64,000 nucleotides of DNA from Nonlabens ulvanivorans (GTDB lineage Bacteria; Bacteroidota; Bacteroidia; Flavobacteriales; Flavobacteriaceae), in contig NZ_JPJI01000023.1 of assembly GCF_000732625.1 (NCBI RefSeq), forward strand, positions 124,001 to 188,000, given 5' to 3'. This document shows positions 1 to 64,000 of this stretch, one piece after another (position 1 is the stretch's first letter; each line of letters begins with the position of its first letter). Both the position numbers and the translations under genes were made by a program. The notes beneath the pieces were generated by a model that ran no database searches, had not been told where the DNA came from, and was given only the letters and a program-made list of their open reading frames with translations.

Positions 1-91
1 CTCCTACGACCATAAAGACGATCATTAAGAGTACAGTCAGCTTTGAATTCATAAAGACTTTGGCAACTTTACCAGCTAATCCTTCTTTCAT
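1..91 (-). CDS. RND efflux permease, N-terminal fragment cut by the window edge
   Basis: Only about 30 codons are present, read leftward off the edge. They begin MKEGLAGKVAKVF and run into a hydrophobic stretch (LTVLLMIVFMVVG), which fits the short cytoplasmic tail and first membrane helix of an AcrB/CusA-type resistance-nodulation-division pump. The main support is context: the two preceding genes on the same strand are a TolC-type channel and a periplasmic adaptor, so this would be the third component of a tripartite exporter. The substrate cannot be inferred. Confidence 0.75.
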   Translation of the reverse strand, partial: MKEGLAGKVAKVFMNSKLTVLLMIVFMVVG

Positions 92-146
92 TAGATATAT
101 TTTTTGGGCGTTTTAACAGGCTATCCGTTACAATCTTTTTGAAGGC

Positions 147-162
147 AGTTTTCGCGAAAGCG
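147..162. repeat. Dispersed palindrome, degenerate copy (14/16)
   Basis: Matches CGCTTTCGCGAAAGCG at 14 of 16 positions. It lies in the 121-nt gap between the adaptor gene and the RND permease gene. Confidence 0.6.
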
Positions 163-212
163 AAAAAAACCACAAAAAGGATTTTCACTACTATCCTTAA
201 CGCAATATTGAA

Positions 213-1289
213 TTATTGTATAGTCACTTTTGCACCGTTAAATAGCTTACCATTTGATGAGGTAATGTATTTTTCATCGGCATTAAGTCCTGATAATATT
301 TCTACTTGATCACCTAGAGTTCTTCCTAATCGCAACCAGCGTAGCATGGCTGTATTATTCTCACTGATGGTATACACACCAGTAAGTTGACCTTTTGTAA
401 TAAGTGCCGTGGCAGGTATTAAAACATTATGATTTGCAGCTTTTCTTTCAACAGGGAAAGCAATAGTGGCAAACATGCCTGATAGAACCGGTACATCTGT
501 TTTATCTAACGTTATCTTTACTAGATACTGACCACCAGTTTGTTGTGCAGATGTACTTACTTCTTTTACCTTACCAGTTAATGTTTGTTGAATGGAAGAT
601 ATCGTTACCTGTACTTCTGTTTCTTTTTTAATTTGAGAGATTTCAGTTTCAGGTACCATAGCCATTACCTCAAAATCGCCAGGAGCCTCTATAGAAAGTA
701 ACGGTTGTCCAGGATTTGCCATGTCACCTTTTTTAATGTTTTTGCTAGTAATAACACCATTAAAAGGCGCGGTTATATTAGAATATGCAAACTGAGCATT
801 GATTTCGTTTTTCATTTGCTGTGCACCTTCCAGACGAGCCTTGGCCATATTAAAATTTGCCGTGATGTCATCTAGTTCTTTTTGTGACGCACTATTATCT
901 GCAAAGAGATTTTTAAATCTGTTGTAATCTTTTTGAGCATTATTAAATGCTGCAGTAGCTTCGGTTATACTAGCGTTTACTTGTCCTTTTTTTGCTTGTA
1001 AATCTGCATTATTAATGGACACTAACAACTGACCTTTTTTTACTGGATCACCTACGTTAACTAGAACATTATTTACAAATCCCATCATGCGTGTACTTAA
1101 TTGTGCGCTATTTGCGGCTTGAACTTTGCCGCTTACCGCAAGAAAAGGACTGCTATTATTGTCAATTACTGCCTGTACCGTTACAGGAATTGCAGGAGAA
1201 TTGTCCACCACTGGTTGAGACTCTTTTTCACCACAGCTCATTATTAGTAAGGTAAAGACTGCGGTTATTAGGATATATGATTTTTTCAT
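213..1289 (-). CDS. Periplasmic adaptor (membrane fusion protein) lipoprotein of an RND pump
   Basis: A 358-residue HlyD/AcrA-type adaptor that would bridge an inner-membrane RND permease and a TolC channel. The N-terminus is a lipoprotein signal ending in LIMSC with the acylated Cys at residue 19. It is followed by a lipoyl-like half (ARMMGFVNNVLVNVGDPVKKGQ-type), an alpha-hairpin rich in Ala, Lys and Gln (about residues 95-165), the second lipoyl half (ITAPFNGVITSKNIKKGD) and beta-barrel and membrane-proximal domains. It sits 51 nt after the TolC gene and before the permease gene, so it is the middle of a three-gene operon. The substrate is not evident; the family spans metal ions and organic toxins. 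Confidence 0.93.
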   Translation of the reverse strand: MKKSYILITAVFTLLIMSCGEKESQPVVDNSPAIPVTVQAVIDNNSSPFLAVSGKVQAANSAQLSTRMMGFVNNVLVNVGDPVKKGQLLVSINNADLQAKKGQVNASITEATAAFNNAQKDYNRFKNLFADNSASQKELDDITANFNMAKARLEGAQQMKNEINAQFAYSNITAPFNGVITSKNIKKGDMANPGQPLLSIEAPGDFEVMAMVPETEISQIKKETEVQVTISSIQQTLTGKVKEVSTSAQQTGGQYLVKITLDKTDVPVLSGMFATIAFPVERKAANHNVLIPATALITKGQLTGVYTISENNTAMLRWLRLGRTLGDQVEILSGLNADEKYITSSNGKLFNGAKVTIQ

Positions 1290-1340
1290 TCTTTATATTT
1301 TATAAATAAAAAGCTTAGGCTCTTTTATTAGATGGATTTG

Positions 1341-2651
1341 TTATTCTGACTTGGTTAAAAAATTGATATACGCCTGTGCATAGTTGAATTCAAAAACCGT
1401 TTGATAATATTCTAATTGTTTTTGAGCAAATTGCGTTTCGGCATTTAATAGGTCTGATGTTTTTTCAAGACCTTCTTTAAATCTATTGGTACGTATGCGT
1501 AATGATTCTTTAGACTGATCTAGTGCTAGTTGTGCTAGTTTTAATCTGTTTTCTGCATCATTAAGCATGCGTTGTGCTTTATTAATTTCTAATTTTGATT
1601 TAGAAACATATTGCTCGTATTGTAATTTTGATCTCTCTAATGTTGCTTTACTTTTCTTAGCCTGACCGATACGTTGTGATCCTTTAAAAAGATCCCAGCT
1701 TAATTGTGCACCTACCACATATCCATTTGCACTTGCTTGAAATAGATTTTCATCATACAATTCATAGGATCCAAATGCATTAAGTCTAGGTAGAAAAGCC
1801 ATCTTGTCTGCCTTGCTTGCAGCTTCATATGCAGTAGTAGCAAGTTGCATGGCTTTAATATCTGATCTGTTTTCAGAAAAGTTATTATCCTTAATAGTGA
1901 TGCTTTTAATCGTTAAGCTATCACTAGGCTGGTATATGGTATAACCATCGTCATCCATTAAATAAGAAAGATAATCTGATGCATTTTGCACGTTACTACG
2001 CGCAGTTTGTAGTTGGTTTTGAACTTCAGTAAGTCTTACCTCTACATTAAGAACATCTGCACGTTGCAGGTATCCTTGCTTTAATCTGTTTTGGGCTAGT
2101 TTTAAATTTTCTTGAGCGGCTTCTTGAACTTTTTCTAGCACCGCAATTCCTTTGTAAGCTAGTTGTAATTGCATGTAAGCGTTTTCTACTTCAAAGGATA
2201 GATATTCTTCTGTGCGCTGTTTTTTAAGTAATACAGCTTCCATTGACGCTCTTGCTGCTTTACGTTGATACAAACCATCTATATTGATTAAGGGTTGTTG
2301 CACTTCTAAAATGGTTGCAAAGTTTTGAACCTGATCTGGATTATTAAGAAGATCTGGATTGAAGTCGTTTGAAGTTAAGATTCCTTGATTTAATTTAGAA
2401 CCAAAAGCCATCAATGGATTAGTGGTGATAATACCAGTATGACTTGCGGTTATATTAGGCAAGAAAACAGCTTTAGTCTGATCAAAATCTGCTTTTGCTT
2501 CTAGAAATTCTTGCTCAGATATTTTTATAGAATAGTTGTTTTTAACCACTTTTTCAGCAACTTCTTCTTTTGAAATTAGAGTAGTTTGCTGTGCTGTCGC
2601 TTGCGTTAATATCGCAATGCTAAAGGTTATAAATAATAAGATTTTCTTCAT
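1341..2651 (-). CDS. TolC-family outer membrane efflux protein
   Basis: A 436-residue outer-membrane factor with a cleavable signal peptide (MKKILLFITFSIAILTQATAQ). Two OEP-type repeats follow, with long amphipathic helices rich in Gln, Ala and Leu (for example NRLKQGYLQRADVLNVEVRL). TolC-like trimers form the outer-membrane exit duct of tripartite pumps. It is the first gene of the TolC-adaptor-RND operon. A GTAAC-N4-GTTAC box centred 55 nt before the start codon, with a TAAATTTG -7 element 33 bp from it, puts this efflux operon in the putative Crp/Fnr regulon. Confidence 0.93.
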   Translation of the reverse strand: MKKILLFITFSIAILTQATAQQTTLISKEEVAEKVVKNNYSIKISEQEFLEAKADFDQTKAVFLPNITASHTGIITTNPLMAFGSKLNQGILTSNDFNPDLLNNPDQVQNFATILEVQQPLINIDGLYQRKAARASMEAVLLKKQRTEEYLSFEVENAYMQLQLAYKGIAVLEKVQEAAQENLKLAQNRLKQGYLQRADVLNVEVRLTEVQNQLQTARSNVQNASDYLSYLMDDDGYTIYQPSDSLTIKSITIKDNNFSENRSDIKAMQLATTAYEAASKADKMAFLPRLNAFGSYELYDENLFQASANGYVVGAQLSWDLFKGSQRIGQAKKSKATLERSKLQYEQYVSKSKLEINKAQRMLNDAENRLKLAQLALDQSKESLRIRTNRFKEGLEKTSDLLNAETQFAQKQLEYYQTVFEFNYAQAYINFLTKSE

Positions 2652-2669
2652 TACAAGAGATTAGTAAAG

Positions 2670-2714
2670 CAAATTTAACTCGCTATTTTTCTTGCTAGAG
2701 TAACCTATGTTACT
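2670..2714 (-). promoter_or_regulatory. Crp/Fnr-type box plus -7 element, tolC-adaptor-RND operon
   Basis: The palindrome AGTAAC-CTAT-GTTACT lies at 2699-2714. On the minus strand the -7 element TAAATTTG is at 2670-2677. Centre-to-centre distance is 33 bp, which places the box near -41 of the expected start, a class II activator position. Confidence 0.75.
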
Positions 2715-2730
2715 CAACCTTATTTAAATT

Positions 2731-2758
2731 AAAAAGCCACCTATTAATAGATGGCTTT
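2731..2758 (-). terminator. Rho-independent terminator after the SQR-like gene and its small ORF
   Basis: On the minus strand an 8-bp stem (GCCATCTA with TAGGTGGC, one G-U pair) closes a short loop and is followed by a T run. It lies 20 nt after the stop of the small ORF at 2778. Confidence 0.75.
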
Positions 2759-2777
2759 CAATAAATTGTGATGATCG

Positions 2778-2915
2778 TTATTTTACCTCACGTGTTCCTC
2801 CATGTCCACCTGCTACTACAATCATAATTTTAATACTGAGATAGATAAATTTAAAAAATTGAATGATGGGATTCATCATCTTAAATCTTTGGGATTTTGA
2901 TATTCTTTCTGTCAT
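2778..2915 (-). CDS. 45-residue small membrane protein next to the SQR-like gene
   Basis: A short ORF starting ATG at 2915, 12 nt after the stop of the SQR-like gene, ending TAA before a terminator. The protein begins MTERISKSQRFKMMNPIIQ, has one hydrophobic helix (about residues 17-36) and a Gly-rich tail (VVAGGHGGTREVK). I do not recognise a family. Tight spacing, a shared terminator and a plausible single membrane span argue that it is real. It may help anchor the flavoprotein or modulate it at the membrane; that role is inference. Confidence 0.55.
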   Translation of the reverse strand: MTERISKSQRFKMMNPIIQFFKFIYLSIKIMIVVAGGHGGTREVK

Positions 2916-2927
2916 GAGTTCTATTTT

Positions 2928-4385
2928 TTATTCTGGAATTAACCACCAGAAAGGTTTCATTTTTGCTTTGTAAATAAATGCATAATGTAATGCTAGTTTG
3001 AGCCAGTGACCAGCAAGTCCTATTTCTCCAAAGGTTTTGCCTAGTTGGCGACCTTGTGATTTAGGATATTTATGATAATCAGGTATAATAGGATAGGTAG
3101 TAATACTTACACCACTACCTTGCGTGAGACCATATCCAGCAGATGCTATACAGGCTGCACCCATATTTCCTAAACTACCTTTATGCTCTAATGATTCTTT
3201 GCCTTTTTTTATGGAATCTATAATGTTATCTGCTACCAGTTTTGCGGTGATACCAGATGGCATACCAGTACGTGGTGGTGCTGGTGATATGTCTGTGCCG
3301 TTTTTGCTTTTACGCGGTTTTGAGATGGCATGTGGTGGAGCAAAAGCAATACCAGGTGCAAAAATATTTTTATAAGAAGGATTTTGATAAGTCTCTGGCC
3401 AGTCCTGTACAGACCATTCTTCATATGGTTTTGATGTATAGTCTGCATCAACAATCATAAAGCCTTTAAAAAGCTTATTTGTGATGTCCTGATTATCTTT
3501 ATCAAATGCCTTAAAACCATGGCCTGAAAAGGCTGGGATAAGCATCGCAAAATCATAAGATTCGGTTTTATGTTCACCATCTAGATTCTCATAATGCGCA
3601 AGTCCATCTTCAATTTTATCAACTCCAGCACCTAGAATCCATTTAATATCACGGTCTTCAAAAATCATTTCTACCATCTCGCTAGACTTCATGGTCATAC
3701 CTTTATAGGATAGTAACATACCATCCATACCAAAATCACCTAGTTGATATTCGTTTGAAATCCAGGTAACTTCTGCCATGTCACGCACTTTATGCTTGCG
3801 CAATTCTTGTTCTACATTTAATATATACTCAAAGGCAGCGCCTTGACAAGTGGCTTTAGCATGTCCAGTACCTATAAGGATCTTTGCTTTTTTGCCCTTT
3901 TTCATTTCTTGAATCAGCTCATTTAATCCATGCCACGCATGATCTGCATGACCATATGTGCAAACAGAATAAGTTTTATTTAATCCAGGAATTAATCCAT
4001 CTGTAGCTTCAAAATTAAGTTTAGGACCTGTAGCGTTTATCAAATAATCATATGTCACCTTTTCTTGAGTTCCTTTTTTTTCTCCTACTACATATTCAGA
4101 TAGGACATAAGGTTTAGATTCTTTAGGATCTCCTTCCGGATGAAAGGAGACTGCTTTGGCTTGTAAAAAAGTGATGTTTTTTTTGCGGTATAACGGTGCA
4201 AGCGGAAATAAGATTTCTTTAGATTTCATTCTTCCTATTCCTACCCATATATTAGATGGTATCCATTGATAATTACTATTAGGAGAGACCACAATTACTT
4301 TGTGTTCTTTAGACAGTTTTCTACGTAAATGCGATGCCGCAACGTGTCCAGAAATTCCTGCTCCTAGTATGACTATTTTTGACAT
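2928..4385 (-). CDS. Sulfide:quinone oxidoreductase-like FAD flavoprotein
   Basis: A 485-residue FAD-dependent pyridine-nucleotide-disulfide-type oxidoreductase. It has the N-terminal dinucleotide motif VILGAGISG (residues 5-13) and the second motif INATGPK near 116. Cys180 (ATCQGAAFEY) is in the position of a conserved SQR redox cysteine; further cysteines are Cys142 and Cys412. The C-terminus (about 465-485) carries amphipathic, aromatic-rich segments (LHYAFIYKAKMKPFWWLIPE) suited to monotopic membrane binding. The expected reaction is electron transfer from sulfide or a related donor to quinone. It belongs to a more divergent SQR class than the gene at 14042. The promoter carries a Crp/Fnr-type box, and a 45-residue ORF follows. 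Confidence 0.8.
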   Translation of the reverse strand: MSKIVILGAGISGHVAASHLRRKLSKEHKVIVVSPNSNYQWIPSNIWVGIGRMKSKEILFPLAPLYRKKNITFLQAKAVSFHPEGDPKESKPYVLSEYVVGEKKGTQEKVTYDYLINATGPKLNFEATDGLIPGLNKTYSVCTYGHADHAWHGLNELIQEMKKGKKAKILIGTGHAKATCQGAAFEYILNVEQELRKHKVRDMAEVTWISNEYQLGDFGMDGMLLSYKGMTMKSSEMVEMIFEDRDIKWILGAGVDKIEDGLAHYENLDGEHKTESYDFAMLIPAFSGHGFKAFDKDNQDITNKLFKGFMIVDADYTSKPYEEWSVQDWPETYQNPSYKNIFAPGIAFAPPHAISKPRKSKNGTDISPAPPRTGMPSGITAKLVADNIIDSIKKGKESLEHKGSLGNMGAACIASAGYGLTQGSGVSITTYPIIPDYHKYPKSQGRQLGKTFGEIGLAGHWLKLALHYAFIYKAKMKPFWWLIPE

Positions 4386-4402
4386 TTTTTAAGGCTTTGT
4401 AT

Positions 4403-4446
4403 CAAAGGTAATCGCCTTGTAATGTGAATACTGTAACCTGTGTTAC
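4403..4446 (-). promoter_or_regulatory. Crp/Fnr-type box plus -7 element, SQR-like gene
   Basis: GTAAC-CTGT-GTTAC lies at 4433-4446 and the minus-strand -7 element TACCTTTG at 4403-4410. The centres are 33 bp apart. Confidence 0.75.
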
Positions 4447-4463
4447 GCAACTGATTATTAATC

Positions 4464-4495
4464 AAAAAAACCACCTTTAATGGGTGGCTTTTTGT
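4464..4495 (-). terminator. Terminator of the cydAB operon
   Basis: On the minus strand a CCACC/GGTGG stem with a 7-nt loop is followed by seven T residues, 46 nt after the cydB stop codon. Confidence 0.8.
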
Positions 4496-4505
4496 TGATT
4501 TATCT

Positions 4506-4521
4506 CGCTTTCGCGAAAGCG
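4506..4521. repeat. Dispersed palindrome, perfect copy
   Basis: CGCTTTCGCGAAAGCG, intergenic, between the cydB stop codon and its terminator. Confidence 0.9.
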
Positions 4522-4540
4522 TAATTATACCACTTTATGA

Positions 4541-5578
4541 CTAGTAACTGGTATCGTCTAATTGAACTTTACCATTAAATGTTTTATATAAAAAGATAAG
4601 GTATCCAGCGAGAAGTGGAGCTCCAACGACTACCATAGTAAGCATGATTCCTAATGATTTTTGAGAAGATGCTGCATTGTATATCGTAACGCTAAAAGCA
4701 GGATCTATCGTTGATGGTAATAATACTGGATATAGTTGAAAAGCTACTAACATTAATAAAAAGGCCATCGTTAAAGATGAAAAGATCAATGCTTGAAAAT
4801 ATTTTTTCTTAGAGACCAATCGAGGCACATTTGCCACTGCTAGAAATGCTAATATAGGAAGTGTAAAAAATAATGGTTGTTCCTTAAATCGATCAGTCAC
4901 ACCTGGTAAGAATATGAGTGTGTATAACGAGGTTACTGCAAAACTAATGATAAAGAAAATCATCCCTTTTTTAAGTAAAAAAGTTAATCTGCTGTGTAAT
5001 CTTCCTTCTGTTTTAAGCAATAAGAAAATAGCACCTTGGGTCATAAATAATGATAAGGTTGTAAATCCAGCCATGATAGCATAAGGACTTAGAAAAGCAA
5101 AGAAAATACCACCTTTATAAGTATAGTTTTCTCCTATTTCAAAACCTTGTAAAACATTACCTAAAACGACTCCTAATAAAAATGCGATTAATGTATTGGA
5201 TATAAAATAGATGATGTCCCAAGTGGTGCGCCACCATTTCATCTCTTCAGAACTTCTAAATTTAATGGCAGATGATCTTAGGACCAGCAATAATAAAAAC
5301 AGCATAAATGGAATATACATAGCAGATAACATAGTGGCGTACATCACAGGAAACCCTGCAAATAAGGCACCACCACCTATAATAAGCCATACTTGATTTG
5401 CATCCCATAAAGGTCCTATGGCATTAATAGCGATGCGTCTACTTAAATCTTTTTTGAAAAATAAATGCCATGCGCCAGCACCATAATCAAAGCCTTCTAA
5501 AATTGCATAACCTGAAAATAATAATCCAACGACTAAATACCATAGTGTAGGGTAATCTATACCTAAAAAAGTTTCCAT
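4541..5578 (-). CDS. cydB: Cytochrome bd quinol oxidase subunit II
   Basis: A 345-residue polytopic membrane protein with the CydB N-terminus (LWYLVVGLLFSGYAILEGFDYGAG) and GPLWDANQVWLI, both typical of the family. About eight to nine hydrophobic helices are visible. CydB pairs with CydA in the bd-type oxidase, which oxidises quinol and reduces O2 with high affinity and resists sulfide and nitric oxide, unlike haem-copper oxidases. It follows cydA by 10 nt in one operon. No CydX-like small ORF was recognised in the space before the terminator. Confidence 0.96.
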   Translation of the reverse strand: METFLGIDYPTLWYLVVGLLFSGYAILEGFDYGAGAWHLFFKKDLSRRIAINAIGPLWDANQVWLIIGGGALFAGFPVMYATMLSAMYIPFMLFLLLLVLRSSAIKFRSSEEMKWWRTTWDIIYFISNTLIAFLLGVVLGNVLQGFEIGENYTYKGGIFFAFLSPYAIMAGFTTLSLFMTQGAIFLLLKTEGRLHSRLTFLLKKGMIFFIISFAVTSLYTLIFLPGVTDRFKEQPLFFTLPILAFLAVANVPRLVSKKKYFQALIFSSLTMAFLLMLVAFQLYPVLLPSTIDPAFSVTIYNAASSQKSLGIMLTMVVVGAPLLAGYLIFLYKTFNGKVQLDDTSY

Positions 5579-5588
5579 AATGCTGGTC

Positions 5589-6944
5589 TTAAACGTATTT
5601 TAAAAATTCATCTGGGTTTTTTGCCTCGTCATATGGGCCGTGCTTTATCTTCTTATTTACGGAATAAATAAATAAAAGAAACAATACTGTGTAAACCACT
5701 AAGAATAAAATTAACGAGAACAATATCTGATTAGAAGATACTTCTTGAGAGAATCCTTCATCAGTTCTTAAATGACCATAGACTATCCATGGTTGTCTTC
5801 CCATCTCTGCAGCAAACCAGCCTACTTGATTTGCTATTTGTGGTAAAAGAACTGAGTAAGCAAATATCTTTAACAGCCATTTTTTATCAAATAAAGTACC
5901 TCGCCACCATAAATAGCAAGCATATAAGGTCAATCCTATTAAAAACATGCCTATCGATATCATAATATGATAAAACTGGAAAACAGCATTTACCTGTCCA
6001 GGACGTTCATTTTCTGGAAAAGCGTTTAAACCTGTGATAGGCTCTTCAAAATCTTGATGAACTAGGAATGAGAGTCCGCCAGGTAATTTGATACCGGTGA
6101 CTTCTTGGGTCTCGTCATCTACCCAACCGAATAGATACAAATCTGCAGGTGCAGATTTTTCATAATGGCCTTCCATCGCAGCTAGTTTTGCCGGTTGATT
6201 AACGGCAACGCCATCTGCAGAGCTGTGTCCAGAAAGCAATTGTGTTAAAGAAATAATAGTTGCAACGACTAGGGAAATTTTAAAGGCTTTTTTTGATATT
6301 TCTACATATCGCCCTTTTAATAAATAGTAAGCATGTACACTAAGAACTAGAAAAGTTCCAGCAAGAAAAGCACCTTGCCAGACGTGAATGATTCTATCAA
6401 CACTCGATGGGTTAAAAACCATAGCCCAGAAGTCAGTCACTTCAGCTCTAGCATCAAATCCTTCACCTACGATATGGTATCCGGCCGGTGTTTGTTGCCA
6501 GCTATTTGCTACAACAATCCATACCGCAGAGAACATAGAACCTAAGAACACCATTATAGTTGAGAAAAAGTGAACTTTAGGAGAAACTCGATTCCATCCA
6601 AATAGTAAAATTCCTAAAAAAGTACTCTCTAGACCAAATGCAAAGAGACCTTCGGCAGCAAGTGCACTTCCAAAAATATCTCCGACATATCTAGAGTAAA
6701 CTGACCAATTAGTACCAAATTCAAATTCCATGATGATACCAGTCGCAACACCTATCCCAAAAGTGATCGCAAATATTTTTAACCAAAAACGCGTCAGAAC
6801 TTCATATTGTTTATTACCGGTTTTGAGATATAAACCTTCCATGATTGCCATAATTAATCCTATACCTATACTTAAAGGCGGATATATGTAGTGAAAGGCA
6901 ATGGTAAAAGCAAATTGTATACGGGCTAGAATTTCTGTATCCAT
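5589..6944 (-). CDS. cydA: Cytochrome bd quinol oxidase subunit I
   Basis: A 451-residue subunit carrying the haems. His18 (FAFTIAFHYIYPPL) is the expected axial haem ligand near the N-terminus; a second conserved His lies in IIHVWQGAF and a Met in MISIGMFLIG. GWFAAEMGRQPW is a family signature. The region between the last two conserved blocks is short, which fits a short Q-loop type. It is the first gene of cydAB. Its promoter has a Crp/Fnr-type box, consistent with induction under low oxygen or sulfide stress; the inducer is inference. Confidence 0.96.
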   Translation of the reverse strand: MDTEILARIQFAFTIAFHYIYPPLSIGIGLIMAIMEGLYLKTGNKQYEVLTRFWLKIFAITFGIGVATGIIMEFEFGTNWSVYSRYVGDIFGSALAAEGLFAFGLESTFLGILLFGWNRVSPKVHFFSTIMVFLGSMFSAVWIVVANSWQQTPAGYHIVGEGFDARAEVTDFWAMVFNPSSVDRIIHVWQGAFLAGTFLVLSVHAYYLLKGRYVEISKKAFKISLVVATIISLTQLLSGHSSADGVAVNQPAKLAAMEGHYEKSAPADLYLFGWVDDETQEVTGIKLPGGLSFLVHQDFEEPITGLNAFPENERPGQVNAVFQFYHIMISIGMFLIGLTLYACYLWWRGTLFDKKWLLKIFAYSVLLPQIANQVGWFAAEMGRQPWIVYGHLRTDEGFSQEVSSNQILFSLILFLVVYTVLFLLFIYSVNKKIKHGPYDEAKNPDEFLKYV

Positions 6945-6964
6945 CGTGACATGATTTTGTTTTA

Positions 6965-7008
6965 CAAAAATAGGTTCTAGACTTAGTTTGTTATGTTACA
7001 ATAGTCAC
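6965..7008 (-). promoter_or_regulatory. cydA: Crp/Fnr-type box plus -7 element, cydAB
   Basis: GTTAC-AATA-GTCAC lies at 6995-7008 and the minus-strand -7 element TATTTTTG at 6965-6972. The centres are 33 bp apart. Confidence 0.72.
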
Positions 7009-7033
7009 TTAAAACCGTTAATTTTTTAAATCT

Positions 7034-7049
7034 CGCTTTCGCGAAAGCG
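7034..7049. repeat. Dispersed palindrome, perfect copy
   Basis: CGCTTTCGCGAAAGCG, intergenic, between two divergent Crp/Fnr-type promoters (cydA to the left, the copper-receptor operon to the right). Confidence 0.9.
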
Positions 7050-7072
7050 TCTTTACGAAACCTTTGCTTTAT

Positions 7073-7116
7073 GTGACATTTGTCACCTAACTTTAAAAGA
7101 CCTATTGATAATTTTG
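7073..7116 (+). promoter_or_regulatory. Crp/Fnr-type box plus -7 element, copper-receptor operon
   Basis: The perfect palindrome GTGAC-ATTT-GTCAC lies at 7073-7086 and the plus-strand -7 element TAATTTTG at 7109-7116, 33 bp centre to centre. The -7 element ends 4 nt before the ATG at 7121, so the transcript should be leaderless or nearly so. Confidence 0.75.
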
Positions 7117-7120
7117 TCAT

Positions 7121-7489
7121 ATGAAGTTATGGGTTGCCACTTTATTATCGATTGTACTTTTAAGCAATAGCTTGCGTACTACTATTATGTATAGCTGGTA
7201 CATAGTTGACTTGGATAGCTTTGTAGAAAGGTTGTGTGAGAATAAAGATAAGCCTACATTAAACTGCGATGGAAAATGTTATTTAAGTAAGATGATGGCC
7301 GAAGGTTCTAGTGATAAAGACGCTTCATTACCTTTAATTAACTGGGAAGAGCAAATCTACTATCTAGAAGAAATAAGTTTTGCAATTTTAACTACAGTTG
7401 ATCAGGAACACAATTGCTTTTTCTTTTATCAATACACTATAACAGATTCTAATATTGACGGTATATTTCATCCGCCACGATTTTCATAA
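7121..7489 (+). CDS. Small Cys-containing secreted or anchored protein before the TonB receptor
   Basis: A 122-residue protein with an N-terminal hydrophobic segment (KLWVATLLSIVLLSN, signal or anchor) and the motif LCENKDKPTLNCDGKCYLSKMM, with Cys pairs that could bind a soft metal. I know of no defined function. It stands first in an operon with a TonB receptor that carries copper-ligand motifs, so copper handling at the cell envelope is a reasonable inference. The ATG follows a -7 element by only a few bases. Confidence 0.7.
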   Translation: MKLWVATLLSIVLLSNSLRTTIMYSWYIVDLDSFVERLCENKDKPTLNCDGKCYLSKMMAEGSSDKDASLPLINWEEQIYYLEEISFAILTTVDQEHNCFFFYQYTITDSNIDGIFHPPRFS

Positions 7490-7572
7490 TACACTTCGAG
7501 ATTAACTTATCGAGCGCTATTTTAAAATAGTCGTTCAACACCTTTATGGTGCGATTTTATGAAAATACTATT

Positions 7573-9681
7573 ATGAAAATGAAACAATTAGCGCTAATAT
7601 GCGCATTAATACCTATGTCTTTATTTGCACAAGAGACGACAAAAAAAGTGCAAGACACTACAGGTACTAAACCGGTAGCTTTAAATACTGTTATCGTCAC
7701 TGGTCAAGGAGCTACAGATCCAGTACTCACAACGGTAAGAACAGATTTAGTTAAAAAAGTAGTACAGCCTAAAAATGTTGCAGATCTGTTCAGAGATTTT
7801 AATGGATTTTCACTCATCAAGCGTGGAAACTATGCTATCGATCCATCTTTTAGAGCCTCACAATATGAACAGTTGAACATTCAATTTGATGGTGGAACTA
7901 AAGCGATGCACGCTTGCCCTAATCGTATGGATCCGATTACTACACATGTTGTTCCAGAAGATATTGAACGTATAGAAGTCATCAAAGGACCTTATACTGT
8001 TAGATATGGAGCGACCTTTGGCGGGATTATTAACTTAGTTACAGAAAAGCCTATACATCTAGGTAACGGTTTTCAGGGTAGTGTAAGCAGTGGTTATGAG
8101 ACTAATGGAAATGCGCTAGTCTCTTCCTTGAAACTACACCAAATCACAGATAGATATGATATCACGGCAAATGCCGGTTATCGTGATTTTGGCAACTATG
8201 AAGATGGTGATGGAACTGAAATTCCTAGTTCTTTCAAAAGTCTGGATTATGGCTTGCGATTAGGTTATAATATTAAAGATAATCAAAGAATTCAGGCACA
8301 CTGGAGACAGTCTTATGGAAGAGATGTATTACATGCTGGACTACCTATGGATACCGATGAGGATAATAGCTCGATACTGTCCATAGACTATAAAATTTCT
8401 AAGGTGAATGATTTTATTGAAGAAATTAATGCCAAAGCTTATTATTCTTATGTTGATCATATCATGTCTAACAATAGAAGACCATCTTTTATGATGACTG
8501 AAGCCATCTCTACCATAGATGCGACAACTGCTGGTGGAAAGGTAGAGTTTAAGATGAAACCTACAGAGAAGTGGATTTTATATGGTGGTCTTGATGCCTT
8601 ACTTATTGCCAGAGATGGCGTTAGAACACGTACGGTAAAACGCAATATGATGGGCGATCTTTTACCAGAACCTATGGTATTTCAAGATAAGGTTTGGCAA
8701 GATTCTTATGTGAATGACTACGGCCTTTTTGCTGAAAATAAATATGCGTTTTCTAATAAAACCATGCTAACGGCTGGTGTCCGTTATGACCTGGTCGTAT
8801 CAGACATCCAGGATCCAGAAGCTGATTTTCAAGCTTTATATAATGATTTAGGGCAACGTGAAGAGCACAATGTGTCGGCTACGGTTTCTGTAAAGCACAA
8901 ACTTTCAGGAAACAACACGCTAGAAATCGCCTATGGTCGTGGTGTGCGATCTGCAAATATGATAGAGCGTTATATCAATCATTTTTCAGTAGGTCAAGAT
9001 CCTTTTGAATATGTAGGAAATCCTAATCTGGATGCTGAGGTAAATAATCAGTTTGAGATAGGTTTTAAAGGAAAAAGAACTTTTGAAAAAGGAATAGACG
9101 CTATACGCTATGGAATTTCTGGATATTATTCCATTTATGAAAACTACATCGTTCCTATGGTGGACCCTACGCTAGATAGAAAATTTAACCCTACGGCACA
9201 ACCTCAAGAGGTCAAGCGATTTATCAATATAGATGATGCTTATAAAACCGGTTTTGAAGCTGAAGCAAGTATAGAGTTTGCTAATTATTTCAATTTTAAC
9301 ACGGCGTTTTCTTATGTGTATACAAGAAATAACGACCTAGACGAGTCTTTACCTTTAACACCACCTTTTATTACAAGACTAGGATTAGGGTTTGAAAAAG
9401 AAAAGTTCTGGGCAAATCTTGATTATACCATCACGTCAAAACAAGATGAAATCTCTACTAGTTTTAGAGAAATAGAAACGGCAGGATATGAAACCTTGGA
9501 TTTAAGATTAGGAGTAAAACCTTATAAAAATGTACAACTAGGTGTTGCTGTGTTGAATATTTTTGATGCAACTTATAATAATCACTTAAACTTTTCATTT
9601 ACAAATCAAGCCGATTTTGGTCGTGTGCCTATCAATGATCCAGGAAGAAACTTCTCAGTGTTTGCGAATTATCAATTTTAA
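7573..9681 (+). CDS. TonB-dependent outer membrane receptor, OprC-like copper type
   Basis: A 702-residue receptor counted from the second ATG, which starts the signal peptide MKMKQLALICALIPMSLFAQ; an upstream ATG at 7546 would add nine unsupported residues. A plug domain (VIVTGQG, ERIEVIKGPYTVRYGA) precedes a 22-strand barrel ending in NFSVFANYQF. The plug holds Cys115-x3-Met119 (HACPNRMDP) and the barrel His296-x-Met298 (VDHIMSN). Known OprC copper receptors use a CxxxM plus HxM site, so copper is the likely ligand. The gene follows the small Cys protein and precedes a phosphatase-like gene by 5 nt. Confidence 0.88.
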   Translation: MKMKQLALICALIPMSLFAQETTKKVQDTTGTKPVALNTVIVTGQGATDPVLTTVRTDLVKKVVQPKNVADLFRDFNGFSLIKRGNYAIDPSFRASQYEQLNIQFDGGTKAMHACPNRMDPITTHVVPEDIERIEVIKGPYTVRYGATFGGIINLVTEKPIHLGNGFQGSVSSGYETNGNALVSSLKLHQITDRYDITANAGYRDFGNYEDGDGTEIPSSFKSLDYGLRLGYNIKDNQRIQAHWRQSYGRDVLHAGLPMDTDEDNSSILSIDYKISKVNDFIEEINAKAYYSYVDHIMSNNRRPSFMMTEAISTIDATTAGGKVEFKMKPTEKWILYGGLDALLIARDGVRTRTVKRNMMGDLLPEPMVFQDKVWQDSYVNDYGLFAENKYAFSNKTMLTAGVRYDLVVSDIQDPEADFQALYNDLGQREEHNVSATVSVKHKLSGNNTLEIAYGRGVRSANMIERYINHFSVGQDPFEYVGNPNLDAEVNNQFEIGFKGKRTFEKGIDAIRYGISGYYSIYENYIVPMVDPTLDRKFNPTAQPQEVKRFINIDDAYKTGFEAEASIEFANYFNFNTAFSYVYTRNNDLDESLPLTPPFITRLGLGFEKEKFWANLDYTITSKQDEISTSFREIETAGYETLDLRLGVKPYKNVQLGVAVLNIFDATYNNHLNFSFTNQADFGRVPINDPGRNFSVFANYQF

Positions 9682-9686
9682 ATAAG

Positions 9687-10235
9687 ATGAATATAAACTT
9701 GATAATATCATTGGCATGTTTAATACTTTTTTCGTCAGCTCATGCGCAAATTTCGGATAGTTTAATTCTGAATTCTAAGTCTTTTAAAAACCTATATAAG
9801 ATTAATGACTCTATATTCCGATCTGAACAACCTAGTAAAAAGGGTTTTAAAGAACTTGAACTTGCAGGGATTGAAACGATCATTAGTTTTAGACGCTTGA
9901 GAAATGACTCTACCAAAGCTAGAGGTACTGATTTAGAATTAATACACTTACCACTACAGACTAAAAAGATTAAGGAATCAGATATTATTATGGCGTTAAA
10001 AGCTATTCATGAAGCTCCTAAACCATTATTGATTCACTGCTGGCATGGCTCAGATAGAACAGGTGTAGTAGTGGCAGCTTTTCGTATGGTGGTCGAGAAT
10101 TGGTCTAAAGAAAAAGCTATTGCAGAGTTTAGACAGAAAGAATACGGCTATCATGAAAAATGGTATCCACACTTGATAGGTCTCTTAGAGAATTTAGACA
10201 CTATTGCTATAAAACAAGAATTAGGATTAGAATGA
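9687..10235 (+). CDS. Exported dual-specificity/tyrosine phosphatase-like protein
   Basis: A 182-residue protein with a signal peptide (LIISLACLILFSSAHAQ) and the protein-tyrosine-phosphatase P-loop HCWHGSDRTG, with nucleophile Cys118 and Arg124 in the Cx5R arrangement. Members of this periplasmic DSP family are often found in bacteroidetes; the substrate is unknown. It starts 5 nt after the TonB receptor stop, so the two are probably co-transcribed and translationally coupled. A strong bidirectional terminator follows. Confidence 0.82.
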   Translation: MNINLIISLACLILFSSAHAQISDSLILNSKSFKNLYKINDSIFRSEQPSKKGFKELELAGIETIISFRRLRNDSTKARGTDLELIHLPLQTKKIKESDIIMALKAIHEAPKPLLIHCWHGSDRTGVVVAAFRMVVENWSKEKAIAEFRQKEYGYHEKWYPHLIGLLENLDTIAIKQELGLE

Positions 10236-10250
10236 GTTAAGTCAGGACGT

Positions 10251-10283
10251 AAAAAAGCCCTTCAAATAAGAAGGGCTTTTTTT
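10251..10283. terminator. Bidirectional terminator between convergent operons
   Basis: A 13-bp perfect stem (AAAAAAGCCCTTC with its complement) and a 6-nt loop, with A runs on one side and T runs on the other. It separates the phosphatase gene from the methyltransferase gene. Confidence 0.9.
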
Positions 10284-10887
10284 ATTTTTTAATACCGATA
10301 AACCTTATGACTTCGGCTTTACCTTTATGATAATTTCCTTCTGACAATTCGATAGTTTTTTCTTCTAATAACTTAAACTCTAATTCTGGAAATTCGTCTT
10401 TGATTTCTTCAATAGAAAATAACATCCCAAAGTTTTTTGGGCCACCTGAAGGTTTTCCTAATTGCGCTTTCGCGAAAGCTTCAAAAATAACTGTCCCATT
10501 AGTCTTTAAAAATTTTAAGAGATGTTGAAATGCATCTTTTCTTATTTCTATAGGAAAATGGGTATAACACAATCCTATTGTATCAAATTTGATATCAGTT
10601 TTAAAGTCAAGCACGCTAGTAACTTGATAATCTACTACAACCTTTTGCGCTGCTGACAACTGCATTGCTTTTACCTTACCACTTGTACTTATGTCAAAAG
10701 CAACAACATCCCAACCTTGCAAAGCCGCATACACCGCATTACGGCCTTCACCTTCGGCAGGAAGAAGTACGTTTCCTGCCACTAACTGGTCTAGTTGTTC
10801 TTTGAAAAACACATTGGGTTGTGTGCCATAGACATATTCTTTTTCGGTATAGCGTTCATTCCAAAAGTCTGCTGGGTATTGTTTCAT
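10282..10887 (-). CDS. SAM-dependent methyltransferase, TehB/thiopurine methyltransferase-like
   Basis: A 201-residue class I methyltransferase. The start FWNERYTEKEYVYGTQPN is typical of the TehB/TPMT-like group; the SAM loop is modified to LLPAEGEGRNAVYAA, followed by the acidic strand VVAFDIS. It is the last gene of a run with Dps, a persulfide dioxygenase and a peroxiredoxin. That company suggests thiol, sulfide or tellurite detoxification by S-methylation, which is inference. A copy of the dispersed palindrome codes for EAFAKAQL near residues 138-145. Confidence 0.82.
   Translation of the reverse strand: MKQYPADFWNERYTEKEYVYGTQPNVFFKEQLDQLVAGNVLLPAEGEGRNAVYAALQGWDVVAFDISTSGKVKAMQLSAAQKVVVDYQVTSVLDFKTDIKFDTIGLCYTHFPIEIRKDAFQHLLKFLKTNGTVIFEAFAKAQLGKPSGGPKNFGMLFSIEEIKDEFPELEFKLLEEKTIELSEGNYHKGKAEVIRFIGIKK
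10465..10480. repeat. Dispersed palindrome, 15/16, inside the methyltransferase gene
   Basis: CGCTTTCGCGAAAGCT; read on the coding strand it gives AFAKA. Confidence 0.85.
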
Positions 10888-10895
10888 AAATTATA

Positions 10896-11369
10896 TTAGT
10901 CTTGGTAAGCAGACAGCATCCATACAAGTTTCTCTTGTTGCACGATATAATCACTCATCAGAGCGACCGTTCCTTCATCGTTTGCATCGCCGGCAATAGA
11001 TAATATAGCTCTCTCTTTGCTTAAAAGAATCTTTAATGATTCTAAGATACCATTGATAGCTACTTCACCATCTGTCACGTTTTCTGCAGATTTTATCTCT
11101 GACGCATCTAGGTATGCATTAAAAGTATGCAAAGGTGTAGCGCTTAATGTAAGTACACGCTCTGCAATTTCATCAACCTTGATTAAGGCATCATTATAAA
11201 GTTCTTCAAATTTAAGATGTAGTTCAAAGAATTTTTTCCCTTTTATATTCCAGTGAAAACCTCTTAGGTTCATGTAGAATAATTGATAGTTTGCAAGAAG
11301 ATCATTAAGCTCAACTGCTGTGTTTTGAGAAGCTTTAATGTCTAATCCTATGTTGTTCATATTTTTCAT
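10896..11369 (-). CDS. dps: Dps-family mini-ferritin
   Basis: A 157-residue Dps protein. It carries the ferroxidase signature FHWNIKGKKFFELHLKFEELYND, with His39 and His51 as intersubunit iron ligands, and KVDEIAER downstream. Dps dodecamers oxidise Fe(II) with peroxide and store it, protecting DNA. It lies 6 nt after the persulfide dioxygenase gene and 8 nt before the methyltransferase gene, so it belongs to a peroxide and sulfur-stress operon led by a peroxiredoxin. Confidence 0.93.
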   Translation of the reverse strand: MKNMNNIGLDIKASQNTAVELNDLLANYQLFYMNLRGFHWNIKGKKFFELHLKFEELYNDALIKVDEIAERVLTLSATPLHTFNAYLDASEIKSAENVTDGEVAINGILESLKILLSKERAILSIAGDANDEGTVALMSDYIVQQEKLVWMLSAYQD

Positions 11370-11375
11370 AATCTA

Positions 11376-12704
11376 TTATTTAAATTGTTCTATATCATCA
11401 CTTAAATCATACACAGTGGCACTTCCTAGTTTTTTCTGTAAAATGCTACTTCCTGCAGCGCTGCGATAACCACCTGCGCAATGTACTACGATAGGTTTAT
11501 CGGTAGGGATCTCGCTTGCTGTATCTCTCAATTCATTTAATGGATGAGATAAGGCATTTTCAAAAAACTTTTCTTCTTCCACCTCGCTGGTATTACGTAT
11601 ATCCACTATAGTGTAATTACCTGGATTCTCCTTGAAATCGGCTAGATCTAGTGAAGGTGTTTGTTCTAGATTTTCCTGAGAAAGGGTGATTACTTTAGTA
11701 AGTAATTTTTCATATCCGATTTTTGCCACTCGATGCAACATAGTGTCCTTGTTCTCATCAGTGTCGATCACAAGAGTAAACGTATCTTCTGGAGTAACTA
11801 TGGAACCTAACCAAGTTTCAAATTTGGCATTTTCAGAAACGGCCTGAATATTAAAGCTTCCTTTGAGATGCCCTTTTTTAAAAGCTGCTTCATCTCGCAT
11901 ATCTACTATAAGTCCTGTGGCGCTACCATTTTCTTCAAACGGTATTTCAGATATGGATGGTTCTAAACTGTCTGCGCCTGATTTATTAATGTCAACATCA
12001 TACCCAAAATAAGATGGTATAAAAGGTTGACCATCCAATATGGTTGACATAAAATCTTCTTTAGACTGCGTTTTAAAAGCCCAATTATCGCGTCGCTCAT
12101 CTCCTAATGTACTACTCGCTGCATCACTTAAATTCTTACCACATAACGATCCTGCACCGTGTGCTGGATATACCACTGCATTATCTGGTAAATCAGTAAA
12201 CTTAGTGATTATGGTATCATACATCATTCCCGCAAGTTCTTCTCGTTTTGCTTGCATATTACCGGCTTTTTCACGCAAGTCTGGACGACCTACATCACCT
12301 ATAAATAACGTGTCACCTGTGAATAGTGCTGTATCATCAGTATCTGTGGCAACGATGGTAATACTGTCTGGTGAGTGTCCTGGCGTGTTGATTGCTTTAA
12401 GAGTAATATCGCCTATCGTAATACTATCGCCATCATCAAATGATTGATGCGGATAGTCTGCACCTAATTTTTCACTGTTATAAATGGTAGCACCTGTTTC
12501 TTTATATAGTTCGAGATGTGAGCTTACAAAATCTGCATGTGGATGTGTTTCTATGACTGCTTTGATGGTAGCGTTGTTCGCTTTCGCGAAAGCGTAATAC
12601 TGACTAGGATCACGTTCTGGATCAACAATCGCCATCTCGCCATTACTAACTATCGCATAGGAGTAATGTGCTAACGGTTTGTATTCAAATTGTTTAATGT
12701 TCAT
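11376..12704 (-). CDS. Persulfide dioxygenase-rhodanese fusion (CstB-like), copy 1
   Basis: A 442-residue, three-domain protein. The metallo-beta-lactamase-fold dioxygenase has His54-x-His56-x-Asp58 (ETHPHADF) and FTGDTLFIGDVGRPDL. A first rhodanese-like domain (about 255-345) lacks a catalytic Cys. A second rhodanese (about 355-442) has Cys409 in HCAGGYRS. This order (dioxygenase, dead rhodanese, live rhodanese) is that of CstB, which oxidises low-molecular-weight persulfides and forms thiosulfate. It is encoded between peroxiredoxin and Dps. A dispersed palindrome codes for YAFAKA at about residues 37-42. Confidence 0.9.
   Translation of the reverse strand: MNIKQFEYKPLAHYSYAIVSNGEMAIVDPERDPSQYYAFAKANNATIKAVIETHPHADFVSSHLELYKETGATIYNSEKLGADYPHQSFDDGDSITIGDITLKAINTPGHSPDSITIVATDTDDTALFTGDTLFIGDVGRPDLREKAGNMQAKREELAGMMYDTIITKFTDLPDNAVVYPAHGAGSLCGKNLSDAASSTLGDERRDNWAFKTQSKEDFMSTILDGQPFIPSYFGYDVDINKSGADSLEPSISEIPFEENGSATGLIVDMRDEAAFKKGHLKGSFNIQAVSENAKFETWLGSIVTPEDTFTLVIDTDENKDTMLHRVAKIGYEKLLTKVITLSQENLEQTPSLDLADFKENPGNYTIVDIRNTSEVEEEKFFENALSHPLNELRDTASEIPTDKPIVVHCAGGYRSAAGSSILQKKLGSATVYDLSDDIEQFK
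12579..12594. repeat. Dispersed palindrome, perfect copy inside persulfide dioxygenase gene 1
   Basis: CGCTTTCGCGAAAGCG, read as AFAKA in the coding frame. Confidence 0.9.
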
Positions 12705-12725
12705 AGCTGTATTTTTAATTTATTT

Positions 12726-12756
12726 AAGGGCTTTATTAAAGATAAATAAAGCCCTT
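12726..12756. terminator. Terminator-like hairpin between peroxiredoxin and dioxygenase genes
   Basis: A perfect 12-bp stem (AAGGGCTTTATT with AATAAAGCCCTT) and a 7-nt loop. No long T run follows on the minus strand, so partial read-through into the next gene is plausible. No separate promoter box was seen for the dioxygenase gene. Confidence 0.7.
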
Positions 12757-12767
12757 ATTTATTTGAT

Positions 12768-13433
12768 TTAAATATCTTTTTTTGCAAGATACCAAGTGAT
12801 TTTTTCAACAGAATCATCTGCTAGTCTTTCATTTAATGCATCTAATGACTTAGGTGGTGGACAGATCGCTTGATCACCTCTTTTCCAGTCTAATGGCATT
12901 GCCACTTTATGCTTATCTGACATTTGTAACGCATCTAGGGCTCTTAAAATTTCATCCATGTTACGACCAACGTTAAGTGGATAATACATGATAAGTCTTA
13001 TTTTTTTTGAAGGATCAATGAAGAATACTGCTCTAACTGCAGCCGTTTCACTTTCATTGGGTTGTAGCATTCCATAAAGCTTTGACACCTTCATGTCTAT
13101 GTCTGCTATGATTGGGAAGTCAAAGTAAACACCTGTGTTTTCTCTTACATTTTGAACCCAACCTAAGTGTGCGTGAATGCTATCGATACTTAACCCTAAT
13201 AATTCTGTATTAAGCGCATCAAACTCTGCTTTTCTTTGAGCAAATCCGCTCATTTCAGTCGTGCAAACTGGAGTGAAATCTGCTGGGTGAGAAAACATAA
13301 CAATCCATTTGTCTTTTGCAAAATCAGACATTTTGATGTTTCCTTTGGTTGTAACCGCTTCAAAATCTGGTGCTGTATCGCCTATTCTAGGCATAGAAAT
13401 TATTTGTTCTGGCACTACATTTAAATTTTCCAT
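12768..13433 (-). CDS. Peroxiredoxin, Prx6/1-Cys type
   Basis: A 221-residue peroxiredoxin with peroxidatic Cys57 in HPADFTPVCTTE and the long C-terminal domain of the Prx6 group, including a second Cys in QAICPPPKS near residue 190. It would reduce H2O2 or organic peroxides. Its promoter has a GTAAC-CCAA-GTTAC box with a -7-like TAAATTTA 33 bp away. It leads a probable run of genes: peroxiredoxin, persulfide dioxygenase, Dps, methyltransferase. Confidence 0.94.
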   Translation of the reverse strand: MENLNVVPEQIISMPRIGDTAPDFEAVTTKGNIKMSDFAKDKWIVMFSHPADFTPVCTTEMSGFAQRKAEFDALNTELLGLSIDSIHAHLGWVQNVRENTGVYFDFPIIADIDMKVSKLYGMLQPNESETAAVRAVFFIDPSKKIRLIMYYPLNVGRNMDEILRALDALQMSDKHKVAMPLDWKRGDQAICPPPKSLDALNERLADDSVEKITWYLAKKDI

Positions 13434-13467
13434 AATAGTATTAATTTATTGTTTTTGTTTCACATGA

Positions 13468-13511
13468 TAAATTTACACTATCGTTAGAGTTGGTACGGTA
13501 ACCCAAGTTAC
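13468..13511 (-). promoter_or_regulatory. Crp/Fnr-type box plus -7 element, peroxiredoxin operon
   Basis: GTAAC-CCAA-GTTAC lies at 13498-13511 and the minus-strand TAAATTTA at 13468-13475. The centres are 33 bp apart. Confidence 0.7.
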
Positions 13512-13523
13512 ACAACGAGTTAT

Positions 13524-13994
13524 TTAACTATTTTTAACTAATAACTTTGGTAGAAATCTACCAGTTATTAGTGCATATGTTGAATAACTCGGGAATTTTT
13601 GTTTCAGTTTACTTTCCTCATATCTTGATTTTACATAAAATAAAATCAATAGAAGTGAAGCTATCAATATCTTATATATCGAGTCAGAATAAAAAGCGTA
13701 TCCATAAAACGTCATTAAGATACCTGTGTAAATAGGATGTCTAACGTATCTATATAATCCATTTTTAATAAGTGAAGAGTCACTTCTAGGAGTAGGGAAA
13801 GGTGAAAGATTCTTGCTTAACTGTAAAATGGCCAATAGGAAAATTAAAATCCCTGCAATGGCAATGAGTAAACCTATGATGGTTATAATACTTAATAGTT
13901 TTATGTGTAGTATCTCTAGGTCTATTATATACATAACAAACAAAACACCTTGAAGAACTACAAGCAAGTAATCTTTATAGCTAAGGTTTTTCAT
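13524..13994 (-). CDS. Isoprenylcysteine carboxyl methyltransferase-family membrane protein
   Basis: A 156-residue polytopic protein with about four hydrophobic helices and the family signature YRYVRHPIYTGILMTFYGYAF, plus RYEESKLKQKFPSY. Bacterial members methylate small thiols or other acceptors, or have no known role; the MddA methanethiol methyltransferases belong to this superfamily but are longer. Location next to an SQR gene makes a thiol substrate conceivable, but this is inference. The preceding terminator lies 15-37 nt before its start, so it has its own promoter or depends on read-through. Confidence 0.78.
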   Translation of the reverse strand: MKNLSYKDYLLVVLQGVLFVMYIIDLEILHIKLLSIITIIGLLIAIAGILIFLLAILQLSKNLSPFPTPRSDSSLIKNGLYRYVRHPIYTGILMTFYGYAFYSDSIYKILIASLLLILFYVKSRYEESKLKQKFPSYSTYALITGRFLPKLLVKNS

Positions 13995-14008
13995 AATATA
14001 AATTAAAA

Positions 14009-14031
14009 AGAGGTCACTTATCGTAACCTCT
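14009..14031 (-). terminator. Terminator of the sulfide:quinone oxidoreductase gene
   Basis: On the minus strand a 9-bp stem with one mismatch (AGAGGTTAC with GTGACCTCT) is followed by TTTTTAATTT. It lies just after the SQR stop codon. Confidence 0.78.
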
Positions 14032-14041
14032 TTTGTTCTAA

Positions 14042-15304
14042 TTAAACATCTTGACCTTTCATCATTTTATTCCAGTATAGGTATGGCAGGCCAAATTTCT
14101 TAAGCATCCATAATCTCCAGTGTTCTTTGGCACTATTAAAGACAAGCATACGTTTTAACTTAGGATCTGGTGTAAAGTTTCCTTCATAATCAAACTCTGC
14201 CAGCGTCATTTTACCATATCCTGTAACTAGTGGGCAAGAGGAATAACCATTATAACTTAAATCACCTTTCTTTTGTGTCGTCATTAACTTAAAAATATTA
14301 TCCACAACTACAGGAACTTGTTTTCTAATAGCAGCACCAGTTTTTGCAGTAGGCAAAGCAGCTACATCACCTAAACCAAAAATATTTGCATGAGAATTAT
14401 GCTGTAATGAATGATGATTTATATCTAGCCATCCTGCATCGTTAACCAAGCTGGATTCACGTATGAATTTAGGTGCAGTTTGTGGTGGTGCAATATGGAG
14501 CAATTCAAATGGAATCTTTATGATCTCATCACCGGTAGCGGTTTCACCTAATTCATTATCCTCATTAATTACACACATGTTTTCTTCTGGTGCGGTATGT
14601 TTGAAGTAAGCAATTTTATTATCTGCATCAATTTTAATAGGAGCATAATATGGTTTAAAATGCATTCCTAACCTACCGATCACTTTCATTAAAGTCTCGC
14701 GTATAGGTTTAACACCAAAAATGACGCTGCCTGGAGTTGCAAAAATGACATTAGACTTACTAGATAGATTGTTTTTTTTAAAATAATCAGCTGCTAGATA
14801 TGCTATTTTCTGAGGAGCACCACCACATTTTATAGGTGTTACAGGTTGAGTAAATAGGGCATTACCGCCTTTAAAATTTTTAATACAATTCCATGTATGT
14901 TCAGGATCTGTATAGTTACTACAGGCGACACCTTTTTCTAAAGCTTCAGGAAGCCCTTCAATCATCTCTGGTGCCATTACTAATCCTGGAGCTACAACTA
15001 GATAGTCATATTTGATATTACCAGATGTTTTAGTTTCTACCGTATGATGATCTGTATTAAAAGCAGTTGCATAATCCTTAATCCAGTTTACACCAGATGG
15101 TATAAGACTGGACATAGGACGTCCTGTCTTTTTGAAGTCATATGCTCCAGCACCTACAAGTGTCCACGCAGGTTGGTAATAATGCGTGTCAGCAGGTTCT
15201 ATAATAGCAATACTGATGGACTTATCTTTTTTCAAGAGTTGCGTAGCGGTCATGATACCTGCGGTTCCACCGCCTATAATGAGTACTTGATAACGTGTTG
15301 ACAT
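14042..15304 (-). CDS. sqr: Sulfide:quinone oxidoreductase, eukaryote-like (SQOR) type
   Basis: A 420-residue FAD flavoprotein that oxidises sulfide and passes electrons to quinone. The N-terminus is VLIIGGGTAGIMTA. The two redox cysteines of the SQOR type are in recognisable motifs: Cys160 in PVTPIKCGGAPQK and Cys357 in SSCPLVTGYGKM; an extra Cys128 is present. LFGLGDVAALPTAKTGAA-like sequence around 309-325 closes the FAD site. The product, a glutathione- or coenzyme-bound persulfide, is the substrate of the persulfide dioxygenases at 11376 and 18425. The promoter carries the shared Crp/Fnr-type box. Confidence 0.93.
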   Translation of the reverse strand: MSTRYQVLIIGGGTAGIMTATQLLKKDKSISIAIIEPADTHYYQPAWTLVGAGAYDFKKTGRPMSSLIPSGVNWIKDYATAFNTDHHTVETKTSGNIKYDYLVVAPGLVMAPEMIEGLPEALEKGVACSNYTDPEHTWNCIKNFKGGNALFTQPVTPIKCGGAPQKIAYLAADYFKKNNLSSKSNVIFATPGSVIFGVKPIRETLMKVIGRLGMHFKPYYAPIKIDADNKIAYFKHTAPEENMCVINEDNELGETATGDEIIKIPFELLHIAPPQTAPKFIRESSLVNDAGWLDINHHSLQHNSHANIFGLGDVAALPTAKTGAAIRKQVPVVVDNIFKLMTTQKKGDLSYNGYSSCPLVTGYGKMTLAEFDYEGNFTPDPKLKRMLVFNSAKEHWRLWMLKKFGLPYLYWNKMMKGQDV

Positions 15305-15325
15305 ATTGTTAGTTATTGGTGTCTT

Positions 15326-15369
15326 TAAATGTAGTATTTACAAAATGTCAGTTTTGTAACTATTGTTAC
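15326..15369 (-). promoter_or_regulatory. sqr: Crp/Fnr-type box plus -7 element, sqr
   Basis: GTAAC-TATT-GTTAC lies at 15356-15369 and the minus-strand TACATTTA at 15326-15333. The centres are 33 bp apart. Confidence 0.72.
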
Positions 15370-15426
15370 TCAAGATTGTTTTAGTATCAATGACCGCTTA
15401 ATAGCTGGTCGAATTGTATCTAAATA

Positions 15427-15457
15427 GAAAAGAGCAGATTTATTGATCTGCTCTTTT
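15427..15457 (-). terminator. Terminator of the HMA-cupin-cytochrome operon
   Basis: A 12-bp perfect stem (AAAAGAGCAGAT with its complement) and a 6-nt loop, 41 nt after the cytochrome stop codon. Confidence 0.85.
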
Positions 15458-15497
15458 TTTAAATAAAAAGGGAAAGGTTTTTTAAAGCGGTAATTAA

Positions 15498-16505
15498 TTA
15501 TTTGAATGTAATACTCCATATACCTCTAACCTGATTGACATCGTAACCAACTGCCTTGTCGGTTGGGTATAATTGTGATATGGTAGCATAAACATCTGCA
15601 TTGATATCTTTATTAGGTTCACCATGACATTGCAAACACATGGAGTTTGTGGTAATAGGATAATAAAAATGATTCACGCCGTCAATTAATTCTGTTACTG
15701 GTTCGTAATCTTTATTACTAGCTATTGACGTTTTGAATTGTTCTATAATTGCTAACTCTTTTTTATTGGCTTGATTATTAATATTGCGAGGACGATCACT
15801 AACTCTCTTAATTCTTGCGTTTTGAGCTATTGCCATGCTATCTGTAATAGGATAGGCTTTTACATTACAAAATGTCACAGCCTCTTTAGTTCCTTTTTTT
15901 TGAATGGTTCCCATTAAATTTTTACCCAATTCTTTTTTTGTGCTTAAGGCATATTGTAGACCTTTCTCTTCAGGTGTCTGATGATTACTAATTAAAGTGT
16001 CGTTTAATTTTGCACCATCATTGCGGTATTTTACCTTGCCTTTACTTTCTTCTTCTATATGTTTTTTGAACCACTCTGGTTCATCGATTTTAAATTCATA
16101 CATATAATCAGCAATAAGCCTTATGTCTTCTTCCTTAAATACTTGATAAGGCATTAGGTTAAAACGTTTCACGGCACCTCTCATTTTAGATTTTTTCTCT
16201 GTTGGTTTTTCTACAAAATTCCAGATAGCATCAGCAAAATCTTTTTGTGAAATATCATCGTTTAAGTAATGTGATTTTACAGCGACCATAGGTGGAGCGA
16301 TACGACCATCATGATTTGTACTAGGGTTGTGGCATACATAACACTGATTTTCTAATAGTTTTTTACCAGGATGATTTATAGCTGTATAATCGCTAATGAT
16401 GTCCACATCTTTTTGACTATTGTACTTGGATTTTTTACTATCACTACAACTGCTAGCTAAAACTAGTAGAAGTAAGCTAAGGACTTTAAAAATGACATTT
16501 TTCAT
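15498..16505 (-). CDS. Lipoprotein c-type cytochrome fused to a DUF3365 haem domain
   Basis: A 335-residue protein with lipobox ASSC (Cys20), a class I cytochrome c domain with Cys55-YV-Cys58-His59, and a C-terminal DUF3365 domain (about 170-335) with a second haem motif Cys290-LQ-Cys293-His294. DUF3365 proteins of the Tll0287 type bind haem c and are thought to sense redox state or small molecules. The fusion would place a two-haem electron carrier or sensor on the periplasmic face. It is last in an operon with an HMA-domain protein and a cupin lipoprotein. Confidence 0.85.
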   Translation of the reverse strand: MKNVIFKVLSLLLLVLASSCSDSKKSKYNSQKDVDIISDYTAINHPGKKLLENQCYVCHNPSTNHDGRIAPPMVAVKSHYLNDDISQKDFADAIWNFVEKPTEKKSKMRGAVKRFNLMPYQVFKEEDIRLIADYMYEFKIDEPEWFKKHIEEESKGKVKYRNDGAKLNDTLISNHQTPEEKGLQYALSTKKELGKNLMGTIQKKGTKEAVTFCNVKAYPITDSMAIAQNARIKRVSDRPRNINNQANKKELAIIEQFKTSIASNKDYEPVTELIDGVNHFYYPITTNSMCLQCHGEPNKDINADVYATISQLYPTDKAVGYDVNQVRGIWSITFK

Positions 16506-16513
16506 GGCAGAAA

Positions 16514-16882
16514 TTATTTAGCAAGTAAAAATTTACAATCTGTTTGAGGATATACACCATGTAAGATATCCTTAGGCAATGTTATCATATCGCCAGCAAC
16601 GACAATTTGTTCTTTATTACCTATAGTCACTTTTGCACTACCTTCAATCATTAAAAGAGGTGCGTCTACAGGTGCAGAATGAGGTTTTAATAATTGATCG
16701 CTTCTCATTGCAAAAAGAATCATTTTGTATTGCTCACCTTCAAAAACCACTTTATTTTTAACCTTATCAGCATATTCAATTTGACTGGCTAGATTGGATT
16801 CTGACATATTTATGTTTTTAGATTCTTGACTACAACTGGTTAATGTTATTAATGCAAGAAGAATTAAAATTGAACTTTTCAT
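16514..16882 (-). CDS. Cupin-fold lipoprotein
   Basis: A 122-residue protein with a lipoprotein signal (LALITLTSCSQ) and a single cupin barrel (PHSAPVDAPLLMIEGSAKVTIG, then DMITLPKDILHGVYPQ). The His pattern is sparse, so metal binding is uncertain. Its start codon overlaps the stop of the upstream HMA gene as TAATG, and it ends 8 nt before the cytochrome gene. The function is unknown; a periplasmic ligand-binding or stabilising role in the same redox unit is inference. Confidence 0.75.
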   Translation of the reverse strand: MKSSILILLALITLTSCSQESKNINMSESNLASQIEYADKVKNKVVFEGEQYKMILFAMRSDQLLKPHSAPVDAPLLMIEGSAKVTIGNKEQIVVAGDMITLPKDILHGVYPQTDCKFLLAK

Positions 16883-17151
16883 TATAATGTTATTTTACCA
16901 GTGGCACAGCTTACAAATGACTTTGCTTTTGTAAAAGTGTTATTGTCTTCTTCTATTGATGGGTAACCTATGGATTTTAATTTTTCCTTTGCTACCAGAG
17001 CATCACTTGCAGACAGCGCGTTAAACGATACTGTAGAGTTACCTGTATCTACAGTCACATCTGTGATGTTATCTAATGCTGTAATCTTTGATGTAATAGT
17101 GTTTGCACATCCACCACATTTTAAATTCTGTACTATAATCGATGTTTTCAT
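16882..17151 (-). CDS. Heavy-metal-associated (HMA) domain protein
   Basis: An 89-residue cytosolic protein, most of which is one HMA domain (about 1-65) with the metal site Cys12-GG-Cys15 (NLKCGGCANT) and the typical GYPS near 62. A C-terminal Cys (SFVSCATGKITL) follows. Such proteins carry Cu(I) or similar soft metals. It leads the operon with the cupin and cytochrome genes, and its promoter has a Crp/Fnr-type box. Confidence 0.88.
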   Translation of the reverse strand: MKTSIIVQNLKCGGCANTITSKITALDNITDVTVDTGNSTVSFNALSASDALVAKEKLKSIGYPSIEEDNNTFTKAKSFVSCATGKITL

Positions 17152-17170
17152 AATGCTTATTTTAATATAA

Positions 17171-17214
17171 GAAAGTTAAGATTTTATAAGATGATCATAG
17201 GTAACCTAAGTTAC
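17171..17214 (-). promoter_or_regulatory. Crp/Fnr-type box plus -7 element, HMA operon
   Basis: GTAAC-CTAA-GTTAC lies at 17201-17214 and the minus-strand TAACTTTC at 17171-17178. The centres are 33 bp apart; the -7 element deviates at its last base. Confidence 0.65.
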
Positions 17215-17264
17215 AGAAGACTGTTATTTTATAAGTTATTTTAAGGACTGTTTTCATTAAAATT

Positions 17265-17296
17265 AAAAAGGGAAGTCCAATGGCTTCCCTTTTTTA
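17265..17296 (-). terminator. Terminator of the rhodanese gene
   Basis: An 11-bp stem (AAAAAGGGAAG with CTTCCCTTTTT) with an 8-nt loop, 21 nt after the rhodanese stop codon. Confidence 0.88.
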
Positions 17297-17315
17297 ATAC
17301 AATATATTGTCTTTT

Positions 17316-17663
17316 CTATCTCCAATTCATATAGCCACCTTGTAAGTCATAGATTTCTTTAAAACCTAAGCTTTCTAGTTTTCTAGCGGCATTGCCACTG
17401 CGATTACCAGAACGACAGTATAAATAGATTGCCTTTTCTTTATCATATTTTTGTAACGCATCCATAAATTTAGACGTGTTAAAAAAGTCAATATTAACGG
17501 CGCCTTTAATGTGACCACTCTTAAATTCGCTAGGTGTTCTTACATCTACTAATTGTTTTGTCTTGTTAATACTTTTAATAGCCTGCTTAAAATCTGCAGG
17601 AGATAATTTCTTTATTTGATCAGACGATGATTTTGTGCCAAAAAGGCTGCTTAAAAATGACAT
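17316..17663 (-). CDS. Single-domain rhodanese sulfurtransferase
   Basis: A 115-residue rhodanese. It has LVDVRTPSEFKSGHIKGAVNID and the active-site loop CRSGNRSG with Cys83, which would carry a persulfide. The short N-terminus precedes the domain and no signal peptide is obvious. It probably moves sulfane sulfur between the SQR and persulfide dioxygenase steps, as in other sulfide oxidation clusters. It is a monocistronic unit with its own Crp/Fnr-type box and terminator. Confidence 0.92.
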   Translation of the reverse strand: MSFLSSLFGTKSSSDQIKKLSPADFKQAIKSINKTKQLVDVRTPSEFKSGHIKGAVNIDFFNTSKFMDALQKYDKEKAIYLYCRSGNRSGNAARKLESLGFKEIYDLQGGYMNWR

Positions 17664-17691
17664 GATAATATTTTTATATAATTCTTCAAAA

Positions 17692-17735
17692 TAAAAATAC
17701 CACGCCTTAAGCTATTTAAAAGTGACCTTTGTTAC
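17692..17735 (-). promoter_or_regulatory. Crp/Fnr-type box plus -7 element, rhodanese gene
   Basis: GTGAC-CTTT-GTTAC lies at 17722-17735 and the minus-strand TATTTTTA at 17692-17699. The centres are 33 bp apart. The plus strand has no matching -7 element, so the box is assigned to the rhodanese and not to the divergent methyltransferase. Confidence 0.68.
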
Positions 17736-17781
17736 ACTAATTCATTATAATTACAAATGTTAGATTATTAAATTTACACTT

Positions 17782-18369
17782 ATGAATTTTGAGCAAACAA
17801 ATGACCTGCTAGGTGGTATTGATATTTATATTATTGACCAGATTTTAAAAAATCGTTATCATCCACAACAATCTATTTTAGATGCAGGTTGTGGTAAAGG
17901 AAGAAATTTAAAATGGTTCTATGACAATGATTTTGAGATCTATGGTAATGATGTAGATTGTGATTTTCTCGCTTTCGCGAAAGCGAAATACCCAAAGAGT
18001 AAAGCTAATTTTATAAATTCAAATCTGGATGAACTACCGTATAAGAATGGTAGTTTTGACCACGTTTTATGTTGTGCTGTATTGCATTTTGCAAAAAGTG
18101 AGAAGCAATTTACAGAAATGTTTAAAGAATTGATACGAGTATTAAAACCTGGTGGCACTCTATTAATTAGAATGGCCTCAAACATCGGGCTAGACGGTAA
18201 TGCCCCAATAGTACGGTTTAAAGATAATGGACAAAAAGGGACTTATTATTTAACCAGAGAACGCATTGCTTTATTGCTTTCAGAATTTCAATTAGAATTA
18301 TTAGAACCGGTAAAAACGACTAATGTGCAAGATGAACGAGCCATGACAACCTTAGTTCTATCCAAATAA
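17782..18369 (+). CDS. Class I SAM-dependent methyltransferase
   Basis: A 195-residue methyltransferase of the Methyltransf_11/25 type with SAM motif ILDAGCGKGRNLKWF, acidic strand EIYGNDVDCD and post-motif LIRVLKPGGTLLIRMAS. The acceptor is unknown. It is transcribed away from the rhodanese gene in the sulfur island, so methylation of a thiol, tellurite or quinone intermediate is possible but unproven. The dispersed palindrome codes for LAFAKAKYP at about residues 62-70, at the beta-2/alpha-2 region. Confidence 0.83.
   Translation: MNFEQTNDLLGGIDIYIIDQILKNRYHPQQSILDAGCGKGRNLKWFYDNDFEIYGNDVDCDFLAFAKAKYPKSKANFINSNLDELPYKNGSFDHVLCCAVLHFAKSEKQFTEMFKELIRVLKPGGTLLIRMASNIGLDGNAPIVRFKDNGQKGTYYLTRERIALLLSEFQLELLEPVKTTNVQDERAMTTLVLSK
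17970..17985. repeat. Dispersed palindrome, perfect copy inside the methyltransferase gene
   Basis: CGCTTTCGCGAAAGCG, read as AFAKA in the coding frame. Confidence 0.9.
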
Positions 18370-18370
18370 A

Positions 18371-18396
18371 AAAAGCGACAATTTCTTGCCGCTTTC
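18371..18396. terminator. Terminator between convergent methyltransferase and persulfide dioxygenase genes
   Basis: A 9-bp stem with one mismatch (AAAGCGGCA on the minus strand) and a 6-nt loop. A long T run follows on the minus strand and a shorter one on the plus strand. Confidence 0.75.
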
Positions 18397-18424
18397 AACC
18401 AACTAACCATAATTTGATATCTTA

Positions 18425-19831
18425 CTAAAGTGTCGATGGACAGACATAATTAGTAACCGCGATATCAGTTTCTTTAATAGCGTTAAATCCTCCTTCTACA
18501 TTTATTAAATTATGTATACCTCGACTTTTTAATATCGATGCTGCAATCAGGCTTCTATAACCACCAGCGCAGTGAATGAAAAAAGTATTTCCTGGAAATG
18601 ATGCTAGGTGATCATTAATGTAATCTAGTGGAGTGTTGTGAGCGTCTACTACGTGCTCTGATAAAAACTCACTTTCTTTACGTACATCAAAAACAGGTAG
18701 ATGACGCTCATTTTGCTCTTCTTCAAATTGTTTTACCGTTATTGAGGTAACTTTATCATATTCCATAGCGGCTTGCTTCCATGCTTCAAATCCGCCTTTT
18801 AAATAGCCAATTGTTTGGTCAAAGCCTACTCGGGAAAGTCTTGTTAGTGTTTCTTTTTCTCGACCTTTTGTGGTAATAAGTAGTAATGGTTGTTTGACAT
18901 CTGCAATTAGCGATCCTACCCATTGTGCAAAATTACCGTCTAAACCTACAAATATGGATCTAGGGATATGACCGTTTGCAAATTCTTCTTGAGATCTTAC
19001 ATCAAGGATGATTGCTCCAGTTTCATTTGCTGCAGCTTCAAACGCTGCTGGAGAAAGAGCTTTTGTAGCCCTATCCATAACGGTGTCTAAACTTTCATAA
19101 CCTTTAATGTTCATCATTACATTTTGAGGGAAATAACCTGGTGGTGGTGTGAGACCAGTAAGAAGTGCTTTTTTAAACTCTTCTTTGCTCATTTCTTGCA
19201 ATGCATAATTGGTTTTCTTCTGGTTCCCTAAAGTATCAGTAGTTTCCTTACTCATCATTTTACCACATGCTGATCCAGCGCCATGATTAGGGTACACAAT
19301 TAAATCATCACTTAACGGTAAAATTTTGTTACGCAGCGAATCGTACAAGTAACCAGCTAGTTTGTCTTCTGTAAGATCTTCTACAACATGCTGAGCTAGA
19401 TCAGGACGTCCTACATCTCCGATAAATAAAGTGTCTCCTGTGATAATACCGTGTTCTTTACCATCTTGATCAATTAATAAATAGGTCGTACTTTCCATAG
19501 TGTGACCAGGAGTATGGATTACTTTTATTTTATAATCACCTAACTCAAAAACCTGTTCGTCTTTTGCAATCAAAGCGTCATAGCCAGGTTGTGCCGTAGG
19601 TCCAAAAACAATTTGTGCTCCAGTCCGTTCACGTAGGTCTAGGTGACCGCTCACAAAATCGGCATGAAAATGAGTTTCAAAAACATATTTAATCTGTGCA
19701 TTATCTTTTTCTGCTCTTTCAATATATGGATTCACCTCTCTTAGAGGATCAAATACCGCAGCTTCACCATTGCTTTCTATGTAATATGCAGCGTGAGCTA
19801 TGCATCCCGTATAAATTTGTTCTACTTTCAT
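18425..19831 (-). CDS. Persulfide dioxygenase-rhodanese fusion (CstB-like), copy 2
   Basis: A 468-residue paralogue of the protein at 11376 with the same domain order. The dioxygenase domain has His54-x-His56-x-Asp58 (ETHFHADFVSGH) and ITGDTLFIGDVGRPDLAQ. The middle rhodanese (about 270-355) has TTKGREK where a catalytic Cys would be. The C-terminal rhodanese has Cys421 in HCAGGYRSL. The expected job is oxidation of persulfide to sulfite or thiosulfate. Its own Crp/Fnr-type box overlaps the end of the TauE/SafE gene upstream, so the two can be read together or separately. Confidence 0.92.
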   Translation of the reverse strand: MKVEQIYTGCIAHAAYYIESNGEAAVFDPLREVNPYIERAEKDNAQIKYVFETHFHADFVSGHLDLRERTGAQIVFGPTAQPGYDALIAKDEQVFELGDYKIKVIHTPGHTMESTTYLLIDQDGKEHGIITGDTLFIGDVGRPDLAQHVVEDLTEDKLAGYLYDSLRNKILPLSDDLIVYPNHGAGSACGKMMSKETTDTLGNQKKTNYALQEMSKEEFKKALLTGLTPPPGYFPQNVMMNIKGYESLDTVMDRATKALSPAAFEAAANETGAIILDVRSQEEFANGHIPRSIFVGLDGNFAQWVGSLIADVKQPLLLITTKGREKETLTRLSRVGFDQTIGYLKGGFEAWKQAAMEYDKVTSITVKQFEEEQNERHLPVFDVRKESEFLSEHVVDAHNTPLDYINDHLASFPGNTFFIHCAGGYRSLIAASILKSRGIHNLINVEGGFNAIKETDIAVTNYVCPSTL

Positions 19832-19850
19832 AACGATTTTATTTCTGATT

Positions 19851-19894
19851 TAAAATTAAAAGTTCTGATCATTTAAAATGGTAACATAAGTCAC
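19851..19894 (-). promoter_or_regulatory. Crp/Fnr-type box plus -7 element, persulfide dioxygenase 2
   Basis: GTAAC-ATAA-GTCAC lies at 19881-19894 and the minus-strand TAATTTTA at 19851-19858. The centres are 33 bp apart. The right half of the box overlaps the stop codon of the upstream TauE/SafE gene. Confidence 0.7.
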
Positions 19895-20691
19895 ATAACG
19901 AGCTCTTTGTAAATGATATATATACCCATAACTAGGACAAACCAACCAAATGCTTTTTTTAGTTTTTTACCGTCTATAAATTTATTGAGCCAGATGCCTA
20001 AAAATATTCCAATAATGGAAAGTGCGGTAAAGGGTAATAAAAAGGACCAATCTATCTCTAGGTTTTTTACATCACCTAAAAAGCCTATCAAAGATTTTAT
20101 AGCAATAATAAATAGGGAAGTGGCTACTGCTTTTTTCATAGGTAGTTTTGCGAGTAGCACTAAAGCAGGAATGATTAAAAATCCGCCACCAGCGCCTACT
20201 ATTCCGGTAATGGTACCGACTACTAAACCTTCTAAAATAATTAGTGGATAGTTGTAGGTTATGACGCTATCTTCATCACTTTCTTTACGATTATTACGTA
20301 TCATGGAAATTGATGCTAACAGCATTATAACAGCAAAAAATAACATGATTGCCAGATTTTTAGTTATAACAATTCCGCTTACAGTAAATAATTCATCTGG
20401 TATCGCAGGTATTAAATAAGCTCTAGTTAGGTATACCGCTATGAATGCTGGAATAGCAAAAATGATAGCCGTCTTGAAGTCTACCATACCTTTCATCATA
20501 TTTTTGATAGCACCTACTAATGATGTTGCACCTACTACAAAAAGAGAATATGCAGTGGCTAGAACAGGATTTAATGTAAGGGCATATACCAGAATGGGAA
20601 CTGTAAGAATGGAACCACCACCACCTATAAGGCCTAGCACAAGACCTATTAAAAGCGCTCCTATAAATCCTAATATTTCTATTATTTCCAT
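19891..20691 (-). CDS. TauE/SafE-family sulfite or sulfur-anion exporter
   Basis: A 266-residue membrane protein with about eight helices. The duplicated family signatures are GLVLGLIGGGGSILTVPIL (residues about 16-34) and GTITGIVGAGGGFLIIPAL (about 158-176). TauE/SafE proteins export sulfite, sulfoacetate or related anions; in Gram-positive cst operons a TauE homologue travels with CstB and SQR. Here it lies directly upstream of a CstB-like gene, and its own promoter has a Crp/Fnr-type box with the -7 element TATATTTG. Export of sulfite made by the dioxygenase is the likely role. Confidence 0.9.
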   Translation of the reverse strand: MEIIEILGFIGALLIGLVLGLIGGGGSILTVPILVYALTLNPVLATAYSLFVVGATSLVGAIKNMMKGMVDFKTAIIFAIPAFIAVYLTRAYLIPAIPDELFTVSGIVITKNLAIMLFFAVIMLLASISMIRNNRKESDEDSVITYNYPLIILEGLVVGTITGIVGAGGGFLIIPALVLLAKLPMKKAVATSLFIIAIKSLIGFLGDVKNLEIDWSFLLPFTALSIIGIFLGIWLNKFIDGKKLKKAFGWFVLVMGIYIIYKELVM

Positions 20692-20710
20692 TCTATAAAT
20701 ATTTAGAACT

Positions 20711-20754
20711 CAAATATAGAAGGAGCGTCATCGCATGTTTGTAACAGATGTTAC
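20711..20754 (-). promoter_or_regulatory. Crp/Fnr-type box plus -7 element, TauE/SafE gene
   Basis: GTAAC-AGAT-GTTAC lies at 20741-20754 and the minus-strand TATATTTG at 20711-20718. The centres are 33 bp apart. The box overlaps the 3' end of the Crp/Fnr gene. Confidence 0.75.
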
Positions 20755-21377
20755 ACGACTTCAATAAAACTGCGGTGTAGTTTTATCTTATTAATATTTT
20801 CCATTTTTTTAAGTAGTCGGGAGATGACAACTCTGCTGGTATGTAAATCTGCAGCAATTTCTTTATGAGTAGTATAGATATGTTTACTATTAAGAATTTT
20901 AATTTTATCGTTCAAGTAATTCTCTAAGCGCTCATCCATATTATTAAAAGCAATATTATCTACACTTTCTAAGAGCTCCATCATACGTGTATGATAACTG
21001 GTAAAGACAAAATTGCGCCAGGTCTTATATTTAGAAGACCATTCTTCCATTTTTGTAACAGGTATCATCAACAGCTTAACTGGTGTCTCGGTTACAGCAT
21101 GAATCTCACTTTTAGTATTTCCTACACAGCAAGTCATAGTCATGGCACAAGTGTTACCTCTTTCTAGATGGTAGAGTAATAACTCATTGCCATCAGCATC
21201 GGGACGCATAATTTTAATGCTTCCAGAAAGTAAAAGTGGCATGGATTTAATGTACTGACCAGGCTTAATTAAATCTTGTCCAGCAGGAACTTCCATAAAA
21301 GTTGCTACGCTATTGATGTCTTCTATAAGTGCTAGCTCAAATTGTGAACCATAATATTCTTTAAGCTCTTGTATCAT
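20751..21377 (-). CDS. Crp/Fnr-family transcriptional regulator, candidate master of the local regulon
   Basis: A 208-residue regulator counted from the ATG at 21377; a TTG at 21395 would add six residues and is less likely. The N-terminal cyclic-nucleotide-type beta-roll (about 20-110) holds an unusual cysteine trio, Cys77, Cys83 and Cys84, in NTCAMTMTCCVG. The C-terminal winged helix has KEIAADLHTSRVVISRLLKKME, where Ser186-Arg187 match the Fnr core but Fnr's Glu is Val183. It is co-transcribed with the DUF983 gene (17-nt overlap) from a promoter with a GTAAC-N4-GTTAC box, so it may control itself. The effector is unknown; the cysteines suggest a redox or persulfide signal. Confidence 0.9.
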   Translation of the reverse strand: MIQELKEYYGSQFELALIEDINSVATFMEVPAGQDLIKPGQYIKSMPLLLSGSIKIMRPDADGNELLLYHLERGNTCAMTMTCCVGNTKSEIHAVTETPVKLLMIPVTKMEEWSSKYKTWRNFVFTSYHTRMMELLESVDNIAFNNMDERLENYLNDKIKILNSKHIYTTHKEIAADLHTSRVVISRLLKKMENINKIKLHRSFIEVV

Positions 21378-21762
21378 TTTTAACTTGTTTTGCAATCATA
21401 GGATTGTACTTAAAAAAAAGATGTGCCCATATAGCTTTAGAAACTGCACCTATGTAGGGGAAGGTTAGGGCGAGTACAGCAACTATCGCTATAAAGATAG
21501 TTAAAGGATTATCTGCAACTCCTAAAAATAATAAAATTACATACGTAGCAACAGCAAAAGCAATTCCTACTCCATAACTAACGTACATTGCACCAGTATA
21601 AAAACTAGGTTCGATACTGTATTTTAATTCACATTTAGGACATCTTTCTTTTACCTTATTCATTTTAGAAATCTGATAAGGATTTGCTTCTAGAAAATTT
21701 CCTTGACGACATTGAGGACACTTCAGAAAAAGGATACTGTATATAATAGATTTCTTAAACAT
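21361..21762 (-). CDS. DUF983 family membrane protein with a zinc-ribbon motif
   Basis: A 133-residue protein with two CxxC pairs near the N-terminus (KCPQCRQG at Cys15/18 and RCPKCELKY at Cys41/44) that should form a zinc ribbon, followed by two or three membrane helices. DUF983 has no firm function. It sits directly before the Crp/Fnr gene and overlaps it by 17 nt, so its expression is tied to the regulator. Its promoter has the shared box with -7 element TAGCTTTG. Confidence 0.85.
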   Translation of the reverse strand: MFKKSIIYSILFLKCPQCRQGNFLEANPYQISKMNKVKERCPKCELKYSIEPSFYTGAMYVSYGVGIAFAVATYVILLFLGVADNPLTIFIAIVAVLALTFPYIGAVSKAIWAHLFFKYNPMIAKQVKNDTRA

Positions 21763-21772
21763 CTTTTTATTT

Positions 21773-21816
21773 CAAAGCTACTTATTGCAGCCTCTTTTAT
21801 GTGTAACATAGGTTAC
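21773..21816 (-). promoter_or_regulatory. Crp/Fnr-type box plus -7 element, DUF983-crp operon (autoregulation)
   Basis: GTAAC-ATAG-GTTAC lies at 21803-21816 and the minus-strand TAGCTTTG at 21773-21780. The centres are 33 bp apart. Confidence 0.78.
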
Positions 21817-21864
21817 ATAGACACTGAATTGCGTATCATAATTTCAGTACAAAAACAAGACTAA

Positions 21865-23163
21865 TTAGCTTTGTTTAAGAAAACTACTTCCGAATCGTTC
21901 AAAGGCTTCACGATTTAATTCTTCTCTAAAATTGGGGTGTGCAATTTCAATTAAAGCCTTTGCTCGTTGTTTTAGGTTTTTACCAAAGAGATCAGCAACG
22001 CCATATTCTGTAACTACATAATGGACGTGGGCTCTCGTTGTTGTGACACCAGCACCTTGTTTTAAGTATGGTGTTATTTTAGAAATCCCTTTTGCAGTAG
22101 CTGCAGTCATTGCAAAAATAGGTTTGCCACCTTGTGAGAGTGAAGCGCCTCTTATAAAGTCCATTTGTCCACCTACACCACTATACTGTCTATTACCTAT
22201 CGTGTCGGCACAAACTTGTCCTGTAAGATCAATTTCAATTGCACTGTTAATAGCTGTCACTTTTGGATTACGTCTGATTATAGCAGTGTCATTAGTATAA
22301 GCAGCCTCTTTAAAATGAACTAATGGATTATCATTTACAAAATCATATAACTTTTGAGACCCTACTGCAAAACAAGTTACTATTTTCCCAGTTTTCACTT
22401 CTTTTTCTTCACCCGTGATTACACCACTCTCTACCAGTGGTAAAATTCCATCAGAAAACATTTCAGTATGGATTCCTAATCGTTTGTGATTGCCTAGGTT
22501 GTTTAGCACCGCATTAGGGATATTTCCTATTCCCATTTGCAGGGTAGCTCCATCTTCAATTAGGTTAGCTACATTTGCTCCGATGCGCGCCTCAATGTCA
22601 GATATAATAGCCGAATTAGAAATACTTAAATGGTGTTCTCCTTCAACAGCAAAATCTATATCTCTTACATGAATAATACCGTCACCATGGGTGCGTGGCA
22701 CATTAGGATTGATTTGCGCAATGACCGTTTTTGCAGTTTGTACCGCAGGTAAAGTAATGTCTACTGATGTGCCTAAGGAACAATATCCATGTACATCAGG
22801 CGGCGAGACCTGTATGAAAGCTACATCAATAGGTAAAATATTTCTTCTAAAAAGTAAGTGTATCTCGCTTAAGAAAATCGGAATATAATCTCCATTTCCA
22901 CCATTTACAGCTCCACGTACATTGCCGCCCACAAAGCAACTGTTTATGTTAAAACTATCGCGATAGGGCGATTGAGTATATAAGGTATTACCTTCTGTAT
23001 GAACTTGTATAATTTCAACATCATTTAATTCTTTATATCGATGACATAATGCATCAATTAAAAGATTAGGTGTCATAGCGGCTCCTTGAAAAAATAAGCG
23101 TTGACCTGATGAAATATTTTTTACAGCTTCTGCTGGTGTAATAATGTTTAGTCCCATAGTCAT
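21865..23163 (-). CDS. Acetyl-CoA hydrolase/4-hydroxybutyrate CoA-transferase family protein
   Basis: A 432-residue CoA-transferase. The substrate-facing segment QMGIGNIPNAVL and the catalytic-Glu motif GIHTEMFSDG (about 220-250) are visible, as is VTEYGVADLFGKNLKQRAKALIEIAHP near the C-terminus. The enzyme would exchange CoA between acetyl-CoA and a short-chain acid, or release acetate. It lies after the universal stress protein gene with one perfect dispersed palindrome in the 73-nt gap, and probably shares its transcript. A start at 23157 (MGLN) is equally possible. Confidence 0.9.
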   Translation of the reverse strand: MTMGLNIITPAEAVKNISSGQRLFFQGAAMTPNLLIDALCHRYKELNDVEIIQVHTEGNTLYTQSPYRDSFNINSCFVGGNVRGAVNGGNGDYIPIFLSEIHLLFRRNILPIDVAFIQVSPPDVHGYCSLGTSVDITLPAVQTAKTVIAQINPNVPRTHGDGIIHVRDIDFAVEGEHHLSISNSAIISDIEARIGANVANLIEDGATLQMGIGNIPNAVLNNLGNHKRLGIHTEMFSDGILPLVESGVITGEEKEVKTGKIVTCFAVGSQKLYDFVNDNPLVHFKEAAYTNDTAIIRRNPKVTAINSAIEIDLTGQVCADTIGNRQYSGVGGQMDFIRGASLSQGGKPIFAMTAATAKGISKITPYLKQGAGVTTTRAHVHYVVTEYGVADLFGKNLKQRAKALIEIAHPNFREELNREAFERFGSSFLKQS

Positions 23164-23215
23164 GGTAGTCGTAAAACGAGAAATATCTTATAATGTTTAT
23201 GGATTGTATTTAATA

Positions 23216-23231
23216 CGCTTTCGCGAAAGCG
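23216..23231. repeat. Dispersed palindrome, perfect copy
   Basis: CGCTTTCGCGAAAGCG, intergenic between the universal stress protein gene and the CoA-transferase gene. Confidence 0.9.
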
Positions 23232-23236
23232 TATAT

Positions 23237-24070
23237 CTACATTTTAACAGTAAGCACAGGCATCACAGCATGATTTGCGATGTCTTCACTAATGCTGCCT
23301 TGCAACAAATGCGATATCCCAGTGCGACCATGTGTAGGAATTGCTATAATATCTGTACCGGATAAGGAAGCAAAGTTCATTACACCTTGTTCAACAGTGT
23401 AATCTGCATAACGATTTACCGTGCTTATGGCTTTAACAGGATCTGGATGCTTAACTTCTTTAAAAAAGGTAAGTAAGGTTTCATCCATTTCATTAGTGCT
23501 TTTAAATTGTTTGCCTGGTAGATTTACGTATAAGAACTCGATACGTGCATTAAACATGGTAGCTATTTCTACCATTCTATGATAAGCTTTTATCGTTTCA
23601 GTATTGAAATCACTCACATATAATAAACGCTCTGGAGCAAAGTTGATTTCATTATTTTTCACGACCAGTACTGGTGTTTCAGAATAACGAACTACTTTTT
23701 CTGTATTACTTCCTTTAATAATTTCAGTCAGGCCTTTACTACCATGAGATCCCATAATAATTAGAGCGGCGTCAATTTCCTTTGCTAAATCATTAATGCT
23801 TTCAAAATCTAAATGCTTTTGTAAAATAGGTTCTACAAGGACATCTTTTAAATAAGGCTCTTTAATAAGTTCTTCAAACTTACCACCGATATACTTACTG
23901 TAGAAGATAGCTTGTTCAAAACTATTATTCTTATCATTAAGTCCTTCTTCAAGACCTGCCATATGTATCAATACCAGCTTTGCTTTGATACGTTTTGCTA
24001 TAGTAGCACCTACTTCTAGAGCTTTATGACTGGTTTTTGAAAAGTCGATGGGTATTAGAATGGTTTTCAT
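23237..24070 (-). CDS. Tandem UspA universal stress protein
   Basis: A 277-residue protein with two UspA domains. Domain 1 starts MKTILIPIDFSKTSHKALEVG and ends IIMGSHGSKGLTEIIKGSNTEKVV; domain 2 ends IIAIPTHGRTGISHLLQGSISEDIANHAVMPVLTV. Both keep the G-x2-G-x9-GS/T nucleotide-binding pattern. I chose the ATG at 24070 because the longer reading would begin inside a TAATTTTG -7 element at 24100-24107. UspA proteins are typically induced by energy or oxygen stress, which fits the neighbouring regulon. Confidence 0.92.
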   Translation of the reverse strand: MKTILIPIDFSKTSHKALEVGATIAKRIKAKLVLIHMAGLEEGLNDKNNSFEQAIFYSKYIGGKFEELIKEPYLKDVLVEPILQKHLDFESINDLAKEIDAALIIMGSHGSKGLTEIIKGSNTEKVVRYSETPVLVVKNNEINFAPERLLYVSDFNTETIKAYHRMVEIATMFNARIEFLYVNLPGKQFKSTNEMDETLLTFFKEVKHPDPVKAISTVNRYADYTVEQGVMNFASLSGTDIIAIPTHGRTGISHLLQGSISEDIANHAVMPVLTVKM

Positions 24071-24099
24071 TGTTAATAGGTTAATTGGTTTAACAATGC

Positions 24100-24143
24100 C
24101 AAAATTAATCACCTATCCAACTCTAAAATATGACAACCATCAG
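24100..24143 (-). promoter_or_regulatory. Degenerate Crp/Fnr-type box with -7 element, universal stress protein
   Basis: The minus-strand -7 element TAATTTTG lies at 24100-24107. Exactly 33 bp from its centre is ATGAC-AACC-ATCAG (24130-24143), a weak match to GTNAC-N4-GTNAC (five of eight fixed bases). The spacing is the main reason to list it. Confidence 0.35.
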
Positions 24144-24170
24144 CTTTTAAAAATTATTGTGTTATCAAGT

Positions 24171-24635
24171 CTATGATAAACCTAGTAATGAGTAATCAAA
24201 ACCACTTACTGGTTTCTTTGCTTTTTTCAATACCCATAAACCTTCTGCAGGTGGTATCTCTAGATCAAGATGAGAATCTAGCTCGTTTTCCATAAACCAT
24301 AGACCGTTTATAGCTTTTTTCTTTGGGTTGAATGTGCCATTATAAGTAATCTCAAATACATGGCCTATTTCTTCAGTGCTAAACCCATCTTCTAATATGA
24401 CATCGTTGTTGGTATACTGAACTGTAAATGATACTAAGTCTTTTTCCCAAAACCCAGTAAAATTTACTGTTCTGCCAGTTGAAAAAGGTCCTTTTTCTTC
24501 AGTCTGATGTCCGGTTATAATGCCGTCTTTAAATTCCATTTCAGTAAATAGCCTGACTCTTTCTCCAAAGAAAGGAAGATCAAATCCTAATCCATAGATA
24601 AAATAACCTTCCCAATAACCGCTTAATTCCTCCAT
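24171..24635 (-). CDS. Uncharacterised 154-residue beta-rich protein
   Basis: I do not recognise a family. The sequence has no signal peptide or membrane helix and alternates hydrophobic and polar residues with many Gly and aromatic residues (GYWEGYFIYGLGFDLPFFGERV, then VNFTGFWEKDLVSFTVQY), which suggests a beta-barrel or sandwich of lipocalin-like type. Its start overlaps the stop of the large BNR-repeat gene as TAATG, so the two are translated together. A role linked to that exoprotein or to its substrate is conceivable. Confidence 0.65.
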   Translation of the reverse strand: MEELSGYWEGYFIYGLGFDLPFFGERVRLFTEMEFKDGIITGHQTEEKGPFSTGRTVNFTGFWEKDLVSFTVQYTNNDVILEDGFSTEEIGHVFEITYNGTFNPKKKAINGLWFMENELDSHLDLEIPPAEGLWVLKKAKKPVSGFDYSLLGLS

Positions 24636-27600
24636 TATTTTTTCTCTTTCTCAATCACGAGATACTCTAAATTCAATGCGTTAAACTGCTCGTTGAATTT
24701 TTTAATATCGGATTGTAAAACTTGGTCAAAAATAGCCAGTTGCTTTTCAATCTCAGCAGTTAATTCATCTTTAACTTCTATACTTTGTGAAGTAGGAGCA
24801 AAGTCACCTATTTGTGCCAGACTATTTAAATGAGCTAGTTTATTAGTTAATCTAATAGGGAAATTTAAAGGATCTTGACCACTTCGATTTTTAGTTTGAT
24901 AAAGTGCTTTTTCTACCTCGCTAAATTTCTTTTTCATCTCCTTAGACATTGCAATCATATCTTTAACACCTTGTTCTTCTCTATCTCCATACAACGCTTC
25001 AAAAGCACTTAGTTTTTTATTGAATGCACGTATGTTTTTAATTGATTTGTGAGCTTTGTCTACAGTAGCGTTTACTTCATTTACATAATTAAATTGCGCC
25101 AGCATGTCTGCATCGCTAGCCTCGCTATTAGGAGCAGATATAATAGTGATAGGTTGTGATTCCTTTTTACCATTTACTGATAATTCTACTTTGTAAGATC
25201 CAGGTACGGCCTTAGGTCCAGACATATTTGCCCACCATAAAATCATACCTGGTAGTTTTTCTGCTCCATCATAAACCGTATTCCAATTGAGAGAGTTGGC
25301 ACCTTCTTTTACTTTTAATTTGTTCTTTTTATCATAGTTAGCATAGGATTTAATCAACTCGTTTTTAGAGTCATAAAAAGAAAGTGATATACTATCTTTT
25401 TCTTTCAACGTCGGAATATAAAAATGTACTTGTACTCCTGCCGGATGATTTGCTCCTGCGGTAAGTGAACCTGCACGACCATTTCCTGCCATACGGTAAG
25501 AGGTTTTAGGTTTGAAAAGTTTGTTTTCGTCTTGCTTTTGCGAAAGCGAACTAGAAAAAGCTTCTCTCACTAATCCTAGATCATCATGTATCCATAAACT
25601 TCTACCTTGTGTCGCGATAATTAGATTGTTATCCTTTACAGCTAGATCTGTAACTGGTACGATAGGTAAATTCATCTGGAATGATTTCCATGATTTTCCA
25701 TCGTCGGTAGAAATGTATAAACCAGTTTCTGTTCCTGCATACAGCATTCCTTGTACTTGATCATCTTCTCTTACAACTCTAGAAAAATGCTCTGATGGGA
25801 TGCCATCTGTTATTTTTTTCCATGATTTACCATAATCTGTAGTTCTGTATAAGTAAGGTGTGAAATCGCCTAATTTATAACGTGTAGCAGCGACATAACA
25901 AGTTGCCGCGTCATAACGGCTAGGTTCTATACTGTTAATTTGTGCCCATTCTGGTAATCCCTTAGGTGTAATGTTACTCCAGTTTTTACCGCCATCTTTA
26001 GAGAGATGTATGAGTCCATCGTCGCTACCTATCCATAACTCACCAGCTTTCAAAGGAGATTCTGCCGCGGCAAAAATGGTACAGTAATACTCTACACTTG
26101 TGTTATCTTGAGTAATCGGTCCACCGCTAGAAACTAGTTTTGTTGGATCGTTTCTAGTTAAATCAGGTGAGATAGTTTCCCAACTCTGACCTTCATTAGT
26201 AGTTACGTGAACATTATTAGAAAATGCATATAGTTTATTAGGCTCGTGTTGCGAGAACAGAATAGGGAAATTCCACTGAAAGCGGTATTTCATTCCTTCG
26301 GCACCATGTCCCATAGGGTTATCTGGCCATACATTAATCGCTCGTTGTGATTTAGTCTTGTGATTGTAACGAGTTAAATAACCACCATAACTACCACCAT
26401 AAACAATGTCGTTGTCTTTAGGGTCTACAGCAATATGCGCACTCTCGCCACCTGCAGTTCCTTCCCAATCGTTATCTGTAATACTACGTCCAGTGGTGCG
26501 ATGAGGTATTCTTATCGTCCCGTTATCTTGTTGTGCTACGTAGATTCTATAAGGGAAAGAGTTATCTGTAGTCACACGGTAATATTGTGCTGTAGGCTGA
26601 TTGTGATACGTACTCCATGTCTCACCACCGTCATAAGTGATTTGTGCGCCACCGTCATCTCCCATAATCATACGGTCAGAATCTTCTGGTGCGATCCATA
26701 AATCGTGATGATCACCATGTGGTGCTCTCGCGCTAGAAAAGTTTTTACCACCATCGGTACTTTTATGATAGTTGACATTAACGACATAAACTTTATCGAC
26801 ATCTTTTGTGTCTGCATAAATACGTGTATAATACCAGGCACGTTGTCTTAAACTGCGATCACTGTTTGTCTTTTTCCATGTTAAACCTGCATCATCACTG
26901 CGGTACAATCCGCCTTGATCTTTATTTTCTACGATGGCATATAATCTGTCGGAATCTACAGGTGAGACTGTAATTCCCATAATTCCTAAAGTTCCTTTTG
27001 CAAAACCTTCATTTTTTGAGATCTCTTTCCACGTTTCTCCATAATCAGTACTTTTCCATATAGCACTACCATCGCCACCACTAGATAGACTGTATGGTGT
27101 ACGTTGTAATCTCCAGGTGCTTGCATACAATACACGTGGATTACTAGGGTCTATGATTAAATCTACCGCACCGGCTAGATCATTAGTAAATAGTTTTTTA
27201 CTCCATGTTTTACCACCATCGGTACTTTTATAAACGCCACGGTCTGCGGTAGGCTTATAGATATTACCTAATACGGCGGCATAAACGGTATTATGATCGT
27301 TAGGATCTATAACTATTCTAGGTACGTGACGGCTTTTAGGTAATCCAGCCTCAGTCCATGTTTTACCGGCATCTTCTGTTTTCCATATGCCATAGCCGCT
27401 GGAAACATTACCACGCACCGTTTTCTCGCCACCACCTACATAAATTACGTTATGATCGCTAGGCGCAACAGTTACGGCACCTATAGAACCACCAAAAAAT
27501 CCATCAGAAATATTAGCCCAGGTACGTCCACCATCTAAAGTCTTCCAAACACCACCACCTGTACTACCGAAATAGAAAAGATTAGGTTTTCCGGGAACTC

Positions 27601-27763
27601 CGGTAACCGCAGCACTACGTCCACCACGGAATGGTCCCAAGAGTCTAAATTTCTTCGATTCATAGAACTTCTGTTCTTCTGGTGATTCTGGTAATTGTTG
27701 TGATTCCGCTTTCGCGAAAGCGAGAACGACAAATACAAATAGGATATAGTACAACTTATTCAT
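24635..27763 (-). CDS. Exported BNR/sortilin-type repeat protein (YVTN/VPS10-like beta-propellers)
   Basis: A 1042-residue protein with a signal peptide and at least ten Asp-box motifs of the S-x-DGG-x-TW type (LDGGRTW, EDAGKTW, TDGGKTW, TDYGETW, DDAGLTW, DGGETW, NEGQSW, KDGGKNW, TDYGKSW, DDGKSW), forming two large propellers up to about residue 720. A C-terminal region (about 750-1042) with a FlgD-like fold and a Lys/Glu-rich helical tail follows. The family is usually labelled glycosyl hydrolase by fold; catalytic residues are not evident. The dispersed palindrome forms part of the signal peptide (LAFAKAES). Confidence 0.88.
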   Translation of the reverse strand: MNKLYYILFVFVVLAFAKAESQQLPESPEEQKFYESKKFRLLGPFRGGRSAAVTGVPGKPNLFYFGSTGGGVWKTLDGGRTWANISDGFFGGSIGAVTVAPSDHNVIYVGGGEKTVRGNVSSGYGIWKTEDAGKTWTEAGLPKSRHVPRIVIDPNDHNTVYAAVLGNIYKPTADRGVYKSTDGGKTWSKKLFTNDLAGAVDLIIDPSNPRVLYASTWRLQRTPYSLSSGGDGSAIWKSTDYGETWKEISKNEGFAKGTLGIMGITVSPVDSDRLYAIVENKDQGGLYRSDDAGLTWKKTNSDRSLRQRAWYYTRIYADTKDVDKVYVVNVNYHKSTDGGKNFSSARAPHGDHHDLWIAPEDSDRMIMGDDGGAQITYDGGETWSTYHNQPTAQYYRVTTDNSFPYRIYVAQQDNGTIRIPHRTTGRSITDNDWEGTAGGESAHIAVDPKDNDIVYGGSYGGYLTRYNHKTKSQRAINVWPDNPMGHGAEGMKYRFQWNFPILFSQHEPNKLYAFSNNVHVTTNEGQSWETISPDLTRNDPTKLVSSGGPITQDNTSVEYYCTIFAAAESPLKAGELWIGSDDGLIHLSKDGGKNWSNITPKGLPEWAQINSIEPSRYDAATCYVAATRYKLGDFTPYLYRTTDYGKSWKKITDGIPSEHFSRVVREDDQVQGMLYAGTETGLYISTDDGKSWKSFQMNLPIVPVTDLAVKDNNLIIATQGRSLWIHDDLGLVREAFSSSLSQKQDENKLFKPKTSYRMAGNGRAGSLTAGANHPAGVQVHFYIPTLKEKDSISLSFYDSKNELIKSYANYDKKNKLKVKEGANSLNWNTVYDGAEKLPGMILWWANMSGPKAVPGSYKVELSVNGKKESQPITIISAPNSEASDADMLAQFNYVNEVNATVDKAHKSIKNIRAFNKKLSAFEALYGDREEQGVKDMIAMSKEMKKKFSEVEKALYQTKNRSGQDPLNFPIRLTNKLAHLNSLAQIGDFAPTSQSIEVKDELTAEIEKQLAIFDQVLQSDIKKFNEQFNALNLEYLVIEKEKK
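25533..25548. repeat. Dispersed palindrome, degenerate copy (14/16) in the BNR gene
   Basis: TGCTTTTGCGAAAGCG against CGCTTTCGCGAAAGCG; read as LSQKQ in a Ser/Lys-rich linker. Confidence 0.55.
27707..27722. repeat. Dispersed palindrome, perfect copy in a signal-peptide region
   Basis: CGCTTTCGCGAAAGCG encodes AFAKA at the C-terminal end of the signal peptide of the BNR-repeat protein, where AFA-K or AKA would be the cleavage site. Confidence 0.9.
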
Positions 27764-27819
27764 GGTAGGAAAATTTACCTTAAATATAAGCTGAGAATTG
27801 ATATCTACAAGTTGGTAGT

Positions 27820-29106
27820 TTAAGAAGTTGGTTTTTCTGTTCTTTTATACCAGTATTCCATTATAAAACAAGCTGCTATTATAGAAGCAATAATAATAAC
27901 ACCAGATAAACTGCCTTGTGATTGTTCGATAACAAGCATGACAAATGCTACCACGCATAAAATGGTACCTAATAGCGTTATTATTTTATTTGCACCTAGT
28001 TTTTTATGTTGTTTAAAAGCGATATAATTTACTACAGCAAATAATAATAAGAAACCAGCACTACCAGAGGTTGATATGCTTTCTAGTGGTGCAAGATTAG
28101 CAAGAAGTAAAGTAGCCACTGCGATAATTAAAAGCCCAATAGGGTGATTCCAGAATTTAAAGGTGAGATCATGTGGCAACTCATCATCTTCTGCTACTTT
28201 ATAACTTACACGAGCACCGCCGTAAAGTGTTGCGTTTATAGCTGAAAACGTAGAAATCAAGGCTGCAATAGTCATGATGGTAAATCCAGCCTGTCCCAAA
28301 GTAGGTTTTGCCACCTCGGATAACACATAATCCTTAGCTTCTTTAATTTGATCAAAGGGCAAGGATCCTACGGTAATAATTGCGATGGTTATATATAGAG
28401 CTACTACAAAAAGTACCGAAATCATATAAGCTCTAGGAATGTTCTTTTCTGGATCTTTTAAGTCCGATACGGCATTTGCAATGAGTTCAAAACCTTCATA
28501 GGCAACAAAAATGACCATACCACCAGTGATGATTTGAAACGTGCCTTCCCAATTAGAAGGGTCTAGTTGTTCTAGATTTGCACTGGAATTCATACCGTAC
28601 ATGCCTACTGCTATAAAACCAAGCAATATGATAAGCTTTATGATTACCGCATAACTTTCTATTGCGCTTACCAGCTTTGCACTAGCATAATTAATTATAG
28701 TGGCGATAATCACTACAGCACTTATAGATATATGGGTGTCTATACTGGTGTCACCTGTGATGGTAATTAAATTGGGCGCATAAGAGCCAAATGCACTAGC
28801 GTAAAGCGCCAACATGATGATGTAACTTATCCAGAGCAGGTTGTTAAGTCCGCCGCTTATAACTCCTTTACCAAAACCTTCGTTAATAAAACGTACTGTA
28901 CCACCGGTGTCTGGATAGGCTAGAGATAATTTAGAATAACTATAGGCTGTGAATATGGCTATGATACCTGCGATAAGAAATGCTACAGGCGTGGCACCTT
29001 TAGCTAGTGATATAGCTAGACCTAGTACGGCAAAGATTCCACCGCCTACCATACCACCAATACCTATAGCTATGGCGCCTTTAAGATCTATTTGTTTATC
29101 GCTCAT
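27820..29106 (-). CDS. APC-family amino acid permease
   Basis: A 428-residue transporter with about twelve hydrophobic helices. The first helix has the substrate-binding GIGGMVGGGIFAVLG motif, and helix 6 has IFVAYEGFELIANAVSDLKDPEKNIPRA, typical of the amino acid-polyamine-organocation superfamily. It imports or exchanges amino acids through the inner membrane; which one is not clear. It is a single gene, 56 nt upstream of the BNR gene on the same strand. The 234 nt between it and the divergent AhpD-like gene hold promoters only. Confidence 0.92.
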   Translation of the reverse strand: MSDKQIDLKGAIAIGIGGMVGGGIFAVLGLAISLAKGATPVAFLIAGIIAIFTAYSYSKLSLAYPDTGGTVRFINEGFGKGVISGGLNNLLWISYIIMLALYASAFGSYAPNLITITGDTSIDTHISISAVVIIATIINYASAKLVSAIESYAVIIKLIILLGFIAVGMYGMNSSANLEQLDPSNWEGTFQIITGGMVIFVAYEGFELIANAVSDLKDPEKNIPRAYMISVLFVVALYITIAIITVGSLPFDQIKEAKDYVLSEVAKPTLGQAGFTIMTIAALISTFSAINATLYGGARVSYKVAEDDELPHDLTFKFWNHPIGLLIIAVATLLLANLAPLESISTSGSAGFLLLFAVVNYIAFKQHKKLGANKIITLLGTILCVVAFVMLVIEQSQGSLSGVIIIASIIAACFIMEYWYKRTEKPTS

Positions 29107-29340
29107 TAAAATGTTACTTAAAGTTTTAAAAATAAGAAAAGCACTCCTACTTGATAGAAGCTACCAATATACAAATAGAAAAAGTCCGTTTGATATAGAT
29201 TTTAATTGCTTTATTAATAGTTAAGGGAATAATAGAACAGTACTAGGGAAAGGCACACATTTTTAGAGGCTATTTACGGTCGCATCTTTGTAGTGTCCTA
29301 AGGGATAAGAAAATAATAATAATTTTAATTATATAATATT

Positions 29341-29880
29341 ATGGCAACATTTAATGTACCACAGAGAAGTGAAGTAAACGAAGTGAATCAAGGAATCTTT
29401 GATAACCTAGAAAAGCAATTAGGCTTTGTGCCTAATTTATATGCAACCTATGCATTATCAAATAACGCATTAAATAATTACCTTTCTTTATCTGGTGCTA
29501 AAACCTCTTTAAATAATAAAGAAAAAGAAGTGGTAAATCTTGCAGTAAGTGAGGTTAATGGATGTGATTACTGTCTTGCAGCACATACTGCGATAGCACA
29601 AATGAATGGTTTTACTCAAGAGCAAACTCTGGAATTAAGAGCTGGTAAAGCATCTTTTCAGACTAGTTATAATGCTCTTGCAGGTCTAGCAAAAAACATT
29701 ACAGAGAATAGAGGTAGAGCAGATAAAGCTGTAGTAGATTCTTTTCTAGCAGCAGGTTATACTCAAGAAAATCTAGTAGATACTATAGTTTTAGTAGGTG
29801 ATAAAACCATCTCAAACTATTTACATAATACCACTCAAGTTCCTGTAGACTTTCCTGCGGTAGAGCCATTAGGAGCTTAA
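29341..29880 (+). CDS. Carboxymuconolactone decarboxylase/AhpD-like protein
   Basis: A 179-residue all-alpha protein of the alkylhydroperoxidase AhpD fold. It has the catalytic motif Cys75-DY-Cys78-x3-His82 (EVNGCDYCLAAHT), preceded by Glu71, the proton-relay arrangement of AhpD-type peroxidases. It probably reduces peroxides through a thiol relay. A weak -7 candidate, CATCTTTG, lies at 29283-29290, leaving a 5' leader of about 45 nt. It is monocistronic with a strong terminator. Confidence 0.9.
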   Translation: MATFNVPQRSEVNEVNQGIFDNLEKQLGFVPNLYATYALSNNALNNYLSLSGAKTSLNNKEKEVVNLAVSEVNGCDYCLAAHTAIAQMNGFTQEQTLELRAGKASFQTSYNALAGLAKNITENRGRADKAVVDSFLAAGYTQENLVDTIVLVGDKTISNYLHNTTQVPVDFPAVEPLGA

Positions 29881-29925
29881 TTAGATAAGTAAATAAAGAA
29901 TTAGTTTTTTATAGTTGGTTGGTTG

Positions 29926-29964
29926 AAACAGGTCTATCTTATAGAAGATAGGCCTGTTTTTTTT
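29926..29964. terminator. Bidirectional terminator after the AhpD-like gene
   Basis: A long stem (AAACAGG and CTATCTT paired with AAGATAG and CCTGTTT, one G-T mismatch) and a 4-nt loop, with eight T residues on the plus strand. The lipoprotein gene on the minus strand ends just beyond. Confidence 0.88.
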
Positions 29965-29966
29965 AT

Positions 29967-30644
29967 TTAATCTTCAATGAAGCCTAAACTTCCTTCATAA
30001 TGACCAGAAATGAATTCGCCAGATGTATTTACAAATGTATAATCAACATCGATAGTGCTGTTAGAAGGATTTGTGCTGTCTATGTTAATGGTGTTTATGG
30101 TAACCGTATGGCCTAAAGTTGCCGGCTCATGTAAAGTACCGACGCTAGCATCTCCATTTCCAAATTCGTAAGAGGTCCCGTCTATAGTAAAGAAGTACGC
30201 TGGTACTAGTGAATTTACTTGGAAATCATGAATGATATTACTGTCGTTAGTACTTGCTACATAAGTGTTGTTTGCGGTAGGTGGAATACCTGTTTGTAAA
30301 TCTGGATGAGTAGCAACATCTACTTTTAGACCCGCAAAATTTGTTGTATTGGTAGATAATAAGATTTCATCTCCACCTACAACGGTATGTTGATCTCTAT
30401 CTATCAATCTTCCATTTAAAAAGTAAAAAGAATAATAATCTGGTGCTAGTGGGAAAGCATCATCATTATCATCATCGATTTCAATATACATGTTAGTAGT
30501 TTCATAAAAAGTGCTGGTGCCATTGTTTTGAACTACTGTGAAACCATTAAGTGGGGTTCCAGATGGATTTTGCATATCATCATTACCATCACAACTAATT
30601 GCAGTGATTGCTAACGCTAATAAAAGAATTTTTAAAGTTTTCAT
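29967..30644 (-). CDS. Uncharacterised lipoprotein, 225 residues
   Basis: A lipoprotein with signal LLALAITAISC and Cys18. The mature part is Asp/Asn/Thr-rich and beta-rich (YIEIDDDNDDAFPLAPDYYSFYFLNGR, GHTVTINTINIDS, GHYEGSLGFIED). I do not recognise a domain family; flavobacterial surface lipoproteins of this style are common. It is monocistronic. The 142 nt upstream hold no recognised element. Confidence 0.75.
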   Translation of the reverse strand: MKTLKILLLALAITAISCDGNDDMQNPSGTPLNGFTVVQNNGTSTFYETTNMYIEIDDDNDDAFPLAPDYYSFYFLNGRLIDRDQHTVVGGDEILLSTNTTNFAGLKVDVATHPDLQTGIPPTANNTYVASTNDSNIIHDFQVNSLVPAYFFTIDGTSYEFGNGDASVGTLHEPATLGHTVTINTINIDSTNPSNSTIDVDYTFVNTSGEFISGHYEGSLGFIED

Positions 30645-30786
30645 GTTACATTAAGTTATTAATTGTGACAATATTAGATGCCACAACTATAACTGAAAAC
30701 AAGTATTCTATTTAAGCAGCAGTTGACTCGATGAATTCCTGCCTTCAATCGATAATCATTTTTTTACTAATGAACAGACTTTATGA

Positions 30787-31617
30787 TTACTTCTTTCTAT
30801 AGGCTAACGGACTCATACCTACTTGTGTTTTAAAGAATTTTGAAAAGTGACTAGGTTCTTTATATCCTAATTCATAAGCTATTTCTTCAGCACTTTTGTC
30901 TGAGTAGAGTAATAATCTTTTAGCTTCGGCAGCGATACGCTCATTAATTATTTTTAAAGGTGATTTTACATCATGTTTTTTAAAAAAATTAGATAGGGTT
31001 TTAGGAGATTTAAAGAGTAAATCTGCATAGTCTGATACTTGATGTTTTACTTTATAATGTTGCTCTACGAGTATATTAAATTTTCTAATTAAGTCTACTT
31101 GTTTAACAGATAGGCTAGCTTGATTACTATCTTGTTTAATTAATCGAGTAGAGGTGATCAACATCCTTTTTAAAAGTGTGCGCAACATTTCACCTTGAAT
31201 ATGATCTCTTGTTTCAAATTCTTCTTGAAATAAAACTAACATAGCGTTAAAACTGGCTTGCTCTTTTATAGATAGATTAATGATAGGAGCGTTTGAAGAT
31301 CCATAGAAAAGCATTCCCATACAAGAAACTTCTGGATCATTGTGTTGGATACAATAAAATTCTCTGTTGAATACAAATGCAATTAGACCATAATTATCCT
31401 TAGGAATGTCTACTATGTTAACAGGTGTGCAAAATAGAACCTGATTCTTTTTAAGAACCACATCATACCCATCAACTACTAATCGTTCTTCACCATCTGT
31501 ACACCAGACAATTTTGTAAAGCCCTTTTTCTTGAAGTAGTTGTAATGACGGTCCACATTGAAAGCTTGTAATGGTAAACCTTCCGTTATCTTTTATGCTA
31601 TGGTGATCTAATTTCAT
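30787..31617 (-). CDS. AraC-family transcriptional regulator
   Basis: A 276-residue regulator with an N-terminal cupin-like sensor domain (about 20-140) and a C-terminal double helix-turn-helix (about 180-276) ending in ERIAAEAKRLLLYSDKSAEEIAYELGYKEPSHFSKFFKTQVGMSP-type sequence with the usual AraC signature residues. The ligand and targets are unknown. No obvious partner gene adjoins it; the rhodanese gene lies 34 nt upstream on the same strand. Confidence 0.93.
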   Translation of the reverse strand: MKLDHHSIKDNGRFTITSFQCGPSLQLLQEKGLYKIVWCTDGEERLVVDGYDVVLKKNQVLFCTPVNIVDIPKDNYGLIAFVFNREFYCIQHNDPEVSCMGMLFYGSSNAPIINLSIKEQASFNAMLVLFQEEFETRDHIQGEMLRTLLKRMLITSTRLIKQDSNQASLSVKQVDLIRKFNILVEQHYKVKHQVSDYADLLFKSPKTLSNFFKKHDVKSPLKIINERIAAEAKRLLLYSDKSAEEIAYELGYKEPSHFSKFFKTQVGMSPLAYRKK

Positions 31618-31651
31618 GATTTAAAAGTAGGAAGAATATATAACTAAAGTA

Positions 31652-31954
31652 TCACGGTTTTAAATGTTTTCTCATAGTACCTATACCGCCTGCGTTTATG
31701 ACTTTAAAACCATTAGCTTTCAATTTGTTTGCTGCCATATTACTACGTCCGCCCATAGCACAATACACAATAACAGGCTTTTCTTTGTCAAGGCTTTTCA
31801 TGTTTTGATCAATTACTTGCACAGGTATGTTTTTAGAACCTTTTATATGGTTGCTATTAAATTCAGAGGCAGTGCGCACGTCTAGTAATTGTGCGCCTTC
31901 CTCTAGATATTTTTTGATAATTTCTTTCTTCTTACTCTTAAATAATCCGAACAT
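31652..31954 (-). CDS. Rhodanese-like sulfurtransferase, 100 residues
   Basis: A single rhodanese domain with LLDVRTASEFNSNHIKGSKNIP and an active-site loop around Cys65 (VYCAMGGRSNMA). The N-terminus MFGLFKSKKKEI has no export signal. I use the ATG at 31954; a longer reading to 32032 adds 26 residues unlike other family members. It lies 8 kb outside the sulfide island and I saw no Crp/Fnr-type box before it, so it may serve another pathway. Confidence 0.88.
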   Translation of the reverse strand: MFGLFKSKKKEIIKKYLEEGAQLLDVRTASEFNSNHIKGSKNIPVQVIDQNMKSLDKEKPVIVYCAMGGRSNMAANKLKANGFKVINAGGIGTMRKHLKP

Positions 31955-32075
31955 GTTTTTCTTTCTTAAGACGTTTCTTTTTGAATTACTTACCTGCAAA
32001 GTAGTAAATTGATTTTTAATATGTTTTCGCAACAGCGTTATTATTTGATATAATTTTTATACTTACTTTAGAATC

Positions 32076-32729
32076 ATGGAAGAATTTTTGGGATTAATCA
32101 GTATTGGTATTCTAGTAGGTTTAATTGTTATTTATTATTTATCTGAGATAGATAGAAAACAACAAAATAAATCACTGGATAGTAAACGTAAACGAATATC
32201 TAGATTACAAAACCAACGTGATAAAATTTTGCAACAACTAAACCAGAAGCTACCAGAAAAAACTAAAATTAAAGATGAGATTATTGCTTTAATTTATCAA
32301 TTTGCTGCTAGTAAGAATCTCTATACTTTAAAAGATATCGAATTAGCCACAAAACAAATACAAAACCACTACTCAAAAAATCTAGAGACTACATCTACGT
32401 TTAAAATTAATTTTCCTGAAAAGGAAATGTTAAGTTTTGAACCTCAAGAATCATTGATGCTATTAACTATAATAAATGAAGGGCTACATAATGCAGCCCT
32501 ATATTCAAATGCAAATTTCATTTTTAGCATTGCGTCTATTGAGGATGAAAGATTACATCTTATCACACATGATAATGGGGTAGGATATAATCGCATAGAA
32601 ATTCATGATGGTAATGGTATAAAAACTATTTTAAAAGCAACTAGTGACTTAAAAGGAGATTTAAAACTAACAAGTACTATAGGAAATGGCACTGTAGTTA
32701 ATGTTCAGATACCTATTGATAATTTTTAA
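32076..32729 (+). CDS. Stand-alone histidine-kinase-type ATPase, membrane anchored
   Basis: A 217-residue protein with one N-terminal membrane helix (LGLISIGILVGLIVIYYL), a basic coiled-coil stretch (about 25-75) and a C-terminal HATPase_c domain with N box INEGLHNA, G1 HDNGVGY and G2 DGNGIKTI. It resembles the catalytic half of NarX/LytS-like kinases, but I find no phosphoacceptor His in the helical region. No response regulator adjoins. It could phosphorylate a partner in trans or be a degenerate kinase. Its stop codon abuts the stop of the convergent hydroxylase gene. Confidence 0.75.
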   Translation: MEEFLGLISIGILVGLIVIYYLSEIDRKQQNKSLDSKRKRISRLQNQRDKILQQLNQKLPEKTKIKDEIIALIYQFAASKNLYTLKDIELATKQIQNHYSKNLETTSTFKINFPEKEMLSFEPQESLMLLTIINEGLHNAALYSNANFIFSIASIEDERLHLITHDNGVGYNRIEIHDGNGIKTILKATSDLKGDLKLTSTIGNGTVVNVQIPIDNF

Positions 32730-34382
32730 TTAACCTATTAACTCATCAATCTCCTCAACAAGCAACCATTGTTCAGGATATTCATTTTCAACTTGAGATT
32801 TTAACTTCTCAAGTAAAGGTTTGTTGATTTTATTTTCTTCTCTATAATTGCGTACTTTCTCGTATAAACCTTGAATGGTAATCTCTCTTTTTGAGAAAAC
32901 CGGTTTTATTGTTTTAGTATCACTTTCATGAAACACAAGATCAAAACTGTAATAATCTGCGGGACCTGCATAAGCACTTACTATTTCTTTACCTACTGCT
33001 AGGTTAAGCATTCCATTCTCTGGCGAGAAAAGAATTTCATCTTTATATGTCACCGTACAATCTGTAAACTGTATCAACATTAACTTACCATTTAAATTAC
33101 GTTGTCCAGTCACGTTTAATCCTTCTACCTTAATACCGCTTTCATAAGTAAACTCGATACGTTCATTATCATAAAAATTATAAGCTTGTAAATCACGTGG
33201 TCCCATATCCTCAATAGCTAGATTGATACCTTTAAGTTTCCCGAGGGGACTTAAAAAGCCGTTTTTGTGAGTGCTTCTTCCATGACCTATTAGTTCTTTT
33301 TCACGATAAGCGAGTGCACTTTCACCAGTGGTTTCAAAGAAAACTACCTCGTTGTCATCGTTAGTTATCATACGGGTGAAGTGACCACTTATTTGTAATC
33401 CAGTACTTAATTCTATTGTCCCTAGAGATTTTGAATTAATTAATTTCTGTAAACCTCTATGTCCGCCTTTACGCACTGCCATAGTGTTTGCGAATTCTTC
33501 TAATACCTCGCTCAATGTCGCAAAATTAGGTGTTACATAAAGATGAGGTTGCTTGCGCGTGATATCAAAATCTTGATAAGCCGCATCAATAGTATACGGT
33601 CTTTTTTCTACCACAGGTTCTAGACAGCTTTTACTTTCACCTAAACTAGATAATAATCCGGCACCATAAAGTTTTGGATTGTCTAGCGTACCTACCAGAC
33701 CGTATTCTACCGTCCACCAGTGCAAGTTCCTGATTAAAGACATTTCACTAGGTTCTACATCTTTGTTTTGAAGGCGCTCAATATTTGCCTCAGCAGCTGC
33801 GATTTCTTTGTCTAGTTCTGGATTTTGTTTTTCGCTACGTGTTTCTTTAAGGATGGAGATTTTGCGTACGGCTTCATACATCTCATGATCGTGTGCGCTA
33901 GAAATCGCCTTGCTACCTATCTCTCCAAAACGTCTTAAATATTCTGCATAATCTGGACTAGCTATAATAGGCGCGTGCCCTGCAGCTTCATGTATAATAT
34001 CTGGAGCTGGCGTATATTCGATATTATCCAATTTTCTAATATCGGCAGCAATTACTAAAATTTTATATGCCTGAAACTCCATAAACGCAGCTGGCGGAAT
34101 AAATCCGTCAACAGCCACAGCAGCCCAGCCTATTTCTTTAAGAATGCGATTCATTCCATACATTGATGGAATGTTATCTATAGAAATACCAGTTTTTTTT
34201 AAACCATCTAGATAGGATCCATGTGCAACTTTACTTAAAAAATCTACATTTTTTCTCATGACATGACGCCATACTGCCTGATCTTGATAAGTATAAAGCT
34301 CATAGTTCTGTGGCTTTATAAACTGTTTCAAGTGTGGCGGTAATCTCTCTAAGAGTGGATTAATTTCTATATTCTCTAGCAT
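32730..34382 (-). CDS. Aromatic amino acid (phenylalanine 4-)hydroxylase, long form
   Basis: A 550-residue protein whose N-terminal half is a pterin-dependent aromatic hydroxylase. The iron ligands are His131 and His136 (IIHEAAGHAPI) and Glu226 (WWTVEYGLVG). In the usual enzymes the second His and the Glu are about 40 residues apart; here the distance is 90, because of a charged helical insert at about 160-215. About 220 extra residues follow the catalytic domain (from about 330) and look beta-rich. It would convert phenylalanine to tyrosine in catabolism or pigment synthesis. Confidence 0.9.
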   Translation of the reverse strand: MLENIEINPLLERLPPHLKQFIKPQNYELYTYQDQAVWRHVMRKNVDFLSKVAHGSYLDGLKKTGISIDNIPSMYGMNRILKEIGWAAVAVDGFIPPAAFMEFQAYKILVIAADIRKLDNIEYTPAPDIIHEAAGHAPIIASPDYAEYLRRFGEIGSKAISSAHDHEMYEAVRKISILKETRSEKQNPELDKEIAAAEANIERLQNKDVEPSEMSLIRNLHWWTVEYGLVGTLDNPKLYGAGLLSSLGESKSCLEPVVEKRPYTIDAAYQDFDITRKQPHLYVTPNFATLSEVLEEFANTMAVRKGGHRGLQKLINSKSLGTIELSTGLQISGHFTRMITNDDNEVVFFETTGESALAYREKELIGHGRSTHKNGFLSPLGKLKGINLAIEDMGPRDLQAYNFYDNERIEFTYESGIKVEGLNVTGQRNLNGKLMLIQFTDCTVTYKDEILFSPENGMLNLAVGKEIVSAYAGPADYYSFDLVFHESDTKTIKPVFSKREITIQGLYEKVRNYREENKINKPLLEKLKSQVENEYPEQWLLVEEIDELIG

Positions 34383-34457
34383 TATCGTAGGGTAAAGTTC
34401 AAAGCTAGTCTAAAACAAATTATTTCAATTATCGTAAATAGAATTTTAATCAATTTT

Positions 34458-34483
34458 ATGATAGCCATCATCTATTATATTTG
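34458..34483 (+). promoter_or_regulatory. Promoter of the TetR gene with inverted repeat; leaderless start
   Basis: The -7 element TATATTTG lies at 34476-34483, 6 nt before the ATG at 34490, so the mRNA should start at or next to the start codon. An inverted repeat ATGAT-AGCC-ATCAT (34458-34471) overlaps the promoter and could be an operator. Confidence 0.5.
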
Positions 34484-34489
34484 CAGCTT

Positions 34490-35053
34490 ATGACTCGCAA
34501 AAAACAAATTCTTAAAACAGCAGCACAACTATTCAAGGAACGTGGTTACAGTGCCGTAACGATGCGGGATCTTGCTGCTGCCATGGACATGAAAGCTGCG
34601 AGTTTATATAATCATATATCTGGTAAACAAGAGATTCTCGCCACACTTATTCTGGCAGTAGCTCATGAGTTTACAACGGGTATGGATATGGTAGAAGAGA
34701 ATGATAAGTCCGCTTTCGCGAAAGCGGAACAACTCATTATCCTTCACATAAAAATAGCACTAGAATATACAGATGCACTTGCTGTATTGAATACCGACTG
34801 GATGCACCTAGAAGGAGCGCCGTATCAGGAATATATCAAGTTGCGTAAAGACTATGAATTAGATTTTAAAAACATTTTACAGAGTGGTATAAAAGCTGGT
34901 GAGTTTAAATCATTGAACGTGGAGACCATGCTTTTTAATCTTCTAAGCACATTAAGATCCATATACTTATGGATACCAAAAAAGTCGACTACCGAAGTAG
35001 CCGACCTTAAAAAAGAGTTGCCTCAAATATTATTGACAGGGATTAGTTCTTAG
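34490..35053 (+). CDS. TetR-family transcriptional regulator
   Basis: A 187-residue repressor counted from the ATG at 34490; the TTG at 34481 lies within the -7 element and is rejected. The N-terminal helix-turn-helix is typical (QILKTAAQLFKERGYSAVTMRDLAAAMDMKAASLYNHISGKQEIL). The C-terminal ligand domain is of the TetR_C_33/HTH-type PaaR group. The dispersed palindrome codes for SAFAKAEQ at about residues 74-81. It converges on the Old Yellow Enzyme gene, overlapping its end by 11 nt, and that enzyme gene is a likely target. Confidence 0.9.
   Translation: MTRKKQILKTAAQLFKERGYSAVTMRDLAAAMDMKAASLYNHISGKQEILATLILAVAHEFTTGMDMVEENDKSAFAKAEQLIILHIKIALEYTDALAVLNTDWMHLEGAPYQEYIKLRKDYELDFKNILQSGIKAGEFKSLNVETMLFNLLSTLRSIYLWIPKKSTTEVADLKKELPQILLTGISS
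34711..34726. repeat. Dispersed palindrome, perfect copy inside the TetR gene
   Basis: CGCTTTCGCGAAAGCG, read as AFAKA in the coding frame. Confidence 0.9.
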
Positions 35054-36158
35054 CCTTTTCTTTTTCTAGAGTAGGGTAGTCTGTATATCCTTCACGTCCT
35101 TGTGTGTAAAAGGTTTCCATATTCCAGTCTGCCGTTTCAGCCTTTAATTTAAAACGATGTGCAAGATCTGGATTTGAGATAAATAGCTTTCCATAAGCTA
35201 CTAGGTCTGCATGACCTTCTTCAATTACCTTATTACCAGTTTCACGATCAAATTGATTGTTGATCATTAAGTTCCCATTATAAATTGGGCGATAATGCTT
35301 TGCAATATTACTTTCTAAGAACTCAATATCACTTACATCTGTAAATGGCTCTGAAAGGTGTAAATAAGCCAGGTCGTATTCATTTAATCTATTAATTAAA
35401 TAATCAAAAAATGGAATGGTATCTGGAGTTCCTTCAATACCGAAAACGCCATTTAACGAAGGATTCAATCGACAACCTATCCTATTTGTTGGAAAGGATT
35501 GTGCAACTGCCTCTAGAACTTCAAAGAAAAATCTAGCTTTATTTTCATTACTACCGCCATATTCATCTGTACGTAAGTTAGATTGATTATTGAAAAACTG
35601 GTGGATTAAATAACCGTTAGAACTATGGATTTCAACTCCATCAAATCCCGCTTTTTTAGCATTTGCTGCTGCATCGCCAAATTCTTTAACCGTTTGTGCA
35701 ATCTCTTCTATAGTCATTGCGTGAGGTGTTGCGGTTTGCTTTTTTTCACCGTACTGATTGCGCAGTTCTGTTTCTGGATTAACAGCACTAGGTGCCCATG
35801 GTAGTTGCCCATCATGGTAATCAGGTAATGATGTACGTCCTACGTGCCATAATTGCAAGAAAATTTTACCATCAGCTTCATGCACACTATCCACTACTTT
35901 TTTCCAACCTTCTACTTGAGCATCGTTGAAAATCCCTGCCACAAAAGGATAACCTCTCGCTTTTTCTGAAACCTCACTACCTTCTGTAATTATTAATCCA
36001 GCGCCAGCACGTTGCGTATAGTAATCGACATGTTTTTCATCTGGTGCTTGATGCTCGTTAGTGGCTCTACATCTAGTCATAGGTGCCATAACCACTCTAT
36101 TTTTCAATTCTACAGCTCCTATAGTAATAGGTTTTAAAATGGGTTGTGTCGTGCTCAT
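35043..36158 (-). CDS. Old Yellow Enzyme-family alkene reductase
   Basis: A 371-residue FMN enzyme of the NemA/OYE family, counted from MSTTQPILKPI. It has NRVVMAPMTRCRA near the N-terminus, LWHVGRTS, GFDGVEIHSSNGYLIHQF with the substrate-binding His-x2-Asn type pair (HSSN), and QSNLRTDEYGGS. It reduces activated alkenes such as N-ethylmaleimide with NAD(P)H and detoxifies electrophiles. The convergent TetR gene is the probable regulator. A 12-bp palindrome TTGTACGTACAA overlaps its promoter. Confidence 0.93.
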   Translation of the reverse strand: MSTTQPILKPITIGAVELKNRVVMAPMTRCRATNEHQAPDEKHVDYYTQRAGAGLIITEGSEVSEKARGYPFVAGIFNDAQVEGWKKVVDSVHEADGKIFLQLWHVGRTSLPDYHDGQLPWAPSAVNPETELRNQYGEKKQTATPHAMTIEEIAQTVKEFGDAAANAKKAGFDGVEIHSSNGYLIHQFFNNQSNLRTDEYGGSNENKARFFFEVLEAVAQSFPTNRIGCRLNPSLNGVFGIEGTPDTIPFFDYLINRLNEYDLAYLHLSEPFTDVSDIEFLESNIAKHYRPIYNGNLMINNQFDRETGNKVIEEGHADLVAYGKLFISNPDLAHRFKLKAETADWNMETFYTQGREGYTDYPTLEKEKAKN

Positions 36159-36172
36159 ATCTGTTTTTAAGT

Positions 36173-36191
36173 AAATATATTGTACGTACAA
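36173..36191 (-). promoter_or_regulatory. Probable operator and -7 element of the Old Yellow Enzyme gene
   Basis: The perfect palindrome TTGTACGTACAA (36180-36191) adjoins the minus-strand -7 element TATATTTA (36173-36180). A repressor bound there would block the promoter. Confidence 0.5.
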
Positions 36192-36246
36192 GTAAATACG
36201 GTTAAGAGCGCGTTAATTAGAGTTTTTTTAAAGTTTTGGAGTATTA

Positions 36247-36288
36247 AAAAAAGCGATTGTATCATCAAATTTGATACAACCGCTTTTG
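36247..36288 (-). terminator. Terminator of the his operon
   Basis: A 15- to 16-bp stem with one mismatch (AAAAGCG and TTGTATCA with their complements) around a 7-nt loop, followed by seven T residues on the minus strand, 27 nt after the hisIE stop codon. Confidence 0.9.
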
Positions 36289-36314
36289 TCATTTATAAAT
36301 AAATCTCGTTCTCT

Positions 36315-36929
36315 TTATTTATGTCTTTTAGCAAGTTCTTTCTCAATATGTGCTAGAGATAGTCCTTTGGCTTTTAATAAAACTAAGTAGTGGTACATCA
36401 AATCACCAGCTTCATAAATAAAGTCTTCTTCCTTACCATTAATGGCATCGATTACCATTTCTACAGCTTCTTCACCTACTTTTTGAGCTACTTTATTAAT
36501 TCCTTTTTGGATTAAAGAATAGGTGTAAGAACCTTCTACTTTATCATCGATACGCTGGTGGATGGTCTTTTCTAGATCGTTAATAGTAAAGCTGTTCTCG
36601 CTTTCGCGAAAGCGAGATTCATCACCATTATCAAAACAACTCACCGTACCGGTATGACAAGTAGGTCCATGTGCATTTGCTTTAATAAGAATGGTATCTT
36701 GATCACAATCGATTTTTATAGCAACCACATCTAGAAAATTATTGGAAGATTCTCCTTTGGTCCAAAGTCGTTGTTTACTACGTGAGTAAAAAGTTACTCT
36801 ATTTTCTGCTTTAGTTTTTTCAAAAGCCTCCTCATTCATATAGCCTAACATCAACACTTCTTTATTAGTAGCGTCTTGTACAATTACAGGCAATAATCCG
36901 TTTTCTCCTTTATTCCAGTCTAGTTTCAT
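36315..36929 (-). CDS. hisIE: Bifunctional phosphoribosyl-AMP cyclohydrolase/phosphoribosyl-ATP pyrophosphatase
   Basis: A 204-residue fusion for steps 2 and 3 of histidine synthesis. The HisI half has VTFYSRSKQRLWTKGESS and the zinc ligands in IKIDCDQDT and GPTCHTGTVSCF. The HisE half (about 110-204) has KVGEEAVEMVIDAI and EAGDLMYHYLVLL. I use MKLDWNKG at 36929; the longer reading to 36962 adds 11 residues coded by a palindromic repeat. The dispersed palindrome codes for ESRFRESEN in the linker between the two enzymes, an apt place for tolerated extra residues. Last gene of the his operon. Confidence 0.95.
   Translation of the reverse strand: MKLDWNKGENGLLPVIVQDATNKEVLMLGYMNEEAFEKTKAENRVTFYSRSKQRLWTKGESSNNFLDVVAIKIDCDQDTILIKANAHGPTCHTGTVSCFDNGDESRFRESENSFTINDLEKTIHQRIDDKVEGSYTYSLIQKGINKVAQKVGEEAVEMVIDAINGKEEDFIYEAGDLMYHYLVLLKAKGLSLAHIEKELAKRHK
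36599..36614. repeat. Dispersed palindrome, perfect copy in the hisIE linker
   Basis: CGCTTTCGCGAAAGCG, read as RFRES. Confidence 0.9.
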
Positions 36930-36936
36930 ATCTATA

Positions 36937-36956
36937 ATTTCCGCGAAGGCGGAAAT
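36937..36956. repeat. Second-family palindrome, between hisF and hisIE
   Basis: ATTTCCGC-GAAG-GCGGAAAT, a perfect 8-bp inverted repeat just upstream of the hisIE start. Confidence 0.85.
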
Positions 36957-36993
36957 CTTCATTTCCCCACCGCTATGCTTTTATTTTGTTTTC

Positions 36994-37013
36994 AAGCCGT
37001 CGTAAGACGGTTT
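36994..37013. repeat. Palindrome, variant, between hisF and hisIE
   Basis: AAGCCGTC-GTAA-GACGGTTT, arms complementary with one G-T pair. Confidence 0.65.
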
Positions 37014-37022
37014 CGCTTTTAT

Positions 37023-37040
37023 TTTCCGCGCAGGCGGAAA
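37023..37040. repeat. Second-family palindrome, between hisF and hisIE
   Basis: TTTCCGC-GCAG-GCGGAAA, perfect 7-bp arms. Confidence 0.85.
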
Positions 37041-37076
37041 TCTTTAATTTTAATCGTAATGCCAGTCACTAACCAA

Positions 37077-37919
37077 TTAGATTCCTGCGTTCGCAGGAAT
37101 TCTCACATCAACTCCAGCCGCAGCCAATTGTTTTTTCAACTCAGGAACTGGTAATTCTCCAAAATGGAAAATACTTGCTGCTAGTCCTGCACTCGCTTCT
37201 GTGTCTTTAAATAAATCTGCAAAATGAGCACTTGTTCCTCCACCACCTGATGCAATGATAGGAATACTCAATTTTCTAGAAATGGCATCGGTAAGTTCTA
37301 GAGCAAAACCATTTTTTGTACCATCATGATCCATACTGGTAAGCAAGATTTCTCCGGCACCTAACCGTTCAATTTCTTGACACCAAGAAATAGTTTCTAA
37401 TTCGGTCTCTACACGTCCACCAGCTACATAGACTTTATTTCCGCGCGGGCGGAAATCTGTAGGTGTTGATTCGTCAGGCTTGTTTTTGGACTCAACTGGA
37501 TTCCTACTTTCGTGAGAATGCTTTGTATCCACCGCAACTACAACACACTGACTACCTAACTCTGCAGCGAGTTCACTAATTAATTCTGGTCTTTTTACAG
37601 CAGCACTATTGATCGCTATTTTATCAGCACCAGCTTTAATGATTTCTTTGGCAAGAGCTACGTCGTTAATTCCGCCACCTACTGTAAATGGAATATTTAA
37701 AACAGCAGCGATTTCACGCACTAACGGTACTAAAGTATCACGCTTCTCTATAGTTGCGGTAATATCTAGAAAACATAACTCGTCAGCACCTTGAGCAGCA
37801 TATTGCTTTGCAAGTTCTACTGGATCACCAGCATCTCGCAATCCAACAAAGTTGATTCCTTTTACCGTACGTCCATCCTTAATATCAAGGCATGGTATAA
37901 TTCTTTTTTTTAAGCTCAT
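37077..37919 (-). CDS. hisF: Imidazole glycerol phosphate synthase cyclase subunit, with repeat-coded insert
   Basis: A 280-residue HisF counted from [16 protein letters not shown]; the longer reading to 37958 starts in repeat sequence. Catalytic Asp12 and Asp131 are present, as are the phosphate loops GGGI and ASGGGG. HisF is usually about 250 residues. Here about 27 residues (134-160, HSHES to FRPRG) sit between strand AVDTK and [11 protein letters not shown] and are coded by two small palindromes at 37437-37456 and 37500-37519. The last residues PANAGI are coded by a third at 37081-37100. The partner HisH is encoded upstream in the same operon. Confidence 0.93.
37081..37100. repeat. Second-family palindrome forming the hisF 3' end
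   Basis: ATTCCTGCG-TT-CGCAGGAAT, perfect 9-bp arms; codes for the C-terminal PANAGI of HisF. Confidence 0.88.
37437..37456. repeat. Second-family palindrome inside the hisF coding region
   Basis: ATTTCCGC-GCGG-GCGGAAAT, perfect 8-bp arms; part of the extra HisF segment (DFRPRG). Confidence 0.9.
37500..37519. repeat. Second-family palindrome, imperfect, inside hisF
   Basis: ATTCCTAC-TTTC-GTGAGAAT, arms complementary at six of eight positions; codes for HSHESRN at the start of the HisF insert. Confidence 0.65.
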
Positions 37920-37921
37920 AT

Positions 37922-37941
37922 TTTCTTGCGAAGGCGGGAAA
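37922..37941. repeat. Second-family palindrome upstream of the hisF start
   Basis: TTTCTTGC-GAAG-GCGGGAAA, two G-T pairs in the stem. Confidence 0.6.
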
Positions 37942-37975
37942 CTCTGTGATTCCGACACCTTCGACTGATTTATTT

Positions 37976-38000
37976 GTCATTCCGCTGCATAGCGGAATCG
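37976..38000. repeat. Second-family palindrome between the GNAT gene and hisF
   Basis: ATTCCGC-TGCATA-GCGGAAT with flanks GTC and CG identical to those of the copy at 42518. Confidence 0.85.
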
Positions 38001-38040
38001 ATTTGCATTTACTTCAAAAGCCAGTTCATAATCCAGCCAG

Positions 38041-38060
38041 ATACCTGTTTTCACAGGAAT
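38041..38060. repeat. Second-family palindrome at the 3' end of the GNAT gene
   Basis: ATACCTGT-TTTC-ACAGGAAT, one mismatch in 8-bp arms. Confidence 0.65.
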
Positions 38061-38593
38061 TATTTACTCCATTCTTCTTCTAATATCCCAAACTCGTAGT
38101 TATCGCTCCATCCGGTTTTTAAAGGCAAGTTCTTTCTTTGAATTCCTTCAACAATAAATCCGCATTTTTCGAGGACTTTTTTTGAAGCATGGTTTTCAAC
38201 GGCACATCCGGCTTCAACTCTATGGAGTTGGTGCTCAATAAAACAAGATTTTAATAATCGAGTTATTGTTTCAGTGGCATAACCTTGATTCCAAAACTTA
38301 GGATTGAACTTCATCCAAAGCTCTGCTTTTTTATACTTAGGCTGACCGAATAAAATACCAGCGATGCCTATAAATTCACTACTATCTGTTAACCGAATGG
38401 AATAGGTGAGTTTACTAATATCTTCTTGTTGATGATCCTTGATTTTTGCATCTAGTAAATCTTTAGTTACTTGAATACTATCAGGGATTCCCATAGTGTT
38501 GAATTGATCTACCTCTGGTATTAAATTCAATTCATGCAATTCGTTTAAATCACTTGCTTTTAAAAGCTGATATGTCAATCGTTCGCTAAACAA
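38060..38593 (-). CDS. GNAT-family N-acetyltransferase (RimJ/RimL type) inside the his operon
   Basis: A 177-residue acetyltransferase with the acetyl-CoA site spread over [22 protein letters not shown] and [18 protein letters not shown], the usual RimJ/RimL ending. The substrate, a protein N-terminus or small amine, is unknown. It begins within the last 8 nt of hisA and precedes hisF, so it is embedded between two his genes. This is not part of the standard pathway and looks like a recent insertion kept in the transcript. Confidence 0.9.
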
Positions 38594-39299
38594 ATTCTCT
38601 CAATTCCTTAAATGTAATTCTACCTTCATAGAATGCTTTTCCTACTATGGCTCCTTCACAATTCATTTCGCGCAAGCGATATAAATCTTCTACGACAGCA
38701 ACACCACCACTAGCTATTAATTTAACAGGTGCTGTGTTAAGGATTTCTTTATACAACTCATTACTAGTTCCAGCAAGCATACCGTCTTTTGCTATATCGG
38801 TGCAAATCACATACTCGATTCCTTTTTTATTCCACTCTTTGATGAATTCTACCACTTCTAGTTCGCTACTTTCTAGCCAGCCGTGTGTTGCGATCATTCC
38901 ATCTTTAGCATCTGCTCCTAGGATGATTTTATCAGTACCATATCTAGAAATCCAACCTTCAAAAGTTGTAGCATCTTTCACGGCAATACTACCACCGGTA
39001 ACTTGTTTTGCACCACTTTCAAATACGACCTTTATGTCTTCGTCAGTTTTCACTCCACCGCCAAAATCAACCTGCAAACCAGTCTGTCCAGCGATGCGCT
39101 CGAGCACTTTCCAGTTCACGACGTGACTACTTTTTGCTCCATCTAGATCAACCAAATGCAAGTGCTTTATTCCATTTGCTTCAAATTCTTTTGCAACTTC
39201 TAGTGGGTCTTCATTATAAACCGTTTTTTGGTTGTAATCGCCTTGTGATAGACGTACACATTTACCGTCTATAATATCTATTGCTGGTATAATACGCAT
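38586..39299 (-). CDS. hisA: ProFAR isomerase
   Basis: A 237-residue TIM barrel that isomerises ProFAR to PRFAR. It has catalytic Asp8 ([20 protein letters not shown]) and Asp at [13 protein letters not shown], plus phosphate loops VDFGGGVKT and IASGGV. HisA shares ancestry with HisF but is of normal length here. It starts 1 nt after the hisH stop codon and overlaps the acetyltransferase gene by 8 nt. Confidence 0.96.
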
Positions 39300-39300
39300 A

Positions 39301-39897
39301 CTATAATTCTATAAAGTTCTTTAATATTTGCTCACCTATTCCAGCACTTTTCTCAGGATGAAACTGTGTTGCATAAAAATTATCTTTTTGCAAGACACTA
39401 CTGAAAGGTAAAATATAATCACAAGCCGCAACTGTATCCTTACAAACTTCAGCATAGTACGAGTGTACATAATATACATCTGCTGCTGGTTGTAAGCCTT
39501 GCAAGACGGTAGATTGCAGATTAACAACCTCATTATTTAAACTATTCCATCCCATGTGAGGTACCTTCATTCCTGCAGTAGCCGGGAATTTCTTTACCGT
39601 AGTGTCAAAAATCCCTAGACATTCAGTATCACCTTCTTCACTGTGACTGCACATCAGTTGCATTCCTAAGCATATTCCTAGCACAGGCTGTTTCAATTCT
39701 TTTATGACTTGATCTAATCCACGTTCCCGCAAATAGTTCATCGCGGTACCAGCTTCTCCTACACCAGGGAAAATAACTTTGTCTGCCGCCTTTAATTCTT
39801 CAGGATCGTCAGTTACTTTATTCTCTATTCCTAGTCTGTTGAGCGCGTTAGTGACGCTTCCTATATTACCTGCGTTATATTTTACAATGGCAATCAT
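39301..39897 (-). CDS. hisH: Imidazole glycerol phosphate synthase glutaminase subunit
   Basis: A 198-residue class I glutamine amidotransferase that feeds ammonia to HisF. The nucleophile Cys is in [12 protein letters not shown], and the His-Glu pair is in [22 protein letters not shown] provides the oxyanion region. It overlaps hisB by 4 nt (ATGA). Confidence 0.96.
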
Positions 39898-41003
39898 AAA
39901 GTTCCTTTTGTACTCGGTAATTTACCATCACCAGTTTGTTTTACCGCCATTTTTATCGCTTTTGCAAACGCTTTAAATAGACTTTCTATTTTGTGGTGCT
40001 CGTTATCGCCTTCTACTTTCATGTTCAGGTTGCATTTTGCGGCATCGCTGAATGATTTGAAGAAGTGAAAGAACAATTCTGTAGGCATATCGCCCACATA
40101 TTCACGTTTAAATTCTGCTTCCCAAACGATCCATGGTCTACCACCGAAGTCTATTCCTACCTGTGCTAGCGAGTCGTCCATAGGTAGCAAGAAGCCATAT
40201 CTATTGATTCCTTTTTTTGAGGATAACGCTTTCGCGAAAGCGTCACCCAAAGCAATCGCCGTGTCTTCAATAGTGTGATGTTCATCTATTTCAAGATCGC
40301 CATCTACCTTAATATCTAAATCTAATGAACCGTGACGTTGCAACTGCTCTAGCATGTGATCATAGAACTTTAAACCTGTGTCAATTTTTCCGTTTCCAGA
40401 TCCATCAAGGTTTAAAACGATGTTGATATCGGTTTCATTTGTTTTACGGCTTACCGTGACCTTGCGAGGTTGTCCTTTTAAAAAGTCAAAAATCTCTTTC
40501 CAAGAATCCGTTTTAAGAACTACTAGTTCGTCTTCAAATTCACTATCATCAGTAATACTAGGTAGCTGTATTCCTTTACAGCCTAAATTCTTAGCTAGTT
40601 GCATATCGCTATTGCGATCACCGATTACAAAACTATTCTCTAGATCATAGTTGCCTTTTATATAATGTGTCAATAAACCAGTTTGTGGTTTACGAGTAGG
40701 TGCATTTTGCTCAGGAAAAGAACGGTCGATTAAAACCTCGCTGAAGTTAATCCCTTCATTTTCTAGCACATTCATCATTAAATTATGCACTGGCCAGAAG
40801 GTATCTTCAGGAAAACTATCTGTTCCTAATCCATCTTGATTAGTCACCATAACTAGTTCATAATCCAGCTCTCTAGCGATGCGATGTAGCTGAGTAATCG
40901 CCATAGGCAAGAATTCCAACTTTTCATAACTATCCAGTTGATAATCTACTGGTGGCTCTTTTACGATGGTACCATCGCGATCTATAAATAATACTTTTTT
41001 CAT
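39894..41003 (-). CDS. hisB: Bifunctional histidinol-phosphatase/imidazoleglycerol-phosphate dehydratase
   Basis: A 369-residue fusion for two steps of histidine synthesis. The HAD-type phosphatase comes first ([14 protein letters not shown] with nucleophile Asp, then [14 protein letters not shown]). The dehydratase follows (about 180-369) with metal-binding [14 protein letters not shown] and [16 protein letters not shown]. The dispersed palindrome codes for DAFAKALSS right after the first metal motif. The gene is followed by hisH with a 4-nt overlap. Confidence 0.96.
40227..40242. repeat. Dispersed palindrome, perfect copy inside hisB
   Basis: CGCTTTCGCGAAAGCG, read as AFAKA, next to the conserved dehydratase metal motif. 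Confidence 0.9.
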
Positions 41004-41006
41004 GTA

Positions 41007-41024
41007 TTTCCGCGAAGGCGGAAA
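41007..41024. repeat. Second-family palindrome just upstream of the hisB start
   Basis: TTTCCGC-GAAG-GCGGAAA, perfect 7-bp arms, 3 nt before the hisB ATG. Confidence 0.85.
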
Positions 41025-41119
41025 CCTCTTTCCGCAATCGACTTTATTTGATTAAATGCCATCAACGATGACTCTTTTATAATTTTTAAACTATTGAAGA
41101 ACGGCTTCGGTTTCAGTTA

Positions 41120-41305
41120 TTATTTATTCTTTTCAGCTTCTTTTTGAAGTTTTATTTTATCAAGTGAAATCTTGATTAAAGCAAGACCAACTATAGGACC
41201 TGCTATCGGTCCGCTAGAATAATCTCCTTTTAGTAGTTTATATATCGCAAATATGACACAAGATGCACCAAGTGCGATAAAAAAGTAATGTCCTATATTT
41301 TTCAT
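41120..41305 (-). CDS. Small two-helix membrane protein within the his operon
   Basis: A 61-residue protein with two hydrophobic helices (FFIALGASCVIFAIYKLL and GPIAGPIVGLALIKISL) and a charged Lys/Glu tail. I do not recognise a family. It lies between hisC and hisB in the same orientation with gaps of 36 and 116 nt. Probably a real small gene inserted in the operon; no link to histidine synthesis is apparent. Confidence 0.6.
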   Translation of the reverse strand: MKNIGHYFFIALGASCVIFAIYKLLKGDYSSGPIAGPIVGLALIKISLDKIKLQKEAEKNK

Positions 41306-41341
41306 AATTGCTTTTTTCTGATTATGTAAACTAAAATTTCG

Positions 41342-42508
41342 TTATGTGTTAATCATTTTTCGATATTCTCGCAAAGCCGTGATCACCGCTTTACATTCGA
41401 CCATCCTACCAACCGTAAATCGTAAGGTATCTTCAATCTGACTGCTGCGATTACGTATAATAATATCTTTATCACGTAGGTAATTATAAACTTGAGTAGC
41501 GTTTTCTACTTTGGCAAGTACAAAATTTGCTTCACTAGGATATACTTCTTTAATGAAGTCAAAACTGTTTAAATGCTCCACAAGAAAATCTCTGTTATTG
41601 ATAATTTCTTGGATTTCGCTTTTTGTTTTTTCTTCGTTTTGTAACGCCTCTAGAACTGCTTTTTGTGATAAGTCATTTACATTATAGGGCGGCTTTGTTC
41701 TGTTGAATAATTCAATAATTTCTGGAGAAGAAAAGGCAAATCCTACTCGAGCACCAGCCATACCATGAGCCTTAGACATGGTTTGTAACACCACAAGATT
41801 AGGATAATCTTCTAGTCGTTTTATGAAACTCATGTTCTCTGTAAAATCTTGATAAGCTTCGTCTATCACGATAATACCATTAAAACTCACGAACAAACGA
41901 TCCAACTGTCTTTGATTTTCCAGCATCTCTGCTTCAAACTCTGGAGCAAATGGCATATCCATCATACCACCACGAGTATAATTTTGTGCTTGCCAGTCGT
42001 GTTTTAAATCTGCTTTGAGCAGCACATTTCCAGTAGGGTTATTAGGAGAACAAATCCATAAAATCTTAATCGAGTTGTCATCCTGAACTTGTTTCAGGAT
42101 CTGTTCTAAATCCAACTCAAAGCGCTCATTCAAAGGAATCTTCAACACCTCTACATCATTAATCGCTGCGCTAACTTCATACATTCCATAAGTAGGCGGA
42201 CAAGTAATTACGGTGTCTTTTCCTGGTTCACAGAAAATGCGATACAATAAATCAATAGCCTCATCACTACCATTACCTACAAAAATTTGATTTGGCGAAA
42301 TGTCTTTTTGTTTTGCGAGTTCTTCCTTTATCGAAGACTGTAATGGATCTGGGTAACGGTTTAAATCTCCCTTAGGATTTTCATTTGCGTCTAGTAACGT
42401 CAGCTCGTTTTTATCGCTACCGTACAAATCAAATTCACTGCGCGCACTAGAATAAGGCTTCAAATTCCAGATGTTCTTACGGACTATGTTTTCTAAGTTA
42501 AATTCCAT
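41342..42508 (-). CDS. hisC: Histidinol-phosphate aminotransferase with extra loop
   Basis: A 388-residue class II PLP aminotransferase. LDANENPKGDLNRYPDP, FVGNGSDEAIDLLYR and ICSPNNPTGN are typical, with the PLP lysine in QTMSKAHGMAGARVGF. Family members are usually 345-365 residues. About 30 extra residues (roughly 168-202, HDWQAQ to QRQLDR) lie between NNPTGN and FNGIIVIDEAY. A small palindrome at 42080-42100 codes for ILKQVQDD just before the NNPTG motif. Confidence 0.94.
   Translation of the reverse strand: MEFNLENIVRKNIWNLKPYSSARSEFDLYGSDKNELTLLDANENPKGDLNRYPDPLQSSIKEELAKQKDISPNQIFVGNGSDEAIDLLYRIFCEPGKDTVITCPPTYGMYEVSAAINDVEVLKIPLNERFELDLEQILKQVQDDNSIKILWICSPNNPTGNVLLKADLKHDWQAQNYTRGGMMDMPFAPEFEAEMLENQRQLDRLFVSFNGIIVIDEAYQDFTENMSFIKRLEDYPNLVVLQTMSKAHGMAGARVGFAFSSPEIIELFNRTKPPYNVNDLSQKAVLEALQNEEKTKSEIQEIINNRDFLVEHLNSFDFIKEVYPSEANFVLAKVENATQVYNYLRDKDIIIRNRSSQIEDTLRFTVGRMVECKAVITALREYRKMINT
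42080..42100. repeat. Palindrome of the tcctgaa-type inside hisC
   Basis: ATCCTGAA-CTTGT-TTCAGGAT, perfect 8-bp arms; codes for ILKQVQDD. Confidence 0.85.
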
Positions 42509-42517
42509 TGTTTTTCT

Positions 42518-42542
42518 GTCATTCCGCTTTAAGGCGGAATCG
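42518..42542. repeat. Second-family palindrome between hisD and hisC
   Basis: ATTCCGC-TTTAAG-GCGGAAT (42521-42540) with flanks GTC and CG, the same outer sequence as the copy at 37976. Confidence 0.85.
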
Positions 42543-42543
42543 C

Positions 42544-43839
42544 TTAATTATAATTCTCAATTTCTTTTAATCGCACACTCACCGCATTTTTGTGCGCATC
42601 GAGACCTTCGGCAGTAGCCATAATTTCAACGGCTGGTCCTAGGTTCTTCAATCCCTGTGATGTTGCTTTTTGATAGGTCACTTTGTTTACAAAACTATCT
42701 ACTGACACGCCGCTATAATTACGCGCATAGCCATAGGTAGGTAAGGTGTGGTTAGTACCACTAGCATAATCACCTAAACTCTCGCAAGTGTAAGAACCTA
42801 TAAAAATAGATCCAGCAACTTGAATTTGATCGGCTACATCACCAGCATTTTCTGTATTTATGATCAAGTGTTCTGGTGCATATGCGTCAGACCATTTGAC
42901 GCATTCTTCTATGCTTTCTAGAACGATTGTCTTACTGTTTTCAATAGCTTTTTCTGCTATTTGCTTTCGCGAAAGCGTACTTAATTGAATCCTTAATTGT
43001 TCATTTACAGCTTCGGCTAGAGTAATAGAATCAGTTAATAGAATTACTTGAGAATCTGGACCATGTTCTGCTTGTGCTAGTAAGTCTGCTGCTACAAATA
43101 CTGGGTTTGCTTTTTGATCTGCAATAACTAAAACCTCTGACGGTCCAGCAGGCATATCAATGGCGACACCTTGTTGTTGAGCAAGTTCTTTAGCTCTTGT
43201 TACAAATGCGTTTCCAGGACCAAAGATCTTATCTACCGCTGGAATACTTTCTGTTCCATAAGTCATGGCAGCAATCGCTTGTGCGCCACCAGCTTTATAG
43301 ATTTCTGTAATGCCACAAATACTTGCTGTATATAAAACAGCCGGATTGATGTTTCCATTGGCGTCTGTTGGACTACAAAGAACCACACGCTTATTACCGG
43401 CAATCTTTGCTGGAATAGCGAGCATTAACACCGTGGAAAAAAGAGGAGCAGAGCCACCAGGAATATATAAACCTACTTTTTGAATAGGTAAAGATTTTCT
43501 CCAGCAAGTCATCCCAGGCATGGTTTCTATAACGGGATAATCCTGAGTGTAACAAGCCTCGTGAAATTTATAAATGTTTTGATAAGCAGTTTGTATCGCT
43601 ACTTTTAATTCTGGTGAAACAAGTGTTGACGCTTGTTCGATTTCTTTTTCTGTAACTCTAAGAGTGCCTAATTTTGCCTTATCAAATTTTTCTGCAAAGG
43701 CAAATAAGGCCTGATCACCATTTTCTTTAACCAGCTGTATGATATCTGTTACTGCAGTTTCTACATTAGCACGTTCTTGTTGAGGACGTTCTAACAACTC
43801 TTGTTGTTGAGAATAATCTGGATTAGAAATGATTTTCAT
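42544..43839 (-). CDS. hisD: Histidinol dehydrogenase
   Basis: A 431-residue zinc-dependent NAD enzyme for the last two steps of histidine synthesis. It has KVGLYIPGGSAPLFSTVLMLAIPA, DMPAGPSEVLVIAD, LAQAEHGPDSQ with a zinc His, and EHLIINTEN. The start overlaps the hisG stop codon by 1 nt (TAATG). The dispersed palindrome codes for STLSRKQIAEK in a surface helix at about residues 290-300. Confidence 0.97.
   Translation of the reverse strand: MKIISNPDYSQQQELLERPQQERANVETAVTDIIQLVKENGDQALFAFAEKFDKAKLGTLRVTEKEIEQASTLVSPELKVAIQTAYQNIYKFHEACYTQDYPVIETMPGMTCWRKSLPIQKVGLYIPGGSAPLFSTVLMLAIPAKIAGNKRVVLCSPTDANGNINPAVLYTASICGITEIYKAGGAQAIAAMTYGTESIPAVDKIFGPGNAFVTRAKELAQQQGVAIDMPAGPSEVLVIADQKANPVFVAADLLAQAEHGPDSQVILLTDSITLAEAVNEQLRIQLSTLSRKQIAEKAIENSKTIVLESIEECVKWSDAYAPEHLIINTENAGDVADQIQVAGSIFIGSYTCESLGDYASGTNHTLPTYGYARNYSGVSVDSFVNKVTYQKATSQGLKNLGPAVEIMATAEGLDAHKNAVSVRLKEIENYN
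42962..42977. repeat. Dispersed palindrome, 15/16, inside hisD
   Basis: TGCTTTCGCGAAAGCG, read as LSRKQ in the coding frame. Confidence 0.85.
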
Positions 43840-44690
43840 TATGCAATCAATTTTTCAATAGGACTCACTAAAATACCTTGTGCACCAGCATCTTTTAACT
43901 GATCGATGACATTCCAGAAATCATTTTCTTCAATTACAGAGTGTAAACTGGACCAACCTTCTTCAGCTAATGGTAATACCGTTGGGCTTTTCATTCCAGG
44001 TAATAAAGCAGATATTTCTTCTATCTTATCATTAGGTGCGTTTAATAAGATGTATTTGCTTTTTTGTGCATTCTGTACAGCGTCTATTCTGAACGTTAGC
44101 TTGTCAAGTATTTCTTTCTTCTCTATGCTTAAGTTAGGATTAGAGATTAAAACAGCTTCACTATACATTACTGTTTCCACTTCCTTAAGACCATTCATAA
44201 TTAGAGTTGATCCTGTAGAAACGATGTCGCAAATACCTTCTGCAAGGCCTATTCCTGGAGCTATCTCTACAGATCCTCCTATTTCTTCTGTCGTTGCATC
44301 GATTCCTTTATCTGCGAAGAACCTTTTAACGATAGTGGTATAACTACTGGCTACTTTTTTACCATTGAACCATTCTAATCCTGGATAATCCACATCTTTT
44401 TGAACGGCAAGACTTAAACGACAGCCTGCAAAACCTAGTTGTTTTATAACATCTACATCTTGATCTTTTTCTTCTACTTCATTAAGTCCTAAAATTCCAA
44501 GGTCTGCAACACCATTTGCAACATATTGTGGTATATCATCATCTCTTAAAAAAAGAATTTCCATAGGGAAATTTTTTGCTTGAGTAGATAATTTACGACC
44601 ACCATTGTCAAATTTGATACCGCAATCCTTTAAGAGTTGCAAAGATTTATCTGATAGTCTTCCTGATTTTTGTACTGCTATTCTGATCAT
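43839..44690 (-). CDS. hisG: ATP phosphoribosyltransferase
   Basis: A 283-residue long-form HisG, first enzyme of histidine synthesis. The start MIRIAVQKSGRLSDKSLQLL at 44690 matches family N-termini; an ATG at 44705 would add five residues. ANGVADLGILGLNEVEE and DIVSTGSTLIMNGL line the PRPP/ATP site, and the C-terminal ACT-like regulatory domain (about 215-283) is present, so feedback by histidine is expected. It is the first structural gene after the his leader and attenuator. Confidence 0.96.
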   Translation of the reverse strand: MIRIAVQKSGRLSDKSLQLLKDCGIKFDNGGRKLSTQAKNFPMEILFLRDDDIPQYVANGVADLGILGLNEVEEKDQDVDVIKQLGFAGCRLSLAVQKDVDYPGLEWFNGKKVASSYTTIVKRFFADKGIDATTEEIGGSVEIAPGIGLAEGICDIVSTGSTLIMNGLKEVETVMYSEAVLISNPNLSIEKKEILDKLTFRIDAVQNAQKSKYILLNAPNDKIEEISALLPGMKSPTVLPLAEEGWSSLHSVIEENDFWNVIDQLKDAGAQGILVSPIEKLIA

Positions 44691-44771
44691 AATTTTTGTT
44701 GACATTCTATTTTGAGAATGTTGTTTAAGCTGCTTACAAACTGTTTTTTATTTCAAACTTTTTAAAACAAA

Positions 44772-44797
44772 AAAACCGCCTGAAACAGACGGTTTTT
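44772..44797 (-). terminator. his operon attenuator terminator
   Basis: On the minus strand CCGTCTG-TTT-CAGGCGG (one G-T pair), extended by AA/TT, is followed by seven T residues. It lies between the leader peptide and hisG. The leader segment CAGGCG near the leader stop codon can pair with the 5' arm CGTCTG instead. Confidence 0.88.
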
Positions 44798-44827
44798 AAA
44801 ATATGTTTGAGTTACATCAATACACTT

Positions 44828-44884
44828 TTAGCTCGCCTGACGGTAAGTAAAAAGATGATGATGATGTGCGTTTTGTGTTTTCAT
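44828..44884 (-). CDS. hisL: his operon leader peptide (attenuator peptide)
   Basis: An 18-residue ORF, MKTQNAHHHHLFTYRQAS, with four consecutive His codons, read from 44884. A -7 element TACTTTTG (44892-44899) ends 7 nt before the ATG. Ribosome stalling at the His codons would free the downstream CAGGCG to pair with the 5' arm of the terminator and allow transcription of hisG. The ORF is too short for standard gene finders, but its position and composition are diagnostic. Confidence 0.9.
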   Translation of the reverse strand: MKTQNAHHHHLFTYRQAS

Positions 44885-44891
44885 TATGTTA

Positions 44892-44899
44892 CAAAAGTA
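44892..44899 (-). promoter_or_regulatory. his operon -7 promoter element
   Basis: TACTTTTG on the minus strand matches TAnnTTTG, 7 nt before the leader ATG. Confidence 0.7.
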
Positions 44900-44925
44900 A
44901 GTCTGAAAATTGAATGATGAAAATT

Positions 44926-44948
44926 AATCCTACTTTATTAATAGGATT
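44926..44948 (-). terminator. Possible weak terminator after trpA
   Basis: A 7-bp stem AATCCTA/TAGGATT with a 9-nt loop lies 52-74 nt after the trpA stop codon. The following run is only AATTTT on the minus strand. Confidence 0.4.
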
Positions 44949-44999
44949 TAACTTTAATTTAAAAGTTTGTACTCCTTTGTTTAGTCTTTCTTTCCAGTA

Positions 45000-45764
45000 T
45001 TATTTAATACTTGCTACAAAGTTTGCGGTTGCTTTGGCAATGTCATCTACATCGGTTATTTGTCTTATGAATTCACTACCTATAATCGCGCCATCCACAT
45101 ACTTACAAGCATCTTTAAAGTTCTGTTGATTTTTAATATTGAAGCCAGTTAGAATAGGTGTTTTTAATTTCATGTCTTTAAGTTTACCTAAATAATCTGC
45201 TGCTGCAGAGAAATCTGCTTTAGATCCTGTAGTACTAGCCGAGCTAACTGCATAAATAAAACCGTTAGAGTTATCGTCGATTTCTCTGATACGTTTTTCT
45301 GAAGTTTGAGGAGTTACTAAGAATATGTTGCTGATGTTATATTTTTCAAAGACTTCTTTAAATTCTGTCTGATAAATATACATAGGTAAGTCTGGAACTA
45401 TTAATCCGTCAACTCCTACTTCTTGACATTTTTTACAAAATTTCTCTAATCCATATTGCATCACAGGATTCAAATATCCCATCAATAAAACTGGAACTTT
45501 AGGAGTATGATTTTCTAATTGAGAAAATAGTTTTTCAATAGACATACCATTCTCTAAAGCAATTTTGCTGCTTTCTTGAATAGTAGGACCATCTGCCAAT
45601 GGATCACTAAATGGAATCCCTATTTCTACTAAATCGACTTTTGCATTTTCTAAAGCTGTGAGTAGAGTAGTGGTGTCTTCTAGTTGTGGATATCCAGCGG
45701 TAAAGAATATGTTCAACAAGTTTTGAGGCTTGTGTTTAAGTAGTTCTGTGAGTTTATTTTTCAT
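45000..45764 (-). CDS. trpA: Tryptophan synthase alpha chain
   Basis: A 254-residue TIM barrel that cleaves indole-3-glycerol phosphate. FFTAGYPQLEDT, VEIGIPFSDPLADGPTIQESS with catalytic Glu, and LIVPDLPM with catalytic Asp are intact, as is the phosphate site TGFNIKN. It is the last gene of the trp operon, 59 nt after trpB. Confidence 0.96.
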   Translation of the reverse strand: MKNKLTELLKHKPQNLLNIFFTAGYPQLEDTTTLLTALENAKVDLVEIGIPFSDPLADGPTIQESSKIALENGMSIEKLFSQLENHTPKVPVLLMGYLNPVMQYGLEKFCKKCQEVGVDGLIVPDLPMYIYQTEFKEVFEKYNISNIFLVTPQTSEKRIREIDDNSNGFIYAVSSASTTGSKADFSAAADYLGKLKDMKLKTPILTGFNIKNQQNFKDACKYVDGAIIGSEFIRQITDVDDIAKATANFVASIK

Positions 45765-45823
45765 TGTTATAATCAGTTTTCAGCGCATGGCTTGCGCACT
45801 GCATAGTAAGTATGACTTTGTTT

Positions 45824-46993
45824 CTACAGTAGGTTCAACTCTTCCATATATGTATTCATGTCTTTATCACCGCGACCAGATAGATTGATTACAACACGAT
45901 CAGTAGGTTTTAAGTCTAAGTCTTTTAAGACAGAGAAAGCATGAGCGGTTTCTAGTGCAGGAATAATACCTTCAAGGCGACTACATTCTACAGCAGCTTC
46001 TAGTGCTTCAGCATCTGTAACAGCCATATATTGAGCGCGGTCAGACACTTTTAACCAAGCATGTGCTGGTCCGATTCCAGGATAGTCTAGTCCTGCTGAA
46101 ATACTATGAGGTTCTACAACCTGTCCATCTTTATCTTGCATCATTATAGAACGACTTGCGTGTAAAACACCTGGAGTTCCTAGAGTTAATGTGGCCGCAG
46201 TCTTATCGGTATCTACACCTAAACCAGCCGCTTCTACACCTATTAATTTTACTTCTTTATCATCTAAAAAGTGATAAAAAGCGCCCATTGCATTAGAACC
46301 GCCACCTACACATGCAATGACATAATCTGGTAAACCATCCATTTGTTTCTTAATCTCTTGAGAAATCACAGACTGATATCTTGCCACCATGTCAGGATAA
46401 GGATGTGGTCCAACTACTGAGCCTATGATGTAATGAGTGTCTTCTGGATTATTGATCCAGTCGCGCATTGCCTCATTAGTAGCGTCTTTTAAAGTTTTAG
46501 AACCGCTAGTTGCAGGTCTAACCGTTGCACCCAACATTTTCATGCGGGCAACATTAGGCGCTTGACGTTCTATATCTTTCTCGCCCATGTAAACGATGCA
46601 TTCCAGTCCTTTTAATGCACATACGGTTGCTGTTGCTACACCATGTTGTCCAGCACCAGTCTCTGCAATGATTCTTTTTTTACCTAGTTTTTCGGCAAGT
46701 AAAATCTGACCGATCGTGTTATTTACTTTATGAGCACCGGTATGACAAAGATCTTCTCTCTTTAACCAGATTTGAGCTCCATATTTTTCAGAAAGTCGCT
46801 TAGCTAAAAATAGTGGAGTAGGGCGACCTACATAATCTTTAAGCAATTGATGAAACTCTTCTTGAAATTCTGGTGATTTTTCTATTGCTAGATAATTCTC
46901 TTGTAGTTCTTCAATATTAGGATAGAGCAATTCTGGAATGAATGCACCACCGAATTCTCCATAAAATCCTTGTTCATTTACTTGATAGCTCAT
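45824..46993 (-). CDS. trpB: Tryptophan synthase beta chain
   Basis: A 389-residue PLP enzyme that joins indole and serine. The PLP lysine is in [13 protein letters not shown], the catalytic loop is [15 protein letters not shown], and the phosphate loop is GGGSNAMG. It overlaps trpF by 4 nt (46990-46993). Confidence 0.97.
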
Positions 46994-47628
46994 TTTCTTA
47001 ATTTTTCTATGAATGTTTTTATTTCTTTTATGTTTTTAACACCAGGCTCGGTTTCAAATTTTGAATTAAGATCTACACCTAAAAACATGTTGTGTTTAAA
47101 TTCTTTTACTATTGCTACATCATCTTTTGAAATTCCACCGCTTAATAAAAAAGGAACTTCTCCTTTATAAGAGTCGAGAATAGACCAATTAAATTTCTTA
47201 CCACTACCTCCATAATTGGGAGTAGCTGTGTCAAATAAAAAGAAAAGTTTGCCCACATATTGTGCTGCTAGCTCTTCCCATTCTTTTAAACTATTTAAAT
47301 CAAAGTCTTCGGTGATTTGAAATGCTTTAAATATCTTAATATCTATTTCTAGTAACGCTTTCGCGAAAGCAGAATCCTCATCACCATGTAATTGAATAAC
47401 GTCCAGTTGCAATGGAATGATATCCTTTAAAATGTTTTCAAGGGATTCATTTACATACACGCCTACGGTTCCTTTATTCATGGTTTGTTGGGCGACATTT
47501 TCTTTTTGAGAATCGTCTACAAATCGCTTAGACTTTGAGTAACGTATAATTCCCATGAAATCAATATCCAGTTCTTGTAACTGGTTAATGTTTTCTATAT
47601 CGCGCATACCGCACACTTTAATCATCAT
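46990..47628 (-). CDS. trpF: Phosphoribosylanthranilate isomerase
   Basis: A 212-residue TIM barrel with catalytic Cys7 (MIKVCGMRD) and Asp ([18 protein letters not shown]). The dispersed palindrome codes for SAFAKALLE at about residues 85-93, on the helix after the HGDED strand. It overlaps trpB and trpC by 4 nt each, indicating translational coupling. Confidence 0.96.
47356..47371. repeat. Dispersed palindrome, 15/16, inside trpF
   Basis: CGCTTTCGCGAAAGCA, read as AFAKA. Confidence 0.85.
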
Positions 47629-48428
47629 GACTTTATGGCTTTTATAAATTGCTCGCAGCTTGCTCCTGGTAGGTCGGTTTTCATGAAGTTTTCTCCTATT
47701 AAGAAACCTTCAAAGCCTAGTGTTTTAAGTTCTTTTACTATGTCAGGATCTGAGATACCGCTTTCTGATATGGCAAGAACATTTTCAGGAAAATGTGGTA
47801 AAAGATCTTTACTGTTTTGAATATCAGTTTTAAACCTTTTTAAATCACGATTATTAACTCCTATCACAAATTTAGACGTATTCAAAGAAGTGGTTACCTC
47901 TTTAATGCGATTCAATTCTTCTAAATCATGAACTTCAAAAAGAATTTCAAGACCTAGATTTATAGCCTCTAGGGACATGGTTTTTAATTCTTCGTTATTT
48001 AGACATGCTGCGATAAGTAGGATAGCGTCTGCTCCATAAGCTCGCGCTTCATGAATTTGATATAGATCTATCATGAAATCCTTGCGCAGGATAGGTATAT
48101 TAACTTGTGATCTTGCTTCTAGTAAATCGTCTAGCGTACCGCCAAAGAAAGGCAAATCAGTTAAACAGCTGATAGCGCTTGCACCGGCATTTTCATATCC
48201 TTTAACGACTTCCTGTAAGCTCGCTGGGCAATGGAAAGAGCCCTTGCTGGGGCTTTGTCTCTTATGTTCAGCAATGATACCGCTACCATTCTTTAAACTT
48301 GCATGTAGTGAAACTGGTTTACGAGAATAAGGCTTCATAGATCTCAAGTCTGATAGAGGAGTTTGAGCCTTTCTTGCTTTTAGATCTTGAGCAGTTTGAT
48401 TAGTTATTTTCTTTAGGATATCTTCCAT
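47625..48428 (-). CDS. trpC: Indole-3-glycerol phosphate synthase
   Basis: A 267-residue TIM barrel. IIAEHKRQSPSKG and LRKDFMIDLYQIHEARAYGADAILLI contain the catalytic Lys and Glu residues, and GVNNRDLKRFKTD with SESGI completes the active site. It overlaps trpF by 4 nt and lies 47 nt after trpD. Confidence 0.96.
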   Translation of the reverse strand: MEDILKKITNQTAQDLKARKAQTPLSDLRSMKPYSRKPVSLHASLKNGSGIIAEHKRQSPSKGSFHCPASLQEVVKGYENAGASAISCLTDLPFFGGTLDDLLEARSQVNIPILRKDFMIDLYQIHEARAYGADAILLIAACLNNEELKTMSLEAINLGLEILFEVHDLEELNRIKEVTTSLNTSKFVIGVNNRDLKRFKTDIQNSKDLLPHFPENVLAISESGISDPDIVKELKTLGFEGFLIGENFMKTDLPGASCEQFIKAIKS

Positions 48429-48475
48429 TATATCTGAAATTGTACTCTTGTTTGAATTATGAATTGATCATTGTA

Positions 48476-49471
48476 TTAAGCTTTAAGCTCCATAAGTTTT
48501 TGAAAACTTTCTAGGGCTTTACCAGTTTCTAAAGATGCTCTCGCAGCAACGACTGCATTTTTAAGATTTATATCTTGGGCTACTGATATAGCAGTTGCGG
48601 CATTAGCGATGACTACATTCTTTTGTGCATCGGTCGCTTTATTTTCAAGTACTTTCATAAAAATCAATGCAGCATCTTCTACAGTATCACCACCATAAAT
48701 ATCTGATTGTTTTAAAGGTTTCATATTAAAATCGCTAGCCGATAGATCGCTCACTCCATTATTTTTAGCCATGCGCACTTTTCCTGTAAGACTTACTTCA
48801 TCATATCCTTCATGTGCATGTAGTATCGCATATTTTTTATCTGTTTCTGATTGAAAAAGATATTCATAATTACGGGCTAGTTGTAAATTAAAAACACCTA
48901 CGCTTTGTAATTTAGGTTTTGCTGGATTTACTAATGGTCCCAACATGTTAAAGAAGGTTTTTACACCTAATTGTTTTCTAATAGGTGCAACAGCCTTCAT
49001 CGCCGGATGAAACAGCGGTGCGTGTAAGAAAGTAATGTTAGCCTCAGTTATTTGTTTTCTAAGAATATCATGATCATTTGTAAATACAAATCCTAGATGT
49101 TCCATTACATTAGAAGAACCACTTACTGAGCTCACTCCATAATTACCATGTTTTGCAACAGGTACACCTGCACCAGCAGTTACAAAACTAGCTAGGGTAC
49201 TGATGTTAAAAGTGTCTTTTCCATCACCACCAGTACCACATAAATCTATCGGATTAAATTCTGTTAGGTCAATAAGGTTTGCTTGTTCTAACATAGCATC
49301 TCTAAAACCTGCCAGTTCTTCTACAGTGATACTGCGCATGCCATAAACAGTTAGGAATGCTGCAATTTGCGCATCGTTTACAGTTCCGCTAGTTATGGCA
49401 GTTAGGATATCATAAGCACGCTTTCGCGAAAGCGTCCCATGATTAAATAATTCGTTTAGAATCTCTTTCAT
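48476..49471 (-). CDS. trpD: Anthranilate phosphoribosyltransferase
   Basis: A 331-residue enzyme that joins anthranilate and PRPP. DLCGTGGDGKDTFNISTLASFVTAG binds PRPP and KHGNYGVSSVSGSSNVMEHLG binds substrate. The dispersed palindrome codes for GTLSRKRAYDIL near residues 13-24. It starts 1 nt after the trpG stop codon. Confidence 0.96.
   Translation of the reverse strand: MKEILNELFNHGTLSRKRAYDILTAITSGTVNDAQIAAFLTVYGMRSITVEELAGFRDAMLEQANLIDLTEFNPIDLCGTGGDGKDTFNISTLASFVTAGAGVPVAKHGNYGVSSVSGSSNVMEHLGFVFTNDHDILRKQITEANITFLHAPLFHPAMKAVAPIRKQLGVKTFFNMLGPLVNPAKPKLQSVGVFNLQLARNYEYLFQSETDKKYAILHAHEGYDEVSLTGKVRMAKNNGVSDLSASDFNMKPLKQSDIYGGDTVEDAALIFMKVLENKATDAQKNVVIANAATAISVAQDINLKNAVVAARASLETGKALESFQKLMELKA
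49419..49434. repeat. Dispersed palindrome, perfect copy inside trpD
   Basis: CGCTTTCGCGAAAGCG, read as LSRKR in the N-terminal helices. Confidence 0.9.
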
Positions 49472-49472
49472 A

Positions 49473-50039
49473 CTACAAAGTGTCTATAAAATTTTTGAGC
49501 ATGGTTTTACCGTCTGGTGTCATGATGCTTTCTGGGTGAAATTGCAGGCCGTAAATAGGTAGTTCTTTATGTTTAAGAGCCATGATTTGACCGTTTTCGT
49601 CAGTTGCGGTTATTTCTAGAACATCTGGAAAACTGCTATTTTGTGCAGCCCAAGAATGGTATCGCCCTGCATCAAAATTAGTGTCGATATGATTAAATAT
49701 CTCATTACCGTTATGTGTCATGTTAGTAGAGATACCGTGATATACTTTATCTAGATTTATAATCTCTCCACCGAAGACTTCAGTAATGGCTTGATGACCT
49801 AGACAGATACCTAAAAGTGGTCTTTTATCTTTCAAAAAATCAATGATAGGTAACAAATTGCCAGCTTCACTAGGAATTCCTGGGCCAGGAGATAGAACGA
49901 CAGCATCGTAATTGACACACTCTTCAGGTGTGATTTTATCGTTGCGAACTACCTTTACTTTTACATTTAAATCCTCTAAATAATGAACCAGATTGAAGGT
50001 AAAGGAGTCGTAATTATCTATAAGAAGAATACTTTTCAT
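49473..50039 (-). CDS. trpG: Anthranilate synthase glutaminase component
   Basis: A 188-residue class I glutamine amidotransferase that supplies ammonia to TrpE. It has LIDNYDSFTFNLVHYL, the nucleophile in LLGICLGHQAI, and GLQFHPESIMTPDG. It is separated from trpE by the lipoprotein ORF, with a 1-nt overlap at 50039 (TAATG). Confidence 0.96.
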   Translation of the reverse strand: MKSILLIDNYDSFTFNLVHYLEDLNVKVKVVRNDKITPEECVNYDAVVLSPGPGIPSEAGNLLPIIDFLKDKRPLLGICLGHQAITEVFGGEIINLDKVYHGISTNMTHNGNEIFNHIDTNFDAGRYHSWAAQNSSFPDVLEITATDENGQIMALKHKELPIYGLQFHPESIMTPDGKTMLKNFIDTL

Positions 50040-50524
50040 TATTTAATAATTTGAAATTTACCTTTTGAATCTATGGTGTAATTTGTTTCTACATTATTAA
50101 CCATTTTCTGAATAGTGAAATCCTTAAAGATTTTACCTGAAAATATAGAGTCGTTATCTGTTCTTGCCAGTACTAGTTGATCAACTAAAACATTAGAATG
50201 ATTATAGCTTCGAATACTTAATTCTGTCCTCATACCTTCTTGAGCTTTATAATTTTTCATCATTGGCTTAATGAAATACAACTCTTTAAAGCCTATTGTA
50301 TTTCCCAATCTGTATTGTATTGCCGTAGCATTGTAAGCTTCAGCTTCAGTTAAATATTCATTCAGATTTTGATGTGGTGATTTAAAGTCTGTCGCGTTTG
50401 TCACATTCAATTTTAAATTCTCTTTTGAAGGAGACGCTTCATAAATAACTGTATTGGAGTTACACGAAGAGACAAAAATTGCTAAGACAAAAATTGAGAA
50501 ATATTTAATTATTTGAGTTTTCAT
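50039..50524 (-). CDS. Uncharacterised lipoprotein between trpE and trpG
   Basis: A 161-residue protein with signal FSIFVLAIFVSSCNS (lipobox VSSC, Cys21). The mature part is mixed alpha/beta without a recognised domain (LNEYLTEAEAYNATAIQYRLGNTIGFKELYFIKP, then MVNNVETNYTIDSKGKFQI). It overlaps trpE by 4 nt and trpG by 1 nt, so it is fully inside the coupled trp operon although it is exported and has no obvious link to anthranilate synthesis. Confidence 0.75.
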   Translation of the reverse strand: MKTQIIKYFSIFVLAIFVSSCNSNTVIYEASPSKENLKLNVTNATDFKSPHQNLNEYLTEAEAYNATAIQYRLGNTIGFKELYFIKPMMKNYKAQEGMRTELSIRSYNHSNVLVDQLVLARTDNDSIFSGKIFKDFTIQKMVNNVETNYTIDSKGKFQIIK

Positions 50525-51933
50525 TTTGTTGAATGGTTTTGAGTTGCTTGATTTATGGCCTTTCTTAAGGCATTAGTTTTATTATATACTTCTTGTGTCT
50601 CGTCATCTATGTTACTATGTACAACAACGCCTGCACCGGCTCTAAAGTTAAGAGTTTTGCCTTGTGATAATATACTACGTATGATAATGGCGTGATTAAA
50701 ATCACCATTAAATCCTAAATATCCTATAGCACCACCATAGAAACTACGACTAGAGTTTTCATATGTATCAATAAGTTGCATGGCTTTATATTTAGGTGCT
50801 CCACTTAAAGTTCCAGCAGGAAAAGTGTCCCCTATAAGCTGTATTTTATCCTCTTCATTAATTAATCCAGTCACTTTACTAACCATATGAATCACGTGAG
50901 AGTAAAAATGTATATTTTGATAGTCAGTCACCGCGACATTTCTAGCATGTCTACTCAAATCGTTACGAGCTAGGTCTACTAGCATCACATGTTCAGCAGT
51001 TTCTTTAGGATCCTTCTTTAAGTCTTCGGCAGCTTTTAAGTCTGCACTGTCATTTCCAGTTCTTTTATAGGTTCCAGCAATAGGCTGTATACTGGCGTGA
51101 TTTTCTTTGATAATTAATTGCGCCTCTGGTGAAGAACCGAATATTCTAAAATTACCATAGTCAAAATAAAATAAGTAAGGACTAGGATTGATTGCTCTTA
51201 ATTCACGATAAACATTAAAATCATCACCTTGAAAATCTTGAGAGAATTTGCGAGATAAAACTATTTGAAAAACATCACCACGACGGCAATGTTCTTTCCC
51301 TTTTTCAACTAGCTTTTTAAAATCATCATCACTCATCTCTGATGTTTCATTATCAGTTGTATTAAAACTATATTGAGCGACATCTTTATGTTTAATGACG
51401 CTTAGTAATTCATTTATTTTAGGTTTTTTTCCATCATATAAGTGTTCAAAAACATGAAGTTGATTATGGTAGTGATCAAAAACCATTACATTTTGAAAAA
51501 CTTGATAATGAGCAAGAGGTATGTTCTTCTCGCTTTCGCGAAAGCGAAATTCTAAAGACTCAAATAATTGAACAGCATCATAGCCTAAATATCCAAAAAG
51601 CCCATGATTAGGAAATGGGAAATCAGAATCTGTATGTGAGAAGGAGTTTTTAAATTGCGTAAGTCCAGCAGCAAGATCATAACTTGAATTGAAAGAAGAT
51701 TGCTCGCTTGAACCATCTGGATACTGACTTTCAATGCTTGTGTTTGTAACTGAAAACTGTGCTACAGGATTACAACAAATAAATGAATAACTATTACTGC
51801 GTTCACCATACTCATTACTTTCTAGTAATATACTGCCTGGATATTTATCACGTAATCGCATATATATAGCTACAGGTGTAAGCATATCTGCTAATATGGA
51901 TTCTTGTGTAGTTTTTGCTTTATGTTTTTGCAT
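50521..51933 (-). CDS. trpE: Anthranilate synthase component I
   Basis: A 470-residue chorismate enzyme. The tryptophan feedback motif LLES is at SILLESNEYGERSNSYSF, and the catalytic domain has FQIVLSRKFSQ, PSPYLFYF, IAGTYKRTG and GTLSGAPKYKAM. The dispersed palindrome codes for LEFRFRESEKN at about residues 130-140. It is the first structural gene after the trp leader and attenuator. Confidence 0.96.
   Translation of the reverse strand: MQKHKAKTTQESILADMLTPVAIYMRLRDKYPGSILLESNEYGERSNSYSFICCNPVAQFSVTNTSIESQYPDGSSEQSSFNSSYDLAAGLTQFKNSFSHTDSDFPFPNHGLFGYLGYDAVQLFESLEFRFRESEKNIPLAHYQVFQNVMVFDHYHNQLHVFEHLYDGKKPKINELLSVIKHKDVAQYSFNTTDNETSEMSDDDFKKLVEKGKEHCRRGDVFQIVLSRKFSQDFQGDDFNVYRELRAINPSPYLFYFDYGNFRIFGSSPEAQLIIKENHASIQPIAGTYKRTGNDSADLKAAEDLKKDPKETAEHVMLVDLARNDLSRHARNVAVTDYQNIHFYSHVIHMVSKVTGLINEEDKIQLIGDTFPAGTLSGAPKYKAMQLIDTYENSSRSFYGGAIGYLGFNGDFNHAIIIRSILSQGKTLNFRAGAGVVVHSNIDDETQEVYNKTNALRKAINQATQNHSTK
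51531..51546. repeat. Dispersed palindrome, perfect copy inside trpE
   Basis: CGCTTTCGCGAAAGCG, read as RFRES. Confidence 0.9.
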
Positions 51934-51959
51934 TATAAGTTCTAAAAATGGGTAAAATA

Positions 51960-51989
51960 AAAAAGGTCTGCCGTTAAGCAGACCTTTTT
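51960..51989 (-). terminator. trp operon attenuator terminator
   Basis: A stem AAAAAGGTCTGC with GCAGACCTTTTT and a 6-nt loop lies between the leader peptide and trpE. The leader segment GCCGTAAAG, which includes the leader stop codon, is complementary with one mismatch to CTTAACGGC in the hairpin and can serve as the antiterminator. Confidence 0.9.
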
Positions 51990-52012
51990 GTTATATAAAC
52001 ATACGGGTGACT

Positions 52013-52066
52013 TTACGGCTGTTGAGCTGTATCATTCCACCACCAAGTATGATTTGTGTTTCTCAT
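52013..52066 (-). CDS. trpL: trp operon leader peptide (attenuator peptide)
   Basis: A 17-residue ORF, MRNTNHTWWWNDTAQQP, with three consecutive Trp codons, read from 52066. The -7 candidate TACATTTA (52075-52082) ends 8 nt before the ATG; another, TAGGTTTG, lies at 52095-52102. The leader precedes an attenuator hairpin and trpE, the standard arrangement for tryptophan attenuation. Confidence 0.9.
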   Translation of the reverse strand: MRNTNHTWWWNDTAQQP

Positions 52067-52074
52067 AGAGATTG

Positions 52075-52082
52075 TAAATGTA
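52075..52082 (-). promoter_or_regulatory. Probable trp operon -7 element
   Basis: TACATTTA on the minus strand, 8 nt before the leader ATG. The alternative TAGGTTTG at 52095-52102 fits the consensus better but gives a longer leader. Confidence 0.5.
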
Positions 52083-52120
52083 AGTAGGCATTTTCAAACC
52101 TACAAGTATCTAACATTTTT

Positions 52121-53785
52121 TTAATAACCTTCATCATGTATACCACTAACTGCTCGACCTGATGGGTCATTCATGTTTTTAAAAGCTTCATCCCATTCTA
52201 ATGCAACAGGTGTCGAGCAGGCTACAGATTTTAAAGAAGGTACACAGTTTGCGGCAGTATCGCTAGGGAAGTGTTCACTAAAAATACTACGATAGTAATA
52301 CTCTTCTTTATTTTGTGGCGGATTGATTTTAAATTTAAAAGGAGCTGCCTCCATCATTTCATCAGTCACCACATCTTCTACGACTTCTTTTAAGGTATCG
52401 ATCCAGCTGTATCCAACGCCATCGCTGAATTGTTCCTTTTGTCTCCAAGCAACACTTTTAGGTAGTTCATCTTCAAACGCTTCTCTTAAAATGTGTTTTT
52501 CCATTTTTCCATTTCCACACATTTTATCTTTAGGGTTGAGTCTCATAGCTACATCCATAAATTCTTTATCTAAAAACGGAACGCGACCTTCAATTCCCCA
52601 TGCTGCAAGGGATTTATTTGCTCTTAGGTTATCATATAGATGTAGTGTATCTAGTTTACGCACGGTTTCTTTATGAAATTCTTCTGCACTAGGTGCTTTG
52701 TGAAAATATAAGTAACCTCCGAAAATCTCATCACTACCTTCACCAGATAGAACCATTTTAATTCCCATAGATTTAATAACTCGTGCAAGAAGATACATAG
52801 GTGTGGATGCTCTAATGGTAGTAACATCATAGGTTTCTAGAAAATAAACTACGTCTTTTATTGCGTCTAGACCTTCTTGAATTGTGAAGTTGACACTGTG
52901 ATGCACGGTACCTATATGGTCTGCAACTTCTTGTGCTGCTGCTAAATCAGGACTTCCTTCTAAACCTATGGCAAATGAATGTAATTGAGGCCACCAAGCC
53001 TCTTTGTTATCACCTGATTCTATACGCTTTGCGGCATATTTTTTTGCAACAGCACTTACAATAGAACTATCTAATCCACCAGAAAGTAACACACCATATG
53101 GTACATCGCTCATTAAATGTCTATGAACAGAGTCTTCCATTGCTTTCTTAAGCTCAGCGACAGAGCTTTTATTTTCTTTTACTGAATCATAACTTTTCCA
53201 CTCGCGATCATACCATTTTGTAAAGCTGCCATCTTCACTATAATAGTAGTGTCCTGGCGGAAATGGGCTGATTTGATTACAGGTGCCTTCTAAAGCTTTA
53301 AGTTCACTAGCGACATAAAATTGCCCTAATTCATCTGTACCATGATAGAGAGGAATGATTCCTTGATGGTCTCTTGCGCATAGGAAAACGTCTTTTTCAC
53401 TATCATAAAGAGCAAAACCATACATACCGGTAAGCTCATCCATAAAGTCTATACCTTTATCTTGATAAAGAGCTAATATGACCTCGCAGTCACTTTTAGT
53501 TTTGAATTCATAAGAATCTTTATAATGGTCACGTATTTTTTGATGGTTGTATATTTCTCCATTTACGGCAAGTACGACTTTACCATCTGGACTATATAAC
53601 GGTTGACCACCTGATTGTGGATCTACAATGGTTAATCGTTCATGAGCAAGTATTGCATTACTACCACAATAAATACCCGACCAGTCTGGTCCTCGATGTC
53701 TTAATTTTTTTGATAATTCTAAGATTTTTTCTCGTTGGTCTTGGCTGTCTTTTTTCAGCTGAAACATCCCTACTATTCCACACAT
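52121..53785 (-). CDS. asnB: Asparagine synthetase B, glutamine-hydrolysing
   Basis: A 554-residue AsnB. The N-terminal glutaminase domain uses Cys2 (MCGIVGMFQL), with RHRGPDWSGIY and VNGEIYNHQ. The C-terminal synthetase has the ATP loop LLSGGLDSSIVSAVA and LSGEGSDEIFGGYLYFHKAP. It makes asparagine from aspartate, ATP and glutamine. It lies upstream of the trp leader on the same strand, with its own Asn-rich leader peptide and attenuator hairpin. No terminator was recognised between its stop codon and the trp promoter. Confidence 0.97.
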   Translation of the reverse strand: MCGIVGMFQLKKDSQDQREKILELSKKLRHRGPDWSGIYCGSNAILAHERLTIVDPQSGGQPLYSPDGKVVLAVNGEIYNHQKIRDHYKDSYEFKTKSDCEVILALYQDKGIDFMDELTGMYGFALYDSEKDVFLCARDHQGIIPLYHGTDELGQFYVASELKALEGTCNQISPFPPGHYYYSEDGSFTKWYDREWKSYDSVKENKSSVAELKKAMEDSVHRHLMSDVPYGVLLSGGLDSSIVSAVAKKYAAKRIESGDNKEAWWPQLHSFAIGLEGSPDLAAAQEVADHIGTVHHSVNFTIQEGLDAIKDVVYFLETYDVTTIRASTPMYLLARVIKSMGIKMVLSGEGSDEIFGGYLYFHKAPSAEEFHKETVRKLDTLHLYDNLRANKSLAAWGIEGRVPFLDKEFMDVAMRLNPKDKMCGNGKMEKHILREAFEDELPKSVAWRQKEQFSDGVGYSWIDTLKEVVEDVVTDEMMEAAPFKFKINPPQNKEEYYYRSIFSEHFPSDTAANCVPSLKSVACSTPVALEWDEAFKNMNDPSGRAVSGIHDEGY

Positions 53786-53804
53786 AACTAAATTGTTTAA
53801 ATGA

Positions 53805-53833
53805 AAAAAGGTCTACTGTGAAGTAGACCTTTT
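53805..53833 (-). terminator. asnB attenuator terminator
   Basis: GGTCTACT-TCAC-AGTAGACC flanked by A and T runs, 20 nt before asnB. The segment GTAAGGTAG at the leader stop codon can pair with CTACTTCAC of this hairpin (seven Watson-Crick pairs, one G-U, one mismatch). Confidence 0.85.
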
Positions 53834-53860
53834 GAATTTTTTAAAATACCAGATACTACC

Positions 53861-53911
53861 TTACGTGAGTAAAGAATTATTATTAAATCTGATATTATTA
53901 TTTTTTATCAT
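53861..53911 (-). CDS. Asn-rich leader peptide of asnB (attenuator peptide)
   Basis: A 16-residue ORF, MIKNNNIRFNNNSLLT, with six Asn codons in two triplets, read from 53911. The -7 element TACATTTA ends 7 nt before the ATG. It precedes a terminator hairpin and asnB in exactly the layout of the his and trp leaders in this window. It would let low charging of tRNA-Asn raise asparagine synthetase. The composition could be chance in an AT-rich region, but the position, hairpin and antiterminator pairing argue against that. Confidence 0.8.
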   Translation of the reverse strand: MIKNNNIRFNNNSLLT

Positions 53912-53918
53912 AACACTG

Positions 53919-53926
53919 TAAATGTA
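53919..53926 (-). promoter_or_regulatory. Probable asnB -7 promoter element
   Basis: TACATTTA on the minus strand, 7 nt before the Asn leader ATG. Confidence 0.5.
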
Positions 53927-53992
53927 AAAAAAATCTTTTAGCAAACAAATTTCTGTTACAATTAATACTTACGTAGGATTTGTAATAAGGTC

Positions 53993-54631
53993 TTAATGTC
54001 TAACTGAAGATTTAATAACCTCTGGCATTTTAGAAGCAAATTTTCTCCACCTTGGAATTGATACACCTTGTATATAGCCTTGATTAGGATGCAGTTTTGC
54101 ATAGTCCTGATGGTATTCTTCAGCAATCCAGAATTTTTGAAAAGCTTTTACTTCAGCAGCTACTTTATAGCCTTCGTTAGTTAGGGCAGTAATTTTGTCT
54201 TCTATAATTTTCTTTTGCTCATTATTCTGATAGAAAACAATACTTCGGTAGGATTCACCTATATCTGGACCTTGACCATTTACTTGCTCTATATTTTGTG
54301 AGGCAAAATAAACATCTACTAAAGTTTTAAAACTTACAGTTTCTGGATCGTAAATTATTTCATTTGCTTCAGCATGATCTGCATGGTTTCTATAAGTAGG
54401 ATTTTCAGTGTTGCCACCGCTATATCCAGAGATAGCTTCTTGGACACCTTGAACGCTTTCATATATTTCTTCTACACACCAAAAACAACCACTAGCAAAG
54501 TATGCTCTTTCTAATCCGTCTTGAGCATTTACTTCTACGGGTAAAATTTCTTTTTGTTTTGCCTTTTTTTCAACTGGTGTATTACAGGTTGAGGCAATAA
54601 ATATTAATATTATGGTACTTATCAGTTTCAT
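53993..54631 (-). CDS. msrA: Peptide methionine sulfoxide reductase A, exported
   Basis: A 212-residue MsrA with the catalytic motif FASGCFWCVEEIYESVQGV, GYSGGNTENPTY and WIAEEYHQDY near the C-terminus. The N-terminus (IILIFIASTCN) is a lipoprotein-type signal, so it should repair oxidised methionines of envelope proteins. It is a single gene; the region to its left carries the asnB promoter. Confidence 0.94.
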   Translation of the reverse strand: MKLISTIILIFIASTCNTPVEKKAKQKEILPVEVNAQDGLERAYFASGCFWCVEEIYESVQGVQEAISGYSGGNTENPTYRNHADHAEANEIIYDPETVSFKTLVDVYFASQNIEQVNGQGPDIGESYRSIVFYQNNEQKKIIEDKITALTNEGYKVAAEVKAFQKFWIAEEYHQDYAKLHPNQGYIQGVSIPRWRKFASKMPEVIKSSVRH

Positions 54632-54695
54632 GATTTACTTGTTTCAAGTAAAAATACTTTTTGAAGAAAATAGTTGTATTAAAAACTCGTTAAAT

Positions 54696-54730
54696 AAAAA
54701 ATCCCTTATCTATCATTAGATAAGGGATTT
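54696..54730 (-). terminator. Terminator of the Nif3-like/coiled-coil operon
   Basis: A perfect 14-bp stem (AAATCCCTTATCTA with its complement) and a 4-nt loop, followed by T residues on the minus strand. Confidence 0.92.
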
Positions 54731-54750
54731 CTATACGTTATGATAAGTGA

Positions 54751-55530
54751 CTATAGTTTAGCAAATACTTTTTCCATTGCCTCAACCTGCTCTTCAGCAA
54801 GAGCTGCATCTACTAAAATACGTCCTGAATGTTCATCTGTAATGATTTTTTTACGACTTGCAATCTCAACCTGCACTTGTGGTGGAATTGTGAAGTAAGA
54901 ACCACCAGAGGCACCACGTTCGATAGGTACAACAGCAAGACCGTTACGTACACTAGTTCTTATACGAGTATAAGCCTTTATTAATCTAGCTTCAACTGTA
55001 GTTGCGTGATCTTGAGACATTTTCATAAGAGCTTGCTCTTCTTTTTCAGTCTCTTTTAGAATTTCTTCTAACTCAGCTTTTTTATGCTTAAGATGTTCTG
55101 CACGTTGTGACATACGATCTTTACTAGCATTCACAACTTCATTTTGTTGCTCGATTTGAGCTTTAAATTCACGAATGTGTTTTTCTGCAAGTTCCATTTC
55201 TAGTTCTTGAAATTCAATTTCTTTAGAAAGAGAGTTGAATTCACGATTGTTACGTACATTCTTTTGTTGTTCTGTATACTTTTTGATAAGAGATTTAGAT
55301 TCTTCAATTCTATTTTTCTTATCCTTGATAGATTCGTTAAGCTCTTCAAGTTTAGCGCTAAGCTTAACCACACGTGTGTTTAATCCTTCCACCTCATCTT
55401 CTAGATCTTTTACCTCAAGAGGTAATTCACCGCGTACATTGCGAATCTCATCTATTCTGGAGTCGATTAATTGTAGATTGTAAAGCTCTCTAAGCTTATC
55501 TTCTACAGTAGCTTCCGTCTTTTTTGCCAT
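54751..55530 (-). CDS. Coiled-coil protein of the C4 zinc-ribbon family, zinc ligands lost
   Basis: A 259-residue protein. Residues about 10-185 are a long heptad-rich coiled coil (EDEVEGLNTRVVKLSAKLEE and KHIREFKAQIEQQ). The C-terminal domain aligns with the zinc-ribbon family usually found beside Nif3-like proteins (IPPQVQVEIASRKKII, SGRILVD). In typical members four Cys bind zinc; here the positions read S-GG-S (GASGGSYF) and D-EH-S (ITDEHSGR), so no zinc site can form. It starts 4 nt after the Nif3-like gene. The function of the family is unclear; it may bind nucleic acid or act as a scaffold. Confidence 0.88.
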   Translation of the reverse strand: MAKKTEATVEDKLRELYNLQLIDSRIDEIRNVRGELPLEVKDLEDEVEGLNTRVVKLSAKLEELNESIKDKKNRIEESKSLIKKYTEQQKNVRNNREFNSLSKEIEFQELEMELAEKHIREFKAQIEQQNEVVNASKDRMSQRAEHLKHKKAELEEILKETEKEEQALMKMSQDHATTVEARLIKAYTRIRTSVRNGLAVVPIERGASGGSYFTIPPQVQVEIASRKKIITDEHSGRILVDAALAEEQVEAMEKVFAKL

Positions 55531-55534
55531 CTGT

Positions 55535-56626
55535 TTAATAATAGTTTACAGGGTTTGTTTGCGCATCTGCACAAAGGATTGCAAAATTACTAAATTTTTT
55601 GCTAAGATATTCGTGTAAAAGGTTTTTTGTAAACTGTTCGCTTTCATAATGTCCCACATCGCATAATAGAATGGACTCACCTTGAAAAAAGTCGTGATAT
55701 TTTAAATCTGCCGTTATGTAAGCATCTGCGCCGGATTGTATAGCGTTTTTAATGCCAAAAGCTCCGGAACCACCTAGTAATGCTACTTTTTTTATTTTTT
55801 TATTTTTTGAATTGGTGTGCCTTACAACTCCTGAATTGAAAGTGTTTTTTGTCTTGTTTAAAAAGTGATTAGTACTCACCTCTTCTTTAAATTCACCTAT
55901 TGCACCCATTCCTATATGGTCATATTGATTGTTTAATGTCGATATTTCATAAGCAACTTCTTCATAAGGATGACTTTTCAATAGGGTTTTAAGGACGATA
56001 GACTCTAAATGTGGTAAGAATGTCACAGACAACTTAGTTTCTTCAATTGTGGAGCGTTTTCCTTTTTCTCCAATCATTGGGTTACTTTTTTCATTACCTA
56101 AGAAAGTGCCTGTTCCATTTATGCTAAAACTAGACTCTTCATAGTTGCCTAGTTTACCAGCGCCTACTTTAAAAAGTTCTTCTTTAACCATTTCAAAATG
56201 ACTCTTTGGTATATAGGTAACTAGTTTTTTGATAATGCCTCTCTGCGGGATTAATGTCTTAATGTTTTTTAATCCTAATTCTTCTGCCATACGGTAGCTA
56301 ACACCGTATTTTGCGTTATCCAGAGCCGTATGTGTAGCATAGATAGCAATGTCGTTTTTTATGGCTTTAACAACCGCTTTTTTGACATAATTATCTGGTT
56401 TTAAGTTTTTAAGTCCACTAAAAATAATAGGGTGGAAGGCCACTATTAAATTACAATTTTTAGATATAGCTTCATCGACAACATTTTCTAGACAATCTAA
56501 GGTTACTAAAACACCTTTTATTTCTGTATTAGAATCGCCAGTCAATAGACCTGTGTTATCAAAATCTTCAGCATAATGTCTTGGAGCTAATTGTTCAATA
56601 TAGGAAAGGACTTCTTGGATTTTCAT
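55535..56626 (-). CDS. Nif3-like (YbgI/YqfO) dinuclear metal-centre protein
   Basis: A 363-residue Nif3/DUF34 protein. The metal ligands are in IVAFHPIIF, YATHTALDNAKYGV and the C-terminal DVGHYESEQF. A central PII-like insert of about 100 residues (LVTYIPKSHFEMVKEELFKVGAG to SHPYEEVAYEIS) marks the long form. It may be a hydrolase, with GTP cyclohydrolase-like activity proposed for some members. It precedes the coiled-coil gene in a two-gene operon, a pairing conserved in bacteria. Confidence 0.93.
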   Translation of the reverse strand: MKIQEVLSYIEQLAPRHYAEDFDNTGLLTGDSNTEIKGVLVTLDCLENVVDEAISKNCNLIVAFHPIIFSGLKNLKPDNYVKKAVVKAIKNDIAIYATHTALDNAKYGVSYRMAEELGLKNIKTLIPQRGIIKKLVTYIPKSHFEMVKEELFKVGAGKLGNYEESSFSINGTGTFLGNEKSNPMIGEKGKRSTIEETKLSVTFLPHLESIVLKTLLKSHPYEEVAYEISTLNNQYDHIGMGAIGEFKEEVSTNHFLNKTKNTFNSGVVRHTNSKNKKIKKVALLGGSGAFGIKNAIQSGADAYITADLKYHDFFQGESILLCDVGHYESEQFTKNLLHEYLSKKFSNFAILCADAQTNPVNYY

Positions 56627-56673
56627 GAATACGATTTAAAAAGCTAAAGATAAAATTAACCTACTTTTGAAAC

Positions 56674-57642
56674 ATGCAATCGTTAAGAAATTTATTATTT
56701 CCGTTTTCAATACTATATGATGGTATCACTCGAACTCGTAACTGGGCATTTGACAATGGTTATCTTACTCAAGAAACTTTTGATATACCAGTGATAGCAG
56801 TAGGTAATTTGAGTACTGGAGGAACTGGTAAGACTCCTATGATAGAATGGTTGATAGAGCATTTTAAAGGAAATCGAATTGCAGTTCTAAGTCGTGGTTA
56901 TGGACGTGAGACTAAAGGTTACATTGAAATAGAAAATCATCATACAGCCGCTCAAGTAGGTGATGAGCCATTGCAAATTAAATTAAAGTATAATGATGCC
57001 ATCGTAAGTGCAGTTTGTGAGAAAAGAGTAGATGGTATTAGAGAGTTATTAAAAAATCACTCTATTGATATTATTTTGTTAGATGATGCTTTTCAACATA
57101 GATATGTGAAGGCTAGTCATTATATTTTACTCACTAGTTATGACAGGCTTTATTCAAATGATTATTTATTGCCAGCAGGCAATTTAAGAGAATCTAGAAA
57201 AGGAGCTAACCGCGCTCACACGATCGTTGTTACTAAGTGTCCAGAAAATCTTTCTCAAGCAGAAATGGATTCTATGATACAACAGCTTAAACCTTTGAAG
57301 AATCAGAAGGTTTATTTTTCTACTATTGAATATGAAAAAAGGGTATCTCAATCTAATAGATCTATTTTGTTAGATGAGTTAAAGTTTGATAAGATTACGG
57401 CGGTTACCGGTATAGCAAAACCAGCACCTTTCATAAATTTCTTAAAGAAACAATTTGAAGTTGAGCATCTAGAATATGGTGATCATCACCGCTTTCGCGA
57501 AAGCGAAATTGACATCATTGCTGCTCAAGATATCGTTATTACGACCGAGAAAGATTATACTAGACTGTCGCCATGGGACCTGCCAAGAGTATATTATTTA
57601 CCTATGAAGATAAGGTTTTTAGGAGAAGAGCCCAGTTTATAG
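56674..57642 (+). CDS. lpxK: Tetraacyldisaccharide 4'-kinase
   Basis: A 322-residue kinase that adds the 4'-phosphate of lipid A. The Walker A region is AVGNLSTGGTGKTPMIEWL, with ILLDDAFQHRYVKASHYILL downstream. The N-terminus has a short membrane-associating helix (NLLFPFSILYDGITRTRNWAFD). The dispersed palindrome codes for HHRFRESEID at about residues 273-282. It overlaps the convergent hybrid kinase gene by 6 nt at the stop codons. Confidence 0.94.
   Translation: MQSLRNLLFPFSILYDGITRTRNWAFDNGYLTQETFDIPVIAVGNLSTGGTGKTPMIEWLIEHFKGNRIAVLSRGYGRETKGYIEIENHHTAAQVGDEPLQIKLKYNDAIVSAVCEKRVDGIRELLKNHSIDIILLDDAFQHRYVKASHYILLTSYDRLYSNDYLLPAGNLRESRKGANRAHTIVVTKCPENLSQAEMDSMIQQLKPLKNQKVYFSTIEYEKRVSQSNRSILLDELKFDKITAVTGIAKPAPFINFLKKQFEVEHLEYGDHHRFRESEIDIIAAQDIVITTEKDYTRLSPWDLPRVYYLPMKIRFLGEEPSL
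57490..57505. repeat. Dispersed palindrome, perfect copy inside lpxK
   Basis: CGCTTTCGCGAAAGCG, read as RFRES. Confidence 0.9.
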
Positions 57643-59958
57643 TACTTGATAATTAGTAAATGCTTTTTGAATTTTTTCAAAAAACTCATCCATTTTAAAC
57701 GGCTTAGGGATTATGTCATCAAAACCTATTTGATACAGTTCTTTCTCTGAATCATTTAAAGTGACAGCAGTTAAGGCTATAATAGGGATCTCTCTATTGA
57801 GTTTACGTATTTCAGTAGTTGCTTTTTTACCGTCCATTACAGGCATATGTATATCCATTAAAATCAGGTCATATTCTGTCTCTTGTACCTTTTGTAATGC
57901 CTCTGCACCATGATTTGCGACATCGCAGTTAAAATTCTTGCCTTCAAGAATTTTACGAGTAATCATCTGGTTAATTTTATTATCTTCTACTACTAGGATT
58001 CTTTTTTCTAAGTGTTCTCCAGGAGCGAGAGGCTTTTCACTTAAAACTTCATTTATGGAAGTGGTCTTAACTGGTGCGACTATCTCAGAAGGCTCAGACG
58101 GGAAAACTACTTCTTTATCAGATGTATTCTTTGGTTTTGAGATTGATTTTACAGGTTGATAGTCATCATAAAATTTATTAGAGTCTGGTAAATCAAACCA
58201 TATATCAAATGAAAAGATACTACCGCGTCCTAATTTACTATCTAATTTGATGTCGCTTTGCATTAATTCAACTAGATTTTTTACGATAGCTAATCCTAGC
58301 CCAGTACCACCATATTCTCTTGTTGTGCTAGATTCTTCCTGTGCAAAGTTTTCAAAGATGGCAACTTGCTTCTCCTCAGATATTCCTTTACCGTTATCTT
58401 CAACTTCAAATCTGATAAGACAACGATCATCAACTTGCTTTACTCGATTTGCTCTAATCCAAATATTTCCGTTTTGAGTGAATTTTATGGCGTTACCTAT
58501 AAGGTTAATTAATATCTGAGTGATTTTTACTGGATCACCATTAATGCGACTAGGTATTGCATCATCAAATTCTAATTGAAGTTGATTATTGCGGTCTTTA
58601 GATTGACTTTCTAATGACGTGGTAAGGTCTTGAATACGTTTTTTAAGACTAAAAGGGATAGATTCTAATTCTACCTTATTAGCTTCAAGTTTATTGAAAT
58701 TAAGTATGTTGTCAATTAAGGATAACAAGTACTCACCAGACGATTGTAAGGTCTCTAAGTGTTCTTTCTGATCAGATCTAGGTGTGTTCTCTAATAACAG
58801 GTGAGTTAAACCTGTAACGGCGTACATAGGTGTTCTAAGTTCATGGGTGATGGTTGATAGAAAGTCTGCTTTAATTTTTGCAGCATCTTGTGCTCTATCA
58901 CGCTCTTCAATCAATGATTTGTTTTTAACTACCAATGTTTTATTTGCTCGCAACCTGAACTTATTGTTCTTAAAAAGCGACATTGTTAGTAAAGAAAGTA
59001 ATGTCAGTAAAACAAAAAATAAAATATTTGTATAATCGTGTCTATCTAGGTCTTTTTGCTTTTTTGCAAGTTCAACTTTTAAATTTTCATTCTCTTTATT
59101 TCTTATAGCTAGTGCATTGCCGCTATCACCATTTTTATCTATAGATTCCTTAAGTTCAATATAACGATCCATATACTCTAGACCTTTTTGATAGTCGCCT
59201 TGTGCACGAGCAATCGAGGATTTAAGGCTGTAGGTTTCTAGTTCAGTCGTTATGAAGCCATAGTTTTTACTGATTCTAAGGGCTTCATTAGTTGCAGCAT
59301 TTGCCTCATCTAGTTCTTGTTTTTCAAAATAGGCTTTAGCTAATCCAAGTGTCGCTTGTGATTCATAGAAGTGTAATTGTTGTTTTTGCAGTAACGGTAT
59401 GACATTCCTGAAACCATTTACAGTCTCATATAAATTTTTAGTTTCAAGATTGAGCTGAGCTCTTAAAAACAATTGTAGAGCTCTCAACTCTTGATTTGAA
59501 GAGTTTTGTATTAAAATCTTAGCACTATTAAGAGTTTGATCGGCATCAACAAACTTTTTATTTTTAATGAAAAGATTAGATTTCAGCAAGTATAACCTTA
59601 TTTGGCTGTCGGATTTTTCAGGAATAAGTTGTTCAATGTCTGATAACTTAAGCTCTGCAAGATCTAATTGATTACAAATTAAAAAATACTCTGCCTGGAC
59701 TAATTGAGTACTAGCAAATAATGAAGAGTCTTTTGCTATTTCTATGGCACTAGAAACAATATCCTGAGCTTTTTCATAGTCTGTCTTTTGAAGAGCTAAA
59801 CGTGCTTTTTCGAGCATCGCTTCTACTGCAATCTGTTGACTGTTAATAGATAACGAGGCGTCATCATCGCTTTGAGCGAGGCATAGTCCACCCAATAAAA
59901 GGGCGAATAATAGTAGTATTTTATTAATTGGAGAGATAAAGTACTTATTAGTAAACAC
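57637..59958 (-). CDS. Hybrid sensor histidine kinase with TPR sensor domain
   Basis: A 773-residue protein with a signal or first helix (ILLLFALLLGGLCLA), a periplasmic TPR-like array (about 35-285), a membrane helix (TNILFFVLLTLLSLLTMSLF), a HisKA domain with phosphoacceptor His in STITHELRTPMYAV, a HATPase_c domain (NLIGNAIKFTQNG, VEDNGKGISEEKQ, GGTGLGLAIVKNL) and a C-terminal receiver (ILVVEDNKIN, phosphorylated Asp in LILMDIHMPVMDG). The signal is unknown. No DNA-binding partner adjoins, so output is likely by phosphotransfer elsewhere. Confidence 0.94.
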   Translation of the reverse strand: MFTNKYFISPINKILLLFALLLGGLCLAQSDDDASLSINSQQIAVEAMLEKARLALQKTDYEKAQDIVSSAIEIAKDSSLFASTQLVQAEYFLICNQLDLAELKLSDIEQLIPEKSDSQIRLYLLKSNLFIKNKKFVDADQTLNSAKILIQNSSNQELRALQLFLRAQLNLETKNLYETVNGFRNVIPLLQKQQLHFYESQATLGLAKAYFEKQELDEANAATNEALRISKNYGFITTELETYSLKSSIARAQGDYQKGLEYMDRYIELKESIDKNGDSGNALAIRNKENENLKVELAKKQKDLDRHDYTNILFFVLLTLLSLLTMSLFKNNKFRLRANKTLVVKNKSLIEERDRAQDAAKIKADFLSTITHELRTPMYAVTGLTHLLLENTPRSDQKEHLETLQSSGEYLLSLIDNILNFNKLEANKVELESIPFSLKKRIQDLTTSLESQSKDRNNQLQLEFDDAIPSRINGDPVKITQILINLIGNAIKFTQNGNIWIRANRVKQVDDRCLIRFEVEDNGKGISEEKQVAIFENFAQEESSTTREYGGTGLGLAIVKNLVELMQSDIKLDSKLGRGSIFSFDIWFDLPDSNKFYDDYQPVKSISKPKNTSDKEVVFPSEPSEIVAPVKTTSINEVLSEKPLAPGEHLEKRILVVEDNKINQMITRKILEGKNFNCDVANHGAEALQKVQETEYDLILMDIHMPVMDGKKATTEIRKLNREIPIIALTAVTLNDSEKELYQIGFDDIIPKPFKMDEFFEKIQKAFTNYQVL

Positions 59959-60137
59959 ACAAATATAGAATTACGCTCGTTAAAAGCCTTAAAATCTGTC
60001 AATTTAGCTACTTAAGAGTGTATTTCGTCGATGTTTTTAATGATCTGAAGCGTGACCTGTTAACATAGGTAATAAAAAGTACGGTGCAACGGGATTTTTA
60101 GGCCTGAATTATGTATTGAAAAACCTGTTTTATTTGG

Positions 60138-61124
60138 TTAGCTAATTTTGATAACCAAATCTTTTAATCGATTACTATAACCGCTCTCATTATCATACCA
60201 GCCTATTACTTTAATAAGTTTTCCTATTACAGAAGTCATTTGAGAGTCAAATATACATGAGTAAGGACTGCCAGAAATATCAATGGAAACTAAAGGTACG
60301 TCAGTGTAAGAAAAGGTGTTAGGATTTGCTTCTGCGAAAGCGAGAAAGGCAGCATTAACTTCATCGATACTTGTGTCTCTTTTTACATTAATAGTCATGT
60401 CTGTAAGGCTGCCATTAGGAACTGGTACTCGTATACCACAGCCACCTATCACGTCACTAAGATGAGGGAATATTTTAGTAAGTGCTTTTGCTGCTCCAGT
60501 AGTAGTAGGAACTATGGATTGTCCAGCTGCTCTTGCGCGTCTTAAATCATTATGCGGTTGGTCATGCAGGCTTTGGTCAGAAGTGTAACTATGTACCGTG
60601 GTGATATATGCTTGTTCAACTCCACATAACTCGTCTAAAACTTTAATAAAAGGAGCTGCATTGTTAGTTGTACAACTAGCATTAGATAATATGACATCAT
60701 CTTCATTTATTATATGGTCATTAACACCTAATACGACTGTTTTTATATCATCATCTACTGGTGGCGCACTTAAGATCACTTTTTTTGCACCAGCATCACG
60801 ATGCTTTTGTAATTGCGCTAGCGTTTTAAATTTACCTGTAGATTCTATCACGACATCAACACCTGTCCAGTTAAGGTCTTCTAAATTTTTATGATGTGTA
60901 AATAATATCGATTTATCGTTGATAACTATTGAGTCCTCTGTATAAGTTACATCATGTGATAAAGTTCCATGAATAGAGTCATATTTCAATAGGTGTGACA
61001 TGATACGATTAGAAGCTAAATCGTTGATAGCAACAACTTCTATATGATCGTCATTTAGAACGGTTCTCAAAAATGTACGACCGATGCGACCAAATCCATT
61101 AATAGCTACTTTAATCTTTACCAT
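60138..61124 (-). CDS. gap: Glyceraldehyde-3-phosphate dehydrogenase
   Basis: A 328-residue NAD-dependent GAPDH with INGFGRIGRTFLRTV, catalytic Cys151 in SNASCTTNNAAPF, TVHSYTSDQ and WYDNESGYSNR. It acts in glycolysis or gluconeogenesis; several flavobacteria have two copies with opposite preference, so this may be one of them. A strongly decayed palindrome (13/16) codes for LAFAEANPN. The start overlaps the upstream small membrane protein gene by 7 nt. Confidence 0.95.
   Translation of the reverse strand: MVKIKVAINGFGRIGRTFLRTVLNDDHIEVVAINDLASNRIMSHLLKYDSIHGTLSHDVTYTEDSIVINDKSILFTHHKNLEDLNWTGVDVVIESTGKFKTLAQLQKHRDAGAKKVILSAPPVDDDIKTVVLGVNDHIINEDDVILSNASCTTNNAAPFIKVLDELCGVEQAYITTVHSYTSDQSLHDQPHNDLRRARAAGQSIVPTTTGAAKALTKIFPHLSDVIGGCGIRVPVPNGSLTDMTINVKRDTSIDEVNAAFLAFAEANPNTFSYTDVPLVSIDISGSPYSCIFDSQMTSVIGKLIKVIGWYDNESGYSNRLKDLVIKIS
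60327..60342. repeat. Dispersed palindrome, decayed copy (13/16) inside gap
   Basis: TGCTTCTGCGAAAGCG; read as AFAEA. Could be a relic or a chance match. Confidence 0.35.
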
Positions 61125-61561
61125 GTATCGTGCAAATTGGTCTTGATGTTACGTTGTGTGTTGTTCAAATAATTATCTAAAATAAATCCTATTACCATGC
61201 CTATCAAAAAACCGAATATGATACTTATGTTAGATATTAAAGGAATTAATAATCCTGCAAAACATCCTATAGTTGTGTATTGATAGGAGTCTTTAATTCT
61301 TAGCATGTTTTGCATAAAAAGAAGTGTAGATTTCAAACTCTCTTTTACTACTTTTCTTTCGATATTAGAATCGCTTATACGACACAACTGTACTTCAAGT
61401 TCTTTATTAAGAATATCTAATTCATTTTGATTTAGATCCAGATTCTTAACTTCGATAAGAAGTTCATTCCATTTATCAAGTAATTTTAAAGACTTGCGAT
61501 CAGTGGTTAATACTCGATAAGAGTTTATAGTTTGTTGTGCTTCTTCTATTCTCATTATCAA
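61118..61561 (-). CDS. Uncharacterised membrane protein, 147 residues
   Basis: An N-terminal helical region (about 1-85, Leu/Glu/Lys-rich, ELLIEVKNLDLNQNELDILNKELEV) precedes two hydrophobic helices (TIGCFAGLLIPLISNISIIFGFLIGMVIGFIL). I do not recognise a family. It overlaps gap by 7 nt at 61118-61124, so they are co-transcribed. Confidence 0.68.
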   Translation of the reverse strand: MIMRIEEAQQTINSYRVLTTDRKSLKLLDKWNELLIEVKNLDLNQNELDILNKELEVQLCRISDSNIERKVVKESLKSTLLFMQNMLRIKDSYQYTTIGCFAGLLIPLISNISIIFGFLIGMVIGFILDNYLNNTQRNIKTNLHDTW

Positions 61562-61629
61562 TATACTTTGATATATTAGTGTAAGTGGAGTAGATTAAGT
61601 TACGTATTTTGATGCTTTAAGGCAAAAAT

Positions 61630-62505
61630 TTATAAAATGTGTTTATGAGCTTTATAAGAACTTCTCACTAGAGCACCACTTTCCACATGGCGGAAGCCCA
61701 TCTCTAAGCCTATCGTTTCATATTTCTTAAATTGCTCTGGTGTTATAAACTCTTTTACTGGCAGGTGTTTTTTAGAAGGTTGTAGATACTGACCTATAGT
61801 CACTACATCTACATTATTATCGCGCAAATCTTTCATTACTTGAATCACTTCTTCTTCACGTTCACCTAGACCCAGCATAATACCAGATTTTGTTCTATTA
61901 ATACCTTGCTCTTTTAAATAGCGTAGTACTTCTAGACTGGTGTCATATTTTGCTTGGATACGTACCTCGCGAGTTAAACGACGTACCGTTTCCATGTTAT
62001 GAGAAACTACCTCTGGATTAGCCTCTACAATACGATCTATGTTGCGCTTATTACCTTGAAAATCTGGTATTAATGTTTCTAGAGTTGTTTCTGGATTCAT
62101 GCGGCGTATCGCCGCCACAGTTTCTTTCCATATAATAGAACCCATGTCTTTTAAATCGTCACGATCTACACTGGTTACAACAGCGTGTTTAATACCCATT
62201 AATTTAATAGATCGTGCAACTTTCTCTGGTTCTGCCCAATCAATATCATCTGGGCGACCTGTTTTAACACCACAAAATCCACATGATCTTGTACACGTGT
62301 TACCTAATATCATAAAAGTGGCAGTTCCTTCAGTCCAGCATTCACCCATGTTAGGGCAACTACCCGAAGTACATATGGTATGTAAATCATATTTATCAAC
62401 CAGACCACGTAATTCTTTATATTTCTTCCCTACAGGAAGCTTAACGCGTAACCATTTAGGTTTCCCTTTTGCAGGTGGCGCAATGGATTCTTTTACTGTA
62501 TTCAT
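61630..62505 (-). CDS. lipA: Lipoyl synthase
   Basis: A 291-residue radical-SAM enzyme that inserts sulfur into octanoyl groups. The auxiliary-cluster cysteines are in CTSGSCPNMGEC (Cx4Cx5C), the radical-SAM cluster is CTRSCGFC (Cx3Cx2C), and the C-terminal RSSYKA serine ligand is present (GALVRSSYKAHKHIL). It lies upstream of the small membrane protein and gap genes on the same strand. Confidence 0.97.
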   Translation of the reverse strand: MNTVKESIAPPAKGKPKWLRVKLPVGKKYKELRGLVDKYDLHTICTSGSCPNMGECWTEGTATFMILGNTCTRSCGFCGVKTGRPDDIDWAEPEKVARSIKLMGIKHAVVTSVDRDDLKDMGSIIWKETVAAIRRMNPETTLETLIPDFQGNKRNIDRIVEANPEVVSHNMETVRRLTREVRIQAKYDTSLEVLRYLKEQGINRTKSGIMLGLGEREEEVIQVMKDLRDNNVDVVTIGQYLQPSKKHLPVKEFITPEQFKKYETIGLEMGFRHVESGALVRSSYKAHKHIL

Positions 62506-62570
62506 ACTACAAATTTAGGTATAAAGCTTTTGTGAGAAGTATTGTAGTCGTTAAAAATCTGTCAAACTGA

Positions 62571-63677
62571 CTATTTCCAGCGTTTTGGTGGTTTTCCTGC
62601 GTTGGTGAAGAAAAGTCCTAGTTGCGTAAAGACTAGAAGTATTTCTAAAAAGGGTATAAATGGTATAATATCGCTTTCACGAAAGCGAGATAAACCTTTC
62701 CCTACAACTAACCAGACAATGGTGTATCTTAAAATCACTAATCCTAGGATATACAACCAATTGATCCCAAATATAAAGCCTACTATTGAAGCTATAAAGA
62801 AGCCAATCTGAGAGAAAAAATAAAGTCCTAATAAGAATTTATGTTTGCCTTTATAATAAGAAGCAGTATTGATATGGCGGCGTTTTTGAGTCCACCATTT
62901 AGTCCATGTGTTTTTAGGAGTGCTTACTGTAAATGCGTCGGGTTCGATAATTACTGAAGTATTATCCTTAGTAGCTGCTTGATTTACAAAAAGATCATCA
63001 TCACCACCTAGTACCTTCATATGATCTATGAAACCGCTGACGTCATAAAATTGCTTTGAGGTGTAAGCTAGATTGCGACCTACTCCCATATATGGATTCC
63101 CGTGCAATGCGTAACTCATATACTGTATGGCAGTTATGCCAGTTTCATATCTAATTAGAGCATTAAGAATTGAATACTTTTTTTTCTCATAACCACCGTA
63201 ACCTAATACAATACTTTTATGATTAGTAAAGCCGCTGGCCATAGCTTTTAACCAGTTATTACTTGCCGGTTTGCAATCTGCATCTATAAAGATTAGATTT
63301 TCATTAATGGCCTTTTTGATGCCTAGAGTAAGTGCGTATTTTTTATTTCCCCAAAAACTTTCGTTATTTACAACATCTACCTTTTTAACTCTGGCATCCA
63401 GATCTTGAAAATGCTCTATAACCTCTAATGTGTCATCAATAGAAGCATCATTGATTAATATGATTTCAAAGTTAGGATGAGTTTGCTGTAGTAGTAAGGG
63501 AACTAGTGTTTTGAGGTTCTCTTGTTCATTTTTTGAACATACAATGACAGATACTGCATCTTGCGATGTATTATTTAGAGATGATTTATAAAAACCAACT
63601 CGAGCCAAAAAAAAGTAATATATTATATTAACAAGCACAAATCCCGCCAGGACTATAAACGCTATGCCTATTTCCAT
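62571..63677 (-). CDS. Family 2 glycosyltransferase, membrane-bound
   Basis: A 368-residue GT-A-fold glycosyltransferase. An N-terminal membrane helix (IAFIVLAGFVLVNIIYYFF) precedes the catalytic domain, with VIVCSKNEQENL, INDASIDDTL, the DAD motif (LIFIDADCKP), GGDDDLFVNQ and the W-T-Q-K-R-R-H acceptor motif. Two or three C-terminal helices follow. It would make a cell-surface polysaccharide or glycolipid. A dispersed palindrome with one central change codes for LSRFRESDII between membrane helices. Confidence 0.92.
   Translation of the reverse strand: MEIGIAFIVLAGFVLVNIIYYFFLARVGFYKSSLNNTSQDAVSVIVCSKNEQENLKTLVPLLLQQTHPNFEIILINDASIDDTLEVIEHFQDLDARVKKVDVVNNESFWGNKKYALTLGIKKAINENLIFIDADCKPASNNWLKAMASGFTNHKSIVLGYGGYEKKKYSILNALIRYETGITAIQYMSYALHGNPYMGVGRNLAYTSKQFYDVSGFIDHMKVLGGDDDLFVNQAATKDNTSVIIEPDAFTVSTPKNTWTKWWTQKRRHINTASYYKGKHKFLLGLYFFSQIGFFIASIVGFIFGINWLYILGLVILRYTIVWLVVGKGLSRFRESDIIPFIPFLEILLVFTQLGLFFTNAGKPPKRWK
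62672..62687. repeat. Dispersed palindrome, 15/16, inside the glycosyltransferase gene
   Basis: CGCTTTCACGAAAGCG; the change is in the central CGCG and breaks the symmetry. Read as RFRES. Confidence 0.8.
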
Positions 63678-63684
63678 CTTTTAA

Positions 63685-63888
63685 TTAAGATTCTAAAGAT
63701 GGGTTTTTACAATCTTGCTCTTCGGGTAATTTACCGCACATACCGCAAGCTTCACCATCCTTATTAAGAAAAGGGCTTTGACTAGCACAAGTTCCTGCAA
63801 ATTTCCCGTCTTTTTTTGCCCATATCTTGATAGCTATTCCCGCAACTGCAAGAGCTAATATACCTATAGTAATAAAGAGTAATTCCAT
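63685..63888 (-). CDS. Small membrane protein with Cys-rich tail
   Basis: A 67-residue protein with one N-terminal helix (LLFITIGILALAVAGIAIKIW) and a tail with five Cys (GTCASQ, GEACGMCGKLPEEQDC). Similar short proteins are common in bacteroidetes with no known function. It starts 34 nt downstream of the probable murB stop codon and ends 8 nt before the glycosyltransferase gene. Confidence 0.75.
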   Translation of the reverse strand: MELLFITIGILALAVAGIAIKIWAKKDGKFAGTCASQSPFLNKDGEACGMCGKLPEEQDCKNPSLES

Positions 63889-63921
63889 AGTGCAAATTTA
63901 AGAATAATAAGTGATGTATTC

Positions 63922-64000
63922 TTAATTCTGAATTAAATTCACTTCAGTTTCAATAGTGATTCCATATCTGTTTTGAACCATCGATTGGATTTCTTTTGCA
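63922..64000 (-). CDS. murB: C-terminal end of a probable UDP-N-acetylmuramate dehydrogenase
   Basis: The last 25 codons of a gene that enters from the right edge, ending QNRYGITIETEVNLIQN. Sequences of the form VQ-x-(K/R)-(F/Y)-GI-x-LE-x-EV at the very C-terminus are typical of MurB, but the fragment is too short to be certain. Confidence 0.55.
   Translation of the reverse strand, partial: AKEIQSMVQNRYGITIETEVNLIQN

Follow-up and report, generated by a model that had tools for sequence, protein, structure and literature searches.

Leader-peptide attenuation is a textbook mechanism that serves a short list of amino acids, such as tryptophan and histidine, and its paradigm is the leader-peptide attenuators of the trp and his operons of Escherichia coli. 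T-box RNAs respond to uncharged tRNA, which is bound directly by the RNA and involves no leader peptide. Judging by its title, Lopatovskaya et al. 2010 is reportedly a survey of amino-acid operon attenuation in bacteria. According to the available parts of the respective articles, trp attenuators have been predicted in Actinobacteria (PMC1262725), leader-peptide attenuation has been proposed before amino-acid biosynthesis operons of Flavobacterium psychrophilum (PMC9723704), Firmicutes T-boxes serve asnS and an Asn transporter (PMC2494555), and group A Streptococcus transcribes asnA less in the presence of asparagine (PMC12117059). The initial annotation of the locus described here remarked that attenuation had rarely if ever been described for asparagine synthetase, and the literature agrees as far as it was covered: no Asn-codon leader before an asparagine synthetase was found among the open PMC matches listed (supplements and Lopatovskaya et al. 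2010 lie outside this coverage), and no Asn leader is described in the available parts of PMC9723704, PMC7366714, PMC2965389, PMC1262725, PMC4833913, PMC10272879 and PMC2494555. The element ahead of asnB in Nonlabens ulvanivorans is very probably a ribosome-mediated transcription attenuator, through which charged tRNA-Asn would control asnB.

The window, meaning the whole stretch of 64,000 nucleotides of N. ulvanivorans DNA that was analysed, carries asnB on the minus strand at 52121–53785. Its 554 amino acid product is asparagine synthase B, as identified by NF006949 (927 bits, cut-off 499) and also by TIGR01536, and msrA (53993–54631) lies upstream of the leader on the same strand. The open reading frame, its Asn codons, the terminator, both alternative pairings, their conservation and the association with asnB were computed directly, and all features of the element given below are on the minus strand. 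The leader ORF, MIKNNNIRFNNNSLLT, occupies 53861–53911 including its stop (16 codons, ATG at 53911), and the six Asn codons in two runs that had been claimed for it were confirmed from the sequence, at leader codons 4–6 (53894–53902) and 10–12 (53876–53884). A candidate −33 element, TTTGTTTG (53942–53949), which we take to be the Bacteroidota −33 motif, is not invariant across the loci of the genus. The candidate −7 box, TACATTTA (53919–53926), is like TAnnTTTG, and none of the 21 aligned genus loci departs from its TA..TTT; in the available part of PMC9723704, TAnnTTTG is stated to be the −7 consensus for sigma A, the primary sigma factor of flavobacteria. From the position of this box we infer a very short 5' UTR, with transcription starting just ahead of the leader ATG.

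The terminator hairpin that the initial annotation placed directly ahead of asnB is present as a predicted intrinsic terminator at 53806–53833, with a T6 run at 53804–53809 and 98.8% of cells paired in 21 loci, and the asnB start codon (53785) lies 18 nt past its end. The predicted fold of the strand carrying the element is far more stable than those obtained after shuffling (z −4.0, with none of 200 shuffles folding as well). Two pairings that alternate with one another were found between the leader and the terminator. In the protector hairpin, region 1 (AATATCAGAT, 53887–53896) is the 5' strand and lies between the Asn runs, the 3' strand of the outer stem is ATCTGGTATT (53845–53854), and the inner hairpin is formed by the arms CTTTAC (53869–53874) and GTAAGG (53859–53864), the latter overlapping the leader stop codon. 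In the antiterminator, region 2 (GTAAGGTAG, 53856–53864) is the 5' strand and region 3 (CTACTTCAC, 53818–53826), inside the 5' arm of the terminator, is the 3' strand. The segment around the leader stop can therefore pair with the terminator 5' arm as had been proposed, with one A.C mismatch and 91.5% of cells paired in the Nonlabens alignment, compared with at most 61.1% when the strands are slid.

The Asn codons and the hairpin, whose conservation in relatives the initial annotation had named as a check, are well retained. Including the genome under study, 22 of the 23 genomes of the genus have asnB, and the Asn leader and terminator are kept at 21 of these 22 loci; a second type of Asn leader, described below as type 2, was found in 24 further genera. 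The only asnB locus of the genus without the leader is L020 (genome G014). Its upstream DNA differs and carries the palindrome CGCTTTCGCGAAAGCG, which is also found upstream in L008, L009 and L025. The type-1 (Nonlabens) leaders have 6–8 Asn codons each, amounting to 135 of 339 codons (n=21); 10 of the 21 use AAT as well as AAC, and in 19 the last NN pair is followed by exactly four residues before the stop. Sequence upstream of the leader varies between loci of the genus (L007 and L013, for example, as judged by eye) while the leader is retained.

The type-1 protector has 84.2% of cells paired, as opposed to 45.9% at most when slid by 1–3 columns. Shuffle and swap controls ignore relatedness and their figures are for this reason not strict probabilities; read in this way, changes on both sides of the protector were seen in 6 of 16 pairs (reached by 11 of 500 shuffles) and in 11 cells (reached by 1 of 500). 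In L016 CAGA:TCTG is swapped for AACGAGA:TCTCGTT, with both strands changed together (by eye). Compensatory changes support the type-1 protector and the terminator. The type-1 antiterminator has an energy of −9.9 kcal/mol against −5.3 ± 0.47 with shuffled strands. It shows little covariation, its score being matched by 45 of 500 shuffles, and its strands pair no better with their own partners than with swapped ones (p 0.55, under the same controls), so that coevolution of the two strands beyond a shared motif is not supported. The predicted duplex reaches −13 kcal/mol or lower in only 4 of 21 type-1 loci, and that of the window is modest at −6.5 kcal/mol compared with −14.4 for the terminator.

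From this arrangement we infer how the element would operate, from the promoter position through translation, stalling and ribosome footprint to termination and the response to asparagine. Transcription would begin just ahead of the leader ATG and a ribosome would translate MIKNNNIRFNNNSLLT. With ample Asn-tRNA, the ribosome would reach the stop and mask the antiterminator strand, the terminator would form and transcription would end before asnB. With scarce Asn-tRNA, it would stall at an Asn codon of either run and cover region 1, which would block the protector and let GUAAGGUAG pair with CUACUUCAC of the terminator 5' arm, and once this antiterminator had formed the polymerase would continue into asnB. 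If the leader were not translated, the protector would form and termination would be favoured. The initial annotation had spoken of translational attenuation for asnB; its assignment to the class of leader-peptide attenuation is supported, and anatomically the element corresponds to ribosome-mediated attenuation at the level of transcription.

The footprint of the ribosome was calculated for the window element by assuming that about 15 nt are covered on either side. With the A site at codon 4, 5, 6, 10, 11 or 12, region 1 (nt 16–25) would be covered (all except its last base for a stall at codon 4) and the antiterminator strand (nt 48–56) would be free, apart from its first base, which is hidden by a stall at codon 12. 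A ribosome at the leader stop would cover approximately nt 31–63 and so hide the antiterminator strand. When the unmasked RNA was folded minus the 3' arm of the terminator, the antiterminator was obtained for stalls at codons 4, 6, 10 and 12, and no structure was obtained for a ribosome at the leader stop. Once the 3' arm was present the terminator was the stabler fold in every case tested for the window, and therefore read-through would need kinetic ordering, or timing.

The Asn attenuator that had been proposed for asnB in the window is supported, and its predicted scope is broader than was stated, as two architectures were found. In the family, asnB was found in 282 of 397 genomes and the upstream region was taken from 80, mostly one per genus; an Asn-run leader before a terminator was detected in 9 of the 80, including G118 (the genome of L107) and its genus-mate G326, which were chosen knowingly. 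Among 80 named asnB loci, an Asn leader with a terminator was seen in L031 (Nonlabens), L040, L101 and L107. No Asn leader was found at eight asnB loci from other genera of the family, nor at a further 25 loci of the family. A search of three positive genera gave 14 loci, and the leader was present in all 13 that have a readable upstream region (L283 is cut), ten of them from genomes outside the earlier sample of 80.

Nearly all type-2 leaders end in an Asn run, usually of three codons, followed by three codons (GNP, GMP, RMP and so on), the stop and the antiterminator strand. This strand, like CAAAAACTTG, is followed after about 20 nt by a terminator like CCCGTCAGGTTTTTG..GACGGGTTTTTT. The leaders have 3–9 Asn codons each, in total 301 of 687 codons (n=44), with both AAT and AAC used in 40 of the 44 and 38 ending exactly three residues beyond the last NN pair; the asnB products begin MCGIVCAF in 30 of 30 loci. 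An alignment of 21 sequences shows 95.4% of cells paired for the terminator, with both-side changes in 5 pairs and 12 cells (each reached by 0 of 500 shuffles), and 95.8% for the antiterminator, CAAAAACTTG:CAGGTTTTTG, with both-side changes in 3 pairs (25 of 500 shuffles) and 7 cells (0 of 500). Region 1 of type 2, often ACAAG plus two bases, lies just before the leader start codon and pairs with the antiterminator strand at a mean of −6.5 kcal/mol, compared with −3.6 ± 0.40 for shuffled strands and with −2.0 when a more distant upstream stretch serves as control. Examples of this pairing are ACAAGG/CCTTGT, ACAAGCT/AGCTTGT and AGCAC/GTGCT, with ACAAGNN opposite NNCUUGU being frequent, and certain rows pair only weakly here (−4.1 for L040 and −4.2 for L240). 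Own partners paired better than swapped ones both for regions 1 and 2 (p 0.0006) and for regions 2 and 3 (p 0.007), in permutations that ignore relatedness and use 18 of the 21 rows, three near-copies having been dropped.

Model R1 was built from the 21 type-2 sequences and run on 339 genomes of the family, at least three of them Nonlabens. Matches were found in 43 genomes at E ≤0.01 and in 34 at E ≤1.1e-7. Thirty strong loci all lie before asnB with an Asn ORF, and G149, G304, G231 and G171 (= L244) were likewise checked. Training sequences came from 12 of these 34, and each of the 22 strong matches that the model had not been trained on is at asnB. The accepted leader of G231 is poor (MFLNKNSNYQP, with three separated Asn). 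Weak matches (E 1.6e-4 to 0.0098) numbered ten, and only that of G086 (MIVIKVNNNFKT) is at asnB. The other nine, in eight genomes, are terminators away from asnB and were rejected as Asn elements. Type 2 is accordingly accepted in 35 of the 339 genomes, representing 24 genera, 16 of which contributed no numbered genome to the training set (two of the training MAGs are unplaced as to genus); the 304 genomes with no accepted type-2 match include those of Nonlabens and those lacking asnB. When a chosen set of 13 genomes was searched with a short core pattern, it was found at 15 places in 12 genomes, 12 of these places being at asnB, and the reversed pattern at 7 places in 5 genomes.

A pattern of a T-run before asnB was also searched for. 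Required to precede MCGIVG starts, it matched 66 of 397 family genomes, and of 15 loci obtained from it 14 begin MCGIVGY, which we take to be a glmS-like motif, with the remaining one, L150, being an asnB without a leader. A corrected pattern matched 17 of 365 genomes of the class, with the leader in the genome under study only. These searches are not negative evidence, because they are blind to MCGIVCAF starts. A Bacteroidales MAG locus, L032 (2260–2500), has a candidate leader MFTTTNSAFNYNPQAD before asnB, with a terminator and possible antiterminator; it is a weak candidate outside Flavobacteriaceae and was not counted.

Several other explanations of the element were weighed against these results. 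The hairpin might be the 3' terminator of msrA and the Asn-rich ORF a product of chance, given the AT-richness of the intergenic region and the position of msrA, upstream and in the same orientation. When the 207 nt between the genes were shuffled with dinucleotides preserved, an ORF with at least six Asn arose in 28 of 5000 cases, but one with two NNN runs in 0 of 5000, and the presence of the leader at 21 of 22 loci, where AAT and AAC replace one another synonymously, its persistence while the flanking upstream DNA changes within the genus, and the second architecture in 24 genera all make such a coincidence extremely improbable. Conservation of the ORF, and the likeness of the last three residues of the type-2 peptides (GNP, GMP, RMP, AKT and others), would also suit a functional small protein beside a terminator independent of its translation. 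This is highly improbable, as the non-Asn part of the first half varies strongly from genus to genus, and what is kept is the distance of the Asn run from the stop and from the antiterminator strand.

Direct binding of a tRNA or a metabolite by the RNA, as in a T-box or riboswitch with the ORF being incidental, has a precedent in the T-box control of asnS reported for a few Firmicutes in the available part of PMC2494555. The window element and five type-2 loci nevertheless gave no Rfam family at gathering score, and no T-box covariance-model match was found in them, for the window element even at a relaxed threshold, so that this identity was rejected; the conserved columns belong mainly to the Asn codons, the surroundings of the stop and the stems that alternate, and direct sensing consequently has a very slim chance of being correct. 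A leader that acted mainly via translation coupling, Rho or mRNA stability, and not through an intrinsic terminator, would be compatible with the sequence alone, and region 1 of type 2 does lie just before the leader start codon. It appears very unlikely, since all 21 aligned type-1 and all 21 aligned type-2 sequences have a terminator with a T-run after the leader, and the antiterminator strand has the 5' arm of this terminator as its partner. Among the amino-acid leader families of Rfam, Phe_leader scored 24.2 bits at the element against a gathering threshold of 55 and was rejected. The only Rfam match of the window at gathering score is a Flavo-1 RNA at 110–208 on the minus strand (56 bits).

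Read as a ribosome-mediated attenuator, the element can be placed on the phylogeny of its gene. A FastTree phylogeny of 167 AsnB proteins (39 type 2, 20 type 1 and 108 with none; L018 and L283 left out) was labelled for leader type by motif rules. Of the type-2 AsnB, 38 of 39 fall in one clade (support 97), and 20 of 20 type-1 AsnB form a clade with the leaderless L020 (100) that is outside the clade (99) to which those 38 belong. On this tree the leader state needs to change only four times, compared with a mean of 54 after shuffling, with leader-positive loci being over-represented because R1 supplied many of them, and with deep branches weak (50). The two types of Asn attenuator likely arose separately, in distinct AsnB lineages; alternatively, there may have been a single gain of the leader and several losses. 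The Nonlabens AsnB (MCGIVGMF) stands apart from other flavobacterial AsnB, beside Bacteroidales-type sequences, with weak support. It is possible that asnB of Nonlabens was acquired horizontally.

Models of the two types were also searched against each other. Model R2, for type 1, gave 17 matches at E ≤1 in 24 other loci, most of them at type-2 leaders; the best were L032 (0.0011) and L278 (0.0022), and an unrelated place in L107 scored 0.0031. R1, run on the window and seven loci, had its best match in L019 (0.015) and several weak matches at Nonlabens leaders. These cross-matches would neither show nor exclude common descent of the two architectures. Within the genus, all 14 genomes have their best R2 match at the leader of asnB, which shows only that there is no stronger copy elsewhere, as all 14 trained the model. 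In 12 of the 14 a second match (E ≤1.2e-3) lies just downstream of asnB at the place of the trp leader, among many weak matches (3–22 per genome at E ≤1, all counted), and the trp leader of the window is matched at E 2.1e-7.

The trp and his leaders that had been noted nearby are both present and share the plan of the Asn leader, the trp leader ORF MRNTNHTWWWNDTAQQP at 52013–52066 (minus strand) with a terminator at 51960–51989 that resembles the Asn terminator, and the His leader MKTQNAHHHHLFTYRQAS with a terminator at 44771–44797. Three attenuator-controlled units, those of asnB, trp and his, stand in a row on the minus strand at 44771–53926. Inside the trp cluster, a 161-aa lipoprotein-like ORF (MKTQIIKYFSIFVLAIFVSSC...) at 50039–50524 on the minus strand separates the trpE-like gene from the gene that comes next. 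Of the 19 genus loci handled (L016, L019 and L021 are outside this set), 17 have a trp leader with WWW after asnB; L018 and L025 gave none because asnB is cut or misread there. Across the genus the Trp (51960–51989) and Asn (53806–53833) terminators are alike in sequence, a hint of duplication or conversion between adjacent attenuators, and as the likeness is mainly in the terminator, common descent from a trp attenuator can only be suggested. The neighbouring trp and Asn attenuators, with their similar terminators, offer a testable case of attenuators gaining a new amino-acid specificity.

Because the protector strand of type 2 is just before the leader start codon, the switch might sense ribosome loading in addition to Asn-tRNA charging. 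We would give about even odds to a wider proposal, that Asn leader attenuators are an unrecognised class with at least two origins in Flavobacteriaceae, one in Nonlabens (perhaps as a recoded duplicate of the adjacent trp attenuator, at an asnB of another lineage) and one at the base of a large flavobacterial asnB clade, with the type-2 switch reading both ribosome loading and Asn-tRNA charging. Asn attenuation is predicted in 25 flavobacterial genera (Nonlabens and the 24 others) as well as in two unplaced MAGs, and the two architectures look separately built. As a rule for annotation, such elements may be sought as an Asn run, three or four codons, a stop, an antiterminator strand, a terminator and asnB. 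A known mechanism would thereby be extended to a new amino acid, asparagine, and a new gene, asnB, with priority not proven.

When compared with described systems, the Asn element has in common with the Firmicutes T-boxes that it would serve asparagine-related genes (in the available part of PMC2494555), and it differs in having a predicted leader peptide and no T-box match. It shares proposed leader-peptide attenuation ahead of amino-acid biosynthesis genes, in the same family, with the leaders of Flavobacterium psychrophilum in the available part of PMC9723704, the main text of which does not contain asnB or asparagine. The neighbouring trp attenuator of Nonlabens has the same plan, a similar promoter box (by eye) and a similar terminator (AAAGGTCTRCTT..AGACC), but its leader has Trp codons and a different sensor part, many protector pairs being non-standard in the trp leader when it is aligned to R2. 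With the classical trp and his attenuators the Asn elements share a short leader ORF rich in codons of the amino acid that the controlled gene produces, a predicted intrinsic terminator between the leader and the first gene, and the predicted control of the amino acid's own biosynthesis. They also share the set of protector, antiterminator and terminator: the antiterminator uses the terminator 5' arm and is mutually exclusive with the terminator (conserved in type 1, covarying in type 2), the protector would sequester the antiterminator strand, and, by arithmetic for the window element, a stalled ribosome would mask the protector and one at the stop codon the antiterminator strand. They differ from these attenuators in the amino acid, which is asparagine, in the gene, which is asnB, and in the 5' strand of the protector, which lies between the two Asn runs in type 1 and in the 5' UTR before the start codon, where it pairs with region 2, in type 2.
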